A stretch of DNA of 64,000 nucleotides, taken from Cellvibrio sp. PSBB023 (GTDB lineage Bacteria > Pseudomonadota > Gammaproteobacteria > Pseudomonadales > Cellvibrionaceae). Each line of letters opens with the position of its first letter. The first letter of the stretch is position 1. Under the pieces are notes generated by a model that did no database searches, was not told the DNA's origin, and was given only the letters and a program-made list of their open reading frames with translations. The stretch covers positions 372,001 through 436,000 of the forward strand of contig NZ_CP019799.1 in the NCBI RefSeq assembly GCF_002007605.1, in the 5' to 3' direction. This document shows, in pieces, positions 1 through 64,000 of the stretch. The position numbers and the translations under genes are program-made.

Positions 1-1
1 A

Positions 2-796
2 GTCTGGGCGTGGCGACAAAAGCGTATTTTTAAAATTGCCCGCGCAGTGGATTTAATGCTGACCTTGCTGCCGTTTGAGGCAAAGTTTTATCAAGAACAC
101 AATGTGCCCGTGGAATTTGTAGGGCACCACTTGGCAGATGAAATTCCATTCGAGGTTGATAAGGTTGCCGCACGACAATCACTGGGGCTACCCGAACAGG
201 GGCGTATTGTCGCCTTGTTACCCGGTAGTCGAGCCAGTGAAGTGGAGCGCATGGGTGAAGTATTCATGCAGGCGGCCGTGCATTGTTTGGCGCAGGATCC
301 CGGGTTGTTATTTGTCATTCCTGCGGCCAGCCCAGATCGTTATCGCCAACTGCATATAGCGATGAATGATTTTGTCGATTACCCGATTCAATTAATTAAT
401 GGTCATTCCCATGAAGTAATGGCCGCGGCGGATGTGTTATTGCTAGCCTCGGGTACGGTAGCCTTGGAAGCCTTGTTGTTAAAAAAACCTATGGTAGTTG
501 CCTATAAGGTGGCACCACTTACCTTTAAAATTTTGTCCTGGTTGGTTAAAACCCCTTGGATTTCACTGCCTAATTTACTTGCACAAAAATTGTTGGTGCC
601 AGAGTTGTTGCAGGATAAGGCAACACCGGAAGCATTATCTGCTGCTGTGATGAATTATTTTGATAACCCTGAGCAAACCCTGGCGCTCAGCCAGACATTT
701 GCACAAATGCACCTTGAATTGAAGCGCGACGCCAGTGCGCGAGCTGCTGACGCGATTGCAGCACTTATTCATTCCCCCGTAGCGAAACAGGTCTAA
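2..796 (+). CDS. lpxB: Lipid-A-disaccharide synthase, 5' truncated by window edge
   Basis: LpxB joins UDP-2,3-diacylglucosamine and lipid X into the lipid A disaccharide at the inner face of the cytoplasmic membrane. The reading frame is already open at base 2 (first codons read V-W-A-W-R-Q-K-R), which matches the well-conserved 'SVWAWR' region in the middle of LpxB, so about the first third of the protein lies outside the window. Visible family features are the 'LLPFE..FY' segment, 'LLPGSR.SEV' and 'ASGTVALEA'. It is followed after 2 nt by rnhB, and the lpxB-rnhB-dnaE-accA order is the classic gammaproteobacterial arrangement. The first ATG in the window (base 47) is an internal methionine, not the start. 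Confidence 0.95.
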
Positions 797-798
797 TT

Positions 799-1407
799 GT
801 GATTGAGCCATTTATCAGTATTTATCAAGGTGAACTTTGTGCTGGTTGCGATGAAGTAGGGCGCGGGCCATTAGCGGGCGATGTGGTTGCTGCCGCAGTT
901 ATTCTTGATCCACGAAATCCTATTATGGGGTTAGATGACTCAAAAAAACTGACAGAAAAAAAGCGTGAATTATTATTTGATGAAATTCAGGCAAAGGCCA
1001 AAAGCTGGTGTATTGCTCGCGCTTCGGTAGCTGAAATTGATAGTTTGAACATATTGCAAGCGAGCTTGCTGGCAATGACGCGTGCTGTGCAAGGCTTGGC
1101 TATAGAGCCTGAGCATGTATTGGTTGATGGCAATAAATTACCCAAATGGAAATACACTGCCGAAGCAGTGGTAAAAGGGGATAGTCGTGTGGCAGCGATC
1201 AGTGCGGCTTCAATTCTTGCCAAGGTGACACGTGATCGCGAAATGGTTTCCTTGGATAAGGTGTACCCTGGTTACGGTTTTGCAGACCATAAAGGCTATC
1301 CCACAAAGGTGCACATGGATGCTTTGGAACGTTTGGGGGTTACGCCTATCCATCGTCGATCTTACGCGCCTGTCAGAGCCAGAATTGAACAGATCGCTTT
1401 ATTCTGA
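799..1407 (+). CDS. rnhB: Ribonuclease HII
   Basis: RNase HII nicks RNA in RNA-DNA hybrids and removes single misincorporated ribonucleotides. The protein is 202 residues, the normal length for the family. The active-site signature DEVGRG is at residues 18-23 (Asp18, Glu19), with Asp110 in 'LVDGN' and Asp146 in 'KVTRDRE' completing the metal-binding set. The start is a GTG two bases after the lpxB stop, so the two genes are almost certainly co-translated. It sits 34 nt before dnaE in the same operon-like run. Confidence 0.96.
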
Positions 1408-1441
1408 TCCTCCTTTTTTCTTCTCGCCTTAAGTAAATACT

Positions 1442-4400
1442 ATGCCTGCAGCAAATTTTGTTCATTTGCGTTTACACACAGAGTTTTCGCTAAGCGATAG
1501 TTTGGTGCGCATCAAATCATTGGTTAAACGGGTGGCAGAATTAAACATGCCCGCCTGTGCTATTACCGATCAGACAAATTTTTATGGCCTGATAAAATTT
1601 TACAAAGCGGCGCAGGGCGCAGGTATCAAACCGATTGCTGGCAGTGATTTTTGGATTGCCAGTACCGATAGTGAAGGCAAGCCAACACTAATTACCTTGC
1701 TGGCCATGAATGATAAGGGCTATAAAAATATTATTGAGTTGATTTCGCGCGCATGGCGTCAGGGCCAGCAGCAGGGCGTGGCCTATTTGCAGCGCGAGTG
1801 GATCAGTGAGTTCAGTGACGGTGTGATTGCCTTATCGGGCGGAAAAGTTGGCGATATTGGAATGGCGTTGTTGGGCGGGCGTGCAGCACAAGCGGAGGAA
1901 TTGCTGCAGGGGTGGATGCAGGATTTCCCCGGCCGCTTTTATTTGGAGCTACAACGCACAGGTCGCGAGAACGATGAAAATCATTTGCATGCGGCGGTGG
2001 CACTCGCCACAGAAATGAATTGTCCTGTAGTTGCAACGAATGATGTTCGCTTTTTAAAAGCCAGTGAATTTGAAGTGCATGAAGCACGTGTGTGCATCAG
2101 TGAGGGTCGAACACTGGATGACCCGCGCCGCGAGCGCCGCTACAGTGATCAGCAATACTTGCGCTCGGCTGAGGAAATGACAGAGTTATTCAGTGATATT
2201 CCTGAGGCCATCACCAATACCGTCGAAATTGCTAAACGTTGCACTATTACTATTCAAATGGGCAAGTATTTCTTGCCGGAATACCCTGTACCGGAAGGCA
2301 TGACCGAGGCGGAATTTTTTCGCAAAATTTCCCACGAAGGATTGGATCAGCGGTTGGAGCGTATCCTGGATAAAAGCGAAGCCGATTATTCGGAGCAGCG
2401 TAAGATCTATGAAGATCGTTTGAATTTTGAGTTAGATATTATTAACCAGATGGGCTTCCCTGGTTACTTCTTGATTGTAATGGACTTTATCCAGTGGGCG
2501 AAGGATCACGATATTCCCGTTGGTCCGGGTCGTGGTTCGGGTGCGGGTTCGCTGGTTGCTTACTCATTAAAAATTACTGATCTTGATCCGCTGGAATACG
2601 ATTTGCTGTTCGAACGTTTTCTAAACCCTGAGCGGGTTTCCATGCCGGACTTCGATATCGATTTTTGCATGGATAATCGCGATAAAGTAATTTCTTATGT
2701 TGCCGATAATTACGGCCGCGATGCGGTAAGCCAGATTATTACCTTCGGTACCATGGCCGCAAAAGCGGTAGTGCGCGATGTGGCGCGGGTGCAGGGAAAA
2801 TCCTACGGCCTTGCCGATAAGCTTTCCAAAATGATTCCACCCACACCGGGGATGACGCTGGCACAGGCATTACAAGAAGAGCCACAACTCAAAGAATTTA
2901 TTGAGATAGATGGCGATGCTGGCGAAATTTGGGAAATGGCAGTTCAGCTTGAAGGTTTGACGCGTAACGTCGGTAAACACGCCGGAGGTGTTGTTATTGC
3001 GCCTACCAAACTCACGGATTTCTCGCCGCTGTATTGTGATGAAACCGGCGGCGGTTTGGTTACCCAATTCGATAAAGGCGACGTAGAAGAAGCGGGCTTA
3101 GTGAAGTTTGACTTCCTCGGTTTGCGTACGCTCACGATTATCGACTGGGCGCGCATTATGATCGATAAGCAGCGCCTTAAAAAAGGCGAAGCGCCGCTGG
3201 ATATCAGCGCCATTCCGCTTGATGATCCCAAAACATTTGGCTTGTTAAAGCGCGCAGAAACTACCGCGGTATTCCAGCTTGAATCGCGCGGCATGAAAGA
3301 TTTGATCAAACGCTTACAGCCGGACAACATCGAAGACCTCATCGCATTGGTAGCACTATTCCGCCCCGGCCCCTTGGAATCGGGCATGGTGGATGACTTT
3401 ATCAACCGTAAGCACGGCCGCGCACAAGTTGCTTATCCCGATGCAAAATTCCAGCACCAAAGTTTGAAACCGGTACTTGAGCCAACCTATGGCGTTATCG
3501 TTTATCAGGAACAGGTAATGCAAATTGCACAGGTGCTTGCTGGCTACACCCTCGGCGGTGCGGATATGTTGCGTCGTGCAATGGGTAAGAAAAAGCCGGA
3601 GGAAATGGCCAAACAGCGCGCGGTGTTTGAGGAGGGTGCGAAGAATCAGGGCGTTGATCCTGATCTGGCTATTAAAATTTTCGACCTGGTGGAAAAGTTT
3701 GCCGGTTACGGTTTTAACAAATCCCACTCCGCCGCCTACGCGATTGTTTCCTATCAAACTGCTTGGCTAAAAGCACATTACCCGGCGCATTTTATGGCGG
3801 CTACCATGTCTTCGGATATGGATAAAACCGATAAGGTGGTTACCTTTATCGAAGAATGTCGCACCATGAAATTGAAGCTCTTGCCACCGGATGTGAACTC
3901 CGGCGAGTTTCATTTTACGGTCGATGATGCAGGCCGCATTATTTATGGTTTGGGTGCGATTAAAGGTTTGGGAGAAGGCCCGGTTGAATCGATTATTGCG
4001 GCGCGCAATGAAGGCGGCCCCTTTAAGGATTTATTTGATTTCTGTGCCCGTGTTGATCCGCGCAAAGTAAACAAGCGCGCACTGGAAGCGATCATCCGCT
4101 CGGGTGCGGCAGATAATTTGGGGCCAACGGCCAATACTCCGCAACACAATATTGATCATGATCGCGCCGTCATGTTTGCAGCGATGGGCGAGGCAGTGAA
4201 AACGGCTGAACAGGCCATGGCCAATACCAACGCCGGTATGATGGATTTGTTCGGTGCGGTGATGGCAAGTGATGACAGTAACGCTGATGTCTATGCCGAT
4301 TTCCGACGTGTGCGCACCTGGACCATGAAGGAGCGTTTAAATGCGGAGAAAGAAACCCTCGGCTTATACCTGACCGGTCACCCGATTGATGAATATGAAA

Positions 4401-4975
4401 GTGAATTAACGCACTTGGTGAGTTCGCGTATCTCCAATCTTAAACCCGAAAAAGGCAGCCAGACCATTTCCGGTTTGGTAATTTCCCAGCGCGTAGTGAA
4501 AACCAAACGCGGCGACAATATGGCGATTGTCACGCTGGATGATCGTACCGGGCGCATGGACGTCACCTTATTTGCAGAAGCCTTTAATGCGGCACGTGAT
4601 GTGTTATTGAAAGATGGGTTGTTGGTAGTGAGTGGGCAGGTCCGTTACGACGATTTCAGTGGCATGCTGAAAATGAGCGCCGATAACATTCGCCTGTTGT
4701 CTGATGTGCGCCAGGAAAAAGTGCGCGAACTCTGGTTGGAGCTGGAGTCTGGCATTTTGCCCACCAGTTTCAGCCGCGACCTAACCGATATGCTTGACCC
4801 TTATCGCCAGTCGCCCCAGCAAGATGCACGCTGCGCTATTGTGGTTGATTACGTACGCAGCGATGCCCGTGCTCAATTGCGTTTTGGCAGCGAGTGGAAT
4901 ATCCGCCCGGAAGATGAATTGCTGCAGCGCCTGCGCGATGCCTATGGCAGTGGCAAAGTCCGTTTGGTTTATTAA
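1442..4975 (+). CDS. dnaE: DNA polymerase III alpha subunit
   Basis: This is the catalytic subunit of the replicative polymerase. It is 1177 residues, close to the E. coli protein (1160). The N-terminal PHP domain begins with '[15 protein letters not shown]'. The polymerase palm carries '[10 protein letters not shown]' and the metal-binding D-F-D-I-D motif at residues 403-407, followed by 'CMDNRD'. The fingers region shows '[15 protein letters not shown]', and the C-terminal part contains an OB-fold ('[20 protein letters not shown]'). It lies 34 nt after rnhB. The nearest candidate terminator is about 90 nt past the stop, so dnaE is probably the last gene of the lpx-rnhB transcription unit. 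Confidence 0.98.
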
Positions 4976-5064
4976 TCGGTTGTTAAGCTTCAGGATTCTA
5001 AAGGCGTGCTTTGCTAGGTTATTTTTGTCTGTCGCAGGAATCTCACCCGACTAAACTCAGAAAA

Positions 5065-5090
5065 GAGACCGTAAAACGGCGGTTTTTTTA
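5065..5090 (+). terminator. Possible weak terminator after dnaE
   Basis: A short hairpin (CCGT, loop AAA, ACGG) is followed within a few bases by a run of seven T. The stem is only 4 bp, extendable with a bulge, so this is a tentative call. It sits between dnaE and the CBS-domain gene. Confidence 0.35.
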
Positions 5091-5111
5091 TCCTGTCTGG
5101 AGGTGAGTATT

Positions 5112-5567
5112 ATGTTATCGATCCTTGTGAAAGATTATATGCAATCCAATGTGCAGGCGATTCCAGCGAGTGCCAGCGTGCGGGAGGTGGTTGAGCATTT
5201 GCTGAAATGGAATGTAACCGGTGCTCCTGTCGTCGATCAGCAGCATAGGGTTATCGGTTTTGTCTCAGAGCAGGATTGCATCAAAGACATGCTAAACAGT
5301 GCCTTTTATGCAGAGGAGTCCGACAGTGTGGCGCGTATCATGCGCCGCGATGTACTCAGCGTAACGCCGGATACCAGCATTTTGGAAATCGCAGAAACCA
5401 TGTTGGGCAATAAGCCTAAAAACTATCCAGTCATAGAGCATGGCAAGCTGGTTGGTTTGATTAATCGCCGCCACATTCTGAGTGCGCTGCGCGAGAATAA
5501 CGGTAGTTATTTTTCCCTCAAGCGTAGCTCGCCCGAGTTCGCGGTCCACTCTGGAGATATTCAATAA
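5112..5567 (+). CDS. Stand-alone CBS-pair domain protein
   Basis: A 151-residue protein made of two CBS motifs and little else. The first begins near 'VKDYMQSNVQAIPASASVREVVEHL' and the second near 'RIMRRDVLSVTPDTSILEIAE'. CBS pairs bind adenosine nucleotides and usually act as energy-sensing regulatory modules; the partner here is not evident. The ATG at 5112 is chosen because a GGAGGTG Shine-Dalgarno lies 6-7 nt upstream. An in-frame GTG at 5103 overlaps that sequence and is unlikely. It stands alone between dnaE and accA, with a hairpin after its stop. Specific function unknown. Confidence 0.85.
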   Translation: MLSILVKDYMQSNVQAIPASASVREVVEHLLKWNVTGAPVVDQQHRVIGFVSEQDCIKDMLNSAFYAEESDSVARIMRRDVLSVTPDTSILEIAETMLGNKPKNYPVIEHGKLVGLINRRHILSALRENNGSYFSLKRSSPEFAVHSGDIQ

Positions 5568-5574
5568 TTCGCTT

Positions 5575-5597
5575 CCAGGCGGAATTTATCCGTCTGG
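5575..5597 (+). terminator. Hairpin after the CBS-domain gene
   Basis: CCAGGCGG and CCGTCTGG pair as 8 bp with one G-T wobble around a 7-nt AT loop, starting 8 nt after the stop codon. The T tract that follows is interrupted, so it could be a poor intrinsic terminator or only an mRNA 3'-end structure. Confidence 0.4.
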
Positions 5598-5863
5598 ATT
5601 TACGCATTTTCCCCGATATTTATGGTGTATTCCGCGATGATATAGGTGACAGCCTATCAGGCAGTCTTGCGTTGTAATACCTGCTGTACCTGTGAATATC
5701 GCTGCAATTTAGTCTGAAAAGATCGACTAAAGCGCCCATTTCGCGTAAGGTAGCGACCCAATTGTGCCTCCCGGGAAACTGGTTAAAAAGCCCGCAGTCT
5801 CAGGTTGTTGCACTCCCTCTATACGTCAAAATGGTAGTTTCCTACCCGGAACAAGAGCTTGCT

Positions 5864-6811
5864 ATGAATCTGAATTATCTGGATTTTGAACAGCCCATCG
5901 CCGAACTCGAAGGCAAAATTGAAGAGTTACAACTGGTTGGCAATAGTTCTGATGTGAACATCGCCGATGAAGTTGCAAAGCTGCGTGAAAAGAGTACCAA
6001 GCTTACCGAGAGTATCTATTCCAAGCTGACTGCCTGGGACATTGTAAAGGTTGCTCGTCACCCCTTGCGCCCTTATACCTCGGACTATATTTCCCGCGTT
6101 TTTACCGAGTTTGATGAGCTGCATGGCGACCGTCATTTCGGTGATGATGCAGCCATTATTGGTGGTGTTGCGCGTCTGGATGGTAAACCGGTGATGGTTA
6201 TCGGTGAAGAGAAAGGCCGCACTGTGCATGAAAAAGTCATGCGCAATTTTGGTATGCCGCGTCCGGAGGGTTATCGCAAAGCCTTGCGTTTGATGGAAAT
6301 GGCCGAGCGCTTCAAGCTGCCAGTGTTGACCCTGATTGACACCCCCGGCGCTTACCCGGGAATCGATTCAGAAGAGCGCGGCATTTCTGAATCCATCGCG
6401 CAAAACCTGGCAGTTATGTCACGCTTGCGTACCCCGATTATTTGTACTGTGATCGGCGAAGGTTCATCGGGTGGTGCATTGGCGATTGGTGTGGGTGACC
6501 AGCTCAATATGCTGCAATACTCCACCTACTTTGTTATTTCTCCGGAAGGTTGCGCCAACATTATTTGGAAAACCGTTGCCAAAGCGCCAGAGGCAGCTCA
6601 AGCAATGGGTGTTACTTCTAAAGTGCTGCAGGACTTGGGCATTGTGGATGAAACTATTCCTGAGCCACTGGGTGGCGCTCATCGCAATATGGATGAAATG
6701 GCGAAAAAACTGCAAGAGCGTTTGGTTGCCCAAGTGGATCGCTTGAGTAAAGAGCCTATTGATGCTCTGTTGGAGCGCCGCTACCAACGCCTGATGAGTT
6801 ACGGCAACTAA
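5864..6811 (+). CDS. accA: Acetyl-CoA carboxylase carboxyltransferase alpha subunit
   Basis: AccA forms, with AccD, the carboxyltransferase that moves the carboxyl group from carboxybiotin to acetyl-CoA in the first committed step of fatty acid synthesis. The chosen start (M-N-L-N-Y-L-D-F-E) gives 315 residues, matching the family (E. coli 319); an open frame upstream from 5762 is not conserved-looking. Family hallmarks are '[14 protein letters not shown]', 'ELHGDR.FGDD', 'DTPGAYPG', '[12 protein letters not shown]' and 'ISPEGCA.I'. About 296 nt of non-coding DNA precede it, so it probably has its own promoter. A strong terminator follows. Confidence 0.97.
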
Positions 6812-6834
6812 GCCGTAACACAACCCGACCCATG

Positions 6835-6867
6835 AAAAAACCGCTGACATCAATCAGCGGTTTTTTT
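6835..6867. terminator. Bidirectional intrinsic terminator between accA and the YgiQ gene
   Basis: A run of A, the stem CCGCTGA / TCAGCGG with a 6-nt loop, then a run of seven T. The A run and T run make it work in both directions. It sits between the convergent accA (plus) and YgiQ-family (minus) genes. Confidence 0.93.
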
Positions 6868-6882
6868 ATGGGCCATTGAACC

Positions 6883-9384
6883 TTAGCGAGGTTTGTTGGG
6901 TTTGCCGGGGCGGCTATTTTTACTCACTGTGTTGCTTGCGGGTTTTACTTTGGCTGCTGTTTTTGGCGTGTTGCGCCCATTAACCGGTTTGGCATTTGGC
7001 TTGGCTGGTGTTGTCTGTTGCTGATTAAATTTCTTTGCACTTTCAAACTTATCGCCAAAAGCTTTTGCGGCCGGTTTTGCATGAGGTTTTGCATGAGGTT
7101 TTGCAGCGCTACCGGCGCGCGGTTTTTGCTGCTGCGCACGCGCATTGGGGTTGTGCCCGCTGCGTGGTTTGTTGCGCGCTTCAGTTTGCTCATCCGGTAT
7201 TAAGGCGGAGGCGCTGTTGCCAATCAAGTGCGGTTTGCGCATAGCGCGCAAGGCTTCGCGAATGATTGGCCAGTTGGCAGGATCGTGATAACGCAGCAAC
7301 GCTTTTTGCAAGCGGCGTTGTTCCAAACCGCGAGGGATAGCAATTTTACTGCTCTTGTAAGTTAACTTTTTCAGCGGATTGCGTTCGCTCACATACATAG
7401 CCGTTGCCAATGACATAGGCGACGGATAAAAGGTTTGTACCTGGTCCACTTCAAAGTTGTTTTTCTTTAACCAGAGTGCGAGGTTGAGCATGTCTTCATC
7501 GCGCGTGCCGGGGTGAGCGGCAATGAAGTAGGGAATTAAAAATTGTTCTTTCCCGGCTTCTTTCGAAAATTTATCAAACATGCGTTTGAATTCGTAGTAG
7601 CTGCTCATTTTCGGTTTCATCATTTGCGAAAGCACACCTTCTTCTGTGTGTTCCGGTGCGATTTTTAAATAACCGCCCACATGATGGGTCACCAATTCTT
7701 TTACGTATTCGGGATCGAGTACTGCCAAGTCGTAACGCAAACCCGATGCGACAGACACTTTATTAACACCGCGAATTTTGCGTGCTTCGCGATACAAATT
7801 GGTGGTGTGTTTATGGCTGGTAGTTAAATTTTTACAAATCGTTGGATACACACACGACAAGCGACGGCACTTGGAGAGCGTCGGCATATCTTTACAGGTA
7901 AGGCGATACATATTTGCCGTAGGGCCACCCAGGTCCGAAATATGGCCGGTAAAACCTGGCACTTTATCGCGGATATCTTCAATTTCTTTGAGGATGGATT
8001 CCTGCGAACGGCTTTGGATAATGCGGCCTTCGTGCTCGGTGATTGAACAAAAGGTGCAGCCGCCAAAACACCCACGCATGATATTCACTGAGGTTTTAAT
8101 CATGTCGTAGGCGGGGATTTTTTGTTTGCCGTAGATTGGATGTGGCACGCGTGCGTAAGGCAAATCAAAAACACCATCCAGCTCATCGGTTTCGAGTGGA
8201 ATCGGTGGCGGGTTAATCCAGACCTCTCGGTTTTCATGCTTTTGAATCATCGGGCGCGCGTTGTAAGGGTTGGCCTCCTGATGCAAAACTCGTGAGGCAT
8301 GTGCATAGAGAATCGGGTCTTTGCGCACTTTGTCGAAGGAGGGCAGGCGAACGTAAACCTTTTCGGCATCCATCATTTCACTGCGGTTTTGCAGTGGCAT
8401 GGGAATGATGCGAATTGGTTGCGGCTCATTGGGATCAAAAGCTTTTTCGCTTTCAATTCCTTGTGCCGGGCAGCCTTGTGTCTTTAATTGTTCGGCAGCT
8501 TCCGGATTCAATGCCGCGATTTGTTCCGCCATTGTTTCCGGGTCGAGTTGGCGTAAACCAATTTGCGAATTATTGATATCAGTTTGCGCCGCATCCACAA
8601 CAGATTTGGCGTTATGTTGGTATTCATAAGGGTTGGGCAATTTATCGATATTGCCTGGCCAGTCGATGCGTGTGGAGTCAATTTCAGTCCAACCGGCGGG
8701 CGGTTCTTTTTTGATAACAACTGTGCCGCGAATGCTATCCAGCTCTTTGATGCTTTTGCCGGCGGCGAGCGAATGCGCCACTTCGGCAATCGCGCGCTCG
8801 GCATTGCCGTATAACAAAATATCCGCCGTCGCATCGATCAGGACCGAGCGGCGCACTTCGTTGCTCCAATAATCGTATTGGGCGATACGGCGCAAGCTGG
8901 CCTCGATTCCGCCCAGCACAATGGGTACATCTCTATAAGCTTCTTTGCAGCGCTGGCTGTACACAGTGACGGCACGGTCGGGGCGTTTGCCGCCCTGGCC
9001 GCCGGGTGTGTAGGCATCATCCGAACGCAAGCGCAAATCAGAGGTATAGCGGTTAATCATGGAATCCATGTTGCCCGCACTGACACCAAAGAACAGGTTG
9101 GGTTTGCCCAGTGCTTTAAAGGGCTCGGCACTGCGCCAGTCTGGCTGGGCGATGATACCCACGCGAAATCCCTGGGATTCGAGAAACCGGCCAATCACTG
9201 CCATACCAAAGCTTGGATGATCCACGTAGGCGTCGCCGCAGACGACAATAATGTCGCAGCTATCCCAACCCAGTTTGTCCATTTCGGCACGACTCATGGG
9301 TAGAAAGGGCGCGGGCTTGTAGGTTTTAGCCTGGCTGTGGATATTGGGCTTTTGGTAGGAAAAAAGATGTTTGGCGGTATTCAT
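6883..9384 (-). CDS. ygiQ: YgiQ-family radical SAM protein (UPF0313)
   Basis: An 833-residue member of the YgiQ family, whose biochemical role is not established. The N-terminal part looks like the cobalamin-binding-like domain of radical SAM enzymes ('[21 protein letters not shown]'). The radical SAM cluster is C439-F-G-G-C443-T-F-C446, the CxxxCxxC spacing that holds a 4Fe-4S centre. Downstream family motifs include '[11 protein letters not shown]' and '[11 protein letters not shown]'. The family is typically near 740 residues; the extra length is a C-terminal tail of about 100 residues rich in Ala, Lys, Pro and Asn with HAKP repeats, probably disordered and nucleic-acid binding. The gene is monocistronic between terminator-like structures. 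Confidence 0.93.
7073..7105. repeat. Short 12-nt tandem repeat inside the YgiQ gene
   Basis: The 12-mer ggttttgcatga is repeated about 2.75 times and encodes the PHAK repeats of the C-terminal tail on the minus strand. The repeat is in frame, so copy-number changes would lengthen or shorten the tail by 4 residues without breaking the protein. Confidence 0.8.
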
Positions 9385-9409
9385 AGGGACTGCAATCGGG
9401 GGGAATTGA

Positions 9410-9442
9410 ACCAGCCGCTATTGTCCCAGAATCGCGGCTGGT
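9410..9442 (-). terminator. Hairpin downstream of the rhodanese gene
   Basis: ACCAGCCGC / GCGGCTGGT form a perfect 9-bp stem with a 15-nt loop between the YgiQ start and the rhodanese stop. There is no clear T tract on either strand, so it may be a 3'-end stabiliser or weak terminator rather than a standard intrinsic one. Confidence 0.4.
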
Positions 9443-9464
9443 GAGACAGCTTTAATTTGGCTGC

Positions 9465-9791
9465 TTACTGATTAGCCTGTTGTTGTAACAGCGCTTCATA
9501 GCCGCCTTCATTGATTGCATTTTTAAACCCCATTGCCTGCAGGGTTTGTTGTGCAATACCAGAGCGGTTGCCGGAACGGCAGTAAAGGTGGATGGTGGCA
9601 TTTTTATCGGTGGTGATTTCACTGATGCGGGCGGCGATTTCCTCGTAGGGTATATGGGCTGCCCCTTCGATATGACCGGCGTTGAATTCTTCAGTGGTGC
9701 GCACATCAATCCAGATGTCGCTGGCAAGTATTTGAGTAGACATAAGCAGTAATAGACCTGTAATAACGAAACGATAAACGTGCTGCAGCAT
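9465..9791 (-). CDS. Periplasmic single-domain rhodanese (PspE-like)
   Basis: A 108-residue protein. Residues 1-23 are a Sec signal peptide (hydrophobic LLLLM core, cleavage near I-L-A-S), followed by one rhodanese domain with 'WIDVRTTEEFNAGHIEGA' and the active-site loop C71-R-S-G-N-R-S-G. Such enzymes transfer sulfane sulfur from thiosulfate-like donors onto Cys71. Periplasmic location and size resemble PspE of E. coli, but no psp genes are nearby, so the physiological role is open. A 16-bp terminator lies upstream, after the neighbouring minus-strand gene, so it is probably transcribed from its own promoter. Confidence 0.85.
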   Translation of the reverse strand: MLQHVYRFVITGLLLLMSTQILASDIWIDVRTTEEFNAGHIEGAAHIPYEEIAARISEITTDKNATIHLYCRSGNRSGIAQQTLQAMGFKNAINEGGYEALLQQQANQ

Positions 9792-9881
9792 AACAATCTC
9801 CCCTTATCATCCGCCAGTAATGAGCGTGGAATAGCATAAACCCCGCAGTACAAAACACAAAACAACAACGTGGAGCCCTAT

Positions 9882-9916
9882 AAATAACTACGCCCGCAGG
9901 GCGGGCGTAGTTATTT
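9882..9916. terminator. Strong bidirectional intrinsic terminator
   Basis: A perfect 16-bp stem (AAATAACTACGCCCGC and its complement) closes a 3-nt loop. It lies just downstream of the minus-strand gene at 9960-10496 and probably ends its transcript. Confidence 0.85.
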
Positions 9917-9959
9917 ATTCAGGGTTGAGTTCAATATTTTGGCGCATAAGGCCTATAGA

Positions 9960-10496
9960 TTATGCATTCGCCAATAATCTGTCATATTTGCGGCTGAGCA
10001 TGTCATAAAACTGCTCGCGCACCTGAACGATGGTGTTTTTGAGCGCGGTTATTTGTTCCAGCGAAATATCCTTACGGCCAACATAAACCTGTTTGCGGTA
10101 CACAGCGATCTTGGCGCCGTATAAGCGCAGGCTGCGCTCCAGGTTTTTTTCGCCTAGCATCAATAACTTGGCTTCTGCTTCTGCCAGTTTTTTAAATTCG
10201 TCCACCAATTCGGTATTGACTGCTTCCAGCTCCGCGCGGCGTGTTTGCGGCCAGCGTTCGCCAAATTGGATAGATTCCACGACCAGTGACGAATATTTGG
10301 CGAATATGTGGGTTACTGTGCCGACCTGGGTGGAGACTTCTTCCAAAATCTGCAGGCGGCGGTTGTCCCGCTGGCTGGTCATTGGTTGGTGATTAGCTTT
10401 GCGCAGCACAACCCAAGCCGTAACGGCGGCGATCAGCGCGCCCAAGCCAATTTTGAGCGAGGTATCGGTGATTTGTAAAAACAGTTCGTTGTCCAT
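9960..10496 (-). CDS. Unknown one-TM membrane protein with coiled-coil-like cytosolic domain
   Basis: I do not recognise this 178-residue protein. An N-terminal segment (about residues 15-32, 'IGLGALIAAVTAWVVL') is a single membrane anchor. The remainder is charged and helical, with long heptad-like stretches ('RAELEAVNTELVDEFKKLAEAEAKLL'), consistent with a coiled coil. There is no lipobox and no obvious catalytic motif. It is flanked by a very strong terminator downstream and about 100 nt of non-coding DNA upstream, so it looks monocistronic. Function unknown. Confidence 0.75.
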   Translation of the reverse strand: MDNELFLQITDTSLKIGLGALIAAVTAWVVLRKANHQPMTSQRDNRRLQILEEVSTQVGTVTHIFAKYSSLVVESIQFGERWPQTRRAELEAVNTELVDEFKKLAEAEAKLLMLGEKNLERSLRLYGAKIAVYRKQVYVGRKDISLEQITALKNTIVQVREQFYDMLSRKYDRLLANA

Positions 10497-10598
10497 TGTG
10501 CAGTGCCCCTCTGTCAGAAAATCGACGGTTTTGGTTCGTTAGCAGAGGGATTGCAAAATGCAGGCCAGACAACCCGGGCCCTTGGTGCCCGGTGGAGA

Positions 10599-10820
10599 TT
10601 AACGCAGGGGTTTTAATAGAGGCTCCAGCCCATTGAGGCGGATTTCATACATCAGCCCCAACAACTGGCCGAGTTTTCCTTTGGGCATGCCTTCACGTGC
10701 CATCCACATCAAATAGTGCTCGGGAATATCGGCGATCACATGGCCTGCATATTTGCCGTAGGGCATGGGGGTAGTGACCAGTTCTTTGAGCAGTAGGGGG
10801 TCAAAGGGAAATTCATCCAT
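10599..10820 (-). CDS. DUF3820 family protein
   Basis: A 73-residue protein with the family core 'TPMPYGKYAGHVIADIPEHYLMWMAREG'. This small domain (DUF3820, also called the putative quorum-sensing-regulated virulence factor family) has no firmly assigned activity. The ATG at 10820 lies 1 nt after the stop of the upstream SUI1 gene and is preceded by a GGTGG-type ribosome site. A GTG at 10829 would give 76 residues and overlap that gene. The tight spacing indicates co-transcription with the SUI1 homologue. Confidence 0.8.
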   Translation of the reverse strand: MDEFPFDPLLLKELVTTPMPYGKYAGHVIADIPEHYLMWMAREGMPKGKLGQLLGLMYEIRLNGLEPLLKPLR

Positions 10821-10821
10821 C

Positions 10822-11151
10822 TCAACCACCGGCCAGTTTGACGGTGAAGCCGCGCTTTTCCAGTTCGGCCTTGAGTTTGTCGCGCTGGTCGCCCTGAATT
10901 TCTATGATGCCATCTTTGAGAGAGCCGCCAACGCCACAGGTGACTTTCAAGGCTTTGGCGAGGTCTTTGAGTTTAGCTTCATCGAGCGGCACGCCGGTGA
11001 TAGTTGTAACGCCCTTGCCATTGCGACCGGCGGTCTCACGGCGGATTCGTACTATGCCATCGCCTTGAGGAATGCTAGCAACGGGTTTTTCTTCTTTGAT
11101 TCGGCCTGTCTCGGTGGAGTAGACGAGGCGAGAGTTTTTATCTTTGCTCAT
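10822..11151 (-). CDS. yciH: SUI1/YciH-family translation factor homologue
   Basis: A 109-residue protein with the SUI1/eIF1 fold: 'VRIRRETAGRNGKGVTTITG' followed by 'DLAKALKVTCGVGGSLKDGIIEIQGDQRDKL'. In E. coli YciH has been shown to affect initiation fidelity in vitro, but it is non-essential and its cellular role is unclear. It is first in a two-gene minus-strand unit with the DUF3820 gene and is divergent from the hydrolase gene at 11253, with about 100 nt between them. Confidence 0.92.
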   Translation of the reverse strand: MSKDKNSRLVYSTETGRIKEEKPVASIPQGDGIVRIRRETAGRNGKGVTTITGVPLDEAKLKDLAKALKVTCGVGGSLKDGIIEIQGDQRDKLKAELEKRGFTVKLAGG

Positions 11152-11252
11152 GATAACTGCTCACGGGGAAACAAGCTGCCAATTCTAACCTCGGGCACTG
11201 GTAGAATGCGCGCAACTTTTTTACCGACTATTCGTTTTAAAGAGATCTATCT

Positions 11253-12437
11253 ATGACGATTAATGGCCAATGGTTGCCGCAGTGGCAGCCGCTTGTCGAT
11301 ACTTTTGAGGCTAATTTCGCAATGGGCGAGGAGGGCGCCGGTTTGGCGCTGGTGTATCGCGGCGAGCTGGTGGTGAATATCTGGGCCGGTCAGCGCAGTA
11401 ATAAAGCGGCGGGATTGGTTGATCAACCCTGGCAGGACGATACGCTGGTAAATATTTTCTCCGCTGGTAAGGGATTGGTTGCGCTGTGCATATTGCAATT
11501 GGTGGCTGAGGGGAAACTCCAACTGGATGCGTCCGTCGCCGATTATTGGCCCGAGTTTGCGCAGGCAGGTAAAGCGGAGATTAGCGTCCGGCAGGTTATG
11601 AGTCATCGCGCGGGCTTGTCTGCTTTCCACCAACACATAGGCAATGAGCAGATTTTTGACTGGGCACAAATGACCAATGCCCTTGCACTGGAGCATAGCT
11701 GGTGGGAGCCGGGTAGTGCACAGGGGTATTCACCGTTTATTTATGGTTGGATTTTGGGCGAACTGGTGCGCCGTGTCAGTGGTTATGCCAGCTTCAATAC
11801 GTATTTTCAGGCGCGAGTAGCAGAACCTTTGGGCATTTGCTGCCACTTTGGTGTTCCCGACGAACAGTTAGATAAGATCGCCGATACCGGGCCACTCAAG
11901 CGCCCATTGGGAGCTGCGCCTGCTTCAACGGGTGCCGATAGCGTGATGCTCGGCAAAATCATGAAGGCCGATCCGCGTGGCGTCACCAATCGCGCCTTTT
12001 CCAATCCCATTAGTTTGATGACAGCGACCAATTCGCAGGAATGGCGTCGTGCACAAATTCCGGCGGCCGGTGCCCATGCGAATGCGTCAGCATTGGCGCG
12101 TATCTATGGCGCATTGGCGAATGGCGATAGCCTCCTTGCAGATGCAACCTTGCCCCTGTGCTGGGCGGAGCAGACGTTTACACAGGATCAGGTGCTGGGT
12201 TTGCCACTGCGTTTTAGTCATGGATTTATGCTGTCCCAGCATGATCGCCCTGATTGCCGTTATGGGCGTGGTGCGCGAGCATTTGGCCACCCCGGTGCCG
12301 GCGGTTGTATTGGGTTTGCCGATCCGGATTATCAATTGGGTTTTGGCTATGTCACCCAGCGTATGGGGCAGAGTTTATTGATCGACGAGCGCGCGGTGCG
12401 TTTGATCGATAGCGCTTATCACTTGTTGGAGCAATAG
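11253..12437 (+). CDS. Serine hydrolase of the beta-lactamase/EstB family
   Basis: A 394-residue protein with the class C beta-lactamase/DD-peptidase fold. The nucleophile motif is S70-A-G-K73 in 'NIFSAGKGLVAL', and the C-terminal 'HPGAGG' occupies the place of the KTG/HTG box. There is no signal peptide, so a cytosolic esterase resembling EstB of Burkholderia is more likely than an antibiotic-resistance enzyme. The substrate cannot be deduced. slyX begins 1 nt after its stop, so the two are probably translationally coupled. Confidence 0.85.
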   Translation: MTINGQWLPQWQPLVDTFEANFAMGEEGAGLALVYRGELVVNIWAGQRSNKAAGLVDQPWQDDTLVNIFSAGKGLVALCILQLVAEGKLQLDASVADYWPEFAQAGKAEISVRQVMSHRAGLSAFHQHIGNEQIFDWAQMTNALALEHSWWEPGSAQGYSPFIYGWILGELVRRVSGYASFNTYFQARVAEPLGICCHFGVPDEQLDKIADTGPLKRPLGAAPASTGADSVMLGKIMKADPRGVTNRAFSNPISLMTATNSQEWRRAQIPAAGAHANASALARIYGALANGDSLLADATLPLCWAEQTFTQDQVLGLPLRFSHGFMLSQHDRPDCRYGRGARAFGHPGAGGCIGFADPDYQLGFGYVTQRMGQSLLIDERAVRLIDSAYHLLEQ

Positions 12438-12438
12438 C

Positions 12439-12657
12439 ATGTCTGATTTTCAGGAACAATTAATTGAACTCCAAACCCGCGTGGCTTATCAGGAGGATAC
12501 CTTGGCGCAGTTAAACGATGTGATTGCCCGTCAGGATGCCGAGCTGATCCAACTCAAGCAGCAGCTGCGTCTAATTGCGCAGCGCTTGGACGAGTTGAGC
12601 CGCAATCCGGCGCAGGGCGATGGTGAAGTGATGGATGAACGCCCGCCGCATTACTGA
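12439..12657 (+). CDS. slyX: SlyX homologue
   Basis: A 72-residue, almost wholly alpha-helical, coiled-coil protein. The heptad pattern runs through 'LIELQTRVAYQEDTLAQLND' and ends with a Pro-rich tail 'DERPPHY', as in SlyX of enterobacteria and pseudomonads. Its function is not known. It is packed 1 nt behind the hydrolase gene. Confidence 0.88.
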   Translation: MSDFQEQLIELQTRVAYQEDTLAQLNDVIARQDAELIQLKQQLRLIAQRLDELSRNPAQGDGEVMDERPPHY

Positions 12658-12679
12658 TTTCAGGCGCCAGTTAATAGCG

Positions 12680-12706
12680 ATAAAAATTCTAAAAGAGAAT
12701 TTTTAT
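12680..12706 (+). terminator. AT-rich inverted repeat after slyX
   Basis: ATAAAAATTCT / AGAATTTTTAT form a perfect 11-bp stem with a 5-nt loop, 22 nt past the slyX stop. The stem is nearly all A-T and is not followed by a clear T run, so it could be a weak terminator or an operator for the downstream GGDEF-EAL gene. Confidence 0.4.
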
Positions 12707-12865
12707 ATTCGAGTGGCGCAATATTCATCTTGTTGGCGCATTAAACATCTTTATCGCTAATAAATGCGATTTACGCGACTGTTTCCTGTACGCGTCGAAA
12801 AATACTTGTCTACACTTTGCCATCGACACGCATTTTTTTAGATAACAGGAGCGATTTTATTCACC

Positions 12866-15451
12866 ATGCAGCATTCCAATCCATCGGGTAATCCGGCCAT
12901 CTTATTGTCGGCCAATCCCGCTCTTGAAAATGCATTGGATGCTGCCACTACCGCCCCTTGGTGCATGGATGTGTTGAGTGGTGAACTACAAGTTACCGCG
13001 CAACACCTCAATTCCCTCGCCGCGTTTTTTGTTCCCCTGAATCATATTTCTGCACTGTTACAACATCTCCGTAAAGCCGATAGATACCTTTTTTTGCAAG
13101 CGTTTAATACCGACCCACAGGATCAGGACTATCAGCGTTTGCGTTCGTGCGATGTGCGCCTTCCCATTAGCGATGGCGAGCAGGTGGTGGAAACGGTGGT
13201 GCGTTTTGTCGGGCGTTTACAAGCGCCGGTTCCGGGCGTTAATGCCCGTGTATTTGAAGGGTTGATAGTCGCGGCCTCCCATTGGTTGGCCCAGCCGAGC
13301 GATGAATATGCATTGCAGTTTTTATCGGGGTTATTTGCAGAAAGTCCTATTCCCAGTTTCATCACCGATAAACAGGGCGTGTTGATCAACATCAATGATG
13401 CTTGTGCGCGTCTGTTTCATTTGTCCCACCGTCAGGCAGAGCAGGCCACTGGTTTTTACTCCATCTTGCGCGACAAACACCTGCAGGCTGATGCGGAGCA
13501 GGCTGCGGCAGTGCAATCTGTTTATTTGCACGGATGTACACACACCTTGGAGATGAGTTATTCCCTTGGCAATATCCATCGCAGTCGTTTTATTTGCGAT
13601 AAGCAGATCCATTTTCGCGTGAGTTTTTTACCCATACCGGATCGGCAGGGAAATATTGCGCAGGTGCTAGTGCAGCTGCAGGATTTATCCCGTGAAAAAA
13701 GTGCACGGGATGCACTGCAGGAAAGTGAAGCAAGTTACAAAGCATTTATCACCAATAGTTCGGAAGCCATTTGGTGCTATGACATGCAGCCACCCGTTGC
13801 GGTCTGCGCCGGTTTAGAGGAGCAAGTACAGCAAATAGCGCGTTGCGCGCGTTTGGTGGAGGCCAACAAAGTCCTCATCAATATGCTCGGTGTAGAGTCG
13901 CTTGATGAGATTATTGGCTCGGGGCTGATTGACAGCGGCTCAAAAAATTACGTCTTTGATATTCACTATTTTGTGAAAAATCACTACCTCATGGTGGATC
14001 ACGATATAGTGCGTCAGGACTCGCGTGGTAAAAATTTTTACTTTCAGATTTGTTGCACCGGCATAGTGGAAGATGGCTACCTAAAACGGGTGTGGGGTAC
14101 AACAAAAGATATTACCGCGCGTCGTCGCTACGAAGAAAAACTGCGTTACCAATCCTTTCATGATTCACTCACGGCTTTGCCCAATCGCGAAAAACTCTAT
14201 GCCGATATGCAAACCTGTTTTGAGCAACGCAGTGCGGAACAAATCAGCGCTTTGTTGTTAATTGACCTGGATCGCTTCAAGGAAATTAACGATACTCTGG
14301 GTCACAATGTTGGCGATCATTTGTTGCAATTAATTGGCCCGCGCCTGGCCAATGAAATGTCGGAAATTCCCGGTACGGTGGCACGCTTGGGAGGGGATGA
14401 GTTTGCCGTGTTTTTGCCGCGTATTCGCAGCACCCATCAAGCGGTGGTATTTGGGCATCGGCTTCTGGATGCTTTATCCCAGGAGTTTGATCTGGATGGT
14501 TTTACCACACAAATTTCCGCCAGTATTGGTATTTCCATCTCGCCTCATCAGGCACAAGACCAGCACGCACTAATGCGTTATGCGGATATCGCCATGTATT
14601 ACGCCAAAGGCCAAATGTTGGGGCTGGCGATTTACAGTGCAGAATACGATCCGCACTCCACCAAGCGATTATCGATTATCAGCGAGTTGGGTCGTGCTAT
14701 TCGCGAGAACCAGTTGTGTTTGTATTACCAGCCCAAAGTCTTGCTGGATGAACAACGCTGTTATGGTTTTGAAGCCCTGATTCGCTGGATTCATCCGGAA
14801 TTGGGGTTTGTATCGCCCGTCGATTTTATTCCCATGGCCGAGTTGACCACATTGATTCACCAGCTCACCGCCTGGGTTCTGGAAAAAGCGATTGAGCAGT
14901 GCCGCAGTTGGCAGGATCAGGGCATGTCGTTAAGCATTGCGGTGAATCTCTCGGCGCGCAATTTGATGGATGACAATATTCCCAAATTGGTTGAACGCTT
15001 ATTGCTCAAATATAAATTGCCCGCCGCGCGCTTGGAGCTGGAAATTACCGAAAGCTCAATCATGACTGACCCCGCCAGGGCATTACGTAATCTGGATGCG
15101 CTGCATGCGTTGGGGGTGCATCTGGCAATTGATGATTTTGGCACAGGTTATTCATCACTGGCTTATTTAAAACGCTTGCCGGTGCAAACACTGAAAATAG
15201 ACAGCTCTTTTGTGCGCACCATGCTTGACGATTTGCAGGACGAATTAATCGTCAACTCGACGATTCACCTGGCCCATAACCTTGGTTTGATGGTTGTCGC
15301 TGAGGGAGTGGAAAATGAGGCCTTGTTGAATCGCCTGCGCGAGATGGGTTGCGATGAAGCGCAAGGATTTTTTATTGGCAAGCCAATGGCTGTGGTTAAT
15401 GCCAATGAGTGGTTGGTTGAATCAGGTTGGGTCAAACAGCCGCCGCAATAG
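12866..15451 (+). CDS. PAS-GGDEF-EAL cyclic-di-GMP signalling protein
   Basis: An 861-residue cytosolic protein with no membrane segment. An uncharacterised N-terminal part is followed by a PAS domain (about 155-285, 'ESPIPSFITDKQGVLININDA') and a second PAS-like region (about 290-425) ending in 'VWGTTKDITARRR'. The GGDEF domain (about 440-595) has an intact R-L-G-G-D-E-F near residue 510. The EAL domain (about 610-855) has an intact E-A-L near residue 636, plus 'EITES', 'DDFGTGYSSL' and 'EGVEN'. Both cyclase and phosphodiesterase signatures are complete. No RxxD inhibitory site is visible five residues before GGDEF. Net activity cannot be told from sequence. Confidence 0.93.
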   Translation: MQHSNPSGNPAILLSANPALENALDAATTAPWCMDVLSGELQVTAQHLNSLAAFFVPLNHISALLQHLRKADRYLFLQAFNTDPQDQDYQRLRSCDVRLPISDGEQVVETVVRFVGRLQAPVPGVNARVFEGLIVAASHWLAQPSDEYALQFLSGLFAESPIPSFITDKQGVLININDACARLFHLSHRQAEQATGFYSILRDKHLQADAEQAAAVQSVYLHGCTHTLEMSYSLGNIHRSRFICDKQIHFRVSFLPIPDRQGNIAQVLVQLQDLSREKSARDALQESEASYKAFITNSSEAIWCYDMQPPVAVCAGLEEQVQQIARCARLVEANKVLINMLGVESLDEIIGSGLIDSGSKNYVFDIHYFVKNHYLMVDHDIVRQDSRGKNFYFQICCTGIVEDGYLKRVWGTTKDITARRRYEEKLRYQSFHDSLTALPNREKLYADMQTCFEQRSAEQISALLLIDLDRFKEINDTLGHNVGDHLLQLIGPRLANEMSEIPGTVARLGGDEFAVFLPRIRSTHQAVVFGHRLLDALSQEFDLDGFTTQISASIGISISPHQAQDQHALMRYADIAMYYAKGQMLGLAIYSAEYDPHSTKRLSIISELGRAIRENQLCLYYQPKVLLDEQRCYGFEALIRWIHPELGFVSPVDFIPMAELTTLIHQLTAWVLEKAIEQCRSWQDQGMSLSIAVNLSARNLMDDNIPKLVERLLLKYKLPAARLELEITESSIMTDPARALRNLDALHALGVHLAIDDFGTGYSSLAYLKRLPVQTLKIDSSFVRTMLDDLQDELIVNSTIHLAHNLGLMVVAEGVENEALLNRLREMGCDEAQGFFIGKPMAVVNANEWLVESGWVKQPPQ

Positions 15452-15464
15452 TGGCTGTTTGACC
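15430..15464. terminator. 12-bp inverted repeat at the convergent GGDEF-EAL / bepA junction
   Basis: GGTCAAACAGCC and GGCTGTTTGACC pair perfectly around an 11-nt loop that contains the TAG stop of the GGDEF-EAL gene. It lies between two convergent genes and could end transcription from both sides, although a long T tract is lacking. Confidence 0.5.
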
Positions 15465-15492
15465 GGCAAACACTATTTACATGACTAACAAA

Positions 15493-16977
15493 TTAGAAAC
15501 CCTGTTGTTGCATTTGTGCTTCTACGTATTTCAAGCGCTCTTCAATCAACGCTGTACGATAGCCATTCCCTTGTGTCAGTTTCAATGCATTGCGCAACTG
15601 GATTTGGGCGCGATCATAAACGCCGTTCAAAATAAAATATTCTGCGCGCGCTTCATGCACACCCAAAATGTTACCGGCCAAGCCATTCACTTCTGCCAGT
15701 AAATACCACACATAGTCATCGTTGCTGCGCTTGCGCGAGTAGCGATCAAGGATGTCGGCGCACTGCTGGTAAATTCCCGCCTTCATCAAGGCTTCGGCAT
15801 GGCGAATAATCAGTGGATAGCTGTCGGGGTGCTTTTGTAATTGGGTTTCGATAATGTCCAGCCCGGCTTTGTAACGCTCCGCTGCAATTTCAATATCAGC
15901 CCGCATGATTTGATAAGTAACGCGATTCGGTTCTTTTTCCAGCAGCGGTGCCAGCGCCTCACGCGCCGCCTCAAACTGGCTCGATCTTGTCAGCGCCAAT
16001 ACCCAGCCATAGCGGCTGGCATCCGGGTGTGCTGATTCGCGGTCCAGCTCACTTTTAAACATGCGCGCCGCTATTTGTGGCGTTTCTTCAGCATCCATCC
16101 GCACACGACTGCGCATCAATTGGAACTCCAGGTCATCGCTTGCAGGTTTGCGTGCGTATTGCATGGCGCGATTGCGCGCGTCGGCAACCCGGGTCTCGCT
16201 CACCGGGTGAGTTAGCAAATATTCCGGTGGTCGGCGGTTAAGGCGGTTGGCGCGTACCATTTCTTCAAACATATCCGCCGCAGCGTGAGGGTCCAACCCC
16301 GCTTGCACCATGGTTTGCATGCCGATGCGGTCAGCCTCTTGCTCGTTTTGACGGCTAAATGCCAGAGATGCCTGCTGCGCGGCGGCCTGGGTACCCATAA
16401 TCGCGGCAACACCGGCATCGCTGTTGCTGTTGGCAGCTAACACCAGGCCGGCGAGCATGCCCGCAAGCATGGGAACCATCATATTCTTTTGCTGTTCAAG
16501 GCGACGCGCATAGTGCCGTTGGCTCAGGTGGCCCATTTCGTGGGCGAGTACGGCAGCCAGTTGGTTTTCGGTTTTGGCGTAATTGAGCAGGCCAGTGTGC
16601 ACACCAATAATATTGCCAGGAACCGCAAAGGCATTGAGCGTATTATTCTGTGCGACCACCAGATCGATGCGTTTGTCATCTAGTTGGCTGTAGGGCAGCA
16701 GGCGGGCAAATAGCTGTTCCAGGTAATCGATAATCAAGGGGTCTGATGAGGTTGGCACCTGGCTGCGGTAGGCCCTGAGCCAGCGCTGCCCCAGAATTTT
16801 CTCCTGCACCGGTGAGATCATGATGGAGCTGGTGTCGCCCAAGTTAGGTAATTCGATCTCGGCATGGCTGGCATAGGGGTTCACCAACAGGCTGGAAACC
16901 AGTAGCGATGCCAGCCCAAGCGGCGCAAGTACGCGCTGGGTCGCCAGGGTAAGAATGCGTTTAAAAAGCGTGGACAC
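15493..16977 (-). CDS. bepA: Periplasmic M48 metalloprotease/chaperone with TPR domain (BepA-like)
   Basis: BepA (YfgC) cares for outer-membrane protein assembly, in particular LptD and BamA. With a GTG start at 16977 the protein has 494 residues (E. coli 487). It opens with a signal peptide ('VLAPLGLASLLVSSLLV', cleavage near S-H-A-E). The zinc site H146-E-M-G-H150 is followed by a second-helix region with 'NEQEADRIGMQ' supplying the third ligand. The C-terminal 200 residues are TPR-like helices. The frame stays open to an upstream ATG at 17079, but that start lacks a ribosome site and would add an implausible 34-residue leader. AGGAG lies 12 nt before the GTG, which is rather far. Confidence 0.88.
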   Translation of the reverse strand: MSTLFKRILTLATQRVLAPLGLASLLVSSLLVNPYASHAEIELPNLGDTSSIMISPVQEKILGQRWLRAYRSQVPTSSDPLIIDYLEQLFARLLPYSQLDDKRIDLVVAQNNTLNAFAVPGNIIGVHTGLLNYAKTENQLAAVLAHEMGHLSQRHYARRLEQQKNMMVPMLAGMLAGLVLAANSNSDAGVAAIMGTQAAAQQASLAFSRQNEQEADRIGMQTMVQAGLDPHAAADMFEEMVRANRLNRRPPEYLLTHPVSETRVADARNRAMQYARKPASDDLEFQLMRSRVRMDAEETPQIAARMFKSELDRESAHPDASRYGWVLALTRSSQFEAAREALAPLLEKEPNRVTYQIMRADIEIAAERYKAGLDIIETQLQKHPDSYPLIIRHAEALMKAGIYQQCADILDRYSRKRSNDDYVWYLLAEVNGLAGNILGVHEARAEYFILNGVYDRAQIQLRNALKLTQGNGYRTALIEERLKYVEAQMQQQGF

Positions 16978-17224
16978 GGTGATTATCGGCTCCTGAAGTC
17001 GATGATTTGAGTGCATCAAGTGGGCAAAAAAATAGGGCGCAACTCTAGCCTTTTTGGCGCTTAAAGAATAGGTTAGCAACCTTTTGAGACATTCTTTGGC
17101 GGTGCAGGTTCGTCTGTTTGGCGAAAATCTTGCCCGAATACCGCCCTCAAGGCGCGCAACACAGTATGTGGGTCGCGTTGGCAGAGGTAAAAGAAAGGTC
17201 CTATAGCAATGAGAGTATCGCGTT

Positions 17225-17494
17225 TTGAATCATGTCGCCGATTGTTTTACGCTGAGTGTGGATGTTGAACTGGATGCCAAAGGGCTGCGTTGCCCCATGC
17301 CCTTGTTAAAAGCCAAGCAGGCCTTGCGTGACTTGCCGCCTGCAGCGGTGTTGAGGGTGCTGGCTACCGATGCGGGATCGGTGCGCGATTTTCAGGCTTA
17401 TGCATCAATTAGCGGTATTGAATTGGTGGCGCATGAGGCGCGCGACGGGGTGTATTGCTACCTGCTGAGAAAGCCGCTTGTATCATCGCCATGA
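17225..17494 (+). CDS. TusA-like sulfur-carrier protein
   Basis: An 89-residue protein of the SirA/TusA fold. The family signature is C23-P-M-P within 'LDAKGLRCPMPLLKAKQAL', where the Cys carries persulfide sulfur. The second half, 'GSVRDFQAYASISGIELV', matches the usual TusA pattern. The start is a TTG; a GTG 36 nt further in would also leave a complete domain, so the start is uncertain. TusA paralogues feed sulfur to tRNA thiolation, molybdenum cofactor or respiratory sulfur pathways, and which applies here is unknown. It is divergent from bepA. Confidence 0.85.
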   Translation: MNHVADCFTLSVDVELDAKGLRCPMPLLKAKQALRDLPPAAVLRVLATDAGSVRDFQAYASISGIELVAHEARDGVYCYLLRKPLVSSP

Positions 17495-17604
17495 ATGGTG
17501 CCGCCTGACGAGTACACTGGATACTGATCCGCTCGCGCTTACCGCGCAGCGATCACTGCATGTCAGACCTTGTCGCTGACTGCAAATGCTGAAGTGAGTG
17601 TGTT

Positions 17605-20508
17605 ATGCCGATATTGTGTTATCAAATCAATCCGGGAGCTTGCCTCTCGCTGTTGTTGGCGTTTTTCCTGGGGCTGACCAGCCAGCCGCTATGGGCGCAA
17701 TTTGACGATTTACCAAAAGCCGGATACAGCCCGCTGGCTATTGTCAAAAGCGAAAATGACAAACGCAATTACCGCTATTTGATTTTGGATAACCAATTGC
17801 GCGTGTTGTTGATCTCTGATCCTGCCACCGAAAAAGCCGCTGCTGCGCTCGATGTACAGGTAGGCGCCAATCAAAATCCCCCTGACCGATTGGGGCTTGC
17901 ACATTTCCTGGAGCACATGTTGTTCCTGGGAACGGAAAAATACCCTCATGCTGGCGAGTATCAGGAATTTATTTCCCAGCATGGTGGGCGATTTAATGCT
18001 TTTACCGCTGCCGAAAACACCAACTATTTTTTTGAAATTGATAAGGACGAACTGGCGCCAGCATTAGACCGGTTTGCGCAATTTTTTGTCGCACCGCTAT
18101 TTTCAGCGGAGTATGTGGAGCGTGAGCGCAATGCCGTGCACTCCGAATACCTTGCCAAATTAAATGATGACTCACGCCGCGAGTGGGATGTCTACCGCGA
18201 ATTGATGAACCCCGCGCACCCCAGTGCCAAGTTTACGGTGGGCAACCTGGCAACCCTGGTTGATAGGGAAGGGCGCTCGGTACGCGAGGATATGATTGCA
18301 TTCTATGACCAGCACTACTCCTCGCACCTGATGAGTTTGGTGGTTTTGGGGCGCGAGCCGCTGAATGCCTTGGAAGCAATGGTGCGTGAAGGTTTCAGTG
18401 CTGTGCCCAAGCGCGATATCACGCTGTCTGCCAAATACCCCCCTCTGTTTAATCCGCTTGATTTGCCCGCGAGCCTTGAGATTAAACCGGAAAAAGAATT
18501 GCGTCAGTTGACGTTTAATTTTCCCATTCCCAATCCGGATCAGTTCTACCGTAAAAAGCCCTACACCTATATCGCCTATCTACTTGGCCATGAAGGCCGC
18601 GGTAGCCTGCTATCACTCTTGAAGCGGTTGGGCTGGGCGGACAGTGTCTATGCAGGTACTACCTTGCATAGCCGCAGCGATGCCGTGTTTCAGTTAGGGA
18701 TACAGCTAACGCCGCAGGGTGTTCGTGCGCGGGATCAAATTGTCTCGTTGGTTTTCCACTGCATCGAACAACTCCGTGCACGGGGTTCATCCGCCTGGCG
18801 CTACAGTGAGTTGCAGCAATTGGCGGATCTGGATTTTCATTTTCAGGAAAAGCGCGTCCCCATGGAGACCGTCAGTTCTCTCGCGCAAAAAATGAGTAAA
18901 TACGAGCCGTTGGATATTTTGCGTGGCGATTTTCTCTATGCCGATTTTGATTCAAGCCTGATTGAAAAAAGCCTATCATTTTTGAATAGCAACAATGTTC
19001 TGTTGGTGATGGTAGCGCCCACTGTTGAGCCTTATCGTGTTACCAAACTGTACGCTGCCCCTTTCACCTTACGGGCCGGTATTCCTGAAATTCTCGAATT
19101 AAAGCCGACTGTACGTCAGGAATTGTTCCTGCCGGAAAAAAACATGTTTATCCCCAAGCGCTTGTCGGTAAAAGCTGGATCAATGCTTGAACAGCGTGGC
19201 GCCGAGGCGGATGTCAAACCCAAAGTGATTTATCGCAACAACAATATGCGTGTCTGGTTTGCGCAGGATCAGGAATTCAAGCAACCGCGCGCGCAAATTA
19301 GTTTGCGGATTAAATCTCCCCTGGTTGCCGCAAATGTCGAGGGGGCTGCACAAGCGCAATTATTTGCCGCGCTGATTACCGATCAGCTCAATGAATTTGC
19401 CTATCCCGCTCGCCTTGCTGGTATTGATTTTACCTTGACCGCCAATGGGCGCGGCTATGATCTGGGTATCTTTGGTTATTCGGGGCGTCAGGGAATGTTG
19501 ATGAACCGTATTATGACCGCCATGAGCGCAGTGCAATTTAAAGAAGATCGCTTCACCTTGTTAAAAGAAAATTTACTGCGCACTTGGCGCAATCAAAATA
19601 AAGATATGCCTTACCAGGTATTGGCAAAACAAATCGGTCCACTGCAAATGATCCCCGCGTGGTCCAACGCCGAATTAATTGCGGCATTAGAAGGGAAAAA
19701 CTTTGAACAATTTAATCAGTTTGCCAATCGCCAATTAATTGATGCGAAAGCCGATGCACTGTTTTATGGAAATTATTTCCGCGCAGAAGCGTTGAAATTG
19801 GCAGTGCTAGTTGAACATGAATTATTAACCCGCCGCGCCGGGCGGGAGATGCCACCGGGAGTGTTGTTGATGTTGCCTTCAGGCACAGCCAAACCGTGGC
19901 TCTACACGCATTCGTTGGATCACAACGACAATATTGTTGAGCTCTTCATTCAAAGTCCATCGCCCTCTGTGGACGACACAGCGCATATGATGTTGGTGAG
20001 ACAATTATTGCAGCCAGCGTTTTACCATCAATTGCGCACAGAAAAACAATTGGGCTATATAGTTGCCGCCTTGTCTGTACCGCTGCTAAACCTTGAAAAC
20101 AGTTTGCTGGTAGTGCAATCGCCTGCAACGGATGAGGCGCGGGTGATCAAAGAAATAGATTCGTTGTTGGACGCACAGGCTTCAGTGATTGCGGACAACC
20201 TTGAATTGAACCAGCAGTCATTGATTAAAAAGCTGCAAGAACCGGCGCGCTCATTAAAAGAGCAATCGGAGCGCTACTGGAATTCCATTACCACACACGA
20301 TGAAGATTTTTTGCGTCGTGAGGCATTGATAGCAGCGGTTGCCAACATCACCCCGGAATCGCTGAATCATTTTTATAAAACAATCTTTTTAGATAAAAAC
20401 AGACGGCTGTGGCTAACCTCTGACGCGCTGGATGCGCGCGATGGCTTTACTGAAATTCAGGATTTATCCGCTTACAAAAACCAAATGGGCAGGCTTGCGC
20501 AGCCTTAG
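17605..20508 (+). CDS. ptrA: Periplasmic pitrilysin/insulysin-type M16 metalloprotease
   Basis: A 967-residue protein of the full-length M16A architecture (four M16 homology domains in one chain), like E. coli pitrilysin (962). The N-terminus is a signal peptide with hydrophobic core 'LSLLLAFFLGL' and cleavage near L-W-A-Q. The inverted zinc motif is H100-F-L-E103-H104, and the distal Glu is in 'ERERNAVHSEY'. The C-terminal half keeps the 'QLRTEKQLGYIV' element typical of the family. It degrades small peptides. It is preceded by the TusA-like gene on the same strand at 110 nt, so co-transcription is possible but not obvious. Confidence 0.92.
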   Translation: MPILCYQINPGACLSLLLAFFLGLTSQPLWAQFDDLPKAGYSPLAIVKSENDKRNYRYLILDNQLRVLLISDPATEKAAAALDVQVGANQNPPDRLGLAHFLEHMLFLGTEKYPHAGEYQEFISQHGGRFNAFTAAENTNYFFEIDKDELAPALDRFAQFFVAPLFSAEYVERERNAVHSEYLAKLNDDSRREWDVYRELMNPAHPSAKFTVGNLATLVDREGRSVREDMIAFYDQHYSSHLMSLVVLGREPLNALEAMVREGFSAVPKRDITLSAKYPPLFNPLDLPASLEIKPEKELRQLTFNFPIPNPDQFYRKKPYTYIAYLLGHEGRGSLLSLLKRLGWADSVYAGTTLHSRSDAVFQLGIQLTPQGVRARDQIVSLVFHCIEQLRARGSSAWRYSELQQLADLDFHFQEKRVPMETVSSLAQKMSKYEPLDILRGDFLYADFDSSLIEKSLSFLNSNNVLLVMVAPTVEPYRVTKLYAAPFTLRAGIPEILELKPTVRQELFLPEKNMFIPKRLSVKAGSMLEQRGAEADVKPKVIYRNNNMRVWFAQDQEFKQPRAQISLRIKSPLVAANVEGAAQAQLFAALITDQLNEFAYPARLAGIDFTLTANGRGYDLGIFGYSGRQGMLMNRIMTAMSAVQFKEDRFTLLKENLLRTWRNQNKDMPYQVLAKQIGPLQMIPAWSNAELIAALEGKNFEQFNQFANRQLIDAKADALFYGNYFRAEALKLAVLVEHELLTRRAGREMPPGVLLMLPSGTAKPWLYTHSLDHNDNIVELFIQSPSPSVDDTAHMMLVRQLLQPAFYHQLRTEKQLGYIVAALSVPLLNLENSLLVVQSPATDEARVIKEIDSLLDAQASVIADNLELNQQSLIKKLQEPARSLKEQSERYWNSITTHDEDFLRREALIAAVANITPESLNHFYKTIFLDKNRRLWLTSDALDARDGFTEIQDLSAYKNQMGRLAQP

Positions 20509-20958
20509 TGAATGGTGCCAGCGCTGCATTTTTAATAACCATTTATGCTGCTTTTTTGTGCGTTTTTGCAGTGATTTATAGCCCTAAAAATTATCATTTT
20601 TTTTACTGTTTATCGCTTGGTGAATTGCGCACCTTGGGTAATAATGCGATCCCTGTTTCGATCGCGTGTTTTTTAGTGGCATAGCCTTGCCTAAAGCGCT
20701 CGGTACAGCGATCTGTGCACTAAAGTTGTGCCCCTCCAGAGTGTTACCGTATTGGCTAGGGCTGGTAAAAAATTCACACTTATGCAAGAATTCGTGGATT
20801 TTTTACACAAGTAAAAGGAATATTCCTCCTGTAACTCCATGAAAAATCAGCATTTTTTTGCTTAATGCCGGTTTTTGCGTGAAGCCCAGATCCAAATTCC
20901 TGTATTAGATACTACTGCTACGTGATGTGCGCACTTGCGCATAGCTGAGGAGATTTGA
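20509..20958. other. 450-nt non-coding region upstream of aceE
   Basis: No convincing gene. A 67-codon frame on the minus strand (20584-20787) has low-complexity composition and no ribosome site. The region is AT-rich, holds a possible terminator at 20646 and must contain the aceE promoter. I found no perfect PdhR-type palindrome. The long leader leaves room for regulation of pyruvate dehydrogenase. Confidence 0.6.
20646..20674 (+). terminator. Possible terminator for the M16 protease gene
   Basis: GCGATC / GATCGC form a 6-bp stem with an 8-nt loop, followed after 3 nt by six T. It lies about 140 nt past the protease stop. Confidence 0.4.
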
Positions 20959-23610
20959 ATGCAACAAGATATCAATGCCATTGAAACAAAAGAGTGGCTA
21001 GACGCCCTTCGGTCAGTTGTTCGTCATGCGGGTAAAGATCGCGCCGCAGAAATATTAAAATCCCTGTCCGATTCTGCTGTCAGTCATGGCATTGAGCAGC
21101 CTTCTTCAATCCAGACCCCTTATATCAATAGCATCCCTGTTGAGAAAGAAATCAAGTCTCCAGGTGACTATGCATTGGAGCGTAAAATCCGCTCTATTAT
21201 TCGTTGGAATGCCATGGCGATGGTGATGAAAGCCAACGACAATGATGATGGTCTGGGTGGACACATTGCCTCTTTTGCATCTTCTGCAACCCTGTATGAC
21301 GTAGGTTTTAACCACTTTTTCCGCGGTAACGACGGTGATACTCCTGGCGACCTGATTTATTTCCAGGGCCACGTATCGCCCGGTATGTATGCGCGCTCCT
21401 ATGTGGAGGGTCGTTTAACCGACGCTCACTTGGATAATTTCCGTCGCGAAGTCAATGGCGGAGGTTTGTCTTCCTATCCTCACCCATGGTTGATGCCGGA
21501 TTACTGGCAGTTCCCGACGGTATCTATGGGCTTGGGCCCAATCAAAGCAATCTATCAAGCGCGTTTTAACCGTTATATGGAAGCGCGCAGTTTAATTCCG
21601 GTAACTGACCGTAAGGTATGGGCATTCCTGGGCGATGGCGAATGTGATGAGCCGGAAAGCCTGGGTGCCATTTCACTGGCTTCCCGTGAAAAATTGGACA
21701 ACCTGATTTTTGTGATCAACTGTAACTTGCAGCGTTTGGATGGTCCTGTACGTGGCAACGGCAAAATAGTACAAGAACTGGAAGGCGTATTCCGCGGTGC
21801 TGGTTGGAACGTTATTAAAGTATTGTGGGGTCGTGGTTGGGATAAATTGCTCGCCAAAGATAAAACCGGTCTGCTGCAAAAGCGCATGAACGAAGTTGTC
21901 GACGGCGAGATGCAAAATTACAAAGCCAATGGTGGCGCTTACACCCGCGAGCATTTCTTTGGTAAATACCCTGAATTGCTTGAGCTGGTAAGTGACATGA
22001 GCGACGACGATATCATGGCGCTGGCGCGCGGTGGTCACGATTCGCACAAGGTGTACAACGCCTACCATCAAGCAGTGAACAGTAAAGGCAAGCCGACCGT
22101 GATTCTCGCCCAAACTGTAAAAGGTTATGGCATGGGTTCTTCCGGTGAAGCCATCAATAAAACGCACTCAGCCAAATCTCTCGCGATGGAAGATCTGAAG
22201 AAATTCCGCGATCGTTTTGAGCTACCTATCAGCGACGAAGATCTGCCAAGCCTGCCTTACTATCGCCCGGCTGAAGACAGCCCCGAAATGCAATACATGA
22301 AGTCGCGCCGCAAAGAATTGAAAGGCTATGTGCCATCGCGCGATGCACACTTTGATCCACTGTTGGTGCCGGCATTGGATGCGTTTGCTGCGCAGTTGAA
22401 ATCAACCGGTGAGCGTGAAATTTCTACCACCATGAGTTTCGTGCGTATTTTGTCTTCTCTGGTTAAAGACAAAAATATCGGTAAGCAAATTGTGCCCATC
22501 GTTCCGGACGAAGCGCGTACCTTTGGTATGGAAGGCATGTTTAAAACTGTGGGTATTTATTCATCCGAAGGCCAAAAATACGTTCCGCACGATGCTGGCC
22601 AAATGATGTCTTACCACGAGTCTGCGACTGGCCAGATTTTGGAAGAAGGTATTAACGAAGCGGGATCTATGGCTTCCTGGATTGCGGCGGCAACAGCCTA
22701 TAGCAACTACAAAAAACCGATGATTCCGTTCTACATTTACTACTCCATGTTTGGTTTCCAGCGTATTGGTGACCTGGCATGGGCAGCGGGTGACTCTCAG
22801 GCGCGCGGTTTCCTGATGGGAGCAACGGCTGGTCGTACCACCCTTAACGGTGAAGGTTTGCAGCATCAGGATGGTCACAGCCATGTGTTTGCGAACACAA
22901 TTCCCAACTGCCGCTCTTATGATCCTACCTATGCCTATGAACTGGCAGTGATCATTCAGGACGGTATCAAGCGTATGTACCATGACAATGAAAATGTGTT
23001 CTATTACGTTTCATTGATGAATGAAAATTACCAACACCCGGATATGCCGGAAGGTGCGGAAGAGGGCATCATCAAAGGTATTTACCAACTGGAAAAGGGA
23101 ACTGGCAAAGCCAAGAACCGCGTACAGTTGATGGGTGCAGGTACCATTTTGCGTGAAGTGCGTTTCGCCGCAGAAATCCTGCGTAGCGAGTTTGACGTAG
23201 AGGCAGACGTGTGGAGTGTGACCAGTGTGAACGAACTGACCCGCGATGGTCAGCGCGCAACTCGCTGGAATATGCTGAATCCGACTGCTGCCCAGCGTAA
23301 GCCTTACATTACCCAAGCGTTGGAAGGTGCTGAAGGCCCATTCATTATCTCTACCGACAATCTCAAGACCTATTCCGAACAACTGCGCGCCTACATTCCC
23401 GGTCATTACACCGTGCTGGGAACAGAAGGTTTTGGTCGCAGCGATACCCGTACCCAATTGCGTCACTTCTTCGAAGTTAACCGCTATTTTGTGGTAGTTG
23501 CTGCGCTCAAATCCTTGGCAGACCAAGGCAAGATTAAAGCGGATGTGGTTGCCAAGGCCATCAAGAAATTTGGCATTGATCCAGAAAAAGCGGATCCGAT
23601 GAGCGTATAA
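20959..23610 (+). CDS. aceE: Pyruvate dehydrogenase E1 component, homodimeric type
   Basis: E1 decarboxylates pyruvate with thiamine diphosphate and passes the acetyl group to the lipoyl arms of E2. The 883-residue single chain is the alpha2 type (E. coli 887). Recognisable are 'NAMAMVMKANDNDDGLGGHIASFAS', the ThDP-binding 'GDGECDEPES' with 'NCNLQRLDGPVRGN' (GDG...N motif), and the C-terminal 'GFGRSDTR'. A GAGGAG-like ribosome site precedes the ATG. aceF follows after about 90 nt containing a hairpin. No lpd gene follows aceF, so E3 must be encoded elsewhere. Confidence 0.98.
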   Translation: MQQDINAIETKEWLDALRSVVRHAGKDRAAEILKSLSDSAVSHGIEQPSSIQTPYINSIPVEKEIKSPGDYALERKIRSIIRWNAMAMVMKANDNDDGLGGHIASFASSATLYDVGFNHFFRGNDGDTPGDLIYFQGHVSPGMYARSYVEGRLTDAHLDNFRREVNGGGLSSYPHPWLMPDYWQFPTVSMGLGPIKAIYQARFNRYMEARSLIPVTDRKVWAFLGDGECDEPESLGAISLASREKLDNLIFVINCNLQRLDGPVRGNGKIVQELEGVFRGAGWNVIKVLWGRGWDKLLAKDKTGLLQKRMNEVVDGEMQNYKANGGAYTREHFFGKYPELLELVSDMSDDDIMALARGGHDSHKVYNAYHQAVNSKGKPTVILAQTVKGYGMGSSGEAINKTHSAKSLAMEDLKKFRDRFELPISDEDLPSLPYYRPAEDSPEMQYMKSRRKELKGYVPSRDAHFDPLLVPALDAFAAQLKSTGEREISTTMSFVRILSSLVKDKNIGKQIVPIVPDEARTFGMEGMFKTVGIYSSEGQKYVPHDAGQMMSYHESATGQILEEGINEAGSMASWIAAATAYSNYKKPMIPFYIYYSMFGFQRIGDLAWAAGDSQARGFLMGATAGRTTLNGEGLQHQDGHSHVFANTIPNCRSYDPTYAYELAVIIQDGIKRMYHDNENVFYYVSLMNENYQHPDMPEGAEEGIIKGIYQLEKGTGKAKNRVQLMGAGTILREVRFAAEILRSEFDVEADVWSVTSVNELTRDGQRATRWNMLNPTAAQRKPYITQALEGAEGPFIISTDNLKTYSEQLRAYIPGHYTVLGTEGFGRSDTRTQLRHFFEVNRYFVVVAALKSLADQGKIKADVVAKAIKKFGIDPEKADPMSV

Positions 23611-23613
23611 AAC

Positions 23614-23640
23614 CATCGCCCTCTCACAAAGAGGGCGATG
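23614..23640 (+). terminator. aceE-aceF intergenic hairpin
   Basis: CATCGCCCTCT / AGAGGGCGATG pair as a perfect 11-bp stem with a 5-nt loop immediately after the aceE stop, followed by a broken T-rich stretch. It may attenuate read-through into aceF or stabilise the aceE mRNA 3' end. Confidence 0.6.
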
Positions 23641-23703
23641 TTGTTTGTATTCGTCAAAAACATTTTATCGAATGTAGAAATAACCGATTAGTGAGGAACT
23701 ACA

Positions 23704-25305
23704 GTGGCAATTCAAACTATTAAAGTGCCTGATATTGGCGGCGCAGAAGGCGTTGAAGTGATTGAGATCTCCGTAAAAGTAGGTGATGTAATCGCCGAGG
23801 GTGATTCAATTGTCGTGCTTGAAACCGACAAGGCTTCAATGGAAATCCCGGCCGATAAAGCAGGCAAGGTTGTCGCTATCAAAGTGAACCTGGGCGATAA
23901 AGTATCTCAGGACAGCGTATTACTTGATGTAGAAGCAGAGGGTGCCAGCGAAGCGGCGCCAGCACCACAAGCTGCGGCGCCAGTTGCCGCTGCGGCACCA
24001 GCATCGGCACCGGTTGCAACTGCCAGCGCTGAAGTGCAGATGGTAGTACCTGATATTGGTGGTGCCGAAGGTGTTGAGGTAATTGAAATTTCTGTGAAGG
24101 TTGGCGATGAAGTTGCTGCTGGCGATTCACTGATCGTACTTGAAACAGACAAAGCTTCCATGGAAATTCCAGCGGAAGCGGCGGGTACTATTGTGAGCAT
24201 CGCCGTTAATGTGGGCGATAAGGTATCTCAAGGTGCAGTGATTGGTGTATTGGCAACTACCGGCGGTGCAACGGCTGCTCCTGCTGCCGCACCGGCAAAA
24301 GCTGAGCCAGCGCCCGTAGCTGCAGCAGCGCCTGCGCCTAAAGCGGAAGTCGTTAAGCCAGCCGCCGCGCCTGTTGCAGATGTTGAACAAACTGGCGATG
24401 TTTATGCTGGTCCTGCTGTGCGCAAACTTGCTCGCCAACTCGGTGTTGATATGGGCAAGGTATCTGGTACTGGCCCTCGTGGTCGCCTGTTAAAAGATGA
24501 CGTGCGTGCTTACGTTAAGCCTATTGTGCAAGCTGCTCAATCCGGTGCGTCGCTGGGCGGCGGTTCTGGTATTCCAGCATTGCCAGTTATCGATTACGCC
24601 AAGTTTGGTGAAATCGAAATTATCAAAATGAGCAAGATCAAGAAGCTGACTGCTGAGGCTATGACTCGCAGCTGGTTGAATGTTCCGCGTATTACCCAGT
24701 TTGACGATGCGGATATCACTGATCTGGAAGCTTTCCGTAACAGCATGAAAGCGGAAGCGGAAAAACGCGGCAGTAAATTGACTCCTTTGCCTTTCATCGT
24801 GAAAGCAGTTGCAGCTGCTTTGGTGGCTGAGCCTTCATTTAATGTGTCCATGCATCAGGATGGCGAAAGCATTGTGCACAAGAAATTTGTACACATTGGT
24901 ATCGCAGTAGATACGCCAAATGGTTTGTTGGTGCCTGTTGTCCGTAATGCTGATAAAAAAGGTTTGTTTGAACTGGCAGATGAAATTAATGTGCTGGCCA
25001 AGAAAGCACGCGATGGCAAATTGACCCCAGCAGAAATGCAGGGCGGTTGCTTCACCATTTCCAGCTTGGGTGCTATGGGTGGTAACGGCTTTACTCCAAT
25101 GGTATCTGCTCCGACAGAAGTGGGTATTCTGGGTGTATCGCGCGCGCAAATGAAACCTGTGTGGAATGGCAAAGAATTTATTCCTCGCAATATGTTGCCG
25201 CTCTCGCTGTCTTACGATCACCGCGCAGTTAACGGTGCTGATGCCGGTCGTTTTATGACTTACCTGGTATCGGTCATTGGTGATCTGCGTCGCTTGTTGT
25301 TGTAA
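23704..25305 (+). CDS. aceF: Pyruvate dehydrogenase E2, dihydrolipoyl acetyltransferase
   Basis: E2 forms the core of the pyruvate dehydrogenase complex and transfers acetyl groups to CoA. The 533-residue chain has two tandem lipoyl domains (about 1-80 and 112-190), each with the lipoylated Lys in 'ETDKASME'. Ala-Pro-rich flexible linkers join them to a peripheral-subunit-binding domain ('AGPAVRKLARQLGVDMGKVSGTG' region, about 235-270) and a catalytic domain with 'SYDHRAVNGADAGRF', where His and Asn sit in the active-site motif. E. coli has three lipoyl domains; two is common in pseudomonads. The start is a GTG with GAGGA upstream. Confidence 0.97.
   Translation: MAIQTIKVPDIGGAEGVEVIEISVKVGDVIAEGDSIVVLETDKASMEIPADKAGKVVAIKVNLGDKVSQDSVLLDVEAEGASEAAPAPQAAAPVAAAAPASAPVATASAEVQMVVPDIGGAEGVEVIEISVKVGDEVAAGDSLIVLETDKASMEIPAEAAGTIVSIAVNVGDKVSQGAVIGVLATTGGATAAPAAAPAKAEPAPVAAAAPAPKAEVVKPAAAPVADVEQTGDVYAGPAVRKLARQLGVDMGKVSGTGPRGRLLKDDVRAYVKPIVQAAQSGASLGGGSGIPALPVIDYAKFGEIEIIKMSKIKKLTAEAMTRSWLNVPRITQFDDADITDLEAFRNSMKAEAEKRGSKLTPLPFIVKAVAAALVAEPSFNVSMHQDGESIVHKKFVHIGIAVDTPNGLLVPVVRNADKKGLFELADEINVLAKKARDGKLTPAEMQGGCFTISSLGAMGGNGFTPMVSAPTEVGILGVSRAQMKPVWNGKEFIPRNMLPLSLSYDHRAVNGADAGRFMTYLVSVIGDLRRLLL
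23719..24250 (+). repeat. Duplicated lipoyl-domain coding segments in aceF
   Basis: Two segments of about 220 nt (starting near 23719 and 24042) encode near-identical lipoyl domains, both reading V-P-D-I-G-G-A-E-G-V-E-V-I-E-I and later E-T-D-K-A-S-M-E. They differ at many third positions, so they have diverged at the DNA level while staying alike as protein. Confidence 0.85.
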
Positions 25306-25330
25306 TCCGGTGCAGTGATTTAGTAATAGA

Positions 25331-25358
25331 AAGGGCCAGCACATGCTGGCCCTTTTTT
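25331..25358 (+). terminator. Intrinsic terminator after aceF
   Basis: AAGGGCCAGC / GCTGGCCCTT with a tight loop, running into six T, 25 nt past the aceF stop. Canonical. Confidence 0.93.
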
Positions 25359-25409
25359 ATTTTGATTCGTATTGTTTGTTGCGTTTTTAGTTGTTTTGCG
25401 ATGATTAGG

Positions 25410-25787
25410 CTAGACCTTGGTTTTCCAATACAGAAAGGTTTTAAACCCCGGCAAATAGCGTTTGCTCAACAAGATCAAGGCCAGCCCCAATGCAACACCT
25501 GTCGCATTAGCTAGTATGTCAGCGAGGCTAAAGGTGCGCGGCGGATTATAGTGTTGCGCAATTTCTATTGCCACTGAATAGCCGACTAATATCAACGCCT
25601 GCTGCCACATGGGCCAAAAGGGGCGTGCAAAATTAATGGAAATGGCTGCAACTGTGTAGCCAGCAAAATGCATGATCAAATCATTGAAAACGGGAATGGT
25701 ATTTTCAGGGTGAGGGGTTAGCCCCAGATAGGTGTAGATCACCAGGAGGATATAAAACTGCACTACGCATAAAAAACGCCACGCCAT
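25410..25787 (-). CDS. VanZ-like family membrane protein
   Basis: A 125-residue protein with four predicted membrane segments (about 5-22, 38-50, 62-78 and 92-110). The VanZ-like signature is present: 'NDLIMHFAGYTVAAI' and 'EIAQHYNPPRTFSLADILANATG', the conserved E-x-x-Q and F-D/L-x-D-x-x-A-N pattern. VanZ itself modestly raises teicoplanin resistance, but most family members, including small gammaproteobacterial ones like this, have no known role. AGGAG lies 7 nt before the ATG. mobA lies upstream on the same strand, 74 nt away. Confidence 0.82.
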   Translation of the reverse strand: MAWRFLCVVQFYILLVIYTYLGLTPHPENTIPVFNDLIMHFAGYTVAAISINFARPFWPMWQQALILVGYSVAIEIAQHYNPPRTFSLADILANATGVALGLALILLSKRYLPGFKTFLYWKTKV

Positions 25788-25861
25788 CGGTTGCTCCTGT
25801 CATTGCAAGTGGCGGCCAGCATAGCAGGTTGCTTTTTATAGGGCGATGCCTGCGTTCTTGC

Positions 25862-26485
25862 CTATTTAACCAGCGGCACCATAGGTTCGGCAGCATAGAG
25901 ATCTTGCGGCGTGTTGATGTTAAAAAATGGATCGTACTCGCTGGCATTGAATAGTACTTCGACAGGATTTTGCGCGCTCATCCAGTCTTGCAGGCGCGGC
26001 ATATCATCGCTCTGCAACTGTTGCTCCATGGGTTTGATAAGCGAGGCGTGCCAGAGTGCAAAGGTTGGATGTCGACGCGCGAGCGAGCAGGCAATGGCCA
26101 GGCGTGAGTTGGATTCCGTCGCGGCAGTTAATAAATTGCTGACCAGATCAGACGGGAAAAATGGTGTGTCAGAGGCGAAGCTTACCAGCCACTCCGCATC
26201 GGGATTATCTTTGTGCATCCAGTAAAGGCCAGCGTGAATACCAGCCAGAGGGCCACGGTTATTGGGGTAGATATCTGCCACTACAGGCAGGCGGGTGCGC
26301 GCAAAGCGCAGGCTGTTACCATTGGCATTCAGCAGTAGTTTCGTCACCTGCGGTTGAGCCCGGTCAATGGTGCGTTGCAGCAGGGTTTTCCCGACCAGCG
26401 GTAGCAGGCATTTGTCGCCACCGCCCATACGGCGGGCCAGACCGCCTGCAAGAATAACGCCTACAACTGGCTCAATATTGCTCAT
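25862..26485 (-). CDS. mobA: Molybdenum cofactor guanylyltransferase
   Basis: MobA attaches GMP to molybdopterin to make the MGD cofactor of DMSO-reductase-type enzymes. The 207-residue protein has the nucleotidyltransferase signature 'VILAGGLARRMGGGDKCLLPL' (L-A-G-G-x-x-x-R-M-G-G-x-D-K) and 'NNRGPLAGIHAGL'. Length equals the family norm (about 195-210). It stands between the VanZ-like gene and the GMC oxidoreductase gene; no molybdoenzyme is in the window. Confidence 0.93.
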   Translation of the reverse strand: MSNIEPVVGVILAGGLARRMGGGDKCLLPLVGKTLLQRTIDRAQPQVTKLLLNANGNSLRFARTRLPVVADIYPNNRGPLAGIHAGLYWMHKDNPDAEWLVSFASDTPFFPSDLVSNLLTAATESNSRLAIACSLARRHPTFALWHASLIKPMEQQLQSDDMPRLQDWMSAQNPVEVLFNASEYDPFFNINTPQDLYAAEPMVPLVK

Positions 26486-26655
26486 AAATATGCTACTGCG
26501 TGAAATTTGATTCTGGATTCATAGGGCTTGCGTGGCGCATGAATCCTTTTTACAGGTATTTCATAGTGTAGCTGTTGGCCTGACTCATCACCACGGTTTT
26601 ATGTAATCAGATACTTTGGTCACAGGCGAGGGCAGGCGTCCTTGCCCAATGTTGT

Positions 26656-28356
26656 TTAGAGTGCTCCTGCCAGTATTTGCTTGTGTGCATAGTCAACTGC
26701 ACGGGCTGTTAAGGCCATATAGGTGATGCTTGGGTTTTGTGTGCCAGAGCTGGTCATACAAGCGCCATCGGTGACAAATACATTGGGCACATCGTGCATT
26801 TGATTCCACTTGTTCAGCACGCTGGTCTTGGGGTCGTGTCCCATACGTGCCGTCCCCATTTCATGGATACACGCACCTGGTGCCGTGGCGTTGTTGTAGG
26901 AGGTGATGTTGGTACAACCAGCTGCTTCCAGCATCTCGACCGCGCACTTAACACCATCGGCGCGCAGTTTGTGCTCGTTCTCGCGCAATTTGGCATCAAA
27001 TGTGATGAGTGGCATTCCGTGCTGATCCTTCTTGCTGAAGTCGAGATACATACGGTTTTCATGATAAGGCAGCATTTCGCCAAAGCAGGTCATGCGCACG
27101 CTGTAAGCGCCTGGCTTAAAAATCACATCCTTCAGTGCACTACCGACAACACCTTCAGGAGCATTGGTAATACGGCGAGCTTCACCCTGGTAACCAAAGC
27201 CGCGCAAGTAATCTGCCCGTTTGGTCTCTTCATCAATATTGGTGAAGCGGGGGATGTAAAAACCTGTGGGCTTGCGACCGGAATAATAGGTGTCTTCAAG
27301 GCCTGGCAGGATACCGGAGGCTCCCATGCCGTAGTGATGATCCATAAGGTTATGGCCCAGTTCGCCGCTGCTATTACCTAGGCCATTGGGAAAGGCTTCC
27401 GAGCGGCTATTCAGTAAAATGGCCGTGGTGCCCACGGTACTGGCATTGCAGAAAATAATGCGTGCCGAAATTTCCTGTTGCTCTCCTGTTACGGCGTCCT
27501 TGATGCGCACTCCGGTGGCGCGACCGCTAGCCGCGTCATAGATAATTTCTTGCACAATACTGTTTGGGCGAAGGGTCAGGTTGCCGGTTTCTTCTGCCAC
27601 TGGCAGGGTTGCTGATTGGCTGCTGAAATAGGCACCAAATGGGCAGCCGCGCCAACAGCGATCACGGGACATGCATTGGCCACGCTTGCCCTTATGCACT
27701 TCGGGTTTGTATTCGCTTAAATTGGCAACTCGCCCGGGTGTCACAATCCGGTCCGGAAATTTTTTAGCGACAGTTTCGCGCAAGTGCTGTTCGGCACAAT
27801 TGAGTGGAAATGGTTTTAAAAACACACCGTCCGGCACCTGCTTAAGGTTTTCTTTTTGCCCACTGACGCCCACAAAGGTTTCGACATAGTCGTACCAATC
27901 GGCAAGGTCGGCGTAACGAATGGGCCAATCAATGGCGATGCCATCTTTTTTGTTGGCTTCAAAATCGATATCGCTCCAGCGATAACACTGGCGCCCCCAC
28001 ATGAGCGACCGTCCACCAGTGTGGTGGCCGCGAATCCAATCGAAGCGTTCGTCTTCTTGATAGGGGTATTCGTCGTCTTTGTTGATCCAATGCTTGTTGG
28101 CTTGTCGCACCCACCAAGGCAAGCGATCCTGTTTGTGATAATGGGTGGCAATTTCAGCCTGCGGAACCCTGTCCTCGTGAGGCAATTCCCAAGGATCCAT
28201 TGTCGCTGTGGGGTATTCGCCATGGGCTACTGCACGACCGCGTTCGAGTACCAAGGTTTTATAGCCTTTAGTACACAGTTCCATAGCGGCATAGCCGCCG
28301 CTGATGCCGGAGCCAATAACAATTGCATCAAAATCAGTTTGCGTTGTTTTAATCAT
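26656..28356 (-). CDS. GMC-family FAD oxidoreductase (gluconate/sorbitol-dehydrogenase-like large subunit)
   Basis: A 566-residue flavoprotein starting at ATG 28356, 2 nt after the stop of the upstream small-subunit gene; an in-frame ATG at 28371 overlaps that gene. The FAD-binding 'AIVIGSGISGGYAAMEL' is followed by 'GGRSLMWGRQCYRW' and the C-terminal 'HEMGTARMG' and 'NPSITYMALTARA'. This is the GMC pattern with His and Asn near the active site. Members oxidise sugar acids, polyols or alcohols and pass electrons to a cytochrome or quinone. It has no signal peptide itself, so it probably rides with its Tat-exported partner. No cytochrome c subunit follows. The substrate is not determinable. 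Confidence 0.9.
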   Translation of the reverse strand: MIKTTQTDFDAIVIGSGISGGYAAMELCTKGYKTLVLERGRAVAHGEYPTATMDPWELPHEDRVPQAEIATHYHKQDRLPWWVRQANKHWINKDDEYPYQEDERFDWIRGHHTGGRSLMWGRQCYRWSDIDFEANKKDGIAIDWPIRYADLADWYDYVETFVGVSGQKENLKQVPDGVFLKPFPLNCAEQHLRETVAKKFPDRIVTPGRVANLSEYKPEVHKGKRGQCMSRDRCWRGCPFGAYFSSQSATLPVAEETGNLTLRPNSIVQEIIYDAASGRATGVRIKDAVTGEQQEISARIIFCNASTVGTTAILLNSRSEAFPNGLGNSSGELGHNLMDHHYGMGASGILPGLEDTYYSGRKPTGFYIPRFTNIDEETKRADYLRGFGYQGEARRITNAPEGVVGSALKDVIFKPGAYSVRMTCFGEMLPYHENRMYLDFSKKDQHGMPLITFDAKLRENEHKLRADGVKCAVEMLEAAGCTNITSYNNATAPGACIHEMGTARMGHDPKTSVLNKWNQMHDVPNVFVTDGACMTSSGTQNPSITYMALTARAVDYAHKQILAGAL

Positions 28357-28358
28357 TT

Positions 28359-28952
28359 TCACAGGGCCCATGCTTTGTTGTTAACGTCATCCAGTGAAAT
28401 ACAGGGTTTGTAAGCACCGGGAACAGGCAAGTAATTCAAGAAGTTTTTAGCCACAACTTCGGTAGACAAGTAATAGGCGATAGTTTGTTGTTTAAACTCC
28501 ACCAGTGCTTTTTTGGCATCAGCTGCCCCTTCGCTGGCGTTCAATTCAAGGGATTGCAATATGCCAACCTGTTCGGCGGGCGAGCGCTGTAAAAATGTTT
28601 GCTGATTGAGGTGGCTCTCCAACGCCAGCCACCAGGTTTTAAAGCGGGCTTGGTATGAGGAGTCAAAGACTTGGCCCAGCATCGAGTCGAGGGTGATGTG
28701 TACCTTTACCTCCGTTGCAGATGGGCTGTCGGTACGCGGCAGAATGGTGTCTACCAACAAGGTAACCAGCGCGAATTGTTCCGGCGTAAAAAAGTGCAAA
28801 AGGTTGGATGGGGTGTCGGTATCCGCAGGAAGAGCGCTGTTTTGTGTGGGTGTTTGTTCGGAGCATCCAGACAATATTGCACTGGCCAGGGAGGCGGATA
28901 CTGCACTGCCGGTAATCCAGGCGGTATACCTGAGGATTTCGCGTCTGTTCAT
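28359..28952 (-). CDS. Gluconate 2-dehydrogenase subunit 3-like Tat lipoprotein
   Basis: A 197-residue small subunit partner of the GMC enzyme. It opens with a twin-arginine type leader (N-R-R-E-I-L) and a lipobox L-S-G-C with the lipidated Cys at residue 30, so it should be exported folded and anchored as a lipoprotein. The body shows the subunit 3 pattern 'FTPEQFALVTLLVDTILPRTDSPSA' and the ending 'LNYLPVPGAYKPCI'. Its stop is 2 nt before the GMC start, so the two are co-translated. In known gluconate dehydrogenases this subunit provides the Tat signal for the complex. Confidence 0.88.
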   Translation of the reverse strand: MNRREILRYTAWITGSAVSASLASAILSGCSEQTPTQNSALPADTDTPSNLLHFFTPEQFALVTLLVDTILPRTDSPSATEVKVHITLDSMLGQVFDSSYQARFKTWWLALESHLNQQTFLQRSPAEQVGILQSLELNASEGAADAKKALVEFKQQTIAYYLSTEVVAKNFLNYLPVPGAYKPCISLDDVNNKAWAL

Positions 28953-29187
28953 AGTGACTTGCCTATGTTGGTGTTGATTTTATTGTTAGTCTGGCGGGCA
29001 ATTGGTGTGCCCTATAAACCCGCGCAACATATAGTCGACATTGCCATAAGGTGGGTGTGATGTAAATTGGCGCGCTGCTGCATAGTCGTCGACCCATATC
29101 CTGTTAGGGCGATTTTTCGTATAAAAATCCTGCTGGCCTGACATTTCTTAACAGAGGTCAGCTTGTGTCTGTTTTTGAGGAACCTGT

Positions 29188-29832
29188 ATGGATTTACATT
29201 TAGAAGACTTTCGTCGCGAATACACGCAAGGCGGTTTGGATCGGGCCGATTTGGCCGACAGCCCGTTGGATCAATTCGGGCGCTGGATGGAGCAAACCAT
29301 CCAATCCGGTATTCCTGATCCCAATGCAATGACCGTGGCGACTGTTGATGCCAATGGTCAACCATCGCAGCGGATTGTGTTGTTGAAACATCTGGATGAA
29401 AAAGGGTTTGTGTTTTACACCAACCTGAACAGCCGCAAGGCGCAGGAGTTGAAACAAAACCCCAAGGTTAGCCTGCATTTTCCCTGGTACTTTCTGGAGC
29501 GGCAGGTGAAGGTGTGCGGCACGGCCGAGCCTTTATCCACGACTGAGGTACTCAAGTATTTTGTCTCGCGCCCTCGCGAGAGCCAATTGGGCGCTTGGGC
29601 ATCACACCAGAGTCGCCCGATTTCATCCCGTGCCTTATTGATGCAGCAGTTTGAGTCGATGAAACAAAAGTTCGCCAAGGGAGCTATTCCTCTGCCGGAC
29701 TTTTGGGGTGGCTTTCGGGTAAAGCCCCATCAAATTGAGTTTTGGCAAGGGGGCTCGCACCGCTTGCATGATCGTTTTCAATACAACTTGCAAGCCGATG
29801 GCAGTTGGTCGATTGCACGTCTGGAGCCTTAA
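29188..29832 (+). CDS. pdxH: Pyridoxamine/pyridoxine 5'-phosphate oxidase
   Basis: PdxH uses FMN and oxygen to make pyridoxal 5'-phosphate. The 214-residue protein has the family landmarks '[32 protein letters not shown]', '[16 protein letters not shown]', '[16 protein letters not shown]' and the C-terminal '[14 protein letters not shown]'. GAGGA lies 7 nt before the ATG. The stop overlaps the start of the next gene by one base (TAATG), pointing to co-translation with the quinone reductase. Confidence 0.97.
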
Positions 29833-30836
29833 TGGTGATGAGATATATTGCAGTGACAGCGACTGGCGATGCCAGTGGCATGCAGTTGGGGCAGCTGGCA
29901 ATCCCTGAGCCGGGCCCCGATGACCTATTGGTAAGGGTATTGGCGGCGGGGGTTAATCGCCCGGATATTTTACAGCGCCAAGGTTTGTACCCCGCACCTG
30001 ACGATGCATCACCCGTGCTGGGTTTAGAGGTAGCGGGCGAGGTAGTTGCCTGCGGCAAGCATGTGAGTCGTTGGCATGTAGGCGACAAGGTATGTGCTCT
30101 GGTGAACGGTGGCGGTTACGCCGATTATGCGCTGGCCCCGGCGGCTCAATGTTTACCGATTCCGGCGGGATATTCCTGGGTGCAAGCCGCCGCCTTACCG
30201 GAAACATTTTTCACGGTATGGCATAACCTGTTTCAGCGGGTGCAATTGCAGTCGGGCGAACGCTTATTAATTCATGGCGGTGCCAGCGGTATTGGTGTCG
30301 CTGCGATCCAAATAGCGCGCGCCTTGGGTGTTGAGGTAATGGCGACGGCAGGTTCTGTTGCGAAATGCGCGGCGATTACACAATTAGGTGCCCACGCCAT
30401 TCACTATCGCGATCAGGATTTTGTCGCCGAGGTAAAGCGACTCACCCAAGGGCAGGGCGCCAATGTGATTCTGGATATGGTGGGCGCTGATTATATTCAA
30501 CGTAATTTTTCAGCAGCGGCCAAAGAAGGACGCATTGTTAACATCGCTTTTTTAAATGGCAGTAAAGCGAATGTTGATTTTATGCCGCTCATGCTAAAGC
30601 GCTTGACCTTGACTGGCTCCACCTTGCGCGCGCAATCGGCAGTCGTGAAAGCGGGCATCGCCCGTGAGTTGGAAGCCAACATTTGGCCATTACTGGACAA
30701 TAAAACAATTACGCCATTGATTGATTCGGTGTTTGCATTTGGCGATGTAGTTGCAGCCCATCGTCACATGGAATCCAATCAGCACATTGGCAAAATCATA
30801 TTGGATCTGGCAACGAATGAATCGAGCAATACATAA
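29832..30836 (+). CDS. NAD(P)H:quinone oxidoreductase, PIG3-like MDR enzyme
   Basis: A 334-residue member of the zinc-free medium-chain dehydrogenase/reductase superfamily. 'NRPDILQRQGLYPAPDDASPVLGLEVAG' is the typical N-terminal stretch of the PIG3 subgroup, and the nucleotide-binding region reads 'LIHGGASGIGVAAIQIARALG'. The ATG at 29832 shares its A with the pdxH stop; an upstream GTG frame inside pdxH is not used. Such enzymes reduce quinones with NADPH; the natural substrate is unclear. The next gene overlaps its 3' end by 20 nt, so this is a tightly packed operon. Confidence 0.88.
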   Translation: MVMRYIAVTATGDASGMQLGQLAIPEPGPDDLLVRVLAAGVNRPDILQRQGLYPAPDDASPVLGLEVAGEVVACGKHVSRWHVGDKVCALVNGGGYADYALAPAAQCLPIPAGYSWVQAAALPETFFTVWHNLFQRVQLQSGERLLIHGGASGIGVAAIQIARALGVEVMATAGSVAKCAAITQLGAHAIHYRDQDFVAEVKRLTQGQGANVILDMVGADYIQRNFSAAAKEGRIVNIAFLNGSKANVDFMPLMLKRLTLTGSTLRAQSAVVKAGIARELEANIWPLLDNKTITPLIDSVFAFGDVVAAHRHMESNQHIGKIILDLATNESSNT

Positions 30837-32031
30837 CACGACGACGAAAAAGCGCCCGTTGGACGGAGTGCGCATTATTGAAATCGGCCAGTTAATCGCC
30901 GGCCCTTTTGCGGGCTGCATGCTGGGCTATTTCGGCGCGGAGGTAATTAAAATTGAGCCGCCGGAAGGCGATGCTATTCGCAATTGGCGTGTGGTGGAAA
31001 ACGGCACTTCATTGTGGTGGCGCAGTATCGGGCGCAATAAAAAAAGTATTACGCTCGATTTAAAACAGGCCGAGGGTCAACAGATTGCGCGTCAGCTGAT
31101 GGATAGCGCGGATGTGGTTATCGAAAATTTTCGCCCCGGTGTGATGGAATCCTGGGGCCTTGGGCCCGATGTGCTGAAACAAACTAACCCGCGATTAATT
31201 TACGCGCGCATTTCCGGTTACGGCCAAACCGGCCCCTATGCCACTAAGCCGGGTTTTGCTTCCGTCTGCGAAGGTATAAGTGGCTTCCGCTATGTGAATG
31301 GTTTTCCCGATCAAGCGCCGGTGCGCCCTAATTTAAGTATTGGCGATACTATTTCCGGTATTCATGCTGCACTCGGTATTGCGCTTGCGCTGCTGGAGCG
31401 AAATAACAGCGGTGAAGGACAAGTAGTGGATGTCGCTCTCTATGAGTCCATGTTTAATTTGATGGAGGCCGTGGTGCCGGAGTTTTCGGGTGCCGGTGTG
31501 ATTCGTGAACCTTCAGGAACTACCGTAACCGGCATAGTGCCCACCAATACCTATCGCTGCAAAAATGGAAAATATGTTGTGATTGGCGGCAATGGTGATT
31601 CTATTTTCCAGCGCTTGATGAATGTGGCAGGTCATCCGGAAATGGCCACAGATCCGCGCATGGCCAATAATGCCGGGCGCGTAGAGCATGAATTGGAAAT
31701 TGATAATGCACTGGCGGCCTGGTGTATGAGTAAAAATGCTGACGATATTTTGCAATTACTTGAGCAAGCGCGAGTGCCAGCAGGCCCTATTTATAATGTG
31801 AAAGATATGTTTGCCGATCCGCACTTTGTGGCGCGAGGTATGTTTGAGCAAGTGGAAATTAATGGTAAGCCACTGCAACTGCCGGCAATTGCCCCACGGC
31901 TTGCGCAAACACCGGGCGCTACCGATTGGCCGGGGGGTGATATCGGCAGTCATACGCAAGAAATTTTACAAACGCTGTTGAATTTTACACCTGAGCATAT
32001 CGAACATTTAAAAGCGTCCGGTGTGATTTGA
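30817..32031 (+). CDS. Class III CoA-transferase (CaiB/BaiF family)
   Basis: A 404-residue CoA-transferase of the formyl-CoA/carnitine-CoA type. The start ATG at 30817 overlaps the preceding gene by 20 nt; a longer frame from 30751 is inside that gene. Visible signatures are 'LDGVRIIEIGQLIAGPFAG', 'IENFRPGVMESWGLG' and 'ISGYGQTGP'. The Asp in 'LSIGDTISG' (residue 177) sits at the catalytic position that forms the acyl-CoA anhydride. The C-terminal 'ARVPAGPIYNVKDMFADPHF' is also typical. The acyl donor and acceptor cannot be told from sequence. Confidence 0.9.
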   Translation: MNRAIHNTTTKKRPLDGVRIIEIGQLIAGPFAGCMLGYFGAEVIKIEPPEGDAIRNWRVVENGTSLWWRSIGRNKKSITLDLKQAEGQQIARQLMDSADVVIENFRPGVMESWGLGPDVLKQTNPRLIYARISGYGQTGPYATKPGFASVCEGISGFRYVNGFPDQAPVRPNLSIGDTISGIHAALGIALALLERNNSGEGQVVDVALYESMFNLMEAVVPEFSGAGVIREPSGTTVTGIVPTNTYRCKNGKYVVIGGNGDSIFQRLMNVAGHPEMATDPRMANNAGRVEHELEIDNALAAWCMSKNADDILQLLEQARVPAGPIYNVKDMFADPHFVARGMFEQVEINGKPLQLPAIAPRLAQTPGATDWPGGDIGSHTQEILQTLLNFTPEHIEHLKASGVI

Positions 32032-32058
32032 GCTAGCTACAAAACCAAAGGTAAATTT

Positions 32059-32328
32059 ATGTTGCTTCAACCGGGGTTGTATCGCCATTACAAAGGCAAG
32101 GACTATTTTGTTTTTCAGGTGGCCCATCACAGCGAAACACGCGAGCCGTTGGTTTTTTATCGCTGTTTGTATGGCGATTATTCGTGGTGGGTGCGCCCGC
32201 TGGCTATGTTTACCGAAACGGTTGAACTGGCAGGCGAAACCATTCCGCGTTTTCGGTTTGTGCGTGTGTTGGATGAAACAGAATTAACGGCTTTTTTAGC
32301 ACCACAAGTGGAATATGAACAATCGTGA
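32059..32328 (+). CDS. DUF1653 family protein
   Basis: An 89-residue protein that matches the DUF1653 pattern: 'GLYRHYKGKDYFVFQVAHHSETREPLVFYRCLYGDYSWWVRPLAMFTETV'. The fold is a small beta domain often found as a stand-alone protein or fused to other domains. Its role is unknown. The tadA start codon overlaps its stop (GTGA), so it is co-translated with tadA. Confidence 0.9.
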   Translation: MLLQPGLYRHYKGKDYFVFQVAHHSETREPLVFYRCLYGDYSWWVRPLAMFTETVELAGETIPRFRFVRVLDETELTAFLAPQVEYEQS

Positions 32329-32885
32329 ATAACCCGGATTCAGCAGAATACGCAGCGCCTGTATTTTCGGAGCAAGATAAGCAGTGGATGGAATATGCTT
32401 TTCAACTGGCGGCACAGGGTAAAGAATTAGGTGAAGTCCCTGTCGGGGCGGTTATTGTGCTCGATGGCAAGGTGTTGGGAGAGGGCTTTAATCAACCCAT
32501 AACCCGTCATGATCCCACCGCCCACGCGGAGATTATCGCGCTGCGACAGGCTGCCCAGCAGGTGCAGAATTATCGTTTGGTGGGTGCCAGTATTTACGTC
32601 ACGCTTGAACCTTGCACCATGTGCGTTGGGGCTTTAGTGCATGCACGTATAGCGCGCTTGGTATTTGGCACCACTGAGCCAAAGGCAGGTGCAGTAGTGA
32701 GCAAATCCCAGTTGCTGGACAATGATTATTTCAATCATCGGGTGAGTTATGCGGGTGGTTTAATGGTGAGTGAGTGCCAGCATCAACTAAGTGAATTTTT
32801 TGCGGCGCGGCGTGAGCAAAAACGGCAAGAAAAATGGGAGCGGCAGTCACAAGTTTCATCCACCAACAATGGCGGTGATGAGTAA
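32325..32885 (+). CDS. tadA: tRNA-adenosine deaminase
   Basis: TadA deaminates A34 to inosine in tRNA-Arg(ACG). The zinc site is complete: H67-A-E69 in 'HAEIIALRQ' (Glu as proton shuttle) and P-C97-T-M-C100. 'GEVPVGAVIV' and 'YVTLEPCTMCVGALVHARI' are standard. The GTG at 32325 overlaps the DUF1653 stop and gives 186 residues; an in-frame ATG at 32388 would give 166 residues, nearer to E. coli TadA, so the start is uncertain. Confidence 0.95.
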   Translation: MNNPDSAEYAAPVFSEQDKQWMEYAFQLAAQGKELGEVPVGAVIVLDGKVLGEGFNQPITRHDPTAHAEIIALRQAAQQVQNYRLVGASIYVTLEPCTMCVGALVHARIARLVFGTTEPKAGAVVSKSQLLDNDYFNHRVSYAGGLMVSECQHQLSEFFAARREQKRQEKWERQSQVSSTNNGGDE

Positions 32886-33208
32886 ATACTGCGTCCTTAA
32901 ATGAGTAGGGGCCGCAATGCGGCCCCGTACAGATACTATCCCTTAGTAGAAGTAGTCAATTTGCTCGATATTCCTTTCGATTCCCTGACCGCCTTTCCTC
33001 CTGCGCTTGAGCAATCCTTTGATGTCTCCTGACATCGCCTCCTTAACAGGTGGGCGCATCCGTTGACCTTTCCTGGCCAGATCACATCATTGTCTACTTC
33101 CTTGATATGATCATTATGCGTTGGCGAAGGCAGTCAGAATAGTCGCTAAACGCCGTATCTTTTGTAGGATATTGACTACAACCTATAACCGAAATCCCTA
33201 TTGGTCTG
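32886..33208. other. 323-nt non-coding region between tadA and ppnN (convergent)
   Basis: No gene seen. It contains a GC-rich hairpin just after tadA and otherwise pyrimidine-rich, featureless sequence up to the ppnN stop. Such length between convergent genes is unusual for this compact window. Confidence 0.55.
32908..32926. terminator. GC-rich hairpin after tadA
   Basis: GGGGCCGC, loop AAT, GCGGCCCC: a perfect 8-bp stem 22 nt past the tadA stop. No T run follows, so termination efficiency is doubtful. Confidence 0.4.
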
Positions 33209-34621
33209 CTATTTAATAACTTTATAGCAAGGAATGTAGGCTCTTCCCGGTAACTTCATCCGGTTATCGCGGGCAAACGACTCCAGGAGTTCATCCACAG
33301 GGTGCATGATTTCCGGATCGCCATGAAGCTCAAAGTGACCATACTTTTCAATCGCACAAATACCTTCTTCCTTCACGTTACCAGCCACTATGCCGGAAAA
33401 CGCACGGCGCAGGTTGGCCGCCAATTGGTTCACCGGCTGTTGTTTGTGCAGTTCCAGGTTGCGCATATTCTCGTGCGTGGGAATAAACGGTTGTTGCAAG
33501 TCGGGGCTGATTTTGAGTTGCCAGTTAAAATAGTAAGCATCATCACTTTGCTTGCGGAATTCGCGCACTTTCTTGATGCCTTCTTTCATTTCCCGCGCGA
33601 CAGCTTCCGGGTCATTGACGATTATCTTGTAATGGGATTGCGCTTCCGCACCCAGGGTATCCCCAATAAAACGATCAATATGGGCAAAATAATCGGCTGA
33701 GCTTTCCGGGCCAGTGAATACCAATGGGAAAGGAATATTTTTGTTGTCCGGATGCAGGAGGATGCCGAGAATATACAAAATTTCCTCTGTAGTACCTGCG
33801 CCGCCGGGGAATACAATAATGCCGTGACCAAGGCGCACAAACGCCTCCAGGCGCTTTTCGATATCCGGCATGATAGTGAGCTGGTTAACAATCGGATTGG
33901 GCGCTTCCGCCGCGATGATTCCCGGCTCGGTAATGCCAATATAACGACCATTGGAAATGCGTTGTTTGGCATGGCCGATGGTGGCGCCTTTCATAGGGCC
34001 TTTCATGGCGCCGGGGCCGCAGCCGGTACAAATATCCAAACTGCGCAAGCCTAATTGGTAGCCTATTTCTTTAGTGTAATCATATTCAACACGATTGATA
34101 GAATGGCCGCCCCAACACACAACCAAATTAGGGTCCAGACCCGGCTTCAATAAATTTGCATTGCGCAACATGTGAAACACTGCGTCAGTAAGCCCCTCTG
34201 AACTCTCCAGATTAAATTTGGAGTTGCCATTAATTTCATCGTTGGTGTAAATAACATCACGCAATACAGTGAATAAATGTTCGCTAATACCGCGAATCAT
34301 TTTGTCGTCAACAAATGCGTTGGCTGGCGCATTTTTTACGGCGAGTTTTATGCCGCGCTCCTGTTGCACAATACTGATTTCAAAGTCTTTGTAGCGCTCC
34401 AATAATTCTTTGCCATCATCGAGGTCGTTGCCTGTATTAAGCACGGCGAGTGAACAGTTGCGAAACAACTTATAGAGGCCACTTTGACTGGAATCTAACA
34501 GCTTTGCGACTTCCATTTTGGAGAGCACATTCAGTTGATCAATAGGGGAAATCAGTGCATCAACCGTTTTATAGACGCCAGGTTCTATCAAAATCGGATG
34601 ATTCGGATTAAGGTTGCTCAT
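33209..34621 (-). CDS. ppnN: Pyrimidine/purine nucleotide 5'-monophosphate nucleosidase
   Basis: PpnN (YgdH) cleaves nucleoside monophosphates to base and ribose-5-phosphate, and in E. coli it is stimulated by (p)ppGpp. The 470-residue protein has the LOG-type core 'GCGPGAMKGPMKGA' and 'FPGGAGTTEEILYILGILL', flanked by the N- and C-terminal extensions typical of YgdH (E. coli 454). The ATG at 34621 has AAGGA 5 nt upstream; an ATG at 34636 is rejected because it lies upstream of that ribosome site. The gene is monocistronic and divergent from the esterase. Confidence 0.93.
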   Translation of the reverse strand: MSNLNPNHPILIEPGVYKTVDALISPIDQLNVLSKMEVAKLLDSSQSGLYKLFRNCSLAVLNTGNDLDDGKELLERYKDFEISIVQQERGIKLAVKNAPANAFVDDKMIRGISEHLFTVLRDVIYTNDEINGNSKFNLESSEGLTDAVFHMLRNANLLKPGLDPNLVVCWGGHSINRVEYDYTKEIGYQLGLRSLDICTGCGPGAMKGPMKGATIGHAKQRISNGRYIGITEPGIIAAEAPNPIVNQLTIMPDIEKRLEAFVRLGHGIIVFPGGAGTTEEILYILGILLHPDNKNIPFPLVFTGPESSADYFAHIDRFIGDTLGAEAQSHYKIIVNDPEAVAREMKEGIKKVREFRKQSDDAYYFNWQLKISPDLQQPFIPTHENMRNLELHKQQPVNQLAANLRRAFSGIVAGNVKEEGICAIEKYGHFELHGDPEIMHPVDELLESFARDNRMKLPGRAYIPCYKVIK

Positions 34622-34812
34622 AGTATTCCTTAGCATCGATGATGCAGTTATTCGTATTCAGTGAGTCTTGTTGAGTGATGTTAGCCGTGTTTCAAGTGTA
34701 GTGCTAATTGACAAAGATTGTATTAGTCGCGGCTGTATGCCCAATGAATAATGGATATTATTTTATGTGGTGCATATTTTTTGATCTATTTTTTACAGTG
34801 AATGAGTGATCT

Positions 34813-35478
34813 ATGAATTATTTGCCCTGTGTAGAAATTGAAACAGGTGTGCAGCCAGTTTCGGCAAGTGTGATCTGGTTACATGGTTTGGGTGCGGATG
34901 GGCATGATTTTGCGCCGCTGGTGCCGGAATTGAATTTACCGGATGCTCTCGCGATTCGTTTTATTTTTCCCCATGCGCCTGCACGTTCCGTCACCGTCAA
35001 TGGTGGTTATGTTATGCCAGCCTGGTATGACATTCTGGAAATGAATCTGGAGCGAAAAATTGATGAGCAGCAATTATTAGTGAGTGCTGCTGCCATACAC
35101 GCATTGATTGAACGTGAAGTGGCGCGCGGTATTCGTACGGAACGCATTGTGCTGGCAGGTTTTTCACAGGGTGGGGCGGTGGTATATCAGGCCGGTTTGA
35201 GCTTTGCCAAACCCTTGGCTGGGTTGTTGATTATGTCCAGCTATTGCGCAACACAAGCAAGCTTGCAAATAGCAGACGCCAATCACGCCACCCCGATTGT
35301 TATTCAGCATGGCAGTGAGGACGGTGTAGTGCCTGAAGTTCTGGGGCAGCGGGCTTATCGTTTTCTCAGCGATCGTGGCTGTCCGGTTACTTATGAATCC
35401 TATGTGATGGAGCACAGTCTCTGCGCTCCGCAAATTTTATCTATTTCGCGCTGGTTACAAACATGGCTTGCGCCATAA
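34813..35478 (+). CDS. Carboxylesterase/acyl-protein-thioesterase-like alpha/beta hydrolase
   Basis: A 221-residue alpha/beta hydrolase of the phospholipase/carboxylesterase family. The catalytic triad is visible as Ser118 in G-F-S-Q-G-G, Asp170 in 'HGSEDGVVP' and His201 in 'YVMEHSL'. No signal peptide, so cytosolic. The N-terminal 'IWLHGLGADGHDFAPLVPEL' is typical. Substrates of relatives are short-chain esters. Its stop codon abuts the stop of the convergent GH84-like gene with no bases between. Confidence 0.9.
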   Translation: MNYLPCVEIETGVQPVSASVIWLHGLGADGHDFAPLVPELNLPDALAIRFIFPHAPARSVTVNGGYVMPAWYDILEMNLERKIDEQQLLVSAAAIHALIEREVARGIRTERIVLAGFSQGGAVVYQAGLSFAKPLAGLLIMSSYCATQASLQIADANHATPIVIQHGSEDGVVPEVLGQRAYRFLSDRGCPVTYESYVMEHSLCAPQILSISRWLQTWLAP

Positions 35479-36564
35479 CTATTCTGTTAGGCATGCTGGA
35501 TCAAAGAGGTAAACACCATCCAGCCAATCAATAATTTCCTGAGCGAAGGGGTTGCTGTGAAATTGTGAGTAACTGTGTCGTAAGGCCAGTTGTTCAGTGT
35601 CGCTCAGGTTTTTTAATCCCCGGTCTTGAAATGCCGCTAAATCGCGTGCCAATTGTTGTGCTAGCGCGCTGCCGCATAAATCGTTGCTGATCAGTGTAAA
35701 GGCTGATTCGGGTGAGTAGTTCTGCGCTTGTTGATAGGCGAGCGGCAAGCTTGCCAAAGGAATTTGTGACAGCCAGGGTTGGTTCATGGGGTTAACAGCG
35801 TGGCCCGCGACATGGCCTTCGAGTTGAGCGTGGGATTGTGTGAATGCACGCAGCTGCAATAAATTGGATTTTACCGCACCGTCGTTCACCGGATAGTTAT
35901 CCCATAAAAAGGGTTTGCGGCCAATCAGCTCATCAACCAAGAGTAAGTGTTCGCGGGTGTAATCCGGTGAGCATACTTTTTCACCGGTCCAAAATATATC
36001 AATCTGCGAATCGAGTTTTTGGGCAAAGGTTTGCCAATAGTTGTCAGGCATCTTGCCAAACACTTTTTCCAATACAGGATCAAAGCTGTAATAAGTGGGG
36101 CAAAAAATAATGCGTGACGCTGTGCTAAGTGCTGCCGCCTCATGGGCGATATCTATTTGAATGTCTGCCAGTCCGGGTATATCACCGCGCATATCATCAA
36201 ACAAAATACAAAGAATATCGGGTTGCAGATTGTTGAGTTGCTGAATCCGTGTTTTTAAGTGCTGCCGTTGGTCGCGTGAGTTGTCCCGATAGATTTCATG
36301 GGGGCTAAGTCCTATGCCGAATTGAATACCGGCATCTTTGTAGCTGCCGCGTAGTTCGATCAATTTCTGCTGTGTTGCTGTGGGCCAATCCTGTTGCCAT
36401 TGCATGCGCAGGTGCTTGTCACTTTTTGGTGCATAGATATAAAAATCATAACCATGTCGTGCGAGAAAGGTGGCGTAGTTTGTGCGATCTTCCCATTGCC
36501 ATTCGCGACCAAAGAAGCCTTCAATAATGCCCAGTGGCGTTGTGTGTTTTTTATTCGCTTGCAT
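35479..36564 (-). CDS. GH84-like beta-N-acetylglucosaminidase, apparently cytosolic
   Basis: A 361-residue TIM-barrel protein that resembles the catalytic domain of glycoside hydrolase family 84 (O-GlcNAcase/hyaluronidase type). Signatures are 'GIIEGFFGREWQWEDR' at the N-terminus, 'YDFYIYAPKSDKHLRMQW', and the catalytic Asp pair D123-D124 in 'ILFDDMRGD', which in GH84 supports substrate-assisted catalysis by the N-acetyl group. 'LWDNYPVNDG' is also shared. There is no signal peptide and no extra binding module, unlike the secreted multi-domain GH84 enzymes of host-associated bacteria. Its substrate in this cell is unclear. Confidence 0.85.
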   Translation of the reverse strand: MQANKKHTTPLGIIEGFFGREWQWEDRTNYATFLARHGYDFYIYAPKSDKHLRMQWQQDWPTATQQKLIELRGSYKDAGIQFGIGLSPHEIYRDNSRDQRQHLKTRIQQLNNLQPDILCILFDDMRGDIPGLADIQIDIAHEAAALSTASRIIFCPTYYSFDPVLEKVFGKMPDNYWQTFAQKLDSQIDIFWTGEKVCSPDYTREHLLLVDELIGRKPFLWDNYPVNDGAVKSNLLQLRAFTQSHAQLEGHVAGHAVNPMNQPWLSQIPLASLPLAYQQAQNYSPESAFTLISNDLCGSALAQQLARDLAAFQDRGLKNLSDTEQLALRHSYSQFHSNPFAQEIIDWLDGVYLFDPACLTE

Positions 36565-37188
36565 GGGGTATCGGCCTGTTTTTTTGCGGGTGAATAGTTT
36601 TTTGCGATAATTTTTTACACATCTTTTTTCGTGGTTGTAACGGATGCGATGCTTACCATTTTTTTACATTCTTGGCTGCGCTGAAAGGACCACAATTTGC
36701 AGAGTGCCGCTAGCGAGAGTGCTGCTATGCGAACCACGCGTTTCGCTGCATGGCGCCAGTGGCGTTAATTGACACTCTATGCCCATCTGCCTATCATAGC
36801 GACCTTTTTGCGCCGAGCAATTTTACTTGTTTTCGACGGTATTTCACGCAGGTTCAGCGCTATTCTGTGTGGTGCTATCGGCGGATATTTCTTGCGTCTT
36901 CTGGCTTTCATATTTGAATTGCTTTTTAACGCCGATCTCTAGGATGACCTGCAAGTTGTTAGGTGAATAGTAGGAAACTTATCTTTTTACGGCAGCGTTA
37001 ATACTGTGCGCAGCGCGTGCAGCCGGATGGCAAAATCGGTAACGGCAATAATGCGGAAGGTTCCGCCGCCCCAGAGGCAAAACGGGTTTTCCCCTTTGCA
37101 TCCAACTACTAGAATCGGAACCAGATTAAAAATCAACCGCCTGTATTTTTAGGTGCATCACCTATACAACATAGTTTGTGGAGTAGAA
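36565..37188. other. 624-nt non-coding region upstream of pgi
   Basis: No gene of believable length or composition. It holds promoters for the divergent GH84-like gene and pgi. The last 200 nt are GC-richer and contain short inverted repeats (for example GCGGAA/TTCCGC at 37053-37066), so a structured pgi leader or a small RNA is possible. No HexR-like palindrome was clear. Confidence 0.55.
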
Positions 37189-38853
37189 ATGACCAAGCCT
37201 GACGTGCGTCCTACCGACTTACCTTCCTGGAAAGTGCTTGAAGCCCATGCGGCGCAAATGAAAAGTCGCCACCTGAAAGAATTATTTGCCGCTGACGACC
37301 AGCGTTTTGACAAGTTCTCCCTGCAGCTTTCTCCCTTCTTGTTCGATTACTCCAAAAACCTGATTACTGACGAGACCAAAGCCGCCTTGTTAGCCTTGGC
37401 ACAGGAGTCTGGCGTTGAGAGCTGGCGTACTAAAATGTTCGCCGCTGAACATATCAATGCCACCGAAGATCGCGCCGTTATGCATGTTGCCCTGCGCGAT
37501 AAATCAGCCAATCCAATGCTCATTGATGGTGCCGATGCTCGCCCGGCAGTAAATGCCGAGTTGGAGCGCATGCGCAAGTTGAGCGAAAAGCTGCGTTCCG
37601 GTGTATGGGTGGGTTATACCGGTAAAACCATCACGGATATCGTCAGTATTGGTATTGGTGGCTCCAACCTTGGCCCGCTGATGGTGTGTGAGGCGCTCAA
37701 GGCTTACAGCGACAAGCGCTTCAATATGCATTTTGTATCCAATATCGATGGCGTACAGATCGCCGAGGTGTTGGAAGGTTTGAATCCTGAAACAACCTTA
37801 TTTGTTATTTCCTCCAAAACCTTTACCACCCAGGAAACCATGACCAATGCGCGCACGGCGGAGCAGTGGTTTATGGCGGCGGCGGGCGATAAGGCAGCCA
37901 TCGCCAAGCATTTTGTGGCGGTGTCAACGAACCGCAAGCTGGTGACCGCATTTGGGATTGCTGAAGAAAATATTTTCGATATGTGGGATTGGGTGGGTGG
38001 GCGCTTCTCGCTCTGGTCTGCCATTGGTTTGCCCATAGTCTTGTCCCTTGGTTTTGAGTTGTTCGATGAGCTGCTGCAAGGCGCTTATGAGATGGACCAA
38101 CACTTCCAAACCGCGCCACTGGCGGAAAATGCACCAGTAATGCTGGCGTTGGTCGGAATCTGGAATCGCAATTTCCTCGGCTATCCAGCCCATGCCCTGT
38201 TGCCTTATGACCAATGCTTGCATCGTTTCCCTGCCTATATGCAGCAGGCAGAAATGGAGAGCAATGGCAAGTCAGTCAATTGGGCGGGCGAGCAAATTAC
38301 CTATGGCAGCGTACCGCTGGTATGGGGCGAGGTGGGTATTAATGGTCAGCATGCCTTCTATCAAATGTTGCATCAGGGGACAGATATTATTCCCGCTGAC
38401 TTTATCGGTTCCATTGCCCCAACCGTGGCGGTTGAAGGGCATCACGATGCATTGATGGCCAACTTCTTTGCCCAGACCCAGGCGCTGATGTTAGGGATTG
38501 ATGCGGATCAGGTGCGTCGTGAACTGAGTGCAAAAGGCGTGAGTGCCGAGCGTATTGAAGAGATTGTTGAGCATAAGGTTCATCGCGGTAATCGTCCTAG
38601 CAATACCCTGTTATTGAATAAGGTAGATGCACGTTCGCTGGGTGCCTTGATCGCGCTTTATGAGCATAAAATCTTTGTTCAAGGTATTATCTGGCGTATT
38701 CATTCCTTTGATCAGTGGGGAGTTGAGTTGGGCAAAGTGCTGGCCGCTGGTATCCAGCCTGAGTTGGATACCAACAAGGCAACCAATGCAGCCCATGATG
38801 CGTCTACTCGTAACCTGATCGACTATTACAAGCGCGCCAAGTCAGCCAACTAG
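37189..38853 (+). CDS. pgi: Glucose-6-phosphate isomerase
   Basis: Pgi interconverts glucose-6-P and fructose-6-P. The ATG at 37189 with GGAG 5-6 nt upstream gives 554 residues (E. coli 549); a frame from 37153 is open but lacks a ribosome site. Family motifs are 'VSIGIGGSNLGP', 'FVISSKTFTTQETMTNA', 'DWVGGRFSLWSAIGLP' and the C-terminal 'SFDQWGVELGK'. It is the first gene of a co-directional run pgi-edd-zwf-pgl-eda-gap-pyk, which links fructose-6-P to the Entner-Doudoroff route. Confidence 0.98.
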   Translation: MTKPDVRPTDLPSWKVLEAHAAQMKSRHLKELFAADDQRFDKFSLQLSPFLFDYSKNLITDETKAALLALAQESGVESWRTKMFAAEHINATEDRAVMHVALRDKSANPMLIDGADARPAVNAELERMRKLSEKLRSGVWVGYTGKTITDIVSIGIGGSNLGPLMVCEALKAYSDKRFNMHFVSNIDGVQIAEVLEGLNPETTLFVISSKTFTTQETMTNARTAEQWFMAAAGDKAAIAKHFVAVSTNRKLVTAFGIAEENIFDMWDWVGGRFSLWSAIGLPIVLSLGFELFDELLQGAYEMDQHFQTAPLAENAPVMLALVGIWNRNFLGYPAHALLPYDQCLHRFPAYMQQAEMESNGKSVNWAGEQITYGSVPLVWGEVGINGQHAFYQMLHQGTDIIPADFIGSIAPTVAVEGHHDALMANFFAQTQALMLGIDADQVRRELSAKGVSAERIEEIVEHKVHRGNRPSNTLLLNKVDARSLGALIALYEHKIFVQGIIWRIHSFDQWGVELGKVLAAGIQPELDTNKATNAAHDASTRNLIDYYKRAKSAN

Positions 38854-38878
38854 ACTGAATGCGATAAAAAATACAGAC

Positions 38879-38901
38879 GCGCCGGGCAATGTACCCGGCG
38901 C
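38879..38901 (+). terminator. GC-rich hairpin between pgi and edd
   Basis: GCGCCGGG / CCCGGCGC form an 8-bp stem with a 7-nt loop 25 nt past the pgi stop. No T run follows, so it may act as an mRNA processing or stability element rather than a terminator. Confidence 0.45.
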
Positions 38902-38960
38902 ATCCATCTGCAAACCATCCCGTTTGCAATAGGTGCAGCCCCAAGAGCAATGGTATCCAC

Positions 38961-40787
38961 ATGACTGAAGTGTTAAGCCTAGATCCAAGATTGGCCGAAA
39001 TTACCGAGCGTATCATCGCCAGAAGCCGTGATACGCGCGCTGCCTATGTAGCGCGAGTAAACAAATTCCGCAATAAAGGGCCTGCGCGGCACCATTTGGG
39101 GTGTGCAAACCTGGCGCATGGTTTTGCTGCCTGTAACAGTGAAGACAAGCAGGCATTGGCGGAAGGCCAGTCGGCTAATCTCGGCGTGGTGAATGCCTAC
39201 AATGAAATGCTCTCGGCGCACGTGCCTTACGGCGAGTACCTTGAGCCGATTAAAGCGGCTGCAAAAGAGATGGGCATGACGGCGCAAATGGCTGGCGGTG
39301 TTCCGGCGATGTGTGACGGTGTGACCCAGGGCTTTCCCGGTATGGAAATGTCGCTATTCAGCCGCGATGTGATCGCGATGAGTACGGCTATTGCCCTGTC
39401 GCACGATATGTTCGATGGCGCTATTTGCCTGGGGGTGTGCGATAAAATTGTTCCCGGCTTAATGATAGGTGCACTGTCGTTTGGTCAGTTGCCGATCATT
39501 TTTATTCCTGCCGGCCCTATGACGCCGGGCTTGTCCAATGCGGAAAAAGCCAAGGCACGCCAACTGTTTGCTGAAGGTAAAGTGGGTCGTAAAGAGTTGT
39601 TGGCCGCAGAAAGTGCCTCCTATCACAGCGCGGGCACCTGTACCTTTTACGGCACTGCTAATACCAACCAGATGTTGATGGAAATCATGGGCATGCATTT
39701 GCCCGGTAGCACCTTCATCAACCCCTACACCCCGCTGCGCGATGCATTGACTCGTGCTTCTGTGCACCAACTGGCAAAAATCACGCGTGATACCCCGGTG
39801 ACTCTGGCAGAAATTGTCACTGAAAAATCGATTGTGAACGGTATTGTCGGACTGATGGCGACGGGTGGCTCAACCAACCATGCCATGCATATAGTTGCTA
39901 TCGCCCGCGCCGCTGGTGTACAAATTAACTGGCAGGACTTGTCTGATATTTCGGATATAATCCCTCTGTTGTGTCGTATTTATCCTAATGGTCTGGCGGA
40001 TGTAAACCGCTTCCAGGCTGTAGGTGGCATGGGTTACCTGATTCGCGAGCTGCGCAATGCCGGGCTTTTGCATGATGATGTAAAAACCATTATGGGCGAG
40101 GGCGGTTTGGCGGCATACACCAAAGAGCCATTCCTGGAGAATGGTGAGCTGGTATGGCGTGATGCTGTGACCGAGAGTCTGGATGACTCGGTGCTGCGTC
40201 CGGTCAGTAAACCCTTTGCCCCTGAAGGTGGTATGAGATTGTTGAAAGGCAACATTGGTCGCTCAGTGATTAAGATCTCTGCGGTTAAGCCGGATCACCG
40301 TAAGGTTGTGGCGCCAGCTATTGTGTTCCACAGCCAGGACGAGTTGCAGGCTGCCTTCAAGCGCGGCGATTTGGAAAAAGATTTTATTGCCGTTGTGCGC
40401 TTCCAGGGGCCAAAAGCCTGTGGTATGCCCGAGCTGCACAAGCTGACGCCGCCGCTGGGCGTGTTGCAGGATCGTGGGTTCAAGGTGGCCTTGCTGACAG
40501 ATGGTCGTATGTCAGGTGCCTCTGGTAAGATTCCCGCTGCGATCCATATGACGCCAGAAGCGTTGGATAATGGTCCTATAGGCCTTATTCGCGATGGCGA
40601 TATGATTGAATTGGACGCTGAAGCTGGCACTTTACAGTTGCTGGTCAGCGAGGAAGAGCTGAGTTCCCGTCAGCCCGCCGAATGTGATTTGTCAGCAGTT
40701 CACTATGGTATGGGGCGCGAGTTGTTTGCGCCTCTGCGTGCCACAGTGGGCCTTGCTGAAGAAGGAGCTACTGTATTTAACTGGTAA
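38961..40787 (+). CDS. edd: 6-Phosphogluconate dehydratase
   Basis: Edd dehydrates 6-phosphogluconate to KDPG, the first dedicated Entner-Doudoroff step, using an Fe-S cluster. The ATG at 38961 gives 608 residues (E. coli 603); a longer open frame from 38889 is not credible. Hallmarks of the IlvD/Edd family are '[24 protein letters not shown]', '[12 protein letters not shown]', '[21 protein letters not shown]' (cluster Cys residues) and '[18 protein letters not shown]'. A strong terminator follows, yet zwf begins only about 50 nt later. Confidence 0.98.
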
Positions 40788-40798
40788 GTTAAATCCCC

Positions 40799-40830
40799 GA
40801 CCCCGAACCTGCCGTTCGGGGTCTTCGTTT
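40799..40830 (+). terminator. Intrinsic terminator after edd
   Basis: GACCCCGAAC / GTTCGGGGTC, a 10-bp stem with a 5-nt loop, followed by TTCGTTTTT. zwf begins 48 nt later, so either termination is partial or the zwf promoter overlaps this structure. Confidence 0.8.
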
Positions 40831-40877
40831 TTAGAAAGTAAATCCACTGTCAAGGTTCACAAACAGGATTACCCCTC

Positions 40878-42365
40878 ATGCTCGATGCGTTTGATTTTGT
40901 TATTTTTGGAGGCGCTGGCGATCTGGCTCTGCGCAAGTTGATCCCCGGGTTATACCGTGCGCACCGCGAAGGCTCTCTGCCTGCCAATGCGCGTATTATC
41001 CCAACTTGCCGCAATACCCAAATGGTCGCTGAGTACAAAGACAAAGTGCGCGCCGCCGCGGAAAAACACTTGAATGCGGACGAGTTTGTCGCAGCCGATT
41101 GGGACGAATTTGCCCAGCGTCTTTTTCCTGTGTTCGTTGACATTGGTACAAAAGACGAGCACTGGGATGCCCTGGCGACACTGCTTAACAGCAGTGGCAA
41201 TAGCCAGCGCGTGTTCTATCTCTCTACGCCGCCGTCAGTATTCAGCATTTGCTGTAAGCATTTGCATGAGACCGGCCTGATTACTACCAATGCCCGTGTA
41301 GTAGTTGAAAAACCGCTGGGTTATGACGCGAAGACCGCAGAAGAGATCAACAGCCAAATTGCTGAGTACTTCAATGAAGAAGCGATCTTCCGTATCGATC
41401 ACTACCTCGGTAAAGAGACGGTACAAAACCTGTTGGCACTGCGTTTTGCCAACGGCATGTTCGAGCATCTGTGGGATGCCAAATCGATTGATCATGTGCA
41501 GATCAGCATTTCAGAAACCGTTGGCCTTGAAGGTCGTGCCGGTTTTTATGATGGCGCTGGTGCACTGCGCGATATGGTGCAAAACCATATTTTGCAATTG
41601 CTCTGTCTGGTGGCGATGGAGTCACCCAACAAAATGACTGCAGAGCGCATCCGCGCTGAAAAACTCAAAGTGCTGGAAAGCCTGCGCCCCTTAACGGGCA
41701 ATACCGTTAAGTACAATACCGTGCGCGGTCAATATGTTGCCGGAGAAATGGACGGCAAGATGGTCCCCGGTTATCTTGATGAATTGGGGCAGCCCAGCAA
41801 CACCGAAACATTTGTTGCTATTCGTGCCTACATCGACAATTCGCGTTGGGCTAACGTGCCGTTTTATCTGCGCACCGGCAAACGCATGAAACAGCGTTTT
41901 GCGGAAATCGTGATTCAATATAAAGATGTTGCACACCGCGTGTACCCTGAATCGGCGGGTGCGGCAACGCCGAACCGTTTGATTATTCGTCTCCAACCGG
42001 AAGAGAGCATCAAAATTATCATGGTCTCCAAAGATCTGGAGAAGCATGAAACCCATTTGCGCCCTGTTGTGCTCAACCTGAATTTCGCGGACACCTACAA
42101 AGATTTCTACTCTGATGCCTACAAGCGTTTGATGTTGGATGCGGCCGCTGGCGATGCCAGTTTGTTTATCCATCGCGCCGAGGTGGATGCAGCATGGTCC
42201 TGGATTGATCCTATTATCGAAGCTTGGCAGCGTCCGGAAAATAAACCCCATGGTTATATGGCGGGCAGTTGGGGTCCGCAGGCTTCATCACAGCTGATGG
42301 CCAGTGATCGTCGCCGTTGGTTCTCGATTGATGAAGTGCTATCAGGGGCGGATCAGGAATGGTAA
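40878..42365 (+). CDS. zwf: Glucose-6-phosphate 1-dehydrogenase
   Basis: Zwf oxidises glucose-6-P to 6-phosphogluconolactone, giving NAD(P)H. The 495-residue protein (E. coli 491) has the nucleotide-binding 'FVIFGGAGDLALRKLIPGLY' and the active-site 'RIDHYLGKETVQN' with the catalytic His pair region. The C-terminal 'SWGPQASSQLMASD' is typical. pgl overlaps its 3' end by 7 nt, so the two are co-translated. Confidence 0.98.
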   Translation: MLDAFDFVIFGGAGDLALRKLIPGLYRAHREGSLPANARIIPTCRNTQMVAEYKDKVRAAAEKHLNADEFVAADWDEFAQRLFPVFVDIGTKDEHWDALATLLNSSGNSQRVFYLSTPPSVFSICCKHLHETGLITTNARVVVEKPLGYDAKTAEEINSQIAEYFNEEAIFRIDHYLGKETVQNLLALRFANGMFEHLWDAKSIDHVQISISETVGLEGRAGFYDGAGALRDMVQNHILQLLCLVAMESPNKMTAERIRAEKLKVLESLRPLTGNTVKYNTVRGQYVAGEMDGKMVPGYLDELGQPSNTETFVAIRAYIDNSRWANVPFYLRTGKRMKQRFAEIVIQYKDVAHRVYPESAGAATPNRLIIRLQPEESIKIIMVSKDLEKHETHLRPVVLNLNFADTYKDFYSDAYKRLMLDAAAGDASLFIHRAEVDAAWSWIDPIIEAWQRPENKPHGYMAGSWGPQASSQLMASDRRRWFSIDEVLSGADQEW

Positions 42366-43069
42366 GCGAGCGTTTATTTGAAAGTCGCGCAGAGATGATC
42401 TCTGCGTTGCAAGCTGAATGTGAAACCGCACTGCGCGATGCCGTTGAAGATCGCGGTGAAGCTACCTTTATGGTATCCGGCGGTAGCACTCCCGAGCCGC
42501 TTTACAAGGCATTAAGTGATGCAGATCTGCCGTGGGAATCCATTTACGTAGCGCTGGTTGATGAGCGCTGGGTAGAGTTTGATCACGACAAAAGCAATGA
42601 AGCCTTTACTGTCAAACATCTCATCCAGAATAAAGCCGCTGCAGCTAATTTGGTTGGCATGAAAAACTCGGCTGAAACCGCAGCTGAAGGTGTAGATGAC
42701 TGTGAAAATGCCTATCAACAGCTAGCTCAGCCCTTTGATATCACCATTTTGGGGATGGGGTCTGATGGGCATACAGCGTCATTGTTTCCTCATGCGCAGG
42801 GGTTAGACGAAGCATTGAACCCTGAGTCGGAGCAATTGTGTGCCGCGATTATCGCCAAGCAAAGTGAGGTTACCGGCGCTATTACTGAGCGTATGACCCT
42901 GACCCTTGCAGGCTTGCTGCGCTCCAAATCGTTGATTTTATTGATTACCGGTGATGAAAAATTGGCTGTATTACGCGCAGCGCAAGCCGGGACGGATATT
43001 AAAGAAATGCCTATTCGCGCCGTATTGCAGCAGCAAACCGTGCCGGTTGTTGTCTATTGGGCACCGTGA
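42359..43069 (+). CDS. pgl: 6-Phosphogluconolactonase
   Basis: Pgl hydrolyses the lactone made by Zwf. The 236-residue protein is the DevB type, as in pseudomonads, not the beta-propeller type of E. coli. Motifs are 'FMVSGGSTPEPLYKAL', 'VALVDERWVEFDHDKSNE' and 'ITILGMGSDGHTASLFPHA'. The ATG overlaps the zwf end. eda starts 78 nt downstream. Confidence 0.97.
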   Translation: MVSERLFESRAEMISALQAECETALRDAVEDRGEATFMVSGGSTPEPLYKALSDADLPWESIYVALVDERWVEFDHDKSNEAFTVKHLIQNKAAAANLVGMKNSAETAAEGVDDCENAYQQLAQPFDITILGMGSDGHTASLFPHAQGLDEALNPESEQLCAAIIAKQSEVTGAITERMTLTLAGLLRSKSLILLITGDEKLAVLRAAQAGTDIKEMPIRAVLQQQTVPVVVYWAP

Positions 43070-43147
43070 TTGTCGTGGCGTCTTGAAGGGGCCGTTAATT
43101 GGCTCCATTAATTGTTGAACTTATTTGAATTTGCGAGGGACATACCA

Positions 43148-43780
43148 GTGGCTTTAACTATTGATCAAATTGTAAGAATAGCGCCAGTCGTACCCGTTAT
43201 GGTTGTTGAGCGTATCGAAGATGCTGTGCCATTGGCGACAGCCCTCTACAACGGTGGTTTGAAAGTATTGGAAATTACCCTGCGTACACCCTGCGCCCTG
43301 GATGCAATTACCGCCATGGTCGAGGCTTTGCCGGATGATGCGGTAATCGGAGCAGGGACTATTATCACTCCTGCCGATTTGGAAAAAGCGGTAAAAGCCG
43401 GCTCTACCTTTTTGGTTAGCCCAGGCACAACCCCGGCATTAATTGAGGCGGCAAAGGCCAGTCCAGTACCTTTGTTGGCGGGCGTTGCTACACCAACAGA
43501 AGCGATGAACCTCTATGTGCAGGGTTTCACCCATCAAAAATTCTTCCCTGCGGAAGCGGCGGGTGGTGTACCTATGCTCAAGTCCATTGCCGGACCTTTG
43601 CCACAAATTACTTTCTGCCCAACCGGCGGTATTGATTTGGCAAAAGCACCGAGTTATCTGGCTCTGCCTAACGTTCATTGTGTGGGCGGCACCTGGATGG
43701 CGCCAAAAGAATTGATGAAAGCGGGTCGTTGGGACGAGATTGAGCGTCTGGCCCGTGAAGCAGCCAGCTTGCCCCGCTAG
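43148..43780 (+). CDS. eda: KDPG/KHG aldolase
   Basis: Eda splits KDPG into pyruvate and glyceraldehyde-3-P, the last Entner-Doudoroff step. The GTG at 43148 has GAGGGA about 8 nt upstream and yields 210 residues (E. coli 213); an upstream TTG at 43112 would add 12 residues of no family resemblance. Class I aldolase signatures include 'PVMVVERIEDAVPLATALYNGGLKVLEITLRT', 'VIGAGTII' and 'HQKFFPAEAAGGVPMLKSI', the last containing the Schiff-base Lys. Confidence 0.97.
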   Translation: MALTIDQIVRIAPVVPVMVVERIEDAVPLATALYNGGLKVLEITLRTPCALDAITAMVEALPDDAVIGAGTIITPADLEKAVKAGSTFLVSPGTTPALIEAAKASPVPLLAGVATPTEAMNLYVQGFTHQKFFPAEAAGGVPMLKSIAGPLPQITFCPTGGIDLAKAPSYLALPNVHCVGGTWMAPKELMKAGRWDEIERLAREAASLPR

Positions 43781-43865
43781 TTGGCAACGATAAGAATCAA
43801 GAACTCACCCTTTTTGTTTTAGTGCCCGCTTCGGCCGGGCAATGCGATTAACTTAGGAGAATGTA

Positions 43866-44873
43866 ATGACTATCAGAGTGGCAATTAACGGTTACGGTCG
43901 TATCGGACGCAATGTGCTGCGTGCCTTGTATGAATCAGGAAAGCGCGATCAAATTCAAATCGTTGGTATTAACGATTTGGGCGATGCTCACTTGAATGCT
44001 CACCTCACCAAATACGATTCAGTTCATGGTCAATTTAACGGTACCGTGAAGTTTGAAGGCGACACCATGTTTGTGAATGGTGATGCTATCCGCATTACTT
44101 CTGAGCGTGATCCAGCCAAATTGCCTTGGGGCGAGCTGAATGTTGATGTGGTGTACGAATGTACCGGTATTTTCACCAGCAAAGAAAAAGCTGGCTTGCA
44201 TTTGGCTGCTGGCGCCAAGAAAGTCATTATTTCTGCTCCTGGTACTGATGTGGATGCAACCGTAGTATTCGGTGTAAACGACAAGGTCCTGAAAGCAACA
44301 GATACCATTATCTCTAACGCGTCTTGCACCACTAACTGCCTGGCTCCGGTTGCTAAAGTATTGAACGATAACTTCACTATCGTTCAAGGTTCTATGACCA
44401 CCATTCACTCTTACACCAACGACCAAGTACTGTCTGATGTATTCCACAAAGACATCTACCGTGCGCGTTCTGCTACCCAGTCAATGATTCCAACGACTAC
44501 CGGTGCAGCAAAAGCGGTAGGTTTGGTATTGCCTGAGTTGAAGGGCAAGATGGACGGTATCTCTGTACGTGTTCCTACCATCAATGTGTCATTGGTTGAC
44601 CTGAACGTGTTGGTAGAGAAAGACGTAAGTGTTGAAGCAATCAACGCGGCGATGAAAAAAGCGGCTGAGACTGAAATGCCTGGCGTATTGGCATTTGTGG
44701 ATGAACCATTGGTTTCTATCGACTTCAACCACAACCCGCACTCATCAAATTACGATTCATTGCAAACCAAAGTGTACGGCAAGTGGGTCAAGGTATTGGC
44801 TTGGTACGATAACGAGTGGGGTTTCTCAAACCGCATGTTGGATAACACCATCGCACTGATGAACGCCAAATAA
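43866..44873 (+). CDS. gapA: Glyceraldehyde-3-phosphate dehydrogenase, type I
   Basis: The 335-residue enzyme oxidises and phosphorylates glyceraldehyde-3-P. The active Cys154 sits in '[12 protein letters not shown]', and the N-terminal '[19 protein letters not shown]' is the NAD-binding Rossmann start. 'NDLGDA' and 'HDKYDSVHG'-like positions are of the glycolytic type. AGGAG lies 7 nt before the ATG. It is 11 nt upstream of pyk, so gap and pyk form a tight pair that consumes the triose product of Eda (the enzymes between them are elsewhere). Confidence 0.97.
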
Positions 44874-44884
44874 GAGAATTTGTT

Positions 44885-46330
44885 ATGTTAAGACGTACCA
44901 AGATCGTCAGTACGCTGGGCCCGGCTTCCGAGTCACCCGAAGTACTTGAAAAACTTATTCTTGCCGGCGTGAACGTTGTGCGTTTGAATTTCTCCCACGG
45001 ATCACCGGAAGATCACAAGCGTCGTGCCGAAACCGTCCGTGCATTGGCTGCCAAGCACAACCGTTTTGTTGCTGTTTTAGGGGATTTGCAAGGTCCAAAA
45101 ATCCGTGTTGCGCGCTTTGCTGAAGGCAAAATCCACCTGAAAGTAGGTGATAAGTTTGTGCTGGATGCAACCCTTGAGCGCGATGCGGGCAATCAGGATC
45201 AAGTTGGTATCGACTACAAAGAGCTGCCAAATGATTGTAAGCCCGGTGATGTACTGTTGTTGGATGATGGTCGCGTTGTTCTGCAAGTCGATAAGATTGA
45301 AGGTCCGCGTATCTACACTACCACCAAAGTGGCCGGACCTCTGTCGAACAACAAGGGTATTAACCGTCAAGGTGGGGGCTTAACCGCACCTGCACTGACA
45401 GAAAAAGATATTGCTGACATCAAAACTGCTGCAGAAATTGATGTGGATTATTTGGCGGTATCCTTCCCTCGCTCCGCTGAAGACATGAACTACGCACGCA
45501 AGCTGATGTTGGAAGCTGGTGGTCGCGCTGGTTTGGTATCCAAAGTTGAGCGTGCTGAAGCGGTTGCCGACGACGAAACGCTGGATGACATTATCCGCGC
45601 GAGCGATGCGGTAATGGTTGCTCGTGGCGACTTGGGTGTAGAAATTGGCGATGCAGCACTGATCGGTGTACAGAAGCGCATCATCGCCCGTTCTCGCGCT
45701 TTGAACAAAGTGGTGATCACGGCGACCCAGATGATGGAGTCCATGATTAACAGTCCATTGCCAACACGCGCTGAAGTCTTCGACGTTGCTAACGCCGTGC
45801 TGGATGGTACCGATGCGGTTATGTTATCTGCTGAAACAGCTGCCGGTAGCTTTCCGGTAGAAACGGTAGAGGCAATGGTGCGCATTATCCTGGGTGCGGA
45901 AAAGCATCCAACGGCCAGTTTTGACAACTACCGTATGGATCAAGCGTTCAGCACGGTTGATGAATCTATTGCGCTGGCATCTATGTTTACGGCGAACCAC
46001 CTGGATGGCGTGAAGGCGATTCTGTCATTCACTGAATCCGGTAGTACACCGCGTCTTATGTCTCGCGTGGGTTCACAATTGCCTATTTTCGCGTTTTCCC
46101 GCCATGTGGGAACCCAGCGTAAAATGGCCTTGTATCGCGGCGTTCAACCTATTGCCTTTGATACCGACAGCACTCCTTGTGCAGACGATTTTGCGCGCGC
46201 AATAGAGCTGCTGAAAACTCAAGGTGTTCTGACGAAAGGTGATCTGGTGATTGTTTCCAGCGGTGATACCAACTTGTTGGGCGGCACCAATACCATGAAG
46301 ATCCTGCGTGTTGAAGACAAAGCTGTCTAA
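44885..46330 (+). CDS. pyk: Pyruvate kinase
   Basis: Pyk converts PEP and ADP to pyruvate and ATP. The 481-residue protein begins '[37 protein letters not shown]', the PykA-like start, and has '[12 protein letters not shown]' and '[42 protein letters not shown]', the catalytic and Mg/K-binding segments. Length and start agree with E. coli PykA (480). A strong terminator follows. Confidence 0.97.
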
Positions 46331-46342
46331 GTACGTATGATC

Positions 46343-46375
46343 AAAAAAACGGCAGCTTGGCTGCCGTTTTTTTTG
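46343..46375 (+). terminator. Intrinsic terminator after pyk
   Basis: Seven A, the stem CGGCAGC / GCTGCCG with a 3-nt loop, then eight T. It should end the central-carbon operon. The A run would also permit termination from the other strand. Confidence 0.93.
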
Positions 46376-46401
46376 TCTGTTATTTGTTGTGGGTGATGGT
46401 T

Positions 46402-47214
46402 ATGAAGCGCTTATGTCTCTTGTTGTTATGTCTGTCATTCTCGAGTTTTCCCGCGTTCGGGCTTGAGCTGCGCGGTAATTGGCAGCAGGGCGGTGTGATT
46501 ATTGGCAAGGTTCCGGCAGCTAGCCAAATTGAATATCGCGGTAAAAAATTACATTTGTCCAGCGAGGGGGAGTTTGTGTTTGGTCTTGGACGCGATGCAG
46601 CCGGCCATGCAAGCCTGATAGTCATTGATAGCAATGGGCAGCGCACTGAGCATAAATTTGCGGTGAAGCAGCGCGACTACAATATCCAGCGGGTGACTGG
46701 TGTGCCCCAGCAGACTGTAGAGCCTGATCCCAAGCAAGTTGAGCGTGCTCGCCGTGAAGCGCAAATGGCTGCTGATGCGCGTAAGGGAGATTTGCCTTTG
46801 CGCTTTTTTGCCCAATCTTTTGTGTGGCCACTCACCGGCCCGATTACGGGAGTGTACGGTAGCCAGCGTGTTTACAACGGTGTCCCTAATTCGCCGCATT
46901 ATGGGGTAGATATTGCCCGCCCGGTAGGAACTTTGGTCACGGCTCCAGCGGGAGGTGTGGTGACACTGGTGCACCCGGATATGTTCTTCTCCGGTGGCAC
47001 ATTAATCATTGATCATGGTCATGGTCTGTCTTCCACCTTTATTCACCTGAGTGAGATTTTGGTGAAGCAAGGCGATGAAATAGCCCAGGGGCAAGCGATT
47101 GCCAAGGTGGGTAAAACCGGCCGTGCCACTGGCCCGCATCTGGATTGGCGGATGAACTGGTTTGAGGAGCGTGTCGACCCGCAATTATTGGTTGGCGCTA
47201 TGCCTGCGCACTAG
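46402..47214 (+). CDS. Secreted M23 (LytM-domain) peptidoglycan peptidase
   Basis: A 270-residue protein with a signal peptide (residues 1-20, 'CLLLLCLSFSSFPAFG') and a beta-rich N-terminal domain. The C-terminal LytM domain has a complete zinc site: H166 and D170 in 'SPHYGVDIARP', with H215 in 'TFIHLS' and H247 in 'GPHLDWRMN'. It should therefore be an active endopeptidase on peptide cross-links rather than a degenerate EnvC/NlpD-type activator. The ATG at 46402 is chosen because the signal peptide begins there; an open frame from 46357 runs back through the pyk terminator. Confidence 0.88.
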   Translation: MKRLCLLLLCLSFSSFPAFGLELRGNWQQGGVIIGKVPAASQIEYRGKKLHLSSEGEFVFGLGRDAAGHASLIVIDSNGQRTEHKFAVKQRDYNIQRVTGVPQQTVEPDPKQVERARREAQMAADARKGDLPLRFFAQSFVWPLTGPITGVYGSQRVYNGVPNSPHYGVDIARPVGTLVTAPAGGVVTLVHPDMFFSGGTLIIDHGHGLSSTFIHLSEILVKQGDEIAQGQAIAKVGKTGRATGPHLDWRMNWFEERVDPQLLVGAMPAH

Positions 47215-47322
47215 CTGCATTTAAATCCCTAATTGCCGCAATAGCCCATGGGCTCTAGAGACAGGGCTGTAAAAGGCAGTGTAAGATACCGCCCCCTGCT
47301 GTCCTAATCGCGACCTAAGATC

Positions 47323-47517
47323 ATGATAGATAAAAAGTTACTCAGTATTTTGGTGTGTCCTGTCAGTAAAGGCGAACTCGAGTATAAGCCTGAGCAACAG
47401 GAGTTGATTTGTTGGCAGAGTGGGTTGGCATACCCCATTCGCGATGGTATTCCCGTCATGCTGGAGCATGAAGCGCGCAAGCTGGGCGCGGAAGAAATTG
47501 AGCAACATCAGGCCTGA
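47323..47517 (+). CDS. Trm112 family protein (YcaR-like)
   Basis: A 64-residue zinc-ribbon-like protein: '[42 protein letters not shown]'. It keeps only part of the usual Cys set (C in 'VCP' and 'LIC'). In other gammaproteobacteria this gene usually sits beside lpxK/kdsB; here it lies before alaS, 45 nt away. Eukaryotic Trm112 activates methyltransferases, but the bacterial role is not settled. Confidence 0.88.
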
Positions 47518-47561
47518 TAGCAGGTGCTGATCGTAAAAATTGAACATTTAGTGGACCTATT

Positions 47562-50189
47562 ATGAAGAGCGCTGAGATTCGCGACGCATTTTTAAAGTAT
47601 TTTGAAAGCAAGGGGCACACGATTGTTGCCAGCAGTTCATTAGTGCCGGCCAATGACCCGACACTTTTGTTTACCAATGCGGGAATGAACCAATTTAAAG
47701 ATGTGTTTTTGGGCGGTGACAAGCGCAATTACAACCGTGCCGTCAGTTCCCAGCGCTGTGTCCGTGCTGGTGGCAAGCACAATGACCTCGAGAATGTCGG
47801 CTATACCGCGCGCCACCACACCTTTTTTGAAATGCTTGGTAACTTCAGTTTTGGCGATTACTTCAAGCGCGATGCCATCAGTTTTGCCTGGGAGTTTCTC
47901 ACCGCCAAAGACTGGCTAAATATTCCTGCTGAGAAACTCTGGGTAACCGTCTATGCCTCGGACGATGAGGCCTACGATATCTGGCAAAAAGAAATGGGCG
48001 TTCCCGCTGAGCGTATTGTGCGTATTGGCGACAATAAAGGCGCCCCCTACGCATCAGACAACTTCTGGGCGATGGGCGATACCGGCCCTTGTGGCCCTTG
48101 TACCGAAATTTTCTACGATCACGGTGCAGATATATGGGGTGGGCCACCGGGTTCTCCCGAAGAGGATGGCGACCGTTACATCGAGATCTGGAATAACGTA
48201 TTCATGCAATTTAACCGTACCGCCGACGGTGTTTTGCATCCCTTGCCAGCACCTTCGGTGGATACCGGGATGGGGCTTGAGCGTATTTCTGCGGTGATGC
48301 AGCATGTTCACTCCAACTACGAAATAGATCTGTTCCAGCATCTGTTGAATGCAGCGGCAGAAGCTACAGGCAATCACGACATGGAAAATAAATCCCTGCG
48401 CGTGATTGCTGACCACATTCGCTCTTGCTCTTTCCTTATTAGTGACGGTGTTATCCCATCGAATGAAGGGCGCGGTTATGTGCTGCGTCGCATTATTCGT
48501 CGCGCCATTCGTCACGGAAATCAGCTGGGCCAAAAACAACCCTTCTTCCATAAGCTGGTAAAAGCCTTGGCAGAAGTGATGGGCGATGCTTACCCTGAAT
48601 TGCACAAAAACCAGGCACAAATAGAGCGTGTATTGTTGCAAGAAGAAGAGCAATTTGAAAAAACCCTGGACAAGGGTATTGCTGTGCTTGAAGAAGCGCT
48701 TGCCAAACTCAGTGGCAAGGAGATCCCGGGCAAAGTAGTGTTCACGCTCTATGATACCTACGGCTTCCCTGTTGACCTGACCGCCGACATTGCCCGTGAG
48801 CGTGGATTGACTATCGATCAGGATGGTTATGAGGCCGCCATGGCAGAGCAGCGCGCCCGCGCCCGCGCTGCGGGTAGTTTTAAAGTCGATTACAGTGCAG
48901 CAGGCCTTGAATTGCCCGCAACAGAATTTCTCGGCTATAGCAGTCTGGCAGAGCAGGGCAAGATACTTGCGTTGCTGAAAGACGGGAAAAAAGTGGAGCG
49001 TTTGGTGGAAGGTGATGATGGCGTTGTCCTGTTGGATCGCACGCCATTCTACGCAGAGTCAGGCGGACAAGCGGGTGATTGCGGTTATCTGGAGCTGGGT
49101 GGTAATCGTCTGGAAGTGCGTGATTGTCAGAAACAAGGTGCGGCACATTTGCATCTGGTGCATGTGTTGCAAGGCGCTGTCGCTGTGGGCGACATCCTAT
49201 CCGCAAAAGTGGATGCCAATGTGCGTCAGGCAACGGCATTAAACCACTCGGCAACCCATCTAATGCATGCTGCCTTACGTAAAGTATTGGGTGAGCATGT
49301 CACGCAAAAGGGCTCTTTAGTGGATTCCGAGCGTTTGCGTTTTGATTTCTCTCACTTTGAGGGGGTGACGGCGGATCAGTTAAAAGCCATTGAAACCCTG
49401 GTCAATGATCAAATTCGTGCCAACTCAGCTGTTGCGACCGAGCTCTGCGATATGGATGCCGCCAAAGCCAAGGGTGCCATGGCGTTATTTGGCGAAAAGT
49501 ATGGCGACACTGTGCGTGTCCTGACCATGGGCGAGGGCTTCTCTGTCGAGTTGTGTGGTGGTACGCACGTCAATCGTACCGGTGATATAGGCCTGTTCCG
49601 GATAACAACCGAGTCAGGTGTGGCAGCTGGCATTCGTCGTATAGAAGCAGTGACTGGCACCAAGGCATTAGCTTTGTTTGATCAGGTTGAGTCATTGGTA
49701 GAAGCGGCGGGCCGCAGCTTGAAGGCAAATCGCGATTCGCTTATTGAAAAGCTTGAGGCACTGGTTGCCCACAATCGCAAATTGGAAAAAGACCTAGCCA
49801 GCCTGAAGACCAAATTGGCGACGGCTGGTAGTGGTGATGTGCTATCAAATGCAGTCGAGGTTGCGGGTATAAAAGTACTTGCACTTAACTTGGATGGAGC
49901 AGATGCCAAATCCCTGCGTGAGACAGCGGATCAATTCAAAAATAAGCTGGGTTCAGCGGTTGTGCTCTTGGCCGCTGTTGAAGATGGCAAAGTATCGCTG
50001 ATTGCAGGCGTGACCCAGGATATTACCGCCAAAGTAAAAGCGGGTGACCTGATGGGTTATGTAGCGGGGCAGTTGGGTGGTAAGGGCGGTGGTCGCCCGG
50101 ATATGGCACAGGGTGGTGGAACTAATGTTGCTGCACTGGATGCTGCTTTGGCCTCAGTTGTGCCATGGGTTAGCAGCCGTCTTGCTTAA
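47562..50189 (+). CDS. alaS: Alanyl-tRNA synthetase
   Basis: A class II synthetase of 875 residues (E. coli 876). The N-terminal catalytic part begins '[45 protein letters not shown]'. The editing domain has '[18 protein letters not shown]' and the zinc-binding '[15 protein letters not shown]', and the C-terminal domain ends '[15 protein letters not shown]'. Editing residues (two His and the Cys-Gly-Gly-Thr-His) are intact. lysC follows after about 150 nt, then csrA, an order seen in many gammaproteobacteria. Confidence 0.98.
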
Positions 50190-50342
50190 TACTTGTACGA
50201 CAATGGATAAGAAGCGTTATAAAACCGTTTTTATCGTCCGTTTGGGTTAACTTTTATCGCAATCTGGTGTTTAATTGGCGCCTTTTTCGTGATTTGGTTA
50301 GTAAATATTAGCAATCGTCAATTGATAGAAGGATAGGCTGTA

Positions 50343-51590
50343 ATGAGCTTATTGGTTCAGAAATACGGTGGCACCTCAGTCGGTTCCATTGAGCGTATAG
50401 AGCAGGTCGCCGACAAAGTGGCTGGTTTCCGTGCGCAGGGTCATGACATGGTGGTAGTGCTTTCTGCGATGAGTGGAGAGACTAATCGATTAATCGGTTT
50501 GGCCCAGCAAGTGCAGGAGACCCCGGACCTACGTGAGTTGGATGTATTGGTCTCAACGGGTGAGCAAGTGACTATTGCACTGCTGTGCATGGCGCTGAAA
50601 AAACGCGGTGTTGATGCCCGTTCCTATACCGGGTCACAAGTAAGAATTCTTACTGATAATGCCCATACCAAAGCGCGTATCCAGTCAATTGACGAAAAAA
50701 ATATGCGTGCAGATCTTCAAGCTGGGCGTGTTGTTGTCGTTGCTGGCTTTCAGGGGGTTGATGAACAAGGCAATATCACCACCTTGGGGCGCGGCGGCTC
50801 TGATACAACCGGTGTGGCACTGGCTGCGGCGCTCAAAGCTGATGAATGCCAAATCTATACCGATGTGGATGGCGTATATACAACCGACCCTCGCGTATGC
50901 GAGCGTGCACGTCGCCTAGAGAAAATTACCTTTGAAGAAATGCTGGAAATGGCAAGTCAGGGCTCTAAAGTACTGCAAATTCGCTCTGTGGAATTTGCTG
51001 GAAAGTACAAGGTGCCACTGCGTGTGCTGCACAGTTTTAAAGAAGGCCCTGGAACCCTGATTACCCTCGACGAGGAAGATTCAACTATGGAACAACCTAT
51101 TGTTTCCGGTATTGCATTTAACCGTGATGAAGCCAAAGTAACTGTTGCCGGTGTGCCAGATACCCCCGGCGTGGCGGCTAAAATCCTTGCACCTATTGGT
51201 GCTGCTAACATCGAAGTAGATGTTATTGTGCAAAACGTATCTGCTGATGGCACTACTGACTTGACCTTCACTGTGCATAAGAACGACATGAGCAAGGCGG
51301 TGTCTGTATTGGAAGGCGTAGCCAAAGAAATCGGTGCGCGCGAAGTTCGCAGCGACGATAAAGTCGCTAAAGTATCTATTGTTGGTGTTGGTATGCGTTC
51401 TCATGCTGGCGTTGCGTCAAGCATGTTTACGGCCCTTGCAGAAGATCGTATTAATATTCAAATGATCACAACTTCTGAAATTAAAATTTCAGTGATCATT
51501 GATGAGCGTTACTTGGAGTTGGCTGTGCGTAGTTTGCACACCGCTTTTGGTTTGGATGCCGAGCCGTCAGAAGGCCGTGTAAGGGGCTAA
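50343..51590 (+). CDS. lysC: Aspartokinase
   Basis: Phosphorylates aspartate to open the Lys/Met/Thr/DAP branch. The 415-residue chain has the kinase domain with 'VQKYGGTSVGSIERIEQVA', 'STGEQVT', 'GRGGSDTTGVALAAAL' and 'DVDGVYTTDPR'. Two ACT domains follow from about residue 265 ('VTVAGVPDTPGVAAKILAP' and 'VSIVGVGMRSHAGVASSMF'), the site of feedback by lysine and/or threonine. An in-frame ATG at 51087 with GAGGA 10 nt upstream could start a separate small regulatory subunit, as in several bacterial alpha/beta aspartokinases. Confidence 0.97.
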   Translation: MSLLVQKYGGTSVGSIERIEQVADKVAGFRAQGHDMVVVLSAMSGETNRLIGLAQQVQETPDLRELDVLVSTGEQVTIALLCMALKKRGVDARSYTGSQVRILTDNAHTKARIQSIDEKNMRADLQAGRVVVVAGFQGVDEQGNITTLGRGGSDTTGVALAAALKADECQIYTDVDGVYTTDPRVCERARRLEKITFEEMLEMASQGSKVLQIRSVEFAGKYKVPLRVLHSFKEGPGTLITLDEEDSTMEQPIVSGIAFNRDEAKVTVAGVPDTPGVAAKILAPIGAANIEVDVIVQNVSADGTTDLTFTVHKNDMSKAVSVLEGVAKEIGAREVRSDDKVAKVSIVGVGMRSHAGVASSMFTALAEDRINIQMITTSEIKISVIIDERYLELAVRSLHTAFGLDAEPSEGRVRG

Positions 51591-51724
51591 GTCTTCAATA
51601 GCGACGGTTTAGTTAAGGTGTGTGAGCTGCATTGCTGTCTGTGTTACTGCAGATAGAAAAATGTTGGGGTTTTCTTCCCTTTCGTGAAAAGTAGACGATA
51701 CTTAGATCCAGGCATTCGGTTGTC

Positions 51725-51802
51725 AGGACGCGACAGGGGGTGTTCGGGGGTCGATGGTGGCAAGGGGTGTCTAAGTCGTACTCTTACAGGATGAGTGAAG
51801 GA
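51725..51802 (+). promoter_or_regulatory. Candidate CsrA-binding leader of csrA
   Basis: Three AGGA motifs (51725-51728, 51788-51791 and 51799-51802) lie upstream of csrA, and the last doubles as its ribosome-binding site. GGA-type motifs overlapping the ribosome site are what CsrA binds, and csrA autoregulation of this kind is known in E. coli. Which of the three are in hairpin loops is not established. Confidence 0.4.
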
Positions 51803-51810
51803 GATTAAAG

Positions 51811-52002
51811 ATGTTAATTTTGACTCGCCGTATTGGCGAAACCTTAATGGTAGGTGACGAAGTTACCGTTACTGTTTTAGGTGTAAAAGGCAACCAGGTT
51901 CGTATTGGTGTCAACGCTCCTAAAGATATTGCGGTCCATCGCGAAGAAATCTATCAGCGTATTCAGCGTGAAAAGCAAAATCAGGAAGAGCAAGACGACT
52001 AA
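51811..52002 (+). CDS. csrA: Carbon storage regulator CsrA/RsmA
   Basis: A 63-residue RNA-binding regulator that blocks or promotes translation of GGA-containing mRNAs and balances glycolysis, motility and biofilm formation. The sequence '[51 protein letters not shown]' is almost family consensus, with Leu4, Arg6-Arg7 and Arg44 positions intact. AAGGAG lies 8 nt before the ATG. It follows lysC and precedes tRNA-Ser, a conserved neighbourhood. Confidence 0.98.
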
Positions 52003-52041
52003 GATCTTCTTATTCGGTTTGTTGTTCGGCGCTTTTCAATT

Positions 52042-52074
52042 ACGCGGCGGCATGAGAAATCATCCGCCGCGTAG
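52042..52074. terminator. Very stable GAAA-capped hairpin after csrA
   Basis: TACGCGGCGG / CCGCCGCGTA form 10 bp; one bulged C separates this from an upper stem ATGA / TCAT closed by a GAAA tetraloop. It starts 40 nt past the csrA stop. A T-rich stretch follows only about 18 nt later, so it may block 3' exonucleases as well as end transcription. Confidence 0.6.
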
Positions 52075-52172
52075 CTGTTTATGATGATTGGTTTTTTATT
52101 GAACGAAGTGTTTTCTCTGTAACTGTGTCGACAAAAAAACATTATTTTGTAGCGTAATTCTTCATTCAAGAC

Positions 52173-52200
52173 TTTGATTTTTAGAGAATTATGGTATTAT
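52173..52200 (+). promoter_or_regulatory. Candidate promoter of tRNA-Ser
   Basis: A -35-like TTTGAT at 52173 and a -10-like TATTAT at 52195-52200 are 16 nt apart, about 40 nt before the mature tRNA. The sequence just downstream of the -10 is G/C-rich (GCCGC), as in stringently controlled stable-RNA promoters. Confidence 0.5.
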
Positions 52201-52243
52201 GCCGCACCTGCTGAGACGGAGCCTGCTTCGCTTCAGCAGACGT

Positions 52244-52334
52244 GGAGAAGTGGCCGAGTGGCCGAAGGCACTCCCCTGCTAAGGGAGCATACCTCAAAAG
52301 GGTATCGGGGGTTCGACTCCCCCCTTCTCCGCCA
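52244..52334 (+). tRNA. serX: tRNA-Ser (anticodon GCU)
   Basis: A complete class II tRNA with a long variable arm. The acceptor stem GGAGAAG pairs with CTTCTCC, the discriminator base is G, and CCA is encoded. The anticodon stem CTCCC / GGGAG holds the loop CTGCTAA with anticodon GCT at 52278-52280, reading AGC and AGU. The T arm contains GTTCGAC. The gene symbol is conventional only; the identity is from the anticodon. Confidence 0.96.
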
Positions 52335-52343
52335 TTGAATTCC

Positions 52344-52375
52344 AAAAAGCCCAATCGAAAGATTGGGCTTTTTTT
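52344..52375. terminator. Intrinsic terminator after tRNA-Ser
   Basis: AAAAAGCCCAATC / GATTGGGCTTTTT with a GAAA loop, 10 nt after the tRNA CCA end, running into seven T. The A and T runs make it usable in both directions. Confidence 0.94.
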
Positions 52376-52397
52376 CTGTTGCTTAAAAGTTTATCCC

Positions 52398-52430
52398 GTA
52401 GGTTGGTGCTGAGCGCAGCGATGCCCAACG
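52398..52430. repeat. Dispersed repeat-like element (GTAGGTTGG...CCAAC)
   Basis: The 33-nt segment GTAGGTTGG-TGCTGAGCGCAG-CGATGCCCAAC is an imperfect hairpin: GTTGG pairs with CCAAC and GCT with AGC. It matches a short interspersed intergenic motif that recurs, in either orientation, in many gammaproteobacterial genomes. Only one copy is in the window, so the repeat status rests on recollection of that motif. Confidence 0.5.
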
Positions 52431-52458
52431 CGATCTTCGACAGCACAAAAATCCCAAT

Positions 52459-52489
52459 AAAAAAGCCGATGTTTTGCATCGGCTTTTTT
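52459..52489. terminator. Intrinsic terminator after valS
   Basis: AAAAGCCGATG, loop TTTTG, CATCGGCTTTT: GCCGATG pairs with CATCGGC, flanked by A and T runs. It lies just downstream of the minus-strand valS stop. Confidence 0.92.
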
Positions 52490-52511
52490 ATTAATCACTG
52501 ATGATTAAAGA

Positions 52512-55367
52512 TTACAGCGCGCTGATTTTTTGAATCTGCTCGCGTAATTTTTCTACTGCGATTTTGTTTTCTGCAACGCGGTTGCGCTCGTTTGCAACTA
52601 CTTCTGCCGGTGCCTTTTCCACAAACGCCGCATTGCTCAATTTTGCTTCTGTACGCTCTATATCCTGGACCAATTTATTGCTCTCTTTGGTCAGGCGGGC
52701 GATTTCAGCATCTTTATCAATGAGGCCTGCCATAGGCACCAGTATTTCCATTTGACCTACCAGCGCGGTAGCAGACATTGGTTCCGAGTCTCCTGGGTTA
52801 AGCCAGGTGACACTTTCCAGCGAAGCTAACTTTTTCAGGAACTGCTGATTGTTATGCAGGCGCTGTTGGTCTTCGCTGGTGCCATTTTTAATCAGCACTG
52901 GTAAATCTTTGGCGGGTGATATGTTCATTTCACCGCGAATATTGCGCACGCCTAAAATCACGGATTGTAACCATTCAACATCATTCAATGCCTGTTGGTC
53001 GATTTTACTATCGTCCGCTTGCGGGTAGGGGGCGTGCATAATGAAGTCGCCTGTAACACCTGCGAGAGGTTTTATTTTTTGCCAAATTTCTTCAGTGATA
53101 AATGGCATCAAGGGATGTGCTAAACGCAGAATGGTTTCCAGTACGCGAATCAGGGTGCGACGAGTCCCTTTCTTTTGCGCTGCTGTTGCATCGGCATTCC
53201 AGAGAACGGGTTTGGATAATTCCAAATACCAATCGCAGTATTCGTTCCACACGAATTCATAAATGGCTTGCGATGCCAAATCCAGGCGATAGGTATCCAG
53301 GTATTCTGCTGCAGATTTTTCCGCCTGCTGTAATTTGCTAACAATCCAGCGGTCAGCAACGGAGAGTTCAAAATCAGTGGCGCCATCCTGGCCGCAATCC
53401 TGCTCATCGCAATGCATCAATACATAGCGGGTAGCATTCCAGATTTTGTTACAGAAGTTGCGATATCCTTCTACTCGGCCCATATCAAACTTGATATCGC
53501 GACCGGTTGAGGCTAGCGAGCAGAATGTGAAGCGCAGTGCATCTGTTCCGTAGGCTTGAATGCCTTCAGGAAATTCTTTGCGAGTTTGCTTTTCAATTTT
53601 TGCTGCATCTTTTGGATTCATTAGCCCGGTGGTGCGTTTTTGCACCAGGGTTTCCAAATCAATACCATCAATAATGTCCAGTGGGTCGAGCACATTGCCT
53701 TTGGATTTCGACATTTTTTGGCCTTGGCCATCGCGCACCAAGCCGTGTACATAAACTGTTTTAAACGGGATCTGTGGTGTGCCGTCTTCATGTTTCACCA
53801 AGTGCATGGTGAGCATAATCATACGTGCAACCCAGAAGAAAATAATATCGAAGCCGGTGACTAACAAATCAGTCGGATGGAATTTTTTCAAAAATTCCGT
53901 TTGCTCAGGCCAACCGAGTGTTGAGAAAGTCCACAGGCCGGAGCTAAACCATGTGTCTAATACGTCCTCGTCCTGATTTAAGCTAATATCGGCGGCGAGA
54001 TTGTATTTGCTGCGCACTTCAGCTTCATTGCGGCCGACATAGACCTTGCCGCTTGCGTCATACCAGGCGGGGATGCGGTGCCCCCACCACAGTTGACGAC
54101 TGATACACCAATCCTGAATGTCGCGCATCCAGGAGAAGTACATATTTTCATATTGTTTGGGCACAAATTGAATGCGCCCATCTTCTACAGCGGCAATCGC
54201 TGGCTCGGCTAAAGGCTTGGTGCTTACATACCATTGATCAGTGAGCCATGGCTCAATAACAACGCCCGAGCGATCACCGCGAGGTACTTTCAAACCATGA
54301 TCGTCAATTTTTTCCAGCAACTCCGCTGCTTCAAATGCGGCAACAATTTGCTTGCGCGCTTCGTAGCGGTCAAGGTTGGCAAATTGTGCGGGTAGGGTTG
54401 CCTCTAATTCTGTATTGACGCTGCCATCCAGATTAAAAATTTGTGCAACCGCCAATACTGCAGCGTTTTTATCGAGCACATTAATCAGTGGCAAATTGTG
54501 ACGCTTGCCGACTTCGTAGTCATTGAAATCATGCGCCGGGGTAATTTTTACACAGCCGGTACCAAAGTCACGATCAACATAATCATCGGCAATGATTGGA
54601 ATCAAGCGATTAACCAGTGGCAGTAATACAAATTTACCAATTAGCGATTTGTAACGTTCATCTTCCGGATGCACTGCGACAGCACTGTCGCCCAGCATGG
54701 TTTCGGGGCGTGTAGTGGCCACAACCAGATAGTTCTGGCCGTCTGCTGTTGTTGCGCCATCTGCAAGCGGGTAGCGCAGGTTCCAGAGTGAGCCTTTTTC
54801 ATCGTGGTTTTCTACTTCCAGATCGGAAATGGCGGTGTGCAATTTAGGATCCCAGTTGACCAGGCGCTTACCGCGATAGATCAGTCCATCATCAAACAGA
54901 CGAACAAATGCTTCTTGCACCGCCTTGGATAAGCCATCGTCCATAGTGAAACGCTCGCGGCTCCAGTCTACTGATGATCCCAAGCGGCGGATTTGGCGGG
55001 TGATAGTGCCGCCGGATTGTTCTTTCCACTCCCAGACTTTTTCGAGGAACTGTTCGCGGCCCAGATCATGGCGGCTTACACCTTGTGCAGCCAGTTGACG
55101 TTCGACCACCATTTGCGTAGCAATCCCGGCATGGTCGGTGCCAACTTGCCATAAGGTGTCGTCACCTTTCATGCGGCGATAGCGGATTAATGCATCCATG
55201 ACCGCATTATTAAAACCATGGCCCATGTGCAGGCTGCCCGTGACGTTTGGTGGCGGGATCATAATGCAGTAAGGATTGCCTTCGCCGGCTGGTTTAAAGC
55301 AGCCTTTTTCTTCCCAGGTTTGATACCACTGGCGTTCAATAGCATGGGGTTCGTAGGTTTTTTCCAT
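52512..55367 (-). CDS. valS: Valyl-tRNA synthetase
   Basis: A class I synthetase. The ATG at 55367 gives 951 residues, the same as E. coli ValRS; an open frame continues upstream to 55595 but that extension overlaps the divergent gene and has no family resemblance. The catalytic motifs are H-M-G-H in '[18 protein letters not shown]' and K-M-S-K-S in '[14 protein letters not shown]'. The C-terminal coiled coil ('[19 protein letters not shown]') is present. It is monocistronic, and its promoter lies in the 187-nt gap shared with the Stealth gene. Confidence 0.97.
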
Positions 55368-55554
55368 AGCGATGATTGGCTCTCTCGGTCTGTCGCTGAC
55401 GTATAGCATGCCAGCTGAATGGCTAAAAAATTGCTTGTGATTATAGCCGTTTAGGCTATTAAGTCCCACAAAATCGCGGTTTATTTGGCGGAAATGAAAG
55501 GTTGGTGCGGTGTAATATGGTGGAGAGAATTCCAAGTGTTGTATGGAGAAAATT

Positions 55555-56565
55555 ATGGCAGGTCTAATGGATTGTGAGCCAATTGATGCCGTCATTTTAT
55601 GGGTTGATGGTGCAGATCCTGAGCATGCAGCAAAGCTAAATCGCTACCTTCAATCAATAGGTGGTGTGCGACCTGCCGCTGCCGATAAAACGCGCTTTCA
55701 CAATGCGGGTGAAATCGATTATTGCGTTACTTCCTTGCTGAAATTTGCACCATGGTTGCGCACTATTTACATAGTCACTGACAATCAGCGCCCATTGTTA
55801 ATGGATAAAATTGAAGGAAGTGTATTTGCTCAAAAAGTTCAGGTTGTCGATCACTCCGTCATCTTTTCCGGTTACGAGGACTGTTTGCCTAGTTTCAATA
55901 GTATGGCAATCAGTAGTCTCTTGTGGCGAATTCCCGGTTTGGCAGAGCAGTTCCTATATCTCAATGATGACTTTGTTCTCATTAGGCCTGTTGCTCCCGA
56001 TGATTTCTTCAGTGATGGTAAGGTTGTTTTGCGCGGACGATGGAAGTTGCTGGACTCAGTTATTCCGGGGAATCGTTTAGTTAAAACGATACGCAAGCTG
56101 TTCAGTGCAAGGCAGAAAAAGAGTCGTGTTAGCTTTTGGGGCTTGCAGCAACAGTGCGCTGAGTTGTTGGGATATAGATGGTGTTATTTTCGGCTCCCCC
56201 ATGTCCCTCACGCATGGAGGCGGTCCAGCTGGGAGCAGATATTTGCACAATTCCCTGAAGCAATGTTGAAAAATATTAATTCCCGGTTGCGCAGTGGGGA
56301 TCAGTATGTTCCAGAGGGGGTGTCGGCACATTATCATGTGATACATGAGCTTGCTGTGACTCAATCGGTCTGCACTAATTTACAACTAAAGCCATCTATT
56401 CAGTCCCTGTGGCGGATCAAAACCAAATTACACAGTACCGAGTGCAATGAGCGCGTCGTTTTTGCTTGTGTGCAGAATATTGAAACAGCGAGCCTGAAAA
56501 AGCAACAGCTTATTTTTGCGTGGCTGGATCAGCGAGTGGGTCGGCTGGAAGATTTGCTGACATAA
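55555..56565 (+). CDS. Stealth-family sugar-phosphate transferase
   Basis: A 336-residue protein of the Stealth family, which transfers hexose-1-phosphate units to build phosphodiester-linked capsules or exopolysaccharides (for example CpsY, SacB and GlcNAc-phosphotransferase relatives). CR1 is '[15 protein letters not shown]', CR2 is '[22 protein letters not shown]' through '[30 protein letters not shown]', and CR3/CR4-like segments follow ('PHVPHAWRR' and '[13 protein letters not shown]'). The ATG at 55555 has GGAGA 6 nt upstream; the ATG at 55543 lies before that ribosome site and is less likely. No signal peptide. Confidence 0.9.
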
Positions 56566-56872
56566 GTCATATATTGGCTTTAGCTCTGTGCGTATCTCGA
56601 TTGCACGGGTTTTTCTTGCATGGCGCGCGCTAAAGTCTGCTTCAAATTTTGGTGTTCATTACTATTGTCAGTGTTTATTTGCGCCTCTTTTTTCATAAAA
56701 TACAATGCTTCATTTTATTGTAACCTCATTCATGTAATTACAGTGTTAACAATTCCTTCCTGAATATAACCTTGCAGCGCCAATAGTTTTTCACAGTATT
56801 TTTGCAATTCTTTTGCTCGTAGAGTGATTCTATTGTGGCCGTAGGGTTCAGTGGTAATTCTCGGAGTCAGCT
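56566..56872. other. 307-nt AT-rich gap between the Stealth gene and the GT4 gene
   Basis: No gene seen. The sequence is AT-richer than its surroundings and probably holds the promoter of the GT4 gene. GGCCGTAG at 56837-56844 resembles the RfaH ops core with one mismatch, but I do not rely on it. Confidence 0.5.
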
Positions 56873-57949
56873 ATGAAAGTGCTTTTTATAAAGCAATATC
56901 TTGATCGATCAGAATTGGATCTGGTGCTGCGTCTACATTCTATGGGAGTCTATATCCGCGTATTAAGTAGCAGTACAACAATGGGTAAAGCGCAGCTTAT
57001 GGACGCAGGCATTTATATTGAATCCCGGCGCTACAAAAGCAAGATTGCTCCCGGTTTCATATGGCAGGTTCGTCAGTTATTAAATCAGTATAAGTTCGAT
57101 ATTATTCATTCAACCGATGGGAAAGGATTAGCCAACGCTATTTGGGCATCTTATTTCAAAACCGTAAAAATTATTGGTTACCGCGGCACCTTAGCCAAAG
57201 TTAGGCCTACAGATCCGAGTTATTGGCTTGGTCTTTTAAATCCGAAAGTCGATCATGTAGTGTGCGTTAACCGTTCGATTTATGACTATATGCACAAGTT
57301 TTATCCGGCGGAAAAGTTAACGCTAAATTACAAAGGATATAGTTTGGCCTGGGCAGAAGAGGCGGCTAATGAACAAGTTGAACCTATGGTATTTCCGCCT
57401 GGTGCTTTTGTTGTGGGTTATATTGCTACTACCTATGGGCGTCCACATAAGGGATTAGGTGTATTGGTGCAGGCTATGCATTTGTTAAAAAATCCCAACA
57501 TACACTTATTATTTGTCGGCAGTTACGATAATGAGGTAAAAACCCTGGCAACCCAAGGGGCAGCGGGGGACAGAATACATTTTATTGGCCCTCGTAAAAC
57601 AGGAGCCAGTTATTTGCGTTATATTGATGCTTTTGTCTTGCCTTCTCTGAGGGATGGATTGCCCAGAGCAGTGAAAGAAGCTATGGCTCAAGCAGTACCC
57701 ATCATTACGACTAATATCACTGGTCCAACAGAACTGGTTATCCACGAAGAATCCGGTCTTTGGGTCGAACCTGATAATCCCGCTGCGATTGCCCAGGCAA
57801 TTACTCGCCTTTATGAATCACCGGCACTGTGCAAGCAATTGGGTGATGCAGGGCGGCAGCGGTTGATCGATCATTTTTCTGCTGAAAGCTTTGTTGCAAA
57901 AACCTATGCGCTTTATCAGCGCATGGCTGTAGATTCCCCTAATAAATAA
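56873..57949 (+). CDS. GT4-family glycosyltransferase
   Basis: A 358-residue GT-B fold enzyme. The N-terminal domain starts 'MKVLFIKQYLDRSELDLVLRLHSMGV', and the C-terminal nucleotide-sugar domain shows 'VGYIATTYGRPHKGLGVLVQAM', 'VLPSLRDGLPRAVKEAMAQAVPIITT' and 'GPTELVIHEESGLWVEPDNP'. The D-G-L-P-R-x-x-x-E-A pattern takes the place of the EX7E retaining motif. GGAG lies 6-7 nt before the ATG. Its last 34 nt overlap the 3' end of the convergent kinase-glycosidase fusion gene. Donor and acceptor unknown; context suggests a surface glycan. Confidence 0.9.
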   Translation: MKVLFIKQYLDRSELDLVLRLHSMGVYIRVLSSSTTMGKAQLMDAGIYIESRRYKSKIAPGFIWQVRQLLNQYKFDIIHSTDGKGLANAIWASYFKTVKIIGYRGTLAKVRPTDPSYWLGLLNPKVDHVVCVNRSIYDYMHKFYPAEKLTLNYKGYSLAWAEEAANEQVEPMVFPPGAFVVGYIATTYGRPHKGLGVLVQAMHLLKNPNIHLLFVGSYDNEVKTLATQGAAGDRIHFIGPRKTGASYLRYIDAFVLPSLRDGLPRAVKEAMAQAVPIITTNITGPTELVIHEESGLWVEPDNPAAIAQAITRLYESPALCKQLGDAGRQRLIDHFSAESFVAKTYALYQRMAVDSPNK

Positions 57950-60105
57950 ATCGGTGCACCAGAAATAGAAGCTGCTGTTAATTCCTTGCCATCGCGGTCA
58001 ATAATTTTTTCATAATTAATGCTGGCAGGAATAACACTTGTATTGTTGTCCGATCTCCAAGCTACGATAATTTTCCTTTCTTCAGCATCAAACTCCAGTG
58101 CATAGACATTGCTTTCTGTGTCGAGCTTACGCACAAATCTAGCCGTACCAATGAGTCGTAACAGTTGTGCCAATGCATAAAATGCTGTGCGTGGCATGAA
58201 GTTATTGCGATCATCAACCAGCCCATAACCATGCGCTGACAGGCGCCACCAAAATACTTGTTCGATATGCCCTGAGCACAGGGTAATTAAATAATAACGC
58301 AGCATGTAATTAGCATAGTCATCATCATTTTCGCCCGGTTCATCGCGACGCCATTTCGGTGTCTCATAAGGGCAACCAATCGGCGACCAGATTCCTGCGT
58401 GTTTTACCGGCCAATTCACTTCCGATACGATGACTTTATCTGAACAGCGGTCTGACCATTGGGCCAAGGCTTTTAATAACGCTGATTTTTCCAGCGTTGA
58501 AAATTGACGCCCTTGGGTAGCCTCGGGCGCACCGCGTCTGTCGACATAGAGTAGGTGTGAGAGCGCGGCCAAGGGCTGTGTTTTGGGATGTGTATCCAAG
58601 GCGGCAATAACCGGTAAATATTCAAAATCAATGCACGCTGGACCAACGAGGCGAATGTGTGGAAAACGTTGTTGTAATTCCAGTGCTGGCACCATTAATT
58701 GTCGATATTCATCACTGCTCCAAATCCCCCATTTCAAACGATTGCTGGCATGGGTAATTTCGATGTGTGCAACCTGATCGCCAAGGCTTTCGATAATTAA
58801 TGTTAAAAATTGCTTCCATGAATCTGGTTGTAATAGAGCCTGCCGGTCTTGTAGTACGGCAAGCATAACCTCCAGGCCCTTACTGCGAAGTTGCTTCACG
58901 AGTGCAATAGTTCGATTCCATTCTGTTGCTGTTTCATGGTGACAAAAGCGAATAAGTACAGGTGGGTTACCCAGTTGCTCAAGCAGTTGCAGTTCGGTTT
59001 CTGTGTAATCAGGGTGAGGGTGTAATGCAATACCTATGCGCCCTTTCATTTCAATAGGGGTGGTATAGCTTTGTGTTAAAAGTTGCTGATAGCGTCGATA
59101 AATGCCCGGTGCAGCACACACACCTTGCCACACCATTGAAAATAGATAGCGCCACTTGCGATAAGCATGTTTTTCCTGGCGACTGGGCACAATCATAGGT
59201 TGGGCTGATTTTTCATCCCACAGCCATATATCCTGAATGGGGGGATAAACAGGCTTGCTAGCGGCGCGCTTTTTATTTTTCCAATGACGTATAGGGTGGC
59301 GCCATTTGACGCTGCGTCTATGCCCCCAAAAGCGTTTTCGTGCTTTCTGCTCCAGACTCTCAAAATCCGCTGGAAAATCCTGATGATTGTTGTAGATAGT
59401 TTTAAATATTTTTAAATAGGCGCCGGGTAGCGCAATGCGCGCCAAATCAAATGCACGCTGTTTAATTGTGAGCGGTTCACTTGAATATTTAGCCCTGTTT
59501 AAATCAATAAATTGTGGCTGAAGCCATGCTCCGGTTTCGCTGCGCGGCAGTAATATATTTTGATTGCCCATGTCACCATGCATAAAGCCTGCGTCGTGCA
59601 TGGCACGAATCGCCGGTGCGACAATATGAAGTAAGTCGATTAGTGGTGCATTGTTTCTTTGATTGTAGTAAATATCTGACAGTGCATCGCGGAAACTGGT
59701 GCCGGGTTCAAATATGCAGAGATAATAACTTTCCATTAAGCGCGTGCCATCCCAGCGCTCTAACCACGCAATGGGAACTGGCGTATTAATTCCGTTGTCT
59801 TGCAGGAAGCGCGCTGCATGGAATGAGCGCTCGGCTTTGGATTTATTTTTATGGTCGTATTTATCTTTCCACCAGGATTGCGGCTTAAAAACTTTAATGG
59901 CAACGGCGATCTCCCCCTGGTCGGCTATCAATGGATATTTCACTACATAGTCGCCGCCATTAGAGAGTTTTACTGCCTTCTCTGAGCAGCATAGATCTTT
60001 CAATGCTGCCAATTGGTCAATAACCACATGCTGATTAAAACGGTTGCTAATTAGGCCTGTAAAACCGGTTATTGCAAGGGTGGAATAGCCTAATGTATTA
60101 CTCAT
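57916..60105 (-). CDS. Fusion of WaaP/InaA-like sugar kinase and TIM-barrel glycosidase-like domain
   Basis: A 729-residue protein whose two halves look unrelated. Residues about 40-270 form a Kdo/heptose-kinase-like (InaA/WaaP) domain: Lys71 in 'VAIKVF', the catalytic loop H176-G-D178-M-G-N-Q-N183, and Asp201 in 'FIDLNRA' as the metal ligand. A basic linker (about 260-350) leads to a (beta/alpha)8-like domain (about 355-650). Its 'HIEITHASN' (Glu449) and 'VIVSEVNWP' (Glu562) sit where clan GH-A glycosidases keep acid/base and nucleophile. No signal peptide or membrane helix. The ATG at 60105 follows the upstream GT4 stop by 9 nt; a GTG at 60114 is also possible. Function inferred only: phosphorylation and trimming or modelling of a surface sugar. 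Confidence 0.78.
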   Translation of the reverse strand: MSNTLGYSTLAITGFTGLISNRFNQHVVIDQLAALKDLCCSEKAVKLSNGGDYVVKYPLIADQGEIAVAIKVFKPQSWWKDKYDHKNKSKAERSFHAARFLQDNGINTPVPIAWLERWDGTRLMESYYLCIFEPGTSFRDALSDIYYNQRNNAPLIDLLHIVAPAIRAMHDAGFMHGDMGNQNILLPRSETGAWLQPQFIDLNRAKYSSEPLTIKQRAFDLARIALPGAYLKIFKTIYNNHQDFPADFESLEQKARKRFWGHRRSVKWRHPIRHWKNKKRAASKPVYPPIQDIWLWDEKSAQPMIVPSRQEKHAYRKWRYLFSMVWQGVCAAPGIYRRYQQLLTQSYTTPIEMKGRIGIALHPHPDYTETELQLLEQLGNPPVLIRFCHHETATEWNRTIALVKQLRSKGLEVMLAVLQDRQALLQPDSWKQFLTLIIESLGDQVAHIEITHASNRLKWGIWSSDEYRQLMVPALELQQRFPHIRLVGPACIDFEYLPVIAALDTHPKTQPLAALSHLLYVDRRGAPEATQGRQFSTLEKSALLKALAQWSDRCSDKVIVSEVNWPVKHAGIWSPIGCPYETPKWRRDEPGENDDDYANYMLRYYLITLCSGHIEQVFWWRLSAHGYGLVDDRNNFMPRTAFYALAQLLRLIGTARFVRKLDTESNVYALEFDAEERKIIVAWRSDNNTSVIPASINYEKIIDRDGKELTAASISGAPIYLLGESTAMR

Positions 60106-60114
60106 AATAACCAC

Positions 60115-61200
60115 TCAAACGGTTGCCGAATTTATGTTGCCTGCCAGATGCTGATATAAATTCACATAGGCATGAATATTTCGTTCCAGCGTAAAGCTGG
60201 TTGCGTAGTTCTTCATATCTTCCTGCTTTTGTTGATCTTGTTGCATCAGCGGCAAGTGTTCGTGCAGGGTTTTACTAAGGTAATCTGTTTCAAAGTTATC
60301 CCATATAAATGCATAGCCACCACTGACTTCTGGCAAGCTGGTCATATTCGACGTGAATACCGGTGTGCCAAATTGCATGGCTTCCAATATGGGTAGTCCA
60401 AATCCTTCGAACAGCGATGGAAATAAAAAGGCCTCCGCGTGTTGATAAAGCCAGATTTTTTCTGCGGCGGTGATAGGGCCGACCAAGGCCACATTGGTTA
60501 AGTTCAGTTGCTTGATACGTGCTTCAAGCTCATGGGCATAATCAAGGTGGTCTTTGTTGCCGCATATATACAATTGATATTCTGGAAATTTCTGCATCAT
60601 ATCAACTAACACATGGAAATTTTTCTTGCGGCGCATTGCCCCCAAAGCAAAGAAAAAGGGTTTATCTTGTGTATGAAATGCGGGTTTCCGAGCCTCTTTT
60701 CCCTGTAGGTTTTCTACTGCGTTGTAAATCACTTCCAGCGGCTTGTTTTTAATATCAAGATGGTTGCGAATGTCATTGGCAACAAACTCGGAAATAGCAA
60801 CTAATGCATCAGCTCTATCGATTCTGCGCTGCATTTTACGTAAATGCTTTTGGGCTTTAGTCGGGCGCTTTTCGTAAAGAAAGTTTAAATCATGGATGGT
60901 AATAACCTGTTTGGTGTTGGCTGTCTTTCGGAAGTAGCGAAAGTGCTGGTAACTGGAATGCCAAACATCGGCAACAGGTAAGCTGGCTGATACATAGCGT
61001 TGCCATTTTTTCACGGGTGTAAAAATGGCGTTGCTGGCTGGTAACGTTGTGGGTGTTTTGTATCCCTTGGGAACCAAAAAGTTGAATTCAACAGACGGGT
61101 GGTTGTGTGCTTGCAAGCCACTGACCAGTGACTTGGTGACATTCCCTATGCCAGTGGTTTCACGGTTGATAAGGGTAGCATCGACTACAATTTTCAACAT
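60115..61200 (-). CDS. GT4-family glycosyltransferase
   Basis: A 361-residue GT-B retaining enzyme: 'VVDATLINRETTGIGNVTKSLV' at the N-terminus, 'VITIHDLNFLYEKRP' and 'ADALVAISEFVANDI' in the acceptor domain, then 'FFFALGAMRRKKNFHVLVDMM' and the EX7E segment 'FPSLFEGFGLPILEAMQFG' in the donor domain. It resembles mannosyl/rhamnosyltransferases. It lies between the CDP-glycerol-transferase-like gene (10-nt gap) and the kinase-glycosidase fusion (9-nt gap), so all three are one operon. Confidence 0.93.
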   Translation of the reverse strand: MLKIVVDATLINRETTGIGNVTKSLVSGLQAHNHPSVEFNFLVPKGYKTPTTLPASNAIFTPVKKWQRYVSASLPVADVWHSSYQHFRYFRKTANTKQVITIHDLNFLYEKRPTKAQKHLRKMQRRIDRADALVAISEFVANDIRNHLDIKNKPLEVIYNAVENLQGKEARKPAFHTQDKPFFFALGAMRRKKNFHVLVDMMQKFPEYQLYICGNKDHLDYAHELEARIKQLNLTNVALVGPITAAEKIWLYQHAEAFLFPSLFEGFGLPILEAMQFGTPVFTSNMTSLPEVSGGYAFIWDNFETDYLSKTLHEHLPLMQQDQQKQEDMKNYATSFTLERNIHAYVNLYQHLAGNINSATV

Positions 61201-61210
61201 TATTTACAAC

Positions 61211-62242
61211 CTATTTCCAATAGTTCATTTGACGGCGTAGTTTGAATTTTCGCCACAGATTTAAGGGTTTGCTCTTGGGATTTTTCCCGCCGTTTTCAAT
61301 AAAGCGATCAATTGCTTCAAGAATGCGTAGTGCGGACTTTCCATCGCGTGCAGGGTGGATAGAACCACCAAAGCTTTCGATTGAATCCATTAACGCTTTG
61401 GGGCGAGATAAGGCTTGGCGGATTGCCGGCTCAAAGTCTTCGGGCTTGTCGATGTCGATTAGTTGTGGCCCCGGGCGGCGATTTTTGAAGGTGACGACAG
61501 GTTTGCGTGTTAGCAAAAATTCGCTCAGGGCAGAGGATGTGTCTGAACACATTACGTCGGCATCGGTAAATAGCTCAAGGATGTTATCTGCCTCGGAAAA
61601 CTGGAGGTTTTCATTTTCCAGTGCTTTGAATTTGTTGCGTGTTTCGGCATTTGTTTTGGGGTGTAGTGTTACTACCCATTTCCATTCGCCTGTTTGGCTC
61701 AAGCGTTTTACTTCCGGGTACAGAATTTCTGCAGCACTCCAGGAAGGCGAGAAGGTGGAGTGGTAGAGAATAGTTGGCGGTTGCTTTACTGGCGCTACAT
61801 TGGCTGGCAGTTGAGTAAAAAAATAATCCAGCTTTGGCCAGCCTGTTTCTTCAACATGGAAATGTTGTAATTTTTTGGCCAGCGCCACAAATTGTTCGGT
61901 GTCTTTCGGCCCGGTAGTGCAGTACAAATCAAAAAAACCACGGATATAAATGTGCCGTGGTTTGCCAGCGTCAAAACCATGGAAGGTTTGTACTTTTACG
62001 CCAGGAAAAAAGTGCGGAACAATATTGTTTGGGGTAATGACCGCAATAGGGTTCCAGTTATTCACTTCTTCTACGCTGGTTAATAATATGTCATCACTTT
62101 GCAAATCTTCCGCGCCGGGGCCATTGAAAAACCAGGCTACCTTATCGCCGCGCGCTTTAATTGCCGCATCAATAGGACGCATGATGGCTTGGGTATAACG
62201 CTCTGAACCATAGAATAAATAGTGTTTGCTCTTCATATACAT
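61211..62242 (-). CDS. CDP-glycerol:glycerophosphotransferase-like protein
   Basis: A 343-residue protein resembling the TagB/TagF CDP-glycerol glycerophosphotransferase family, which adds glycerol-phosphate to wall teichoic acids and, in Gram-negatives, decorates surface glycans. The family segments are 'TFHGFDAGKPRHIY', 'WPKLDYFF', 'ILYHSTFSPSWSA', 'VVTLHPKTNAE' and 'DADVMCSDTSSALSEFLLTRKPVVTF'. Two nearby ATGs (62242 and 62236) are possible starts, with GGAG 4 nt from the first. Nothing shows that the donor is CDP-glycerol rather than another CDP-polyol. Confidence 0.85.
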   Translation of the reverse strand: MYMKSKHYLFYGSERYTQAIMRPIDAAIKARGDKVAWFFNGPGAEDLQSDDILLTSVEEVNNWNPIAVITPNNIVPHFFPGVKVQTFHGFDAGKPRHIYIRGFFDLYCTTGPKDTEQFVALAKKLQHFHVEETGWPKLDYFFTQLPANVAPVKQPPTILYHSTFSPSWSAAEILYPEVKRLSQTGEWKWVVTLHPKTNAETRNKFKALENENLQFSEADNILELFTDADVMCSDTSSALSEFLLTRKPVVTFKNRRPGPQLIDIDKPEDFEPAIRQALSRPKALMDSIESFGGSIHPARDGKSALRILEAIDRFIENGGKNPKSKPLNLWRKFKLRRQMNYWK

Positions 62243-62282
62243 TACGCTCCAGAGCGTTCATCGAACCAATACAGGGTTGAGC

Positions 62283-63998
62283 TTATTTGCTTTTGAGAAA
62301 GCGCGACATTCTTTCAATGTTGTCGGTCAGTATCTGTGGTGGCAATTGCAGGTGATCGACCGGTTTGTAGTTTTGATCCACTGCATCTATGTCGCCCAAT
62401 GGGTTGATTAGGAACAGGTGGTTATCATACAGCATTGCCCTGTCTGACCAGGATTCCATCAGCAGCCCACGATTATTGTCTGGTAACGCAAACAACGAAT
62501 AGCCGGTTGAATAGTCGGCTACAGGGTTTGAGCAGCCAAAGGCTTCGCTGAGTAGCGTAGGTATAAGATCCTCGTGGGAGCTCAGTGTATCGGTGATTGT
62601 TGCTTCGCGCCCTGGCCAGAGTAGCATTAACGGAACCTTGGTTTGCCACAGGCTGAAATTACTGTTGTGACCCCAAAAGTTTTTACCGGTTTCATTAAAC
62701 TCTTGGCCATGATCGCTGGTGATGATGACAAGGGTGTTATCCAACAGTTCTTGTTGTGCGAGTTGATCCATAATTTGTTGAATCAAGCTATCAACATAGT
62801 GAGCGGTAGTTTTGTACAAATTTAAAAAGGGTACAGGATCTGAATTTTTGTTGAGTTTAAGGTAATTAACCTGTTCCAGCATGGGTTCAAAACGATGGGG
62901 ATAATTCTCAGGCAGTGAGAAACCGTGCGGCGCGTCAAAAAACAGAAAACCAAAAAAAGGTTTTTCTGGCGAGCGCTGCTGCAGGTCTGCGATGAAACGC
63001 TGGGCGATATCCAGATCATTATCGGCACTGGTTTTAGCATTGCCTTGCTGTAGCTCCTGGCGCAAGCGCGAGAAAATAGTGCGGTCAAATTCAGGGAAGG
63101 TGAGTGTACTGCTGCCATAAATAAAGTGTTGGTAGTTGTGTTGTGCGGTGATGTCGAACAACAGGCTGCCTTGTTCGGCGGCCAACATGGGCTTCCAGTA
63201 ACTACCGGAAAGGCCATACATCATACTGAACAGACCGTAGCGCGTTGCATTGCTGCTACTGTAGTGATTGTCAAAGACTTGTGATTTTGCACGCAGTTGG
63301 AAACTGTGTGGCATTACTTCGGTAGTCAGTTGATCGGCCCGTAGTGAGTCGACGACTAACATCAGAATGTTTAATGGTTTTTGCGTATCACACTGCAAGG
63401 GGTTGCGAGGGTAGTTCAGCCCTTTCATCGCGTCGGGAAGGGTTTGGCCTTCAGCTTTTTGTACTACCTCAAAACCCATTTTCTCCAGCGATGAGCGCAT
63501 GGTGGTGGTTGGCATCCAGGGAATATAGCGGTTTTGTGCCGTCACTGTGTTCCAGCCAAATGCATCTGCACAGCCATTGAATAATTGCAATCCAATGTAG
63601 GCGCTCAAGAATAACCCGCTCATCTGGCGATTGGTTAGCTTGTGGGTATTGGATAATTTGCGGCTCAGGGCGAGCAGAATAAGTTGTCCGGCAATCGCTA
63701 TTAATAATACTGCACCAATGGACAGCCACATCACCCAGGAAAAGGCGATATTCTCCAGAAGGGCGCCGCTTAATACGAGGTTGACTACCATGCCGTTTAA
63801 ATGGAAGTGGTACAGGCTAAAGACTTTTACGTTAGTGATAATAATTAATTGCGCAATCACAAACAGCACTGTAGCAATTGGGGCGTAGTATTTTTGGATG
63901 CGTAATAAAAAGCCAAGAACAACAATCAAAAATACCAGTAACAACGACAGTACAGAAAAGTGCAGGAACATACCCAGTACAAGGTAAAGCTGGCCGCT
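62283..63998 (-). CDS. Membrane-anchored sulfatase/phosphoglycerol-transferase-superfamily protein (YejM-like), N-terminus cut off
   Basis: The frame is open to the right edge of the window, so the true start lies outside; 572 residues are visible. Hydrophobic segments in the first 140 residues form about five membrane helices, and the rest is a periplasmic alkaline-phosphatase-fold domain. The domain keeps 'ILMLVVDSLRADQL' (metal Asp), 'NATRYGLFSMMYG' (Thr nucleophile position), 'IITSDHGQEFNE' and 'FWGHNS' (metal Asp-His and His). The layout is like YejM/PbgA, but here the metal-binding residues look intact, so it could be an active phosphoethanolamine/phosphoglycerol transferase or a sulfatase. 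It is first of the minus-strand glycan operon. Confidence 0.85.
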   Translation of the reverse strand, partial: SGQLYLVLGMFLHFSVLSLLLVFLIVVLGFLLRIQKYYAPIATVLFVIAQLIIITNVKVFSLYHFHLNGMVVNLVLSGALLENIAFSWVMWLSIGAVLLIAIAGQLILLALSRKLSNTHKLTNRQMSGLFLSAYIGLQLFNGCADAFGWNTVTAQNRYIPWMPTTTMRSSLEKMGFEVVQKAEGQTLPDAMKGLNYPRNPLQCDTQKPLNILMLVVDSLRADQLTTEVMPHSFQLRAKSQVFDNHYSSSNATRYGLFSMMYGLSGSYWKPMLAAEQGSLLFDITAQHNYQHFIYGSSTLTFPEFDRTIFSRLRQELQQGNAKTSADNDLDIAQRFIADLQQRSPEKPFFGFLFFDAPHGFSLPENYPHRFEPMLEQVNYLKLNKNSDPVPFLNLYKTTAHYVDSLIQQIMDQLAQQELLDNTLVIITSDHGQEFNETGKNFWGHNSNFSLWQTKVPLMLLWPGREATITDTLSSHEDLIPTLLSEAFGCSNPVADYSTGYSLFALPDNNRGLLMESWSDRAMLYDNHLFLINPLGDIDAVDQNYKPVDHLQLPPQILTDNIERMSRFLKSK

Positions 63999-64000
63999 GG

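Follow-up and report, generated by a model that had tools for sequence, protein, structure and literature searches.

The window, a 64,000-nucleotide stretch of the Cellvibrio sp. PSBB023 genome (positions 372001-436000 of a single 4.7-Mb contig), encodes a 729-residue protein that joins a WaaP-type kinase to a barrel predicted to have the GH39/PslG fold. The same partnership recurred in other bacteria in the kinase-barrel order (type A), in the reversed order (type B) and as separate neighbouring genes. The kinase half retains its catalytic residues, and the barrel half, as judged from alignments and the structure model, appears to fail the GH39 catalytic test. In our judgement there is about an even chance that the protein is a two-domain enzyme of surface-glycan assembly, acting at the cytoplasmic face, whose GH39-descended barrel binds the glycan that the kinase phosphorylates. 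The parts are known; their recurrent partnership would be without description in the literature searched, as full-text search, among the hits listed and by their titles and abstract openings, gave no paper that couples a WaaP-type kinase with a glycosidase (most subscription journals lay outside its scope). If the proposal is true, a recurrent two-enzyme module would be added to Gram-negative surface-glycan assembly.

The fusion protein and its kinase half

The fusion gene (57916..60105, minus strand) encodes 729 aa plus a stop codon. By the structure model and homology searches, the chain comprises a WaaP/Kdo-type kinase domain (residues 1–300; 59206..60105, minus strand), a helical linker (residues 301–344; 59074..59205, minus strand), and a GH39/PslG-fold barrel with a beta side domain (residues 345–724; 57934..59073, minus strand). 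The motif WLWDEKSAQP (residues 294–303) straddles the end of the kinase and the start of the linker; it probably belongs to the barrel module, because a counterpart, WDxxSDQP, also opens separate barrel proteins. A frameshift or sequencing join was considered and rejected, the frame being open in relatives of similar length and the structure model being confident throughout. The preliminary description had claimed a single chain uniting kinase and barrel, and the open reading frame, the structure model and the recurrence among relatives confirmed it.

Pfam profile search matched PF06293 at residues 81–222 with 33.9 bits (cut-off 21.3). Foldseek search of the model ranked WaaP (6dfl, E 5.3e-10) ahead of PRPK (E 9.5e-8), and profile search scored PRPK slightly above WaaP; PDB sequence search with the whole profiles returned mainly kinases. 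The ATP-site lysine Lys71 (59893..59895), the catalytic-loop residues Asp178 (59572..59574, in HGDxGNQN) and Asn183 (59557..59559), and Asp201 of IDLNR (59503..59505, the DFG equivalent), all on the minus strand, were each kept in 121/121 close relatives. The WaaP-type kinase with complete catalytic residues that had been read from the sequence was thus borne out.

The kinase is like WaaP (RfaP), the LPS core heptose(I) kinase, in fold (6dfl), catalytic residues and LPS-type gene context. In the available text of the review PMC9138534, however, P. aeruginosa WaaP has just one domain, about 268 residues long, whereas the kinase considered here forms one of the two halves of a chain of 729 residues. 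The NCBIfam equivalog cut-offs of RfaP (15.1 of 170 bits) and KdkA (23.4 of 142 bits) were not reached, and the scores were so far below them that the exact sugar is not readable from the sequence. Bud32/PRPK and RIO kinases share the kinase fold, but the profile scores of this kinase were weak for both Bud32 (18.5 of 125 bits) and RIO1 (13.2 of 22 bits). In databases, relatives are named 'lipopolysaccharide kinase InaA family protein', 'Bud32' (in some cases in full, 'tRNA A-37 threonylcarbamoyl transferase component Bud32') or 'hypothetical'. Search with the PADLOC anti-phage defence profiles gave no clear match: the kinase region weakly matched PD-T4-6, MkoA and mad6 (the lowest E value was 1.2e-3 with P0001 and 4.3e-5 with type B), and a barrel-only protein gave no match at all.

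Natural decay of the kinase was found among type A relatives. Of 200 such proteins of at least 480 aa, 146 kept all four kinase residues; the rest comprised 39 chains without the N-lobe, 2 with an incomplete N-lobe, and 13 of full length in which motifs were changed. After 12 likely gene fragments and P0210 (no start codon) were set apart from the 39, 26 chains remained, which begin at a start codon near residue 136; none has D178, N183 and D201 together. L091 is one such N-lobe-less gene: only 11 bases lie between a preceding O-antigen-ligase-type gene and its start, too few to conceal an N-lobe. The barrel residues A453, D493, E495 and E562 were all kept in 26/26 N-lobe-less chains (27/27 when one possibly fragmentary chain is counted) and in 13/13 motif-changed chains. 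Since the decayed-kinase chains keep these residues, the barrel can apparently function when the kinase is lost and need not be a mere accessory to it, and its survival of kinase decay says that the barrel would have a job of its own.

The barrel and its altered active site

The structure model and Foldseek predicted a (beta/alpha)8 barrel with a beta side domain of the GH39/PslG fold for the C-terminal half, and likewise for type B. This glycosidase-fold match upheld the clan GH-A-type barrel that had been proposed with less assurance than the kinase. Pfam assigned 0 families to the barrel, and PF01229 was matched by 0/16 members at E values up to 10 and by no protein of the same genome. GH39 Pfam search found matches in 1/115 genomes of the order and 8/249 of the phylum; these genomes served only as a source of GH39 comparison sequences. 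When the barrel profile was run against PDB sequences, all matches were weak or due to chance. A GH39 enzyme of Bacteroides cellulosilyticus (5jvk) matched the barrel weakly (E 0.069); unlike the fusion, it has no kinase and carries a canonical NEP motif in the aligned stretch.

GH39 enzymes use two glutamates: that of the NEP motif, where beta4 ends, serves as acid/base, and another, at the end of beta7, as nucleophile. According to the available text of PMC11912335, PslG is a retaining GH39 endo-beta-glucosidase whose gene lies in the biosynthesis cluster of the Psl exopolysaccharide; its acid/base is Glu165 and its nucleophile Glu276. That text describes no kinase fusion, whereas here the barrel is fused to a kinase and has Ala453 at the place of Glu165.

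Type A, B and C barrels were each compared with ten GH39-family sequences by HMM-HMM alignment, the strength of which was modest (E 6e-6, 1e-7 and 3e-7, respectively). The first half of 'FEIWNEP' aligned without gaps to 'IEITHAS' in type A, 'FEIGSTP' or 'FEIGNTP' in type B, and 'F(Q/V)IGNA' in type C. By model and alignment, Glu449 (58759..58761, minus strand), in the middle of strand beta4 (447–450), lies opposite the first Glu of 'FEIWNEP', and so corresponds to the Glu/Gln that opens the GH39 motif (E/Q)xWNEP, not to the acid/base; PslG reads 'WQVWNEPNL', with Gln at this place. The acid/base Glu falls instead opposite Ala453 (58747..58749, minus strand), a position occupied by Ala in 229, Val in 10 and Thr in 1 of 240 barrels, by Thr in 120/120 type B proteins, and by Ala or Thr in 9/9 split or barrel-only proteins. 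A conserved acid/base Glu of the NEP motif was therefore absent from position 453 (0/240; the query and its near copy P0002 are among the 240, as are 40 proteins shorter than 480 aa). A weak alternative register (5jvk, -0.5 bits) puts the acid/base at S464, which likewise has no conserved Glu. These alignments speak against Glu449 as the acid/base.

Glu562 (58420..58422, minus strand), which had been described as well placed, does align with the GH39/PslG nucleophile. It lies in strand 558–564 of the model and was kept in 240/240 barrels and in 9/9 split or barrel-only relatives; in type B the position holds Tyr (101 of 120) or Cys (19 of 120). The HMM-HMM alignment with L103 was two residues off at Glu562, and the nucleophile assignment rests on the PslG motif 'STEWGW', which reads 'VSEVNW' here, together with W565. 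Conservation of both glutamates, also expected earlier, held for Glu562 and in part for Glu449, which was kept in 234/240 barrels but replaced by V, Q or W in 9/9 split or barrel-only proteins.

The pocket around these positions was strongly conserved. In the NRxKW motif (residues 455–459; 58729..58743, minus strand), N, R, K and W were each present in 240/240. In DFE (Asp493-Phe-Glu495; 58621..58629, minus strand), which follows beta5, D was present in 240/240, with E in 238 and D in 2 at the last position; in type B the figures were 120/120 for D and 119/120 for E. The invariant charged pocket consists of N455, R456, K458, W459, D493/E495, D522, R523, R524, E528 and D631; besides NRxKW and DFE, the pocket motifs are DRRGAPE and GLVD.

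On this comparison, the barrel is a putative GH39 fold without the GH39 catalytic pair. It should not be a canonical retaining glycosidase, because the acid/base position holds Ala, Val or Thr and, in type B, the nucleophile position holds Tyr or Cys. Ordinary retaining trimming of a glycan, a role first suggested for the barrel, is unlikely because the acid/base Glu falls opposite Ala453, not Glu449. As the barrel is strongly conserved without its acid/base, the chemistry or binding that replaced hydrolysis is directly testable.

Recurrence and gene neighbourhood

When the fusion was sought in other genomes, as the preliminary description had proposed, it was found in two opposite orders and as split neighbours. 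The reversed order occurred at 13/30 loci examined, and separate adjoining kinase and barrel genes at 3/30; at L090 the two are two genes apart. The kinase tree and the barrel tree agree, within the split clade, in placing L086 next to the fused L088/L089. The kinase was intact in type B (9/9 loci) and type C (4/4 split loci together with L088/L089), and the type B kinases kept K, D, N and D at no less than 98% of 120 proteins. Three barrel-only genes (L092, L093 and L094) encode 348–394 aa and keep E562 and DFE; no kinase gene was found in the stretches fetched around them. Fused in either order, split, with a dead kinase or as a barrel alone, these forms make a natural series in which one can examine which of the halves is responsible for the function. 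A Cellvibrio oddity was rejected, as the fusion was also found in records with Halieaceae, Dasania, Verrucomicrobiota, Kiritimatiellota and Desulfuromonadota-type database names.

In a MAG labelled Lentisphaerae, a 928-residue frame (L006:1271-4057) carries the kinase-barrel pair behind a long N-terminal extension, which overlaps an AIRS-domain frame. L084 and L102, from one genus, gave weak barrel-profile matches in proteins of more than 900 residues with no kinase match.

The same-strand genes upstream of the fusion gene are tightly packed. A GT4 glycosyltransferase gene (60115..61200, minus strand; ORF and Pfam) lies directly upstream after a 9-base gap, followed by genes for a CDP-glycerol:glycerophosphotransferase-like (TagF-like) protein (61211..62242, minus strand; PF04464) and a YejM-like DUF3413 plus sulfatase-fold membrane protein (62283..64000, continuing to 64130, minus strand; Pfam). 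Beyond the window are a GT9 heptosyltransferase gene of the same operon (64153-65199, minus strand) and a DUF6165 gene (65224-65619, minus strand). On the other side, a convergent GT4 glycosyltransferase gene (56873..57949, plus strand) overlaps the 3' end of the fusion gene by 34 bases, and a gene for a Stealth (CR1, CR2) sugar-phosphotransferase-type protein lies at 55543..56565 (plus strand; Pfam). A ValS-like frame (window positions 52512-55595, minus strand) overlaps the start of the Stealth gene as listed; its true start probably lies further in.

The surface-glycan context claimed from the window alone was supported by the GT4, TagF-like, YejM-like and GT9 neighbours and by LPS-type genes elsewhere. 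A constant partnership with Stealth or TagF-like genes did not hold: in Cellvibrio, each was near 7/14 loci, and neither was present at 5/14 (L028-L031 and L033); outside Cellvibrio, 4 loci had one or the other. A sulfatase-fold neighbour (family F4) was near 9/14 Cellvibrio loci.

LPS-type neighbours were counted at 27 non-Cellvibrio loci, with L096 (contig shared with L005) and L084 and L102 (no clear pair) dropped. The fetched stretch held an LPS-type gene at 12/27 loci and none at 15/27; these loci are not independent, several coming from one genus (e.g., L076/L077, L099/L100 and L085/L087). An MsbA-type exporter was present at 7/27 (the NCBIfam MsbA cut-off was passed by 1/5 tested), LptF/LptG at 4/27 (cut-offs passed in L034), a Wzy_C ligase at 4/27, GT9 at 2/27, a lipid A acyltransferase at 3/27, and YrbL at 3/27. 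L083, whose MsbA match was a 706-aa ABC protein at 26% identity, was not counted as positive; with it the count would be 13. As a rough guide, the Cellvibrio genome has 9 MsbA-family matches above 300 bits in 4.7 Mb, or about 3% per 17 kb. YrbL is another kinase-fold family, and its members near distant kinase-barrel fusions lie at L034:12678-13307 and L097:10832-11554 (Pfam) and from L099:12983 onward (BLAST).

Elsewhere in the same genome, beyond the window at about 3.954 Mb (L115:199-2226), a WaaG-like GT4, labelled by eye from the sequence, is combined with a WaaP-type kinase (PF06293, 160 bits) in one frame of 676 aa; directly after this frame comes an MsbA gene with a score over its cut-off. 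Because the genome has this WaaG-like GT4-WaaP kinase fusion beside msbA, the kinase of the window's fusion is predicted to be an additional kinase and not the main core kinase.

Proposed function and alternatives

In the proposed mechanism, the N-terminal kinase would transfer phosphate from ATP to a sugar of a lipid-linked glycan, the acceptor being most likely the LPS core or a core-like glycan. The C-terminal barrel, a putative GH39 descendant that has lost the general acid/base (Ala453) and kept E562 and the charged pocket, would bind the same glycan, for recognition, for presentation to the kinase, or for chemistry without a classical acid/base. The chain is probably cytoplasmic, since the kinase needs ATP. 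The two halves probably act together on the outer-membrane sugar coat, because the pairing recurs in three arrangements, often beside surface-glycan genes. Substrate, location, joint working and the role of the barrel are what we infer here, and several findings count against the proposal: decayed kinases with intact barrel residues, the 15/27 loci without an LPS marker, the 5/14 Cellvibrio loci without Stealth or TagF-like genes, the second WaaP-type kinase, and the loss of the nucleophile in type B.

The conserved E562 and D493/E495 would favour some chemistry in the barrel, and the missing acid/base and the type B pattern would oppose ordinary hydrolysis. A working glycosidase or transglycosidase with a rearranged site is somewhat unlikely. 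It would use E562 as nucleophile with a beta5 acid (E495 or D493), or a leaving group that needs none, such as phosphate, and would trim or transfer sugars on the glycan of the kinase. The conservation of E562, D493 and E495, and their retention with A453 in the 27 N-lobe-less and 13 motif-changed chains, looks like selection on chemistry, and PslG is a precedent for a glucosidase within a biosynthesis cluster; the GH39 acid/base, however, is replaced in 240/240, and type B has lost the nucleophile yet is paired with an intact kinase. It is unlikely that the barrel is a new catalytic type, in which E562 and a rebuilt pocket (NRxKW, DFE, DRRGAPE and GLVD) would act on the lipid-linked core glycan and might split or transfer a glycosyl phosphate that the kinase has produced; the barrel would then be the indispensable half and not the kinase, because dead-kinase lineages keep it intact.

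We consider improbable a reading in which the barrel, as a pseudoglycosidase, serves only for sensing or as a scaffold, and a regulatory kinase signals the condition of the glycan through phosphorylation of a protein. Every type lacks the acid/base, and type B lacks the nucleophile as well, which agrees with this reading, as do the relationship of WaaP-type kinases to protein kinases in profile search and Foldseek and the autophosphorylation of P. aeruginosa WaaP stated in the available text of the review PMC9138534. However, among sugar enzymes the kinase is matched best by the LPS heptose kinase WaaP (6dfl), its neighbours are glycan enzymes, and a sensor would be useless after decay of the kinase, whereas the barrels of decayed chains retain the entire pocket. 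An incidental fusion of two adjoining glycan genes with no joint mechanism is very improbable: neighbouring genes often fuse, and there are decayed kinases as well as genes for a barrel alone, but two opposite orders, split neighbours in a third clade and congruent subtrees there would be hard to obtain by chance.
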